Below are positions 1 to 27,607 of a stretch of 27,607 bases of DNA, one piece after another. Origin of the DNA: Candidatus Gastranaerophilales bacterium (lineage in GTDB: Bacteria; Cyanobacteriota; Vampirovibrionia; Gastranaerophilales; Gastranaerophilaceae); the NCBI GenBank assembly GCA_900548405.1, contig UNSJ01000028.1:1-27607 (forward strand). The letters run 5' to 3'. Within the stretch, counting starts at the first letter, position 1. Every line of letters begins with the position of its first letter. The notes beneath the pieces are model-generated. The model was not told the DNA's origin. It made no database searches and saw nothing but the letters and a program-made list of their open reading frames with translations. The translations under genes were made by a program, and so were the position numbers.

Positions 1-49
1 TGTTAGAGCGCCCCCCCCCATGCAATACAAAATTAAAAAATCTTTTCAT
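1..49 (-). CDS. 5' end of a leftward gene with a poly-G leader (partial, runs off the left edge)
   Basis: Only the first 16 codons are visible. The ATG at 49 is preceded by AGGAG eight bases upstream and by a promoter at 83-111. The reading begins MKRFFNFVLH and then runs into nine G residues (minus strand of 11-19). After the tract the bases CGCTCTAACA parallel CACTCTAAAA after the G10 tract of the S74 surface gene at 5242-5251. In the frame homologous to that gene the tract would be followed by G-A-L-T, but with nine Gs the ATG frame reads R-S-N instead. I infer another prepilin-leader protein whose frame depends on tract length. The body of the protein lies outside the window, so its identity is unproven. 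Confidence 0.5.
   Translation of the reverse strand, partial: MKRFFNFVLHGGGRSN
11..19 (-). repeat. G9 homopolymer tract in a gene leader
   Basis: Nine consecutive C on the plus strand (G on the coding strand), ten codons after a Shine-Dalgarno-supported ATG. Its 3' flank matches that of the G10 tract at 5242-5251. Such tracts are prone to slippage in replication and also to sequencing error. Confidence 0.8.
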
Positions 50-82
50 TAAACTGCTCCTATATTTATTTTAACCTTATCT

Positions 83-111
83 ATTATAACATATTTTGAT
101 GGCTAATACAA
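83..111 (-). promoter_or_regulatory. Promoter of the left-edge leftward gene
   Basis: On the minus strand TTGTAT (106-111), a 17-bp spacer and TATAAT (83-88) form a good sigma-70-type promoter. It gives a leader of about 25-30 nt before AGGAG and the ATG at 49. It lies back to back with the MATE gene. Confidence 0.6.
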
Positions 112-183
112 TATCGGCTTACTGAAATATTTTTTTGTTTATAATAAACTATATAAAGAAATTTTTATAAAGGCAAAAATTCA

Positions 184-1551
184 ATGATAACAGATATGAC
201 GAAGGGAAACCCCTTAAAACACATTTTACTTTTCTCGGTTCCTTTGTTAATAGGAAACATATTTCAACAATTATATAATCTTGCTGATATAGTTATTGTC
301 GGAAGGACATTGGGTGTCGAAGCATTAGCCGCTGTCGGCGCTGTATCGCCTTTATTTTTTCTTATAATGTTTGTGGTCGTGGGTTTAACCAACGGTTTTG
401 CTGTTGTTACAGGTCAGAAATTCGGAGCTAAAGATTATGATGGCGTTAGACGCTCTGTTGTAGTTTCATTGATATTAGGAACTGTATTTACGTTATTATT
501 TACAATTGCTGCAGCTGTATTGATGAAGCCTTTGCTTTTATGGATGAATGTTCCTTCAGAAATTTTTCATAATGCATATTGGTACATGGCAATTGTAAAC
601 ATGGGATTAATCGTATGCTGCTATTACAACCTGCTTGCAAGCATTATACGTGCATTAGGCGATAGCAAAACTCCGCTTTATTTTTTAATATTTGCTTCTA
701 TTTTGAATATATTTCTTGCACTTTTATTTATTTTGAAATTCCACATGGGTGTTCCGGGTTCTGCAATCGCAGTTGTGCTTTCTCAGGCTGTTTCTGCGGT
801 AATGTGTGTATGGTATGTAAAAAAGAAATTTCCTATTCTTCATTTAAAAAAGACTGATTGGATTTTTAAAAAGGAAAGCAGAAAAGAAGACATTGATTTT
901 GCCGTTGAACATTTAAAGGTCGGAATTCCAATGGGGATTCAATTTTCCATATTAGGGCTTGGAATTTTGATTATTCAAAGTGTATGTAATACTTTCGGCC
1001 CTAACATTATAGCTGCATTTACGGCAGCATTAAGAATAGAACAAATTGCAACTTTGCCTATGATTTCTTTTGGTATTGCTCTGGCTGCTTATGTTGCACA
1101 AAACTACGGAGCAAAAAACTTTTCCAGAATAAGAGAAGGGGTATCAAAAACCTCTTTGATAAACATTGGTTTAAGCTTGTTTATGGCATTCATTATGCAC
1201 ATGTGGGGAAGTGATATTGTCAGAATATTTATAGGCGATGCAAACGATGAGATTATTAAAATTGCAAGAAGTTATCTTTTAATAAGTACAATGTTTTATT
1301 TCTTCTTAGGGCAAATCTTTATTTTCAGAAATGCCCTTCAGGGAATGGGACAGACACTTATACCGCTTACTGCATCTACCGCAGAACTTCTAGTACGTTC
1401 TTATGCGGCAGTTTATCTTGCAGTTAAATACAGTTATTTCGGAATATTTTATGCAGGTCCTATTGCTTGGGTAACTGCATCACTAGTTGTAGCAGCAGGT
1501 TATTTTTTACGTATCAAAAAAATAATGAAACGTGCATACGGGAAAATATAA
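184..1551 (+). CDS. MATE family multidrug/cation antiporter
   Basis: The 455-residue protein has the usual MATE length and about 12 hydrophobic segments. The N-terminus (GNPLKHILLFSVPLLIGN, then QQLYNLADIVIVGRTLG) is the typical first helix region of the NorM/DinF-type superfamily, which exports organic cations or drugs in exchange for Na+ or H+ across the inner membrane. A second half-repeat starts near residue 240 (VGIPMGIQFSILGLGILIIQ), consistent with the two six-helix bundles of the fold. The ATG at 184 has AAAGG about ten bases upstream, and TATAAT lies at 140-145. A second ATG four codons in is possible. It stands alone between the divergent left-edge gene and enolase. The family is clear; the substrate cannot be told. 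Confidence 0.93.
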   Translation: MITDMTKGNPLKHILLFSVPLLIGNIFQQLYNLADIVIVGRTLGVEALAAVGAVSPLFFLIMFVVVGLTNGFAVVTGQKFGAKDYDGVRRSVVVSLILGTVFTLLFTIAAAVLMKPLLLWMNVPSEIFHNAYWYMAIVNMGLIVCCYYNLLASIIRALGDSKTPLYFLIFASILNIFLALLFILKFHMGVPGSAIAVVLSQAVSAVMCVWYVKKKFPILHLKKTDWIFKKESRKEDIDFAVEHLKVGIPMGIQFSILGLGILIIQSVCNTFGPNIIAAFTAALRIEQIATLPMISFGIALAAYVAQNYGAKNFSRIREGVSKTSLINIGLSLFMAFIMHMWGSDIVRIFIGDANDEIIKIARSYLLISTMFYFFLGQIFIFRNALQGMGQTLIPLTASTAELLVRSYAAVYLAVKYSYFGIFYAGPIAWVTASLVVAAGYFLRIKKIMKRAYGKI

Positions 1552-1623
1552 ATATTGCCTGCATATTTACTTGCAAGTGAATTATTTCTGTGTAAAAATC
1601 CTAGATAACGATTGGTCTTTTAA

Positions 1624-2925
<1,302 letters not shown>

Positions 2926-2946
2926 AATTTAAAAAAATATATGATT

Positions 2947-2973
2947 AAAGCAGTGACTGTTCACTGCTTTTTT
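2947..2973 (+). terminator. Rho-independent terminator of eno
   Basis: AAAGCAGTGA (2947-2956), loop CTGT and TCACTGCTTT (2961-2970) form a perfect 10-bp stem followed by a T run to 2973. Confidence 0.9.
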
Positions 2974-2998
2974 CATGGATTAAATGACAAACAGGGCT

Positions 2999-3070
2999 GT
3001 GCCAAGCAGGCACAAATGCTGAAAAACTTTTTAAAGCTTTATCCACATAGGAAGGCGGACTTCGTCCGCA
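2999..3070. other. Hairpins between the convergent genes eno and the S74 surface gene
   Basis: GTGCC/GGCAC (2999-3003 with 3009-3013) and GCGGAC/GTCCGC (3055-3060 with 3064-3069, loop TTC) are two perfect short inverted repeats. With the terminator stem at 3077-3096 they give a run of compact GC-rich hairpins in an otherwise AT-rich gap. No ORF is convincing between 2974 and 3158. Role unknown. Confidence 0.5.
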
Positions 3071-3072
3071 GG

Positions 3073-3096
3073 AAAACTCCCGCTTAATAGCGGGAG
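3073..3096 (-). terminator. Terminator of the S74 surface gene
   Basis: Read on the minus strand, CTCCCGC, loop TATTAA and GCGGGAG form a 7-bp GC-rich stem followed by TTTT (3076-3073). It lies about 60 bases beyond the stop codon of the leftward gene. Confidence 0.6.
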
Positions 3097-3158
3097 AAGG
3101 AATGAAAGTATAAGCTTTCAGCTTTTATGCATCAGCTTATTCTGTTCGTATGAAAAAA

Positions 3159-5279
3159 TTATTTTAATTTGGCTTCTATTTTATCAAGACGCGCTTTTAA
3201 CTCTGCGTTTTCTTTTTCCAATGCAGTTACTCTTGCATCAAGTTCTTTGATTGCATTGATTACAGCATAGAACATGTCTTCCAATCTGATTGTTAAAAAG
3301 CCGTTTTTACCTTTTTTAACAGCATCAGGGAAGATTTTTTGCAGGTCTTGCGCTATTACACCTACGTGAGGAGTTTTTGTTTTATCTTTTTTAAATGTAT
3401 AGTTAAATACTTTTAACTGACGTATTTTATCTAGTCCTGAGGTGTTTTCGCCGCTAATATATTTTAATCGTTTATCGGAAGACCCTGAAGACCAGCCCCA
3501 AGAACTTACGTTGAAGCTTCCTTCCTCTGCATTTTTGTAATATCCATGACCAGATTCACCGTAATATCTCATTAATGATCCGCTATCTCTGCTAACGTTA
3601 AAATATTCCATCTGGTCATCGTCATGCCCGTAAAAAGCAAGTATATCTCTTTCGCCTTTAGACCACAATGTACTGAAAACAAAACCTTTAACAAGTAAGT
3701 TTCCATTTACAACAACTGTACTGTCAATATGGGATTTACCATCTCTATATACACGTTTTTTTGAATCATTATGAACTTCTAATACTGCAACTCCATCATT
3801 AAATTTAGGTTTGCCTCCTATGAATACCCGTTCAACATCATCTTTTGCCCAATCAGAACTTGATGAAGGTCCTGAATTTGCACCTATACAAGTCTTATTA
3901 CTTCCTGTCACACCTGAACAAGCATAAGCCCCTAAGGCTGTATTATTAGAACCTGTTGCATTATTGTTCATGGATAAAGTTCCCACAGCAGTATTAGATG
4001 CGCCGCTGCTTAAACTCATCTGGCTTCTGTATCCTATGGCAATGTTGTTAAATCCTGAACTTGCAGAACCTGCATTTGCCTCACAACCAATTGCTACTGC
4101 ACTTCCGCTTGCGCTTGAATCTTTCCCGATTGCTACTGATGCAGTTGTTGAATTATAAGGTTGTGCATGAGTTTTTGCATTCTCTCCTATTGCTATCGAT
4201 GAACCGTCTGAAGATTCTGAATCAACACCGATAGATATTGATTTATTAGTAGGAGCTTTCGCTGTGTGCCCGATTGCTATACCCTCATTACCGGTAGTAG
4301 CTGCAGAACGACCGATTGCAATACCGTATTCCCCGCCGGAATCTAAGACAGGATTAAGTACGTCACCTTCTCCAACTTTTGCACTGCCTATTGCAATTGA
4401 CCATTGAGGGATTGCATTTGCGCCTCCCAAAGCCAGTGAACCATTACCGATTGCTGCAGAATAAGGTCCTAAAGCAGTTTGAAATGATGCACCGTTAACA
4501 GGATCTTCACCTTTTATACCTGCAACTGCCCAGGGACCGATTGCCATTGACCAGCGATTTCTTGCCTGAGTTGCATAATTTTCATTTATATAACCTGATA
4601 CATCGTGAGTTTGTCCCAAAGCTATTGAAGCAAAACCTGTTGCCTGAGCGTATTCTCCAACAGCAATAGAAAGATATCCTGATGCATTTGAATTCGCACC
4701 TATTGCTGTACTGTAATCACTGGCAGCTTTTGCATTTGAACCTACTGCAGTAGAATATTTTTTAGTTGACTCTGCACTGTTTCCTATTGCTATACTGTTT
4801 GAGCCGTCGGGTTTTGTATCTGTACCAACATTTACAGTATTTGTTCCTATTGCACTGCCGTTACTTACTGAACCCAATAAAATACTATCGTTGTTTAAGC
4901 TCAACAATCCTTTGTTTGCGCCGTCAACCTTAAAAGATATATGGTCTTTATGCGCTCGACTAAATGAATTAATAATTAATTTTACAGGTTCATCTGTATC
5001 CTCGTAATCGTTTTGACCAATCATGGCGGTTTGAGCCGGACCCATACCATAATAGGCATCAGAAAGATTAGCTTCCGAATATCTCCAAGGACTTGATTGG
5101 TCTACCTTACTTCTGGTTGTTACCACAGGCGCCATCGCAGCCAAAACTATGCTCAAGATGAGCATCACTACCATCATCTCTGCTAATGTAAAGCCTTTAT
5201 GCTTACCATTTAAAAACGGCTCAAGGAGTGCTTTTAGAGTGCCCCCCCCCCGCAAGAGTAGCCGCTTAACCCGCCACAT
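3159..5279 (-). CDS. Prepilin-anchored YadA-head-like surface protein with C-terminal S74 chaperone domain
   Basis: The observed open frame gives 706 residues from an ATG at 5279 that has no Shine-Dalgarno. A type-IV-prepilin cleavage/helix segment, G29|FTLAEMMVVMLILSIVLAAM, is near the N-terminus. Residues about 130-500 carry many degenerate 14-residue-like repeats of the form S-IAIG-A-A (SIAIGNSAES, STAIGANSNA, SIAVGEYAQA, SIALG), as in trimeric-adhesin YadA heads. The C-terminus from Ser601 (SDKRLK) is a peptidase S74 intramolecular chaperone as in phage endosialidases; Ser601 and Lys606 match the known Ser-Lys spacing for autocleavage. A coiled coil ends the protein (about 680-706). I infer a trimeric surface fibre held by a pilin-like helix. 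A better start, ATG 5338, is separated from the body by a G10 tract and is out of frame at this length. Confidence 0.85.
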   Translation of the reverse strand: MWRVKRLLLRGGGTLKALLEPFLNGKHKGFTLAEMMVVMLILSIVLAAMAPVVTTRSKVDQSSPWRYSEANLSDAYYGMGPAQTAMIGQNDYEDTDEPVKLIINSFSRAHKDHISFKVDGANKGLLSLNNDSILLGSVSNGSAIGTNTVNVGTDTKPDGSNSIAIGNSAESTKKYSTAVGSNAKAASDYSTAIGANSNASGYLSIAVGEYAQATGFASIALGQTHDVSGYINENYATQARNRWSMAIGPWAVAGIKGEDPVNGASFQTALGPYSAAIGNGSLALGGANAIPQWSIAIGSAKVGEGDVLNPVLDSGGEYGIAIGRSAATTGNEGIAIGHTAKAPTNKSISIGVDSESSDGSSIAIGENAKTHAQPYNSTTASVAIGKDSSASGSAVAIGCEANAGSASSGFNNIAIGYRSQMSLSSGASNTAVGTLSMNNNATGSNNTALGAYACSGVTGSNKTCIGANSGPSSSSDWAKDDVERVFIGGKPKFNDGVAVLEVHNDSKKRVYRDGKSHIDSTVVVNGNLLVKGFVFSTLWSKGERDILAFYGHDDDQMEYFNVSRDSGSLMRYYGESGHGYYKNAEEGSFNVSSWGWSSGSSDKRLKYISGENTSGLDKIRQLKVFNYTFKKDKTKTPHVGVIAQDLQKIFPDAVKKGKNGFLTIRLEDMFYAVINAIKELDARVTALEKENAELKARLDKIEAKLK

Positions 5280-5338
5280 TGGAGCTCTGTCATACTTTCT
5301 CCAACTAACGAAGCTGCTATTTTACTGATTTTGTCCAT
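5234..5338 (-). CDS. Well-supported start and leader of the S74 gene, out of frame in this sequence
   Basis: ATG 5338 has AAGGAG seven bases upstream and a promoter at 5371-5398, unlike the ATG at 5279. It reads MDKISKIAASLVGESMTELQ and on into the G tract. With the ten Gs present it meets TAA at 5236-5234, giving 34 residues. With 8 or 11 Gs it would read G-T-L-K-A-L-L-E-P-F and run into the prepilin helix and the body of the surface protein. With nine Gs it would hit TGA soon after. I infer this is the true start of the gene and that tract length sets on or off. An assembly error of one G would equally restore the frame. Confidence 0.7.
   Translation of the reverse strand: MDKISKIAASLVGESMTELQCGGLSGYSCGGGAL
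5242..5251 (-). repeat. G10 homopolymer tract in the coding leader
   Basis: Ten consecutive C on the plus strand lie between the Shine-Dalgarno-supported ATG (5338) and the prepilin cleavage site of the S74 protein. The gene is in frame with that ATG only when the tract is 2 modulo 3 in length (8 or 11). Confidence 0.9.
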
Positions 5339-5370
5339 ACTTTCACTCCTTGTTTGTGATTTCCATTATT

Positions 5371-5398
5371 ATTATAAACGATTTTTGAATTTTTACAA
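5371..5398 (-). promoter_or_regulatory. Promoter of the S74 surface gene
   Basis: On the minus strand TTGTAA (5393-5398), a 16-bp spacer and a perfect TATAAT (5371-5376) predict a start near 5364. The leader is about 26 nt, just long enough to hold AAGGAG before ATG 5338, which supports that ATG as the intended start. Confidence 0.65.
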
Positions 5399-5421
5399 GT
5401 GAAGTTTTACTTTACAACAAT

Positions 5422-5447
5422 AAAAAAGACCTGTTAAATAACAGGTC
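5422..5447 (-). terminator. Terminator of the EF-hand gene
   Basis: On the minus strand GACCTGTT, loop ATTT and AACAGGTC form a perfect 8-bp stem followed by six T (5427-5422). It separates the EF-hand gene from the S74 gene, so the two are not one operon. Confidence 0.85.
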
Positions 5448-5497
5448 AATCCTTTCCGTATCACGTTACTAAGTGTCTTGTGTGTAAACTTTCAATA

Positions 5498-6046
5498 CTA
5501 TGATGATGAGCTTGATTTATATTTGTAGCTCAAAATACTATAAGTATCACTTGTATCAGATGAATCACTGCCATAGAAAGTTGACATATTGCTTGCAGAT
5601 TTCATCCTGAATTCATCCATTTTTTCCTGCTTAGCAGAGTCTACGGTAAACGCTGAGATTTCGGCATCAGTAATTTTTCCGTCGCCGTTAGAATCAATTT
5701 CATCAAAGTGTTCCAATATTTCTGTCATTTTGCTGTCTGAAATTCCTGATGCACCTGATGCATACAATTGTGTCAATTCAGCTTTTGTTAAACCCGTTTT
5801 AGATAATGTATTTGTCATATTAGTCATTTCTTCAGCACTTATAACACCATCATTGTCTTTATCAAGATTTGAAAAGTTTGTTTGAAGGTATGATGCAAAT
5901 GACTGGTTGATTGTAGTTGCTAACTTTGAATTTGTTCTTGCATTAGCCAAATTTTCAAGTGTTAAACCGTCCTCATACTGTGCTGCAATATATGAATATG
6001 TATTAGAAATTCCTGAGTAAATTCCTGAAAGTAAACTGCTTGCCAT
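5498..6046 (-). CDS. EF-hand calcium-binding protein
   Basis: The 182-residue protein has two canonical 12-residue EF-hand loops: residues 62-73 (DKDNDGVISAEE) and 118-129 (DSNGDGKITDAE). Each has acidic residues at positions 1, 3, 5 and 12 and Gly at 6, so both should bind Ca2+. The spacing of about 56 residues makes it an EF-hand pair joined by a helical linker. The N-terminus (MASSLLSGIYSGISNTYSYI) is not a classic signal peptide, and the C-terminus is Ser/Tyr-rich, ending in five serines. AAGGAG lies eight bases before the ATG. It sits just upstream of the pilin-anchored surface protein in the same direction, but with its own terminator. Function is unknown; calcium sensing or buffering is the family-level inference. 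Confidence 0.85.
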   Translation of the reverse strand: MASSLLSGIYSGISNTYSYIAAQYEDGLTLENLANARTNSKLATTINQSFASYLQTNFSNLDKDNDGVISAEEMTNMTNTLSKTGLTKAELTQLYASGASGISDSKMTEILEHFDEIDSNGDGKITDAEISAFTVDSAKQEKMDEFRMKSASNMSTFYGSDSSDTSDTYSILSYKYKSSSSS

Positions 6047-6237
6047 GGGTAAAGCTCCTTTCTTATTGAGTTATACCTGCTACATCAGTATCATGTTAAT
6101 GTTTTTTCTGCAAAAGTCAACTATACAAAAGTATGAGATTGTAAAAATATGTAACGATAATTGAAAAATATCTAAAGTTTTTCATTCCCCCTGCCGATAG
6201 AGTAAATGTTGATAGATTTATAAGGAGTGTGTTACTT

Positions 6238-6459
6238 ATGGATGAAAAAAAAGTTATGGATATGGAAGATTTAATGATTGATTACGGTGAAATGACAAGT
6301 TTTGACTTTGAATCACTTGATTATAAACAAGTAAAAGATTTGCAAAGAATTACTGAAAGTGAATATTCCAATCAGCCTTATGCGTTCAAATACGGAAACT
6401 TTGATTTGGTTGATATGATTCACGCTTTCATTACACAAAATCAAAAAAACAATGCATAG
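6238..6459 (+). CDS. Small acidic protein of unknown function
   Basis: I place the start at ATG 6238, ten bases after AAGGAG (6222-6227). The GTG at 6229 would lie almost on the Shine-Dalgarno. The 73-residue product begins MDEKKVMDMEDLMIDYGEM, is strongly acidic in its first half and has no membrane segment or Cys pair. I do not recognise a family. It is followed after 24 bases by a second small acidic protein behind a near-identical ribosome site (TAAGGAGTGT), and both end before one terminator, so they form a two-gene operon. Confidence 0.65.
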   Translation: MDEKKVMDMEDLMIDYGEMTSFDFESLDYKQVKDLQRITESEYSNQPYAFKYGNFDLVDMIHAFITQNQKNNA

Positions 6460-6483
6460 TATCTTATAAACTAAGGAGTGTAA

Positions 6484-6696
6484 GTGCAAATGAAAGACAA
6501 AGATTTGTTTGAAAACAACTGTTTTCCAATCAGTTGGTGTGAAGACGAGCCAAAAATTTACGAACGTCAAAATAAAGATTTGACAACACTTTTGGCAGAG
6601 CTTGAAGATATTAAAAACAGAATAGATGATATAACTGCAAGAGAATGGCATCTTGCAAAACTTATGAAATTTCATAAGGCAGGTTTTACTGAATAA
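6484..6696 (+). CDS. Small protein of unknown function, second gene of a two-gene operon
   Basis: The 70-residue product (68 if the ATG at 6490 is used) starts five bases after AAGGAG if GTG 6484 is right, or eleven bases after it from ATG 6490; the sequence does not decide. The middle contains FPISWCEDEPKIYERQ. The C-terminal half (residues 30-60, LTTLLAELEDIKNRIDDITA) looks like an amphipathic coiled coil, which could allow it to pair with itself or with the upstream small protein. No known family recognised. A strong terminator follows. Confidence 0.65.
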   Translation: MQMKDKDLFENNCFPISWCEDEPKIYERQNKDLTTLLAELEDIKNRIDDITAREWHLAKLMKFHKAGFTE

Positions 6697-6756
6697 ACTC
6701 TGCTGTTAAGAACAGCTGCCGAGATTTGGGATAGTAAAAATTTAAACAATACATAT

Positions 6757-6785
6757 TCGCTGAACAAGTTCAGCGATTTTTTTTT
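6757..6785 (+). terminator. Terminator of the small acidic protein operon
   Basis: TCGCTGAAC and GTTCAGCGA (6757-6765 with 6768-6776) form a perfect 9-bp stem with a very tight loop, followed by nine T to 6785. Confidence 0.88.
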
Positions 6786-6788
6786 GCA

Positions 6789-8051
6789 CTATAAGTCAAA
6801 TACTTCTTCATCGAGCAGAATATCATGACCCATATTGTGCATCAAATCCAGATATGCTGTATAAAACACCTGCATGGCACTTATGTATTCATTCAAAATT
6901 TCCTGATGAGAATTTTCAATAATGAAAAGATTTAACAGTGATGTTTGTCCGCTTTCATATCGTTTTTCCGACATTTTTAAAATAGTATCGGAGTCTTTCA
7001 AAATATCTTTATAGTAATTCATGTTTTCTTTTGCGTATTTAAACTGGTTATAATCCTCTTTTAATGCAAATTTAAGTTTATTTTCAAAAGATAATTTATC
7101 AATTTTGGTTCTTTCGTAAACTATTTTTGCGCGGTTTACTTCCGGTCTGTAAGTGTACAACACAGGAACGTCAAGAAAGCCGCCGATATATGCACCGTTG
7201 GCTTTACCGTCATTTGAATATGCATATCCGCCGGCAACGGTTATATCAGGAATTACTTTATGCCTAGCAACAGAAAGTTCTTTTTGGGACTTTTCAATGT
7301 TATCTTCCGCAATTCTTATCGAATAACTGAATTTCATCGCAACATCTTCAATAACTTTATATTCAGGCAGGTCAATATCCAAAAGGGTTATGTGCTCCTG
7401 AAAAAGTGAATCTTCACGCGCATCATACATTACCGATGTATCTTTCAGGTTCAAAGTATCATTGAAATGAAACTGCGCATATAGAAGATTTGCTTTTGCT
7501 TTGTTCAATAATATTATTTGTTTTTTATATTTTATATCGGACTGTAATTTTTCTATTTCGTAATTTTGCGAATTCTTTGGCTTTAATTCCGCAAGAAGCT
7601 TCATATTTTTATAAAGTTCTTCTCTTTGCTGCAATATAGCCACAACAGACTTCATATAAACAACATCAAAGTAAGCGCTCATTACCTTAATTTTAAGATT
7701 TAATTCTTCTTGTCTAACCTGACTTTCGACTAAGCGCATATTGGCAATTGCAGCTTTTTTCCTTACACCTCTTTTGGCAATTTCAATAGGAAGCGCAAGT
7801 CCCACCTGACTGGAATTTGCCTTACCGATAGAACCTGTTAAAAGGTTTGATTGAACCTGCGGGTTTTTAAACGCGCCTGCCATTTTGACTTCCTGCTTCA
7901 TAATATCAATCTCTTTGCGTTTTGCCTGCAAAGCAAGATTGTTTTTCATGGCCAATGACACTGCATCATTTGCAGATATTTTCACAATTTCCGAATATGA
8001 GGGTAATATAGTTAAAGTTAAGGTAAATAAAAGGATTATTATCTTCTTCAT
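6789..8051 (-). CDS. TolC-family outer membrane efflux protein
   Basis: The 420-residue precursor begins with a signal peptide, MKKIIILLFTLTLTILPSYS. It continues with the pattern of the outer-membrane factor family: 'SANDAVSLAMKNNLAL' at the start of the first long helix, long amphipathic helices rich in E/K/Q, and a second half from about residue 210 (EYKVIEDVAMKFSYSIRIAE) that repeats the plan. The family forms trimeric channel-tunnels that export drugs, metals or proteins across the outer membrane. No periplasmic adaptor or inner-membrane pump is in the window, so the partner lies elsewhere. It shows that the host is diderm. There is no clear Shine-Dalgarno; TATGAT ends eight bases before the ATG. 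Confidence 0.88.
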   Translation of the reverse strand: MKKIIILLFTLTLTILPSYSEIVKISANDAVSLAMKNNLALQAKRKEIDIMKQEVKMAGAFKNPQVQSNLLTGSIGKANSSQVGLALPIEIAKRGVRKKAAIANMRLVESQVRQEELNLKIKVMSAYFDVVYMKSVVAILQQREELYKNMKLLAELKPKNSQNYEIEKLQSDIKYKKQIILLNKAKANLLYAQFHFNDTLNLKDTSVMYDAREDSLFQEHITLLDIDLPEYKVIEDVAMKFSYSIRIAEDNIEKSQKELSVARHKVIPDITVAGGYAYSNDGKANGAYIGGFLDVPVLYTYRPEVNRAKIVYERTKIDKLSFENKLKFALKEDYNQFKYAKENMNYYKDILKDSDTILKMSEKRYESGQTSLLNLFIIENSHQEILNEYISAMQVFYTAYLDLMHNMGHDILLDEEVFDL

Positions 8052-8070
8052 ACTATTACATCATACTACA

Positions 8071-8100
8071 AAAATAAATAAGACGGGTAAATACCCGTCT
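8071..8100 (-). terminator. Terminator of the small Cys-rich gene
   Basis: AGACGGGTA and TACCCGTCT (8081-8089 with 8092-8100) form a perfect 9-bp stem. On the minus strand it is followed by a T-rich stretch (TATTTATTTTTG). It separates the 70-aa gene from the TolC gene downstream. Confidence 0.7.
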
Positions 8101-8138
8101 AAAAACAATATATGGTTGCATTATAAAAGGAGTTTGCA

Positions 8139-8351
8139 CTATACAGGATTTATCTGCGGCTTTCCTGCCACACCGATAAGAATGTCAATAACCTTAGGCA
8201 TCTGGCATTTAAAAGAATAACTTCCGTTTGCAAGTGAACATTTTTTACAATCACATTTAATAGAATAGCATTCCAACGCCTGCTCTGTCCAAGTCTGTGT
8301 AATAGAGCCTGAAATTTCGCCATTATTCTGCGGATAAAATACTTCCTCCAT
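8139..8351 (-). CDS. Small cysteine-rich protein, unknown function
   Basis: The 70-residue protein starts at an ATG with TAGGAG seven bases upstream. It has five Cys at about residues 28-49: ECYSIKCDCKKC, then FKCQMP about nine residues later. The C-x5-C-x-C-x2-C spacing followed by another Cys suggests a metal (Zn or Fe-S) site. No signal peptide is seen, which argues for a cytoplasmic location. I do not recognise the family. It has its own terminator and is divergent from the exported operon at 8493. Confidence 0.65.
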   Translation of the reverse strand: MEEVFYPQNNGEISGSITQTWTEQALECYSIKCDCKKCSLANGSYSFKCQMPKVIDILIGVAGKPQINPV

Positions 8352-8446
8352 AAAGCCGCTCCTAAAGATTACTAACCCTTATTTGTATTTTAATCGGAAA
8401 TTGTTTTGTTTTAATCCTCTGTTTGCTGTATTTATAAAAAACAACT

Positions 8447-8475
8447 TTGACTATCAGCTGAAATTATAATATTAT
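8447..8475 (+). promoter_or_regulatory. Promoter of the exported two-gene operon
   Basis: TTGACT (8447-8452), an exact 17-bp spacer and TATTAT (8470-8475), followed by AGGAG and the ATG at 8493. Confidence 0.65.
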
Positions 8476-8492
8476 GAAGTCAGGAGTTAAGA

Positions 8493-9188
8493 ATGAAAAA
8501 AATAATAATTACTGTAATGTTAATGCTTTTATCATCAGTGTCTGTTCTGGCAATAACCGATGATGAAATAATTCAGGACCAGAGTATTCAAGCACGAGTT
8601 AACAGGGTAGGAACACAGATACTGAATGCAAATAAAATTCAAGGCAGAATTATCTTTGTTTACGATAAAACCGCCAAAGAATCTCTTATAAAAATGGATA
8701 AAACCGTTTCAAAAAGAGAGATTATAATGTATCAGGAATATTACAGGCAAATAAGCGATGAAAATGAACTTGCCGCATATCTTGCAAGAGAAATTTCAAA
8801 TGCTTCCAGAACTTATGACGGAATAGGCAACGGCTGGCTGACTGCCGTTCAAATTAAAGCTGCTCCGAAAAAATTCGAAACAGTTGCAGATAAAAGAGCC
8901 GTTGATTTTATGGTAAAAGCAGGATATAACCCTGTTGCGCTTATTACGTTTATAAACAAAGCTTTCCCTCAGCACTATCAAGACTTTATATCAAACAAAA
9001 ATCTGACATCAAAAAGATTAGCTTTGATTTATGAATACATCTATACAAAATATCCTTACTACCTTGCAAATAATGAGTATTTAGAAAATCCTCATTATCA
9101 AAATTTTCTTTTAAATTCCACATACAACAGAAAACTGCTCGAAACAAAAGTTAAAAACGGCACAAGGGAAAATCTTAAGTATGAATAA
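8493..9188 (+). CDS. Exported M48-like protein with degenerate active site (probable pseudopeptidase)
   Basis: The 231-residue precursor has a signal peptide ending near Ala20. The rest follows the M48 zinc-peptidase plan seen in BepA/LoiP-like proteins. 'DENELAAYLAREISNASR' (89-106) aligns with the family's 'DELAAVLAHEIAH' helix, and 'VADKRAVDFMVKAGYNPVAL' (131-150) with the 'EADRLAVDLM..AGYDP' segment. The zinc site is broken: HExxH is REISN (99-103), and the third ligand Glu is Val131. Glu100 is kept. It should be catalytically dead as a metalloprotease and may bind substrate or partner proteins in the periplasm. AGGAG precedes the ATG. The last 8 bases overlap the next gene, so the two are translationally coupled. 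Confidence 0.75.
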   Translation: MKKIIITVMLMLLSSVSVLAITDDEIIQDQSIQARVNRVGTQILNANKIQGRIIFVYDKTAKESLIKMDKTVSKREIIMYQEYYRQISDENELAAYLAREISNASRTYDGIGNGWLTAVQIKAAPKKFETVADKRAVDFMVKAGYNPVALITFINKAFPQHYQDFISNKNLTSKRLALIYEYIYTKYPYYLANNEYLENPHYQNFLLNSTYNRKLLETKVKNGTRENLKYE

Positions 9189-9750
9189 GTTTATTTTTCT
9201 TACAGCATTTTTGATATTTTTCGGTTTGCCTTGTTCATCTCAAGTCATTCATGACAGTTTTGCAGAAAATATCTTAAAAAATCAATCCTTTGAAAAACCT
9301 GAAGCTCATTTAAATTACAATTACGAGGGCACTGCAAAAATTCCCATAAGAATGACAATTACAAAAGATATTACCTCAGAAGGCGACTTATATGAGGGTG
9401 AACAAGTAAATTTCAGGGTTGCTGGCGATGTTATCTGTAACGGAAGAATTGTTATTGCAAAAGGCACAATTGTTCCTGCAAGAGTGGAAACTATAATTAC
9501 AAGCGGAATGAACGGAATTCCTGCAAGCATTATCTTTGGCGATTTCAAATTTCCTGACATCGACAGCAATAAAATTGATTATACATACGAACGTTTCGGA
9601 CAAGACAGAAGTTTGTGGGTTTTTCCACTCAAATGGTCACTGACATTTCTGCCTCCGACAGGCTCTTTGACCAATTTTATCAAAGGCGGACATGCAAGAT
9701 TAAAAACAAACAAAATAATTGAAATTTATTATTATCCTAATTGGATTTAA
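9181..9750 (+). CDS. Exported beta-rich protein of unknown function, coupled to the M48-like gene
   Basis: The 189-residue precursor begins with a hydrophobic signal sequence (MNKFIFLTAFLIFFGLPCSS). The Cys is not in a good lipobox, so a soluble or loosely attached exported protein is more likely than a lipoprotein. The body alternates short hydrophobic strands. A segment near 85-105 (VICNGRIVIAKGTIVPARVE) resembles the 'DV...V.IPKGT...G.V' strand pair of periplasmic beta-barrel or assembly proteins, without allowing a family call. It overlaps the M48-like gene by 8 bases and probably works with it in the envelope. Its 3' end overlaps engB tail to tail by 14 bases. Confidence 0.7.
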   Translation: MNKFIFLTAFLIFFGLPCSSQVIHDSFAENILKNQSFEKPEAHLNYNYEGTAKIPIRMTITKDITSEGDLYEGEQVNFRVAGDVICNGRIVIAKGTIVPARVETIITSGMNGIPASIIFGDFKFPDIDSNKIDYTYERFGQDRSLWVFPLKWSLTFLPPTGSLTNFIKGGHARLKTNKIIEIYYYPNWI

Positions 9751-10318
9751 AGCTCATAATATGTTCAAAAATCGCGCTGTTATATCTACTGTCAATTGCG
9801 CTGAACGGAAGTACAACTCCACCAAATTCTTTTTCGACATTTTTAATTACATTCAAAGTTTTTGATTTTGGCACATAATCCATTTTAGTAATTACAGTAA
9901 ATATAGGCAAATCGTATGCCTGAACCCATTCACGCATCTGGTAATCATTTTTTTGAATGTCATGCCTGCCGTCAACCAGTTGAATTAATGATGTAATTTG
10001 TTCTCTGTTTAAAAGATATTCTTCCAAATATTTCTGCCACTTATTCTGCGCTTCTTTAGAAACTTGTGCATAACCGTATCCCGGCAAATCCGCAACCATA
10101 AACTCGTCTTTGAATTGAAAAAAGTTAACTAACCTTGTTTTACCCGGTGTATTTGAGGTTTTAGCGAGTTTTTTATGATTAGCAAGACCGTTTATAAAAG
10201 ACGATTTTCCGACATTAGAACGACCGAGAAGCGGGAATTCGGGCAATGTATAGTTAGGACATTGCGAAAGCTTTTCAGCACTAATTAAAAATTCAGCCTG
10301 CATATATTTAATAGCCAT
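9737..10318 (-). CDS. engB: Ribosome biogenesis GTP-binding protein EngB/YsxC
   Basis: The 193-residue protein is a full-length EngB GTPase needed for late assembly of the large ribosomal subunit. The G motifs are clear: G1 GRSNVGKSS (32-40), G2 TPGKTRLVNFF, G3 DLPGYGYA, G4 TKMD and G5 SAID. There is no Shine-Dalgarno; TATTAT ends six bases before the ATG at 10318, so a leaderless message is possible. ATG at codon 6 is an alternative. Its 3' end overlaps the convergent exported gene by 14 bases. With der at 24378 it is the second ribosome-assembly GTPase in the window. Confidence 0.96.
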   Translation of the reverse strand: MAIKYMQAEFLISAEKLSQCPNYTLPEFPLLGRSNVGKSSFINGLANHKKLAKTSNTPGKTRLVNFFQFKDEFMVADLPGYGYAQVSKEAQNKWQKYLEEYLLNREQITSLIQLVDGRHDIQKNDYQMREWVQAYDLPIFTVITKMDYVPKSKTLNVIKNVEKEFGGVVLPFSAIDSRYNSAIFEHIMSFKSN

Positions 10319-10345
10319 AGGATAATAATAGCATAAAAATGTTAT

Positions 10346-10663
10346 TTATAATGCAAGAATCGTTCTTGTTACTTCTGCAATAACAGCTTGTTCTTTTAAA
10401 GTAGCTGTTTTAATAAGTTTTAAAAGAACATCAGGATCATTTTCTAAGTCAACAAAAACAAATAGCTTATAAACATCTATTCCCAAAGCATCAGCTAATA
10501 ACGGCAATCTGCAAAAATGTAATGAATTTTTTCCTCGCTCAATATAACTAATAGTATTTGCTGAAACTCCAATTTTTTCGGCTAACTGTTCCTGTGTTAA
10601 CTTAGCCAATTTTCTATAATAACAAACATTTTGACCAAATAATTTTTTAAAATCTTTATTCAT
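10346..10663 (-). CDS. XRE-family helix-turn-helix regulator
   Basis: From ATG 10663 the protein has 105 residues. The frame opens earlier at GTG 10699, but the ATG at 10663 has CATAAT ending six bases upstream and looks leaderless. Residues about 5-62 form a standard Cro/CI-type HTH: LGQNVCYYRKLAKLTQEQLA is the first helix pair, VSANTISYIERG the recognition helix region, and LPLLADALGIDVYKLF the last helix of the fold. The C-terminal 35 residues (LENDPDVLLKLIKTATLKEQ) are helical and may serve for dimerisation. It lies divergent from a shortened XRE-like gene. Target genes unknown. Confidence 0.8.
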   Translation of the reverse strand: MNKDFKKLFGQNVCYYRKLAKLTQEQLAEKIGVSANTISYIERGKNSLHFCRLPLLADALGIDVYKLFVFVDLENDPDVLLKLIKTATLKEQAVIAEVTRTILAL

Positions 10664-10718
10664 AATAAAATTATGCATTTTAATAGTATTTAAATCCACA
10701 CAAAATAAAGGTTAAATT

Positions 10719-10973
10719 ATGACCTTAAAATTTGTAGAATTAACTGACTTATCCGTTGATGCTATAAGAAACATTGAACAAAACAAATATACACCAACAG
10801 CTAGCACTATTAACAGTATTTGTAGCGCTTTTAAGATTACTCCGTTTGAGCTGCTTTTGCCTGATGCATCCGTAGATGAAAACCTTATTTTAGAGATTAA
10901 CTCTAAACTAAAACTTTGCACTAATGATGATTTGCGCCGTATCAGCAAAATGATTGATGTTATCAGAAAATAA
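10719..10973 (+). CDS. Short XRE-like protein lacking the first HTH helix
   Basis: The 84-residue product begins MTLKFVELTDLSVDAIRNIE. It aligns to XRE domains only from the second helix (ELTDLSVDAIRNIEQNKYTP, the recognition region) through ICSAFKITPFELLLPD. The usual first helix ('LRxxRxxxgLTQ') is missing. An in-frame TAA lies two codons before the ATG, so it cannot simply be extended. AAAGG lies seven bases upstream, so the start looks genuine. A conserved-looking C-terminus (LRRISKMIDVIRK) argues against complete decay. It is either a 5'-truncated remnant or a reduced regulator acting with the divergent XRE gene. The two starts are only about 55 bases apart and share one control region. 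Confidence 0.6.
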   Translation: MTLKFVELTDLSVDAIRNIEQNKYTPTASTINSICSAFKITPFELLLPDASVDENLILEINSKLKLCTNDDLRRISKMIDVIRK

Positions 10974-10983
10974 ATAATTATTT

Positions 10984-11241
10984 TTAGTTTTTACTCAACA
11001 CTTTTTCCTGCTGCTCTTTCAGCTTTTGTTTGAACAAAACTTTTTGGAAAAGGTTGTACATCTTTTCACTGTTTACAACGGTTATTTGCGTTTTCTTATT
11101 CACAAAATCCACATTAACATAAGGCTTTTGGCTGAAAATATTGTTTTCGATATTTACAAGTTGAAACAGCCCCTCAGTTAATACACTGATGGGCTCTCTC
11201 AAAAATATTTCAAATGATTTTCGAATATCAAAGTTTTTCAT
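10984..11241 (-). CDS. 85-residue protein of unknown function, downstream partner of the TPR protein
   Basis: It starts five bases after the stop of the TPR gene and has no Shine-Dalgarno of its own, which fits translational coupling. The sequence (FEIFLREPISVLTEGLFQLV near residue 12) is mixed alpha/beta with a basic, Gln/Lys-rich C-terminal helix (about 65-85). No signal peptide, so unlike the TPR protein it should be cytoplasmic. No family recognised. Confidence 0.6.
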   Translation of the reverse strand: MKNFDIRKSFEIFLREPISVLTEGLFQLVNIENNIFSQKPYVNVDFVNKKTQITVVNSEKMYNLFQKVLFKQKLKEQQEKVLSKN

Positions 11242-11246
11242 AGTTG

Positions 11247-13097
11247 TTAATTAGATTTTGCTTTATATTTTTCGATTTTCTTAATTACCGCATCCCTATC
11301 CATAGCGTTCGGGTTCATTGCCAAATATTGCTGGTAATATTTAACAGCACCCCTGTAATTTAGTTCTTTTTCATATGACATTGCTTTCAGCTTGGCTATT
11401 TGAGGACTGTTGTGGTAGAAGTCAATTGCGCGGTTGCAGTATTCAATTGCAGATGCGTAATTGTCTTGCTGATATTGTCTTTGAGCAACATCAAAGAATT
11501 CGTTTGATTTTGTTTCACAAAGGTTAATATATTCAATACCGTTTTTCGCAATAACGTTATCAGGGTCTTTCATTAACGCTTTTTGCAAAGCCACTCTTGC
11601 TGTTCTGAACTGTTTGTTATGAACAAGAATTTCCGCTAAGTATAAGTCGTCATCTATTGAGTTAGAGAAATTTATAGCATTTTCAAATGTGTATACAGCA
11701 TCTTTTTCTCTGCCTAAGGCAAGATATGCTTCACCTTTGATTACGCTGTCCATAAGATTATTACCCGCAGCCTGGACAATGTAGTTTAAGCTGTCGCGTG
11801 AAAGAGGTTCCTGGTGAACTAATCTTGCAAGTTTCAATTTTGCAAGGTGAAGTTCTAAATCTTCAGGACATTGTTCAATTGCTTTATTTATATAATCGTA
11901 TGCAAGATATACTTCTTTGTTAGTAGTAATACCGTTGTTTTCACCTCTGTCTTTTGACATTTCATAATATGTATTTGCAAGACCGATGATTGCATCGTCA
12001 TTATAATTTTTGTCGCCTATCAATTTTGAATAATAATCAAGAGCCTGTTCGTATTTTCTTGTATGAAGCGCCATGTTGGCAATTTTCAATTTACCTTCCT
12101 GATAATTCGGATTGATAGCCAAAGCTGTTTTTAACTGTTCCATTGCAAATTCTTCATCAGCTCTGTTTTCATAAATAGTTGCAAGGTTCAAATAAGGACG
12201 AGAGTTTTCAGGTTTTACAAGCTGTGCTTTTTTGAAGGAATTAATTGCTGCAGCCTGATTTCCTTGTTTCAAGTATAATTCACCCTGCAAAGTAAGCGCA
12301 GGAGAAGAATTAGGGTTTACATGAACTGAGTGGTTAACCCAGGTTAACGCTTTAGAATAGTTTCCTCTGCGGGTTTCCACCTGAGCCATGTGATACCATG
12401 CTGTCGGGTTATGAGAGTTTTGTTTCATTGCGCTGTTGAAATATCTTTCAGCAGAATCAAGGTTACCGTTCATCATTTCCACAACACCGATATTATCGTA
12501 CGCTGTTGCGAATTTCGGGTTAATCTTAACTGCTGTGTTGAATAAATCCAACGCATCGTTTCTGTTGCCTAATTTCAAAGTAGCAACACCCATAGCATTG
12601 TAAGCTTCGTAGTATTTGTTGTTTAAATTTACTGCGGTAACAAATTCTTTAATAGCAGAATTCAAAAGACCGCGTGTGTTTTTAATATAATCAACGTCAG
12701 AAGAAGTTTGGCGCTGCATGAATACAAGGCCTTGTGCATAGTGTAATGTAGGATTATCGGGGTATTTTTTCAATAAAACATCAAGTTCTTTTTGAGCAGG
12801 ATCTAATTTGTGCTGTTTAGCCATAGAAACTGTTCTTAAAGCCAAAATATTTACATCATTTGGGCTTACATTTAAAATTTCTTTAATTTTTGCATCTGCT
12901 TCGTCACAGTGATTATATTCAATCAATCTTGCAATTTCGGGGTAAGCTTGAGAACCTGTTTTTACAGATGAAGCAGCAGGTTTTGCAGCATTAGCTGTAT
13001 TTTTTTGGACCTGAGCCTGCAATTCTTTAGCATAAACCTGAGATGACAATGCAGCCATAACGACAAATGATGCTATTAATAATTTTTTATAATTCAT
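11247..13097 (-). CDS. Exported tetratricopeptide (TPR) repeat protein
   Basis: The 616-residue precursor has a signal peptide ending at about Ala23 (VYAKE) and a short Ala/Lys-rich linker. The rest is almost entirely TPR helices. The hallmark pattern (W/Y-x2-G-x3-A, A-x3-Y...P) is clear in 'YEAYNAMGVATLKLGNRNDA', 'ATAYDNIGVVEMMNGNLDSA', 'PTAWYHMAQVETRRGNYSKA' and many more weakly matching copies up to the C-terminus. I estimate a dozen or more repeats. The protein should be a periplasmic or envelope-attached scaffold binding other proteins. AGGAG five bases before the ATG is a strong ribosome site. It is divergent from the Xer recombinase at 13228 and followed by an 85-residue gene. No enzymatic domain is seen. 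Confidence 0.88.
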   Translation of the reverse strand: MNYKKLLIASFVVMAALSSQVYAKELQAQVQKNTANAAKPAASSVKTGSQAYPEIARLIEYNHCDEADAKIKEILNVSPNDVNILALRTVSMAKQHKLDPAQKELDVLLKKYPDNPTLHYAQGLVFMQRQTSSDVDYIKNTRGLLNSAIKEFVTAVNLNNKYYEAYNAMGVATLKLGNRNDALDLFNTAVKINPKFATAYDNIGVVEMMNGNLDSAERYFNSAMKQNSHNPTAWYHMAQVETRRGNYSKALTWVNHSVHVNPNSSPALTLQGELYLKQGNQAAAINSFKKAQLVKPENSRPYLNLATIYENRADEEFAMEQLKTALAINPNYQEGKLKIANMALHTRKYEQALDYYSKLIGDKNYNDDAIIGLANTYYEMSKDRGENNGITTNKEVYLAYDYINKAIEQCPEDLELHLAKLKLARLVHQEPLSRDSLNYIVQAAGNNLMDSVIKGEAYLALGREKDAVYTFENAINFSNSIDDDLYLAEILVHNKQFRTARVALQKALMKDPDNVIAKNGIEYINLCETKSNEFFDVAQRQYQQDNYASAIEYCNRAIDFYHNSPQIAKLKAMSYEKELNYRGAVKYYQQYLAMNPNAMDRDAVIKKIEKYKAKSN

Positions 13098-13143
13098 GTT
13101 ATCTCCTACATTGGTTAATAACTATTTTACTTCTTCTAAAATT

Positions 13144-13172
13144 ATTGTATAATAGTATTCATAAAAAAGCAA
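13144..13172 (-). promoter_or_regulatory. Possible promoter of the TPR operon, overlapping a divergent -10 box
   Basis: On the minus strand TTGCTT (13167-13172), 17 bp and TACAAT (13144-13149). A perfect plus-strand TATAAT (13148-13153) overlaps it and could serve the xer gene at 13228, though its -35 is poor. Confidence 0.35.
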
Positions 13173-13227
13173 TAATTTAAATGGAGTAGAAAACAGGGCT
13201 GAGAGGGTTAGTAAAGGTTCATTAAAA

Positions 13228-14142
13228 ATGAGTTTAAACGCAAATTCAAAACAAGATTTAGAAGAATTCAAGTCTTACATAATCGTTGAAAAGAACTTTT
13301 CAAAACACACTGCAAAAGCTTATTGCTCTGATATTTTAAGCTTTCTTGTATGGATGGATGAAACCTCATGCGAAGATGTCAACTTTTCAAAAGTCAGAGA
13401 ATATTTACATTTTATCCAAAAATTTAATTATAAAAAAACTACGATTGCACGAAAAATTGCATCAATAAGAACTTTTTACAAATATTTATATCGCGAGCGC
13501 AAAGTTGATTCCAATCCTGCGATGAATTTGAATACTCCAAAACGTCCTAAATCTTTACCTAAGTTTTTGACACCTGATGAAGTCGAACAAATTTTAAACA
13601 ATACAAAAATTGAAACCCCGTCAGGATATAGAAACAGAGCAATTTTAGAACTATTGTGGGCTACCGGAATGCGAATTTCAGAACTTTCGGGATTAAATTT
13701 CGGAGATTTGAACCTCGAAAATAACGAAATCAGAGTTTTCGGAAAAGGCGCGAAAGAAAGAATTATTCTTGTCACAGACAGGGCAAAAAATTATCTTGAA
13801 AGATATATTGAAAGCGCAAGAGCTTTAATTCCGAAAGGATACAGACTTGAAGAACCGACTGAAAGCTCGCCTGTCTTTATAAACAATACAGGATACAGGC
13901 TTCAAACACGTACAGTCAGAAACGTTATAAATGAAATTGTAGAAAAAATTAATCTGCCAAAACACGTAACACCTCACGTTTTCCGTCACAGCTTTGCAAC
14001 ACATTTGATAGAAAACGGTGCGGATTTAAGGGTGGTTCAGGAGCTTTTGGGACACGCAAGCATTTCAAACACACAGATTTACACCCACGTTTCAACACAG
14101 CATTTGAAAGATGTTTATAATTCCGCACACCCGAGAGCTTAA
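13228..14142 (+). CDS. Tyrosine recombinase XerC/XerD type
   Basis: The 304-residue protein is full length for Xer recombinases, which resolve chromosome dimers at dif with FtsK. The N-terminal SAM-like DNA-binding domain covers about 10-95. The catalytic domain shows all the expected residues: Arg149 (GMRISEL), Lys173 (GKGAKER), His250 and Arg253 (HVFRHSF), His276 (LLGHAS) and Tyr285 (QIYTHV). A second Xer is encoded at 18915-19772, so this organism probably has a XerC/XerD pair, here 5 kb apart. Which is C and which is D cannot be decided from motifs alone. The ribosome site (AAAGG, about ten bases upstream) is weak. Confidence 0.93.
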   Translation: MSLNANSKQDLEEFKSYIIVEKNFSKHTAKAYCSDILSFLVWMDETSCEDVNFSKVREYLHFIQKFNYKKTTIARKIASIRTFYKYLYRERKVDSNPAMNLNTPKRPKSLPKFLTPDEVEQILNNTKIETPSGYRNRAILELLWATGMRISELSGLNFGDLNLENNEIRVFGKGAKERIILVTDRAKNYLERYIESARALIPKGYRLEEPTESSPVFINNTGYRLQTRTVRNVINEIVEKINLPKHVTPHVFRHSFATHLIENGADLRVVQELLGHASISNTQIYTHVSTQHLKDVYNSAHPRA

Positions 14143-14147
14143 AGTAT

Positions 14148-14176
14148 TTGCAACTGTCACAAAAATTTGATAAACT
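14148..14176 (+). promoter_or_regulatory. Leaderless-type promoter of the TrmB regulator
   Basis: TTGCAA (14148-14153), exactly 17 bp and TAAACT (14171-14176), then only six bases to the ATG at 14183. A start seven bases after the -10 would fall on the A of the ATG. Confidence 0.55.
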
Positions 14177-14182
14177 CGTTTT

Positions 14183-14980
14183 ATGGATGAAATTGTAGAA
14201 AAATTAAAAGAACTCGGTCTTAACGAATATCAGTCAAAAGTTTATTTGGCTTTATTGAAAAAGTATCCTGCAACGGGGTACGAAATCAGCAAACTTTCAA
14301 ACATTCCGCAGTCAAGAGCTTACGATACCTTAAAAGCACTTGAAAATATGCATATTGCTATTCCATCCAACACAAAACCTGTTACTTATACGCCGATAAA
14401 ACCTAAAGAACTGACTAAAAGAATTAAAAGAAAAATTGATTCGACAATTGATTTTCTGGAAAAAAGACTTCCTGACGTTAAAGAAAATTATACTGAACCT
14501 ATTTTAACGATAAGAAGCAGAACAAAAATTATTGATAAAGTTATTGAACTTATTAAAAGTGCAAAAAAAACAATTTACATAGCCGTATGGGGACAGGATT
14601 TCAAATTTATTGAGCAGCATATCATGGATGCTTACAATCGCGGAATTGAAATCAAAATTGTTCAATACGACGATTTTATTTGTAATGTCGGAACCGTATT
14701 TAAACATTCAGGCGTTAAGATGCTTGAACACTATCCTTACGGCAGGTTTGTATTTTTATCAATTGATAATGCTGAAGGGCTTTTCGGAAGGGTAGAAACC
14801 CAAAAAAATAGTGATTCCGAAATAATTTGGACAAAAAATTCTGAAATTGTTTTTTTGATAAAAGCATTCATTGTTCACGAAATGTATTTGATTGATATCG
14901 AAGAACATTTCCCTGAACAGTTAAGATATTTCTATGGTGCAGGATTTAAAAAACTGCGTGATAAAGTTTTAAGAAATTAG
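14183..14980 (+). CDS. TrmB-family transcriptional regulator
   Basis: The 265-residue protein starts with the winged HTH of the TrmB family: LKELGLNEYQSKVYLALLKK (8-27), 'ATGYEISKLSNIPQSRAYDTL' and then 'GxxxxxxxxPxxYTPIKPKE' (PVTYTPIKPKEL). A coiled linker (about 75-100) leads to a C-terminal domain with LTIRSRTKIIDKVIELIKSA and KTIYIAVWGQDF, the PLD-like/sugar-sensing part found in many TrmB proteins. The family is best known from archaea, where it controls sugar uptake and central metabolism; bacterial members occur. The effector here is unknown. It has no Shine-Dalgarno and a promoter placed for a leaderless message. Confidence 0.82.
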   Translation: MDEIVEKLKELGLNEYQSKVYLALLKKYPATGYEISKLSNIPQSRAYDTLKALENMHIAIPSNTKPVTYTPIKPKELTKRIKRKIDSTIDFLEKRLPDVKENYTEPILTIRSRTKIIDKVIELIKSAKKTIYIAVWGQDFKFIEQHIMDAYNRGIEIKIVQYDDFICNVGTVFKHSGVKMLEHYPYGRFVFLSIDNAEGLFGRVETQKNSDSEIIWTKNSEIVFLIKAFIVHEMYLIDIEEHFPEQLRYFYGAGFKKLRDKVLRN

Positions 14981-15025
14981 AAAATCTTTAACAAAATTTT
15001 ACTTTCAAAAAAAGAATTACAGAGG

Positions 15026-15031
15026 TATAAT
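15026..15031 (+). promoter_or_regulatory. -10 box upstream of thymidine kinase
   Basis: A perfect TATAAT at 15026-15031, 43 bases before the ATG. The matching -35 (TTTCAA at 15003-15008, 17-bp spacer) is weak. Confidence 0.4.
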
Positions 15032-15074
15032 TTTATAGTAAAGAGATTTGAAATTTTGGGAAAATAGGGGAAAA

Positions 15075-15692
15075 ATGTACGGATACTCATTTGAATTAAT
15101 CACAGGTCCGATGAGCTGCGGAAAAACAGAAGAACTTTTAAGACGTATTAAACGTTCAATTATTGCAAAGAAAAAGGTTAAGGTTATTTCTCCTGATGTT
15201 GATACAAGAGCTAAGGGCGACTATATAGAATCAAGAAACGGATTATGGCTTGATGCTATCAAGGTTAAGCATTCAATTCAAATTATGAGTGTTGTAAAAC
15301 CCGAAGATGAAGTTGTTGCAATTGACGAACTTCAATTCTTTGACAGCAACATTGTTAAAGTTGTTACAAAACTGATGGATGAAGGTAAAAAAGTTATCGG
15401 AACAGGTCTTGAGCTTGATTTTAAAGCAGAACCTTTCGGAAGTATGCCTCAATTGATGTGCATTGCAACCAAAGTTGACAAACTCCACGCAGTTTGTATG
15501 AAGTGCGGCTGTGAAGATGCAACCCGTACTCAAAGATTGATTGACGGAAAACCTGCGGATAAAAATTCACCGTTAATTATGATTGGCGGAGATGAAACTT
15601 ACGAAGCACGCTGCATTAAATGCTACGAACTTCCTGACATTCAGCACGAAAAACAAAAACGCGGTCTGAAACTTTTGAGTTTTGAACATTAG
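15075..15692 (+). CDS. tdk: Thymidine kinase (TK1-like, type II)
   Basis: I start the gene at ATG 15075, behind AGGGG, rather than at the upstream TTG (15048); this gives 205 residues, beginning MYGYSFELITGPMSCGKT as in other TK1 enzymes. The P-loop is GPMSCGKT (11-18), the Walker-B-like DELQF is at 84-88, and two Cys pairs for structural zinc are at 141/144 (CMKCG) and 180/183 (CIKC). The lasso segment lies between (about 145-178). It phosphorylates thymidine with ATP in the dTTP salvage pathway. The stop codon overlaps that of prmC on the other strand by a few bases. Confidence 0.95.
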   Translation: MYGYSFELITGPMSCGKTEELLRRIKRSIIAKKKVKVISPDVDTRAKGDYIESRNGLWLDAIKVKHSIQIMSVVKPEDEVVAIDELQFFDSNIVKVVTKLMDEGKKVIGTGLELDFKAEPFGSMPQLMCIATKVDKLHAVCMKCGCEDATRTQRLIDGKPADKNSPLIMIGGDETYEARCIKCYELPDIQHEKQKRGLKLLSFEH

Positions 15693-16522
15693 ATATGAGC
15701 AGAAATTACACGGTCAATGCCTGCTAAATCCTTTATGATTTCTATGTCTTTAAAGCCGTTTGAAACCATAATGTTTTTAACATCTTCTGATTGCCCTATA
15801 CCGAGTTCATATAAAAGATATCCGCCTTTATTTAAAATTTCGGGCGCTTGTTTTGTTATCTTTTCATAAAATTCCAAACCTTTTTCATCCTGAGTAAACA
15901 AAGCGTTTTCAGGGTCAAATTTCACTTCAGTCTGAATATTTTCTTTCTTGCAAGGAGGAATGTATGGCGGGTTAGACACAATTATGTCAAAACTTTCCCC
16001 CGGTTTTACGTTTGAAAAAATATCCGATTTTCTAAAAATTGCCTTGTTGAAAAGATTTAATCTTGATGCGTTATCAAGTGCAGTATTGAGGGCATCTTTA
16101 GAAACATCAAGCCCGATAATCTGACAATCCGTATGTTTCGCTATCATACAGGCAATACACCCTGAGCCTGTACCTACATCAAGAGCCGTTTTAAAATTAT
16201 TTTCGTTAATTATATCAACAGCTTTGCGGACCAAAAGTTCTGTTTCATCGCGCGGAATTAAAACAGACGGATTAACAATGAACTTTTCACCCATAAAGTC
16301 AGCAAACCCGATAATATGCTGTATCGGCTGTCGGGTTTTAGCACGCAAAAGGGCTTTTTCTTTTACAATTTCAATTTTATCGGCAGTAAGTTTTTTGCCT
16401 GCTACAATGTCTTTAAATCCATAATCAGCAAAATGCTCAAGAAGCATCTTTACTTCAACATTAGCCTCATTGGGTTCAATCCCCGAATCCGTCAATATTT
16501 TCAAAATCTCTTGAATACTCAT
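15689..16522 (-). CDS. prmC: Peptide chain release factor N5-glutamine methyltransferase
   Basis: The 277-residue protein methylates the Gln of the GGQ motif in release factors RF1/RF2. It has the N-terminal helical domain (about 1-85), the conserved GFADFMGEKF and IPRDETELLV segment, the SAM-binding DVGTGSG (115-121) and the catalytic NPPY (184-187) in SNPPYIPP. AGGA lies six bases before the ATG. The first 47 bases lie inside the 3' end of the 170-aa gene upstream, so the two are coupled. It is the third gene of an operon starting at 17149. PrmC is usually next to prfA; here it is not. Confidence 0.94.
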   Translation of the reverse strand: MSIQEILKILTDSGIEPNEANVEVKMLLEHFADYGFKDIVAGKKLTADKIEIVKEKALLRAKTRQPIQHIIGFADFMGEKFIVNPSVLIPRDETELLVRKAVDIINENNFKTALDVGTGSGCIACMIAKHTDCQIIGLDVSKDALNTALDNASRLNLFNKAIFRKSDIFSNVKPGESFDIIVSNPPYIPPCKKENIQTEVKFDPENALFTQDEKGLEFYEKITKQAPEILNKGGYLLYELGIGQSEDVKNIMVSNGFKDIEIIKDLAGIDRVISAHI

Positions 16523-16988
16523 TAATTATCCTGTCTATTTCATCTCTTGCTTCCAGTTTGGAGGAAAGCTCCTTTTTTTCTATATTATATTTTTTGCACA
16601 AACGCTCATAATAATAAAGCTGTTTTTTTGTCGGGGTTTCTTTTGACATTTTAACCTCTTGCAAAAACTTTCTTTTTTTCTTTTCGTATTCTTTTTGCGC
16701 CTGAATTATAGGCTCCTGCTTTTTCTTGTAATCGTAATACTTTCGGCACTCCTTTAAATACAAAATTGTTTCTTCAATAAACCTGTTATCATCAAGGTAG
16801 TTTTCCAAAAACTCAAAATGCGGATTATTTATCTCAAAATAATACCTTTCATCTTCGATAAATTTATCAAAGATATCTTCAACAGACAATTCGGGAGATT
16901 TTTTCACAAATGCCCGCAAAAAATTACACAGAGCTGATTTCTGTGTCTTTGTCATATCTTGATAAATCTGATTTTTTACTGCATACAT
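16476..16988 (-). CDS. Coiled-coil protein of unknown function, upstream of prmC
   Basis: The 170-residue protein is highly charged and helical. The middle (about 90-115, IQAQKEYEKKKRKFLQEVKM) is a Lys/Glu-rich coiled coil. After it, TKKQLYYYERLCKKYNI (about 121-137) with KLEARDEIDRIINEY resembles the small 'T-KQ--Y---L' C-terminal domain found in various phage and DNA-processing proteins, but this match is from memory and weak. Its ATG shares an A with the TAA stop of the 53-residue gene upstream (TAATG), and its end overlaps prmC by 47 bases. Cellular role unknown. Confidence 0.65.
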   Translation of the reverse strand: MYAVKNQIYQDMTKTQKSALCNFLRAFVKKSPELSVEDIFDKFIEDERYYFEINNPHFEFLENYLDDNRFIEETILYLKECRKYYDYKKKQEPIIQAQKEYEKKKRKFLQEVKMSKETPTKKQLYYYERLCKKYNIEKKELSSKLEARDEIDRIINEYSRDFENIDGFGD

Positions 16989-17149
16989 TATTTTTTAAAA
17001 AGGTCTTTAACGGAAAATTTACCCAAATTCTCTTTTTGGAATTCAAGAAATTTCTTGGCAATAGGATTAGTATGACGAATTTCTTTTGTTTCTTTCTTTT
17101 CGTCAACTTTTGTTTCATTTTCGATTACAGTAAAATTTCTCTCGTCCAT
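16988..17149 (-). CDS. 53-residue protein, first gene of the prmC operon
   Basis: Below the usual length cutoff, but supported by context. The frame from ATG 17149 reads MDERNFTVIENETKVDEKKE, passes through a basic stretch (TNPIAKKFLEFQKEN) and ends with KFSVKDLFKK. It stops at TAA whose last A begins the ATG of the next gene, a typical coupling overlap. TATAAT ends seven bases before the ATG, and the nearest purine-rich site (AGAGG) is 13 bases away, so a leaderless message is possible. It is acidic at the N-terminus and basic and amphipathic at the C-terminus. Family unknown. Confidence 0.6.
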   Translation of the reverse strand: MDERNFTVIENETKVDEKKETKEIRHTNPIAKKFLEFQKENLGKFSVKDLFKK

Positions 17150-17253
17150 AGTCAGAATTATACCTCTTTATATATTTATAAAAAAGTTTGTTAAGAAAAA
17201 ATTGACTTTTTTATTATATAAAAAGTATATAATGTAACATTTCGTAATCGTTT

Positions 17254-18003
17254 TTATTTTGAAGCAGATGCTGCAATATCATCAACTGTTACATTCATGA
17301 GCTTTAATTTCAAATCTTTAAGCTGTTGTTCCAGTTTTGCTGTATTTTTACCGAAACGTTTTGAACCTGCAATTTTTCTTTCCAAATCTTTTATAGAGCC
17401 TTCAAGACTTCTTTGTTCTGCTATGGCAGGAGAGATTTGAGGTTTAGATTTTTTAGGCTCGGTTTTCTTAGCTGTTTCACCGATAGAGTTTTTAACTTCT
17501 CTTTCAGCTGCATTTTGCTCATTTAATTCTTTTATTTTTTGCTGTCTTTGAACACTTGGTCTTTGATAACCATATTCTTTACCGTAAGCTTCGAGTTCTT
17601 CAGGTGTAAAATGAGCTTCTTCTTCAAACTGTCTTTGCTTTTCAACTAATTTGCGCTCATTTTTTCTCTGCCATTTTGCATCGGCTTTATCCATGCTTTT
17701 TTCACGGCCTGCAATTGCCAATTCTTCTTTTCGTTTAATTCTGCCTTTAACTTTTGTTCTTGCTTTTTTTGCTGTATCAAGTACTTCTTCTGTGGCATCT
17801 TCAACAGCTCCTTTAGCAGCGGCAGGCTTTTTAAGCAGTAAATAAGCTGCTCCTGCTAATCCCAATAATGAAAGAGAAGCAATCAATAATTTTTGATTAC
17901 TATTTGAATTCTTATTTTCTTTTTTATTTGAAACAGGCGCTGTATTATAGTTTGTTCCTCTTACTGCCTGACTGTTAGAAGTAAATGACACTTTTTCAAT
18001 CAT
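17254..18003 (-). CDS. Membrane-anchored charged/coiled-coil protein, unknown function
   Basis: The 249-residue protein starts with a Ser/Asn-rich stretch (1-37) and then one hydrophobic segment, LLIASLSLLGLAGAAYLLL (39-57). The remainder is very rich in Lys, Glu, Arg and Ala (TAKKARTKVKGRIKRKEELA, about 77-96; RQFEEEAHFTPEELEAYGKE, about 124-143), with a coiled-coil C-terminus (SLEGSIKDLERKIAGSKRFG onwards). The short N-terminus and the charge pattern suggest an inner-membrane anchor with a long cytoplasmic tail. AAAGG lies eight bases before the ATG. I do not recognise a domain. Confidence 0.7.
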   Translation of the reverse strand: MIEKVSFTSNSQAVRGTNYNTAPVSNKKENKNSNSNQKLLIASLSLLGLAGAAYLLLKKPAAAKGAVEDATEEVLDTAKKARTKVKGRIKRKEELAIAGREKSMDKADAKWQRKNERKLVEKQRQFEEEAHFTPEELEAYGKEYGYQRPSVQRQQKIKELNEQNAAEREVKNSIGETAKKTEPKKSKPQISPAIAEQRSLEGSIKDLERKIAGSKRFGKNTAKLEQQLKDLKLKLMNVTVDDIAASASK

Positions 18004-18157
18004 TTTTAAGACCTTTCAATATTACACACTTTAGGTAATTACTTAAAACATGTGAATTAAAAAATTTGCCTAAAAGTATGCTAAAAGCTTTTATATCATG
18101 TGTTTTAAAGTATTATAAACTTGTAACTGCCTAATTAAAAGCTTAATTAACAAATTG
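18004..18157. promoter_or_regulatory. AT-rich control region upstream of the 249-residue gene
   Basis: The 154-bp gap contains several minus-strand -10-like sequences (TATAAA, TATAAT) and an imperfect inverted repeat around ACTTAAAACATG and CATGTGTTTTAAAGT. No single promoter stands out. Confidence 0.3.
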
Positions 18158-18871
18158 TTACATTTGTAGTTTAGCAATCTGAACCTCAAATATTCCCTCT
18201 ATATCAGCTCCGTTTAACACTTCAGTAATTAAATCATTCGGGTTTACGTTGCGATCAAAAAAAGGAAGAACGCCAAGTATTTTTATATCCGTGTATTCTT
18301 CAATCAAACGCGGGAGCAGCTTTATATTCATATCGTCAGTGTTATCGGGATATTCATTGATAATCACACCGCGAAACCGTATGCCGAGTTCTTTTGCATG
18401 ATTTATGCCCACCAAAACATTATTTATAGCGGTATTAACACCTGAAACCACAAGCAGGACAGGTAAATCCAAACTTTTTATAAGATTTTCTTCAAGAAAA
18501 TTTTTACCCAGAGGTGTTCCCAAGCCGGATGAGCCGTCAACAATTGTACATTCATTAACATCCTGAAGATTTTGAAAATCCTTTAAGATTTCATCACGCT
18601 CAATAACGATATTTTCAGCAGCTGCAGCAAGAAGCGGATTTGTTTTGCCTTTCAAAAGATATGAAAAATATGTTTTAATATAAGGATCGGCAAATTTTAC
18701 AAACGCCAAATCAGGTGACTGCACAAAACCGTTTTTCTCTATCGCACCTGTTTCGACAGGCTTGTAAACCCCTGTTGAATACCCCAGACTCTGCATCGTT
18801 GCAGCCAGACCTGCCGTTACAAAAATCTTGGAGGAATTCTGCTCAGTTCCTGCTACAAATAACTCTAACAT
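18158..18871 (-). CDS. BioD-like (dethiobiotin synthetase family) ATPase with altered P-loop
   Basis: The 237-residue protein follows the BioD plan: N-terminal strand with P-loop, VTAGLAATMQSLGYSTGVYKPVETGA with Lys37 where BioD has its substrate lysine, SPDLAFV, then a 'VDGSSGLGTPLG' segment where BioD has EGAGG--TP, and a C-terminal VLGVLPF-like region (ILGVLPFFDRNVNP). Two points differ: the P-loop GTDTxxGKT is GTEQNSSKI, keeping Lys15 but losing the Gly and the Mg-binding Thr, and the catalytic Glu near 112 is Asp. BioD closes the ureido ring of dethiobiotin with CO2 and ATP. Either this is a divergent BioD or a relative with another substrate. No other biotin gene is in the window. Confidence 0.7.
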   Translation of the reverse strand: MLELFVAGTEQNSSKIFVTAGLAATMQSLGYSTGVYKPVETGAIEKNGFVQSPDLAFVKFADPYIKTYFSYLLKGKTNPLLAAAAENIVIERDEILKDFQNLQDVNECTIVDGSSGLGTPLGKNFLEENLIKSLDLPVLLVVSGVNTAINNVLVGINHAKELGIRFRGVIINEYPDNTDDMNIKLLPRLIEEYTDIKILGVLPFFDRNVNPNDLITEVLNGADIEGIFEVQIAKLQM

Positions 18872-18914
18872 ACAATTTATACTATCATAAAATAGTATTT
18901 TTTGAGAATATAAT

Positions 18915-19772
18915 TTAACCGTTTATTGCAAAATAAACTTCTTTTAGACGCTTTTTGCTTATATGAGTATAAAGCTGGGTGGTTGAAACATCACTGTGAC
19001 CGAGAAGCTCCTGTACAACCCTTAAATCAGCGCCGTTTTCAAGCAGGTGCGTTGCAAAACTGTGTCTTAAAGTGTGAGGGGAAATAGCTTTATGAATTTT
19101 CTTTCCTTGCTCGTGAATAAATGTGTAAACCTCTTGACGGGTAACGTTTTTACCTTTCTCATTAATCAAAAGCTGTTTTGTTTTCAGGTTAAATTTTTGT
19201 ACGAGAAAATCACGCTCGGGCAAATAATCTTTTACGGCTTCACAAGCTTTATTTCCCATTGGAACAATTCTGTCTTTAGAGCCTTTACCTGTGCATTCCA
19301 GGAATTTGCCCTTCAAATCATAATCATTAATTTTTAGATTAACCAATTCCGATACCCTTAGACCGCAGCCGTATAAAAGTTCAAGCATTGCCCGTTGAAT
19401 TTTCGACAAATCCTGATTTAAAATTTCGTTAATTTCCTGCATTGTCATAACCTTAGGAAGTCTTTGAGGAACTTTCGGCTGTTCAAGCGTAAGAGTAGGG
19501 TTTACGGGCGAAAGCTCGTTTGCGCACACCCATTTAAAAAACCCGCGCAAAGATGCAATTTTTCGGGTTACACTTGTCGCTGAAAACTCCTTTTCATGCA
19601 GGTTTCTTACGTAGGTATTAATTTGGGTACGCTGAATTTTATCAATCTCAAGTTCTGCATAATAATCAAAAAAATCACCCAAATCACGTCTGTATGCATC
19701 TATCGTGTTTTGCGAAAGACCTTTTTCAATTTCCAGAAAATCTAAATATTCCGATAAGATTTGCATATTCAT
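18915..19772 (-). CDS. Tyrosine recombinase XerC/XerD type (second copy)
   Basis: I start it at ATG 19772 (MNMQILSEYLDFLEIEKGLS), matching known XerD N-termini. The open frame begins at TTG 19808, but that base stretch is the -35 box of a good promoter. From ATG 19772 it has 285 residues. Catalytic residues (numbered in that protein) are Arg139 (GLRVSEL), Lys163 (GKGSKDR), His233 and Arg236 (HTLRHSF), His259 (LGHSD) and Tyr268 (QLYTHI). It shares LxHSFATHLxENGADLRVVQELLGH with the copy at 13228 but is clearly diverged elsewhere, so they are not a recent duplication. The pair fits the XerC/XerD heterotetramer for dimer resolution. Confidence 0.92.
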   Translation of the reverse strand: MNMQILSEYLDFLEIEKGLSQNTIDAYRRDLGDFFDYYAELEIDKIQRTQINTYVRNLHEKEFSATSVTRKIASLRGFFKWVCANELSPVNPTLTLEQPKVPQRLPKVMTMQEINEILNQDLSKIQRAMLELLYGCGLRVSELVNLKINDYDLKGKFLECTGKGSKDRIVPMGNKACEAVKDYLPERDFLVQKFNLKTKQLLINEKGKNVTRQEVYTFIHEQGKKIHKAISPHTLRHSFATHLLENGADLRVVQELLGHSDVSTTQLYTHISKKRLKEVYFAING

Positions 19773-19779
19773 ACATTCT

Positions 19780-19808
19780 TTTATACTACATATTTCGTTT
19801 AATGACAA
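19780..19808 (-). promoter_or_regulatory. Leaderless-type promoter of the second xer gene
   Basis: On the minus strand TTGTCA (19803-19808), exactly 17 bp and TATAAA (19780-19785), then seven bases to ATG 19772. Its -35 overlaps the -35 of a plus-strand promoter. Confidence 0.65.
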
Positions 19809-19830
19809 ACAGCATTCAGCGTGGTAAAAT
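19802..19830 (+). promoter_or_regulatory. Promoter reading into the 64-bp repeats
   Basis: ATGACA (19802-19807), exactly 17 bp and TAAAAT (19825-19830). It shares its -35 bases with the oppositely directed xer promoter, so the two probably exclude one another. A short ORF (ATG 19835 to TAG 19897, 20 codons) follows and ends in the hairpin of the first repeat. Confidence 0.5.
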
Positions 19831-19887
19831 AAAAATGAACAAAATAAGATTAAATTCGTTCTATATATTAGAAAGGTTAGAAAAGCA

Positions 19888-20073
19888 GAGGCTTTAGCCT
19901 CTGGAGAAAATTAACAAAGTCCAACAAAAATCAACGGAAAGGGCAGAAGCGGAGGCTTTAGCCTCTGGAGAAAATTAACAAAGTCCAACAAAAATCAACG
20001 GAAAGGGCAGAAGCGGAGGCTTTAGCCTCTGGAGAAAATTAACAAAGTCCAACAAAAATCAACGGAAAGGGCA
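19888..20073 (+). repeat. Three perfect 64-bp tandem repeats with an internal hairpin
   Basis: Copies run 19888-19951, 19952-20015 and 20016-20073 (the last lacks six bases). The copies appear identical. Each begins with the inverted repeat GAGGC-TTTA-GCCTC and ends with a purine-rich GGAAAGGGCA resembling a ribosome site; the last one lies 11 bases before the ATG at 20082 and probably serves it. The array fills the presumed 5' leader of the NTF2-like gene. Confidence 0.9.
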
Positions 20074-20081
20074 AAAAAAAA

Positions 20082-20561
20082 ATGAAAAAGTTATTATCAA
20101 TATTAATGATATTCGGATTATTTTTATGCGCAGGTTTGAAAGCGTTTGCAGACGATGCGCAGGATGCTTTAAAATTCTTTAACAGCTATGTTGCAGCTGC
20201 AAACTCATATAGTCCGACAGTAGCAACCATGTATTCACCTAACGCTAAAATTATCAGACAGGTAATCAAGCCTAACGGTGAACTTGTTAACGTTGATACA
20301 GACACAGCAACTTATATTAAACAAATGAAACTCGGTCAGGCAGGAGCTAAACTGAGAGGTTATAAAAACAACTACACAAATGTAACAGTTGCTTCAATGG
20401 GTAACGGTGCTTACAAAGTAAGCTCTCTAAGACAGCCTTCAGGTGAAAACTACAAATTGAAAACTTACATGATTGTTAAAAAAGTAAACGGCAAATGGTT
20501 AATAACAGAAGAAATGATGCAGACTAAAGTGCAGACTTTCCTAAAATACGCTAAAAAGTAA
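20082..20561 (+). CDS. Exported NTF2/SnoaL-like protein
   Basis: The 159-residue precursor has a signal peptide (MKKLLSILMIFGLFLCAGLK, cleaved near AFA-DD). The mature part looks like a small NTF2-like cone fold: a first helix (DALKFFNSYVAAANSYSPTV), 'ATMYSPNAKIIRQVI', and repeated strands ending KLKTYMIVKKVNGKWLITEE. That last pattern is common in DUF4440/SnoaL-type domains. Such domains bind small ligands or act as simple scaffolds; no catalytic residue can be named. The protein should be periplasmic. Its upstream leader is occupied by the 64-bp repeats, whose last copy provides the purine-rich site. aroC follows after 35 bases in the same direction. Confidence 0.72.
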   Translation: MKKLLSILMIFGLFLCAGLKAFADDAQDALKFFNSYVAAANSYSPTVATMYSPNAKIIRQVIKPNGELVNVDTDTATYIKQMKLGQAGAKLRGYKNNYTNVTVASMGNGAYKVSSLRQPSGENYKLKTYMIVKKVNGKWLITEEMMQTKVQTFLKYAKK

Positions 20562-20596
20562 GGGAGCGTAGCCGCAGTAGAGGAACAGGATTACAA

Positions 20597-21649
20597 ATGA
20601 CAAATTTCAGATATTTAACAGCAGGTGAAAGTCATGGAAAATGCTTAACCGCTATCATAGAAGGTATTCCGTCAGGGTTTGAAATAAACCCTGACTTTAT
20701 CAATAACGAATTAAAACGCCGTCAGGGAGGTTACGGACGCGGCGGAAGAATGAAAATTGAAAGTGACACTGTCGAAATTACATCAGGTATTCGTTTCGGT
20801 AAAACTTTAGGTTCGCCGATAACACTTGTTATTCAAAACAAGGATTTTGAAAACTGGGAAAAAATAATGAGCGTTAATCCTAAAGATATTACAGATGAAA
20901 AATCTTTTACAACCTACCGACCGGGACATGCGGATTATGCAGGGAGCATCAAGTACGACCAAAAAGATTTGAGAAATATTCTTGAACGCTCAAGCGCAAG
21001 AAAGACTGCCATTGAAGTTGCGGTAGGCGCTGTTGCAAAACAAATTCTTCAAGAATTTGATATCAAAGGACACTCAAAAATTATCAGAATAGGAAACGGC
21101 AGAACAGAAGAAGAATTTAAAGAAGAAATTGACAACGCCAAAGAAGCAGGCGACACTGTCGGCGGAAAGTTTGAAGTAATTTACGAAAATCTTCCTGTTG
21201 GGTTAGGTTCATTTGTTCACTGGGACAGAATGATTGACGGAAAAATTGCTCAGGCTGTAATGAGTATTCCTGCCGTAAAAACGGTTTCTATCGGAAATCA
21301 CCACGCCTATAAAATTCATGGAAGCGAATTTCATGACGAAATGTTTCTTAAAGACGGAAAAATTCACAGAAACACAAACAATGCAGGCGGTATTGAAGGC
21401 GGGATGACAAACGGCGAAAATATTGTGGTTACAGGGGTTATGAAACCTATTCCGACGCTAAGAAAACCGTTAAGAACAGTCGATGCAAAAACAATGACTG
21501 AAACAGAAGCCCATTTTGAACGTTCCGATACCTGTGCGGTTGAAGCTTGTGCGGTTGTTGCGGAAGCAAGAATTGCCTGCGTTTTACTTGATGAATTTCT
21601 TAACAAGTATGGCGGTGACAACTTAAAAGAAATTAAATCGAGATTTTAA
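20597..21649 (+). CDS. aroC: Chorismate synthase
   Basis: The 350-residue protein catalyses the last step of the shikimate pathway, 5-enolpyruvylshikimate-3-phosphate to chorismate, using reduced FMN. Signatures are the N-terminal TAGESHGKCLTAIIEGIPSG, the RRQGGYGRGGRMKIE segment, RPGHADYAG with the catalytic His, LERSSARKTAIEVAVGA and, near the C-terminus, RSDTCAVEACAVVAEA. AGGA lies seven bases before the ATG. Length is normal. No other aro gene is in the window. It may be co-transcribed with the NTF2-like gene 35 bases upstream, although the functions seem unrelated. Confidence 0.97.
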   Translation: MTNFRYLTAGESHGKCLTAIIEGIPSGFEINPDFINNELKRRQGGYGRGGRMKIESDTVEITSGIRFGKTLGSPITLVIQNKDFENWEKIMSVNPKDITDEKSFTTYRPGHADYAGSIKYDQKDLRNILERSSARKTAIEVAVGAVAKQILQEFDIKGHSKIIRIGNGRTEEEFKEEIDNAKEAGDTVGGKFEVIYENLPVGLGSFVHWDRMIDGKIAQAVMSIPAVKTVSIGNHHAYKIHGSEFHDEMFLKDGKIHRNTNNAGGIEGGMTNGENIVVTGVMKPIPTLRKPLRTVDAKTMTETEAHFERSDTCAVEACAVVAEARIACVLLDEFLNKYGGDNLKEIKSRF

Positions 21650-21667
21650 TTTTATTTCCGTTTTATA

Positions 21668-21696
21668 TTGACAAACTTATTATTATAGTCTAAGAT
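21668..21696 (+). promoter_or_regulatory. Promoter of the micropeptide/structured RNA locus
   Basis: A perfect TTGACA (21668-21673), exactly 17 bp and TAAGAT (21691-21696). It predicts a start near 21703, about 75 nt before the TTG of the micropeptide. Confidence 0.6.
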
Positions 21697-21778
21697 TGAC
21701 TGGAGGGTAAGCTCATATTGCCTTTTTCGCTCAGGACAACATTACTGCAGAATGAAACTGAGAAAGGGGGTGATAAAG

Positions 21779-21853
21779 TTGATATTTACAGTCAATGTAA
21801 AAGAGTTAGCATTACTCTTAATGATAATACTAACTCTTAAATCAACTAAATAG
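21779..21853 (+). CDS. Putative 24-residue hydrophobic micropeptide
   Basis: A 24-codon frame begins with TTG 21779 (or in frame at GTG 21770), eight bases after AAAGGGGGTGAT, the strongest Shine-Dalgarno in the window. It contains NVKELALLLMIILTLKSTK: a charged start, a run of about ten aliphatic residues and a basic tail, as in small membrane peptides. It has its own promoter (TTGACA) upstream and a hairpin terminator directly after the stop. The coding bases also form a hairpin (AAGAGTTAG with CTAACTCTT). The plan is that of a type I toxin or small membrane regulator, but no family match is claimed. Confidence 0.45.
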   Translation: MIFTVNVKELALLLMIILTLKSTK

Positions 21854-21893
21854 GGGCTTTTAAAGTGCGGACTGCCATCCGCACGCCCTTATT
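21854..21893 (+). terminator. Terminator after the micropeptide
   Basis: GTGCGGA, loop CTGCCA and TCCGCAC (21865-21871 with 21878-21884) form a 7-bp GC-rich stem. GGGC (21854) and GCCC (21885) can extend it, and TTATTT follows. Confidence 0.6.
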
Positions 21894-21919
21894 TATTATT
21901 ATAAACTATTTTAATAATT

Positions 21920-21948
21920 TTTTCAAGTGTTCAGATTTATGATATGAT
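21920..21948 (+). promoter_or_regulatory. Leaderless-type promoter of recJ
   Basis: TTTTCA (21920-21925), exactly 17 bp and TATGAT (21943-21948), then six bases to the ATG at 21955. No Shine-Dalgarno is present. Confidence 0.55.
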
Positions 21949-21954
21949 TTTATC

Positions 21955-24297
21955 ATGGCTATAAAAGAGTGGATATTTAACAAATACGACGGACAAGAAA
22001 AATCGCTGGTAAAAAGGCTTTTAAATTCAAGAGGGATTAGAACGGAAGAAGATATAAAAGAGTTTTTAAATCCCTTAGAAATGAAATTAACTCACCCCAA
22101 CGCTTTTACCGATATGCAAAAGTGTGTTGAAAGATTATCAACAGCAATCGATAACGGCGAAAAAATAGTTATTCACGGCGACTTTGATGCTGACGGGGTT
22201 ACATCCACATCTTTGCTTTACAGAACTTTTAAACATCTCGGCGCTGACGTAAATTATTTTATCCCTGATAGAGAAAAAGAAGGACATGGGTTTGACACTA
22301 AAGCTCTTGTTAAAGTAATGACACAGGTTAAACCGAAAGTTATTATTTCCTGTGACTGCGGGATTAGCGATGTTGATGCTGTGAATTTCTTAAACAGTTT
22401 TAAGATTGATGTAATCATCACAGACCACCACGAAGCTCCCGAAGAACTCCCGAAAGCCTACGGGATTATTAACCCGAAAGCTCCGAATGCCCTTGATGAA
22501 AGTTTAAGCACAAAACAGATTACAAGTTTAACTTCTCTTGCTGGTGTCGGGGTAGCCTTCAAAGTTGCTCAGGCTTTGCTTGAAAAGTACGAAAAACTTG
22601 ATTATATCTCAGAAATTCTTCCCTATGTTGCAGTGGGAACTGTTGCCGATTTGGTTCCGCTTGTCGGAGAAAACAGATACCTTGTAACCAAGGGGCTTGA
22701 ATTGATTTCTAACGGAAAACATTACGGACTGACAAGACTTTTAGACAGTGCAGGCTACAAGGGACAGATTACATCGGAACAGATTGCGTTCGGTATCGCA
22801 CCGAGAATTAACGCATCAGGACGCCTTGATACAGTTGAAGAAGCTTTGAAAGTATTGATTTCCGACAACAAACAGGAAATCGAAATGGCAATTCAAAGCC
22901 TTAACGAGTTTAACAAAATCCGTCAGGAATTGTGTCAGAATATTTTTGCCGAAGCTGATGAAATGGTTAAAAAAGAGGGAAACCGAAACAGCGCAATAGT
23001 TTTGTTTAACAAAGACTGGCATATCGGAATTATCGGAATTGTTGCATCAATGCTGGTTGAAAAGTATTACAAACCAACTTTCTTAATGACATATTCAGAT
23101 GAAACTAAACAGTTCAGATGCTCCGCAAGAAGCGTTGACGGGATTAATCTTTACGATGTAATCTCTATGAATTCCGAGCTTTTAGACGGCTTTGGCGGGC
23201 ACGCAATGGCAGCAGGTCTAGCCTTCAGCGAAGAAAAATCTTCTTTTGAACAGGTTAAAGCAGCTCTTTGCAAAACAGTTAAAGAAATGGCACAGGGGAA
23301 AGATTTAAAACCTTTCATCAATATTGATTTGGAACTTACGGCAAATGATATTGACGTTGATTTGGTTGAGCAGATATCAATGCTTGAACCTTTCGGAGCA
23401 TGCAATCCAAGTCCGATTTTTGCAATCAAAAATTTAAAGATTAAACAAAAACGTCTTATGGGCGAAAACAAAAACCACTTAAGGCTTACATGCCAGTCAG
23501 GAACACAGGAATTTAACTGTATCCGCTGGAAAGACGGTGACGTATCGCTTGTAAACGGTGATACTCTTGATTTGGCTTTTCACCCGCAAATTAACGAATA
23601 CAACGGGGTTACAAGCGTTCAATTAATTATTGACGATATTCACTCCGAATATCTGAAAGAGGACGAAGTAAGCTCTGTTTCTTTGAAGCTTTACGACCAC
23701 CGCAAAAAAACAGATATTTTACAGCAGGTTAACGATTATGTTAAAAATTCAAAACAAAACATTATGATTTTTGCGGAAAGCAAACCTGTTTTAGATACCT
23801 TAAGACCATTTAAAAACTTATCAGAAAAGACTTTTACGCGTGATAATCTTCAAAACTGCGATGCTTTAATGTTCTTTGACTACCCTGCCGACAAAGAAAC
23901 TTTTGACAGGATTATTGCACAAACAAATCCGTCCGCAATTCACTTTATGAACTATGAAATCAAATATTTTGATGAAAAAGAATTTTTGAAAACCGTATGC
24001 GGAATGCTGAAATTTGCGTTTAACAACAACGGCGGAAAGGTTGAATTGAGAAGATGCGCAAGCTTTTTGGGCAAATCCTATCAGGTGTTCGAACTCTTAT
24101 TCTCAATTTTTGATGATATCGGTTTAATAAAAATCAAAGAGCGTACAAAAGATTATTTTGTAATTGATTACATCGGCGAAACAGAAATTTCACAGGTTCT
24201 TCACTCAACAAAATACGCAATTCTGCTTGATTTAATCGAAGAATGCGAGCAATTCCAAAAAGTTCTTATGGAAGATGACGTTTATACGTTAATTTAA
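21955..24297 (+). CDS. recJ: Single-stranded-DNA-specific exonuclease RecJ
   Basis: The 780-residue protein is a 5'-3' ssDNA exonuclease for recombination and mismatch repair. The DHH-domain motifs are intact: GDFDADGVTST (75-85), DCGISDVDA (134-142), TDHHEAP (156-162), then the central ALAGVGVAFKVAQALL-like region and VGTVADLVPL. The DHHA1 segment shows FGGHAMAAGL, and the OB-like domain includes LEPFGACNPSPIFAI. It is longer than E. coli RecJ (about 577) and close to the Bacillus form (about 786): the last 200 residues are a C-terminal extension of unclear role. It starts without a Shine-Dalgarno behind a promoter placed for a leaderless message. A terminator separates it from der. Confidence 0.95.
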   Translation: MAIKEWIFNKYDGQEKSLVKRLLNSRGIRTEEDIKEFLNPLEMKLTHPNAFTDMQKCVERLSTAIDNGEKIVIHGDFDADGVTSTSLLYRTFKHLGADVNYFIPDREKEGHGFDTKALVKVMTQVKPKVIISCDCGISDVDAVNFLNSFKIDVIITDHHEAPEELPKAYGIINPKAPNALDESLSTKQITSLTSLAGVGVAFKVAQALLEKYEKLDYISEILPYVAVGTVADLVPLVGENRYLVTKGLELISNGKHYGLTRLLDSAGYKGQITSEQIAFGIAPRINASGRLDTVEEALKVLISDNKQEIEMAIQSLNEFNKIRQELCQNIFAEADEMVKKEGNRNSAIVLFNKDWHIGIIGIVASMLVEKYYKPTFLMTYSDETKQFRCSARSVDGINLYDVISMNSELLDGFGGHAMAAGLAFSEEKSSFEQVKAALCKTVKEMAQGKDLKPFINIDLELTANDIDVDLVEQISMLEPFGACNPSPIFAIKNLKIKQKRLMGENKNHLRLTCQSGTQEFNCIRWKDGDVSLVNGDTLDLAFHPQINEYNGVTSVQLIIDDIHSEYLKEDEVSSVSLKLYDHRKKTDILQQVNDYVKNSKQNIMIFAESKPVLDTLRPFKNLSEKTFTRDNLQNCDALMFFDYPADKETFDRIIAQTNPSAIHFMNYEIKYFDEKEFLKTVCGMLKFAFNNNGGKVELRRCASFLGKSYQVFELLFSIFDDIGLIKIKERTKDYFVIDYIGETEISQVLHSTKYAILLDLIEECEQFQKVLMEDDVYTLI

Positions 24298-24309
24298 GGA
24301 AGTAACAAG

Positions 24310-24336
24310 AAAAGCCCTATGTACGATAGGACTTTT
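24310..24336 (+). terminator. Terminator of recJ
   Basis: AAAAG-CCCTAT, loop GTACG and ATAGG-ACTTTT (24310-24336) form a long stem with one mismatch, ending in a T run. It makes der independent of recJ. Confidence 0.75.
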
Positions 24337-24342
24337 AATTAA

Positions 24343-24371
24343 TTTCATTTTATATTTTTCCATGATATAAT
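24343..24371 (+). promoter_or_regulatory. Leaderless-type promoter of der
   Basis: A perfect TATAAT (24366-24371) ends six bases before the ATG at 24378; the -35 (TTTCAT, 24343-24348) is weak. No Shine-Dalgarno. Confidence 0.5.
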
Positions 24372-24377
24372 AGCCTT

Positions 24378-25709
24378 ATGAGAAAACCGATTGTAGCAAT
24401 AGTAGGACGCCCGAATGTAGGCAAATCAACCTTTGTAAACCGTTTGATAGGTACAAGAAATTCTATCGTTGACGATTTACCAGGGGTTACACGTGACAGA
24501 ATTTATTTTGATGTTGAATGGCAGAATAAATTATTTACCATCATCGACACAGGCGGAATAATTCCGGGTGATGAAGATGAAATTATGCTGTCTATCTTTG
24601 ATCAGGCAAAAATTGCCTGCGAAGAAGCCGATAAAATTATCTTTATTGTTGACGGTAAAGAGGGAGTTAACCCCGTTGATTACGATATTGCAAATATCTT
24701 AAGACAATCGGGAAAACCAATTTTCCTTGCGGTAAACAAATCTGACAATCCTGAATCTTTAATGATGGTGAACGATTTTTATTCGCTTGCAATAGGTGAT
24801 CCTGTTGGAATTTCCGCACTTCACGGTTCAGGCGGCGTAGGCGACCTTTTGGATTTGGTTACTGAAGACTTTTCACGAGATATTGAACAGCAAGAAGATA
24901 ACACAATTAAGATTGCAATTGTCGGAAGACCTAATGCCGGAAAGTCTTCTATTGTTAACGCGCTTTTGAACGAAAACAGAGTAATTGTCTCTGATGTTTC
25001 AGGCACAACCCGCGACAGCATTGACAGTTCTATAACTTACAAAGACAGAGAATTTATTATTGTTGATACAGCAGGCATCAGAAAAAAATCAAGGGTAGAC
25101 TGGGGTGTTGAAAAATTTGCTGTTGACAGAGCAATCCGTTCAATCAGAGATTGCGATGTTGCGCTTCTTGTAATCGATGCTACTGAAGGAATTTCCGATC
25201 AGGATAAAAAAATTGCTTCAATTATTACAGAAGCAGGAAAAGGTTTGATTATTGCAATAAATAAATGGGATTTAATCGAAGACAAACAGTCAAATACCAT
25301 TAATCAATACAACAAAAAGCTTGCTAATGATATTCCGTTTTTGGAATACGCACCGAAAATATATATTTCTGCCGTGACTAAACAGAGATTAAACCAAATA
25401 TTTGTTGAAGCGGAAGAAGTTTACGCAGAATGCACAAAACGTATTTCCACAGGTCTGCTTAACAAGGTTATCAAAGAGGCTTATATGCTCAATCCTCCGG
25501 CATCATCAAAAGGCAAACGTTTAAAGATTATGTACGTTACTCAAACAGGCGTTCAGCCTCCGCATATTGTTCTTTTTGCAAACAATTCTGATTTGCTCAA
25601 AGACCATTACAAACGTTATATTGAAAATAAATTGCGCGAAGCTTTCGGATTTTTTGGAACGCCTATTAAGATTTCCGTAAGAGAACGTTCTGAAAAAGGT
25701 AAAAAATAA
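24378..25709 (+). CDS. der: Ribosome-assembly GTPase Der (EngA)
   Basis: The 443-residue protein has two consecutive G domains, the mark of Der, and a C-terminal KH-like domain. G1 motifs are GRPNVGKS (10-17) and GRPNAGKS (183-190). G3 motifs are DTGG (first) and DTAGI (second). G4 motifs are NKSD (120-123) and NKWD. The KH-like part from about residue 350 ends with KISVRERSEKGKK. It functions in 50S subunit maturation. It is preceded by the recJ terminator and starts without a Shine-Dalgarno. It ends at a strong terminator shared with the convergent gene. Confidence 0.97.
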   Translation: MRKPIVAIVGRPNVGKSTFVNRLIGTRNSIVDDLPGVTRDRIYFDVEWQNKLFTIIDTGGIIPGDEDEIMLSIFDQAKIACEEADKIIFIVDGKEGVNPVDYDIANILRQSGKPIFLAVNKSDNPESLMMVNDFYSLAIGDPVGISALHGSGGVGDLLDLVTEDFSRDIEQQEDNTIKIAIVGRPNAGKSSIVNALLNENRVIVSDVSGTTRDSIDSSITYKDREFIIVDTAGIRKKSRVDWGVEKFAVDRAIRSIRDCDVALLVIDATEGISDQDKKIASIITEAGKGLIIAINKWDLIEDKQSNTINQYNKKLANDIPFLEYAPKIYISAVTKQRLNQIFVEAEEVYAECTKRISTGLLNKVIKEAYMLNPPASSKGKRLKIMYVTQTGVQPPHIVLFANNSDLLKDHYKRYIENKLREAFGFFGTPIKISVRERSEKGKK

Positions 25710-25711
25710 TA

Positions 25712-25739
25712 AAAAAGAGAGGTTAATTCCTCTCTTTTT
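25712..25739. terminator. Bidirectional terminator between der and the 119-residue gene
   Basis: AAAAAGAGAGG, loop TTAATT and CCTCTCTTTTT (25712-25739) form a perfect 11-bp stem. It has A and T runs on both sides and so can serve both convergent genes. Confidence 0.9.
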
Positions 25740-25779
25740 ATTTCTTCTTTCAGAACTCTTTCATCTTTCTTTGTTAAAC

Positions 25780-26139
25780 TTAAACAAATGCTTCCGAAAC
25801 AAAATTGAACATATCATCAAACATTGTTTGCAGCGGCAGTGTAACATCAATCATTGTTTCTTGCTGAACTTTAGCCATTTCAGCTTCTAATGATTTCGGA
25901 GGTTTAACCGCAACTGTTTCAAATTTGCCTTCTTCAAGCTGTTGTAACAAATCTCTCGAAAAATCCTTAGTGTTTTTTAACGATGACAAAATAGCACTAT
26001 CAATCCTGAATAAATCTGCTGATGACAATTCACTGCTCAGCATTCGCTCCATTGCATCAATGTCAGTTATGTCACGCATAATGCCATTGGCAATTGTGTT
26101 ACAGTCCATGACCATAACTTGTTCAGTTTTTGAATTCAT
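25780..26139 (-). CDS. Unknown 119-residue helical protein
   Basis: The product reads as almost all alpha helix with acidic character (ITDIDAMERMLSSELSSADL about residues 24-43; FSRDLLQQLEEGKFETVAVK about 60-79). No signal peptide, no membrane segment, and only one Cys. GGAGG lies about 12 bases before the ATG, a long but usable spacing. It is convergent with der and lies downstream of, and in the same direction as, the YeiH-like gene, with about 100 bases between them. I do not recognise it. Confidence 0.65.
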   Translation of the reverse strand: MNSKTEQVMVMDCNTIANGIMRDITDIDAMERMLSSELSSADLFRIDSAILSSLKNTKDFSRDLLQQLEEGKFETVAVKPPKSLEAEMAKVQQETMIDVTLPLQTMFDDMFNFVSEAFV

Positions 26140-26236
26140 TTAAAAATTTACCTCCAATTAACTATTTGTTCGTAAATTTAATCACGGTTATATTTTTCAA
26201 AAACTTTAACAAAAAGAATGATTTGTTACATTATAT

Positions 26237-27232
26237 TTACAAAAGATACAAAGCCTTGTTAACAAGCATTCCGCCGCCCACAAGCCAGGTAAACATCAAA
26301 CCTGCCAATAAAATCGGCTTTAATCCAAGTCCTTTTATCTTTTCAAAATTGGTTTCCACTCCAAGCGCAAACATTGCCATAGTAAGCAAAAATACGTCAA
26401 ATTCAATTAAAAATGATTTTACGGGCAAAGGAACTATATTAAGTGAATTCAATCCGCAAACCGCAACGAAAAGAATTGCAAACAAAGGCATAGGAATCTT
26501 TTCGCACTTGGTGCCTGATTTTTTGGACAAATACATACCAAGTAAAAACAAATACGGAACCAGCATCATAACCCTTGTTAGTTTTACAATAACGGCTGTA
26601 TCCATTGTAACAGGTGAAACAGCACTTCCAGCAGCAACAACCTGCGCAACTTCATGAATTGTAGAACCTATATATATTCCGAAAAATTCAGGGTTTAAAA
26701 GTCCGAGTTTAAACAAAAACGGATATAAAAACATTGAAATTGTTCCAAATAAGACTACTGTCGCAACCGCTAACGAAACCTTATGCGACTTTGCTTTCAA
26801 TACTGCATCTGTTCCCAAAACAGCAGCAGCACCGCAGACAGATGAACCGATTGCTGTAAGCATACATAAATCTTTATCCAGCTTAAATACTCTTGTTCCA
26901 AGATAATACCCGAACAGATAAGTTGTTGTAAGCATTATTATATCAGCAAATAATCCGTCTAAACCCACTGCAAAAATCTGCTGAAACGTTATTCTGAACC
27001 CGTATAAAATAATTGCAAATCTCAATATCTTTTTTGAAGAAAACGCAATACCGTTACGAAAACTTTCAGGAATAAATTTGTTTAAAATATTTCCTATAAG
27101 CATGCCAACAATTATTGCCAAAGTAAGTGAATTTAAATTTACCGATGTGCAAAAATCACATTTACAGGTGTAATAACATGCCAATGCGAAAAGGGCGCAA
27201 AATATAATTCCATTCAATATTTTCTTTATCAT
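26237..27232 (-). CDS. YeiH-family (UPF0324) membrane transporter
   Basis: The 331-residue protein has about ten hydrophobic segments. It also has the family pattern AIIVGMLIGN, FSSKKILRFAIILYGFRIT, SSVCGAAAVLGT and IHEVAQVVAAG. The E. coli member YeiH is called a putative sulfate exporter, mainly from its control by CysB-like regulators; the substrate has little direct proof and cannot be told here. GGAG lies just before the ATG. Upstream (27279-27302) is an 11-bp hairpin on the minus strand, followed by a T-rich stretch, which could act as an attenuator. Confidence 0.9.
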   Translation of the reverse strand: MIKKILNGIIFCALFALACYYTCKCDFCTSVNLNSLTLAIIVGMLIGNILNKFIPESFRNGIAFSSKKILRFAIILYGFRITFQQIFAVGLDGLFADIIMLTTTYLFGYYLGTRVFKLDKDLCMLTAIGSSVCGAAAVLGTDAVLKAKSHKVSLAVATVVLFGTISMFLYPFLFKLGLLNPEFFGIYIGSTIHEVAQVVAAGSAVSPVTMDTAVIVKLTRVMMLVPYLFLLGMYLSKKSGTKCEKIPMPLFAILFVAVCGLNSLNIVPLPVKSFLIEFDVFLLTMAMFALGVETNFEKIKGLGLKPILLAGLMFTWLVGGGMLVNKALYLL

Positions 27233-27278
27233 TTTTTCTCCAACTATCGTATATTGTAAAATGTTGTAGCGAAAAAGA

Positions 27279-27302
27279 AAGTCTCGTCATTTGACAAGAC
27301 TT
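27279..27302 (-). other. Strong hairpin upstream of the YeiH-like gene
   Basis: AAGTCTCGTCA (27279-27289) and TGACAAGACTT (27292-27302) pair over 11 bp with one G-T wobble and a two-base spacer. On the minus strand it is followed by TTCTTTTTC, as in a terminator or attenuator. No leftward gene is seen between it and the right edge. Confidence 0.6.
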
Positions 27303-27405
27303 ATAAATATACATTTACCCCACCTATTTTATAACACAAAAGAAAACATTTGTCAACACATATATTTATTATGTTATTTTTAATTCATAATGCTAACAGA
27401 ACACA

Positions 27406-27572
27406 TTGTAGAAAAAATTGTAGAAAATGGTAGAAAACTCATGAGTTTTCTACAAATATTTGTATAATAAATAGTTTTCTACAAAACCGTTGATTTTATT
27501 GAATACTTTTCTACAAAATTTTCTACATAAGAAATCATAATCATAATCATAGTTTCAGATAGTTTTCTACAA
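27406..27572. repeat. Cluster of eight TTTTCTACAA-type decamers
   Basis: Three copies read TTGTAGAAAA or close (27406, 27418, 27428) and five read TTTTCTACAA or TTTTCTACAT (27446, 27475, 27507, 27519, 27563). Copies three and four make a perfect 24-bp palindrome at 27430-27453. The motif differs by one base from the cyanobacterial DnaA box TTTTCCACA, as I recall it. Confidence 0.75.
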
Positions 27573-27607
27573 ATAATGCGAGCTTATTATTATTATTAAA
27601 TATATTA

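Follow-up and report, generated by a model that had tools for sequence, protein, structure and literature searches.

A run of ten Gs on the minus strand of a Candidatus Gastranaerophilales contig stands between a well-marked translation start and a long prepilin-like protein frame, and the start and the protein are in different reading frames. How, then, is the protein made, and is the break peculiar to this gene? The window, by which is meant the whole 27,607-nucleotide stretch that was analysed, had previously been read from its letters alone. That initial annotation proposed that slipped-strand changes in the tract switch the protein on and off, or that slippage by polymerase yields a fraction of full-length protein, with a one-base assembly error as the main alternative.

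Leader, tract and body in the window

A sigma-70-like promoter, TTGTAA-16-TATAAT (5371..5398, minus strand; 10 of 12 consensus letters), is followed on the same strand by the ribosome-binding stretch CAAGGAGTG (5344..5352), whose Shine-Dalgarno part AAGGAGTG at 5351-5344 scores 6 matching letters. Together with ATG 5338 they mark one start, as the initial annotation had it. Upstream of the promoter, a terminator-like hairpin (5447-5428, minus strand) lies 3' of the neighbouring EF-hand gene, suggesting that the tract gene is a separate transcription unit. This neighbour (5498-6046, minus strand) encodes a protein of 182 residues with the EF-hand motifs PF13499 and PF13202. No RNA family reached its gathering score in the window.

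From ATG 5338, a leader ORF of 34 amino acids (5234..5338, minus strand) runs across the G10 tract (5242..5251, minus strand). Its translation, MDKISKIAASLVGESMTELQCGGLSGYSCGGGAL, ends at the TAA stop at 5236-5234, and the body lies in another frame; on both points the earlier reading agrees with the translation. The tract has one G too few to join leader and body. By arithmetic, the two frames coincide at 8 or 11 Gs (the in-frame length is 2 modulo 3), which confirms the lengths proposed. With 29 codons ahead of the tract, the leader is unusually long; related leaders mostly have 6 to 13 (144 of 161). By eye, its 3' part (5252-5279) recurs in another locus, L289 (1514-1551), ahead of a G10 whose far side resembles a C10 leader on the opposite strand, so that a dispersed repeat adjoins tracts there.

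A search for runs of at least seven Gs gave 7 matches in the window, against a mean of 0.31 in shuffled windows, and these resolve into two tracts, 5242-5251 and 11-19. The second tract had not been described before. It belongs to a leader of its own (11..49, minus strand) that starts at ATG 49-47, reads MKRFFNFVLH and then enters a G9 (19-11; C9 on the plus strand), which begins 30 nt downstream of that ATG. The gene is truncated by the contig end 10 bases past the tract, where repeated sequence may have broken the assembly.

The body frame (3159..5279, minus strand) has 706 codons counted from the internal ATG 5279, which lacks a ribosome site. Three Pfam domains were matched on the minus strand: the N_methyl prepilin motif PF07963 at 5133..5204 (body residues 26-49; 34.0 bits, cut-off 21.2), YadA_head repeats PF05658, whose top-scoring stretch is at 4689..4766 (40.5 bits, cut-off 25), and Peptidase_S74, the chaperone of endosialidase, PF13884, at 3315..3479 (58 bits, cut-off 22). 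With N_methyl above its Pfam cut-off, the product is predicted to be type IV prepilin-like, and it is probably located at the surface with an adhesin-like role. Trimeric autotransporters of the YadA class are defined by a C-terminal YadA anchor barrel. The body carries YadA head repeats, but its Pfam matches (E <= 0.001) comprise only Peptidase_S74, YadA_head and N_methyl, without the anchor barrel, and for this reason it was not assigned to that class.

A search for relatives of the body gave 69 loci, of which 56 are titled Gastranaerophilales or Melainabacteria; the other 13 include Fusobacterium sp. CAG:439, a genome grouped in the same order. The adhesin match starts at most 500 bases from the locus start, and hence near a contig end, in 36 of the 69 loci, so assemblies probably break up the family and understate its size. 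Searching viral contigs for relatives gave no match, and the window DNA used as a query matched 80 of 383 genomes, over short partial stretches only.

Tract-led prepilin genes in Gastranaerophilales

Long G-runs are common in part of this order. Runs of at least 8 G occur in 27 of 28 related genomes, and the 11 genomes that were fully counted hold 964 of them, 816 being exactly 10 long, 61 exactly 11 and 48 exactly 9; these length counts cover whole genomes rather than chosen stretches. In a wider draw of the order, an exact G10 was present at least once in 42 of 60 genomes. Many genomes of that draw have few or none, so the abundance is limited to some lineages.

The tracts tend to sit ahead of prepilin genes. 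In 798,734 bases from two genomes, 18 of 26 tracts lie directly ahead of a prepilin frame on the same strand; the remaining ones include two of the C-type and one at a zorA-zorB-like junction. Counted from the side of the genes, a tract is present at 14 of 25 counted prepilin frames on one 319-kb contig and at 4 of 9 in 400 kb of another genome. Judged by its relatives, the window gene is one of many tract-led prepilin loci in the lineage. A tract in a different setting is the G10 at 2560-2569 of L001, which lies between a gene ending in DDVDDLF and a ZorB-like gene, and is intergenic rather than part of a leader. Its flanks resemble those of tracts in L038 and L052, and a PADLOC scan of L001 and L038 matched the neighbour in both to ZorB (E 2e-54).

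Do other loci share the missing base? Among 161 prepilin tracts preceded by an ATG with a ribosome site, 127 are one base short, 27 are in frame and seven are in the third frame, where the 27 are not a random estimate, since the 20-kb stretches were picked around listed tracts, many of them G9 (in genome G028) or G11 (in G012 and others). The division is 104, 24 and 4 for G-type loci (n=132) and 23, 3 and 3 for C-type loci (n=29). These counts, like those of 122 loci, omit loci from G9- or G11-specific searches (L140-L199), which are included wherever 143, 149 or 153 loci are counted. When the length-specific loci are added, the corresponding numbers are 109, 31 and 13 for G (n=153) and 24, 9 and 12 for C (n=45). 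The full set comprises 273 distinct G-tracts (the same tracts being also seen as C), with 153 G-type and 45 C-type prepilin loci; the unclassed tracts lacked a frame of at least 120 codons, an ATG with a ribosome site within 130 bases, or a prepilin motif. The loci are related by descent and the counts are not independent. When ancestry was reduced to combinations of genome, base and frame class, 38 of 51 were one short, and one-short loci form the plurality in 16 of 22 sources (21 genomes and the window).

The frame beyond the tract is nearly always open. All tracts 9 to 11 bases long that are followed by a prepilin helix, whatever its frame, were examined for stops between tract and helix, and none occurs at 148 of 149 loci with a G-tract and 44 of 46 with a C-tract. 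Among stretches of at least 25 codons, 55 of 56 (G) and 20 of 22 (C) are open; the frequency of stops in the other frames predicts 1.4 and 0.7. In the G-type loci (n=143), a stop falls within three codons of the tract in 131 cases in the one-short frame and in 17 in the third frame; on distinct post-tract sequences the numbers are 93 of 105 against 17. The C-type signal is weak (15 versus 9 of 45 within three codons; medians 4 and 8).

The rule is one of frame and not of absolute length. Loci differ in the phase of the ATG-to-tract spacing, and the body frame shifts accordingly. In G028 the modal run is nine (of 72 runs with 8 or more Gs, 48 are exactly G9), and ten bases would bring leader and body into frame at 30 of 31 G-type loci and at all three C-tracts; the set point therefore tracks the genome's own modal length. 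In G015, the G-type loci with a long frame are one short in nine cases and in frame in five, and three of these five are G10 loci.

Phase-variable homopolymers are recognised by a long tract in the 5' part of the gene that determines the reading frame by its length, by related loci that differ in tract length, some of them in frame, and by mixed lengths and a high switching rate within one population. The first two are found here. In-frame G11 versions exist at L014, L019 and L054 and at three places in G001, some G10 adhesins are in frame, and L049 has a G11 yet is out of frame. The leader MKETFINRNV is in frame in P0134, with another body, and one short in L051. In the protein database, several clusters hold in-frame leaders carrying four glycines. 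There are also relatives without a tract whose leader and body share one frame (L009, P0154, P0159, P0160), and P0171, in frame as well, has an interrupted tract when compared with P0142. These versions, with the open frames described above, uphold the earlier statement that the tract sets the reading frame. Tract length differs in 4 of 9 pairs with at least 80% identical flanks (4 self-duplicates removed), and nine pairs are too few to separate mechanisms. Among the matches listed (120 of 2087 and 120 of 636), 11 clusters carry the leader type of the window gene, and each of them is out of frame; this speaks against frequent switching at this locus or is due to chance. In one further tract-led locus, L044, a promoter-like TTGCAA-16-TATGAT (9521-9548; 9 of 12 letters) lies past the tract and immediately precedes an ATG close to the prepilin helix; there were 4 matches of this type, against 0.9 in shuffles.

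Strand, pairing and the joining of frames

Whether a tract is written in G or in C depends on the strand. Of 181 tracts, 160 have their G-run on the strand whose GC skew is positive; after removal of duplicates and addition of later loci the count is 158 of 182. For the prepilin genes themselves, 86 of the G-type are co-oriented with the positive-skew strand and 3 opposite, compared with 1 and 12 of the C-type; the skew count omits loci shorter than 9 kb, some of its loci overlap, and 23 genes at near-zero skew were excluded. A control comparison with the majority coding strand gave agreement of the G-run strand in 113 cases and disagreement in 68. On contig 1 of G015, tract polarity reverses between 259,565 and 297,874, where the noisy GC skew changes sign; because dnaA is on another contig of this genome, the flip is named an origin-like skew change only. 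Around the window gene, the plus-strand GC skew is negative, consistent with a G-run on the minus strand. The choice of G or C is thus set by the direction of the gene relative to the skewed, presumably leading, strand, and this points to a process at the DNA level. G-type and C-type leaders are different sequences.

A second feature that had not been described is CACTCCTTG (5222..5230, minus strand), a complement of the ribosome site just past the tract, which forms nine pairs with it in the predicted mRNA fold. The whole 5' fold is ordinary (z -1.17), so only the local pairing is claimed. In 29 loci the duplex energy between post-tract sequence and own ribosome site was -9.98, compared with -9.04 after permutation (p 0.0023). 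In 120 loci the values were -9.59 and -8.64, with none of 5000 permutations reaching the own value; permuting within genomes gave -9.16 (p 0.0017), and a control stretch gave -5.7. It may be suggested from this modelling that the pairing damps initiation in the OFF state. A DNA inversion between AAGGAGTG and CACTCCTT was also considered and dropped, as the G-type and C-type leaders differ and mRNA pairing is the simpler reading.

Taken together, the G10 tract is probably a phase-variation switch that is OFF by default and acts through replication slippage. Translation would begin at the leader ATG and run through the short leader into the tract. With a tract of the modal length it would be out of phase by one base, stop a few codons past the tract and yield no pilin. 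Slippage adding one base during replication would join leader and body into a prepilin-anchored, adhesin-like protein, and single pilins would be turned on in a minority of cells. We infer that in living populations the tract changes length at a rate sufficient to switch the gene. For the related pilin genes, the pattern suggests a large set of surface proteins that can be switched at random and are mostly off. Several points count against such a default-OFF switch. The mutS gene is above cut-off in 57 of 60 genomes of the order, including the tract-rich ones of that draw (which left out G015 and G028), and since mismatch repair would slow slippage, switching may be slow. The same result led us to reject loss of mismatch repair as the cause of the tracts. 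Tract lengths, 85% of which are the same, vary less than free wandering would suggest, the C-tract rule is weaker (24 of 45 one short), and L049 and the in-frame G10 adhesins do not follow the pattern.

The strictness of the rule could instead reflect programmed recoding, in which the tract is kept one base short and RNA polymerase, by adding a base, or the ribosome, by a -1 shift, realigns the frames to give a fixed full-length fraction while the DNA stays unchanged. The constancy of length (816 of 964 runs exactly G10), the loss of mostly the same base (127 of 161), the early stop of the unshifted frame (131 of 143) and the movement of the set point with the modal length in G028 all accord with this. 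However, C-tracts mostly obey the rule (23 of 29), despite a different run in the mRNA and different codons, in-frame G11 and tract-less in-frame versions are tolerated, and an RNA-level mechanism gives no account of a G or C choice that tracks the G-skewed strand. Recoding at the window gene is accordingly rated as rather unlikely. A version on the scale of the genome, in which dozens to more than 100 G10 or C10 tracts per genome are one short, pilin-like proteins arise by realignment tuned by ribosome-site pairing, and DNA slippage is an added switch, seems about equally doubtful. The one-short rule is mostly present in both G- and C-runs, either of which could slip, and is weaker for C once the length-specific loci are added. 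Between the two forms of slippage in the initial annotation, DNA-level phase variation is favoured, because the base follows the orientation of the gene to the G-skewed strand and the rule mostly holds for both bases; polymerase slippage is the less probable form.

The other explanations are far less probable. A sequencing or assembly error, by which a true in-frame tract lost one base in consensus calling, was the alternative given most weight before. Tract lengths in databases can indeed be unreliable, as in parts of the Bifidobacterium breve study used here (PMC9187656). However, the one-short state recurs in 127 of 161 loci from many genomes and assemblies and in all 11 clusters of the window's leader type among the matches listed, which makes a lone error very unlikely; G028 pairs a modal 9 with an in-frame 10 where other genomes pair 10 with 11, in-frame G11 is called in the same assemblies, and the early stop of the one-short frame is independent of the called length. 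Translation of the body from ATG 5279 whatever the tract length is scarcely more probable. This ATG is in the body frame, related database proteins begin there (MWRVKRL...), and 37 of the 127 one-short loci have some in-frame ATG ahead of the helix. Its ribosome-site score is 0, however, as the initial annotation had noted, against 6 for the leader ATG; promoter and ribosome site belong to the leader frame, and the next in-frame ATGs are already within the prepilin helix. A body-frame ATG with a ribosome site precedes the helix in only 7 of the 127 loci (17 if GTG and TTG are counted), and as a general mode internal starting was rejected. That the gene is a decaying pseudogene is most improbable: its consensus frames are disrupted, but the 700-codon body is open with all three domains above cut-off, a database cluster 99% identical to it has 41 members and the same out-of-frame N-terminus, and many genes are disrupted at the identical site.

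Comparison with known switches

If default-OFF switching is true, an uncultured and apparently harmless gut lineage would hold a very large set of homopolymer-switched genes, which in the stretches examined are mostly for pilin-like surface proteins. The one-short rule, common to G- and C-tracts and to two modal lengths, would be a testable sign of OFF as a set point, and the strand-locked choice of G or C a natural experiment on replication slippage. In databases, proteins of the tract-led prepilin family appear to be given a wrong start or to be cut short at the tract, and counts of them in gut metagenomes may therefore be off. In a literature search, the titles, the abstract beginnings and passages of PMC8863827, PMC4040986 and PMC5877343 contained nothing on tract switching in Gastranaerophilales.

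Homopolymer control of surface genes is familiar elsewhere. In the portions of the reports consulted (PMC6321876, PMC8355987, PMC5084427), the poly-G and poly-C phasomes of Campylobacter and Neisseria likewise comprise many homopolymer or simple-repeat contingency loci, many of them acting on surface structures. Those bacteria are pathogens with mixed target genes, whereas the targets here are mainly prepilins with a mostly uniform one-short leader design. Inactivation of Listeria monocytogenes inlA by a 5' homopolymer, as far as the cited text goes (PMC2831843), also involves a tract near the 5' end where a frameshift leaves a very short product. It concerns poly-A/T in a single model gene, in contrast to the poly-G/C and many loci of the present case.

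A closer counterpart is found in the gut commensal Bifidobacterium breve, where, in the sections of Penno et al. (2022, PMC9187656) drawn on here, the G-tracts of the pilus loci bbr_0113 and bbr_1889 are OFF by default and the frames are joined by replication slippage. At one locus, the annotated G11 accounted for 37% of molecules and G12 for 59%. As in the window, a well-initiated short leader ORF is followed by a G-tract and a pilin ORF in another frame without a start of its own. The systems differ in that B. breve has two loci in that strain, for sortase-dependent pili with a Sec signal, while many type IV prepilin-like genes per genome are involved here; the productive change is mainly loss of one base in B. 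breve and would be gain of one here; and the use of G or C by strand and the ribosome-site complement past the tract set the present loci apart. On the best reading of these parts of the literature, the B. breve pilus tracts are the known system closest in mechanism, which in Gastranaerophilales would operate on a larger scale.
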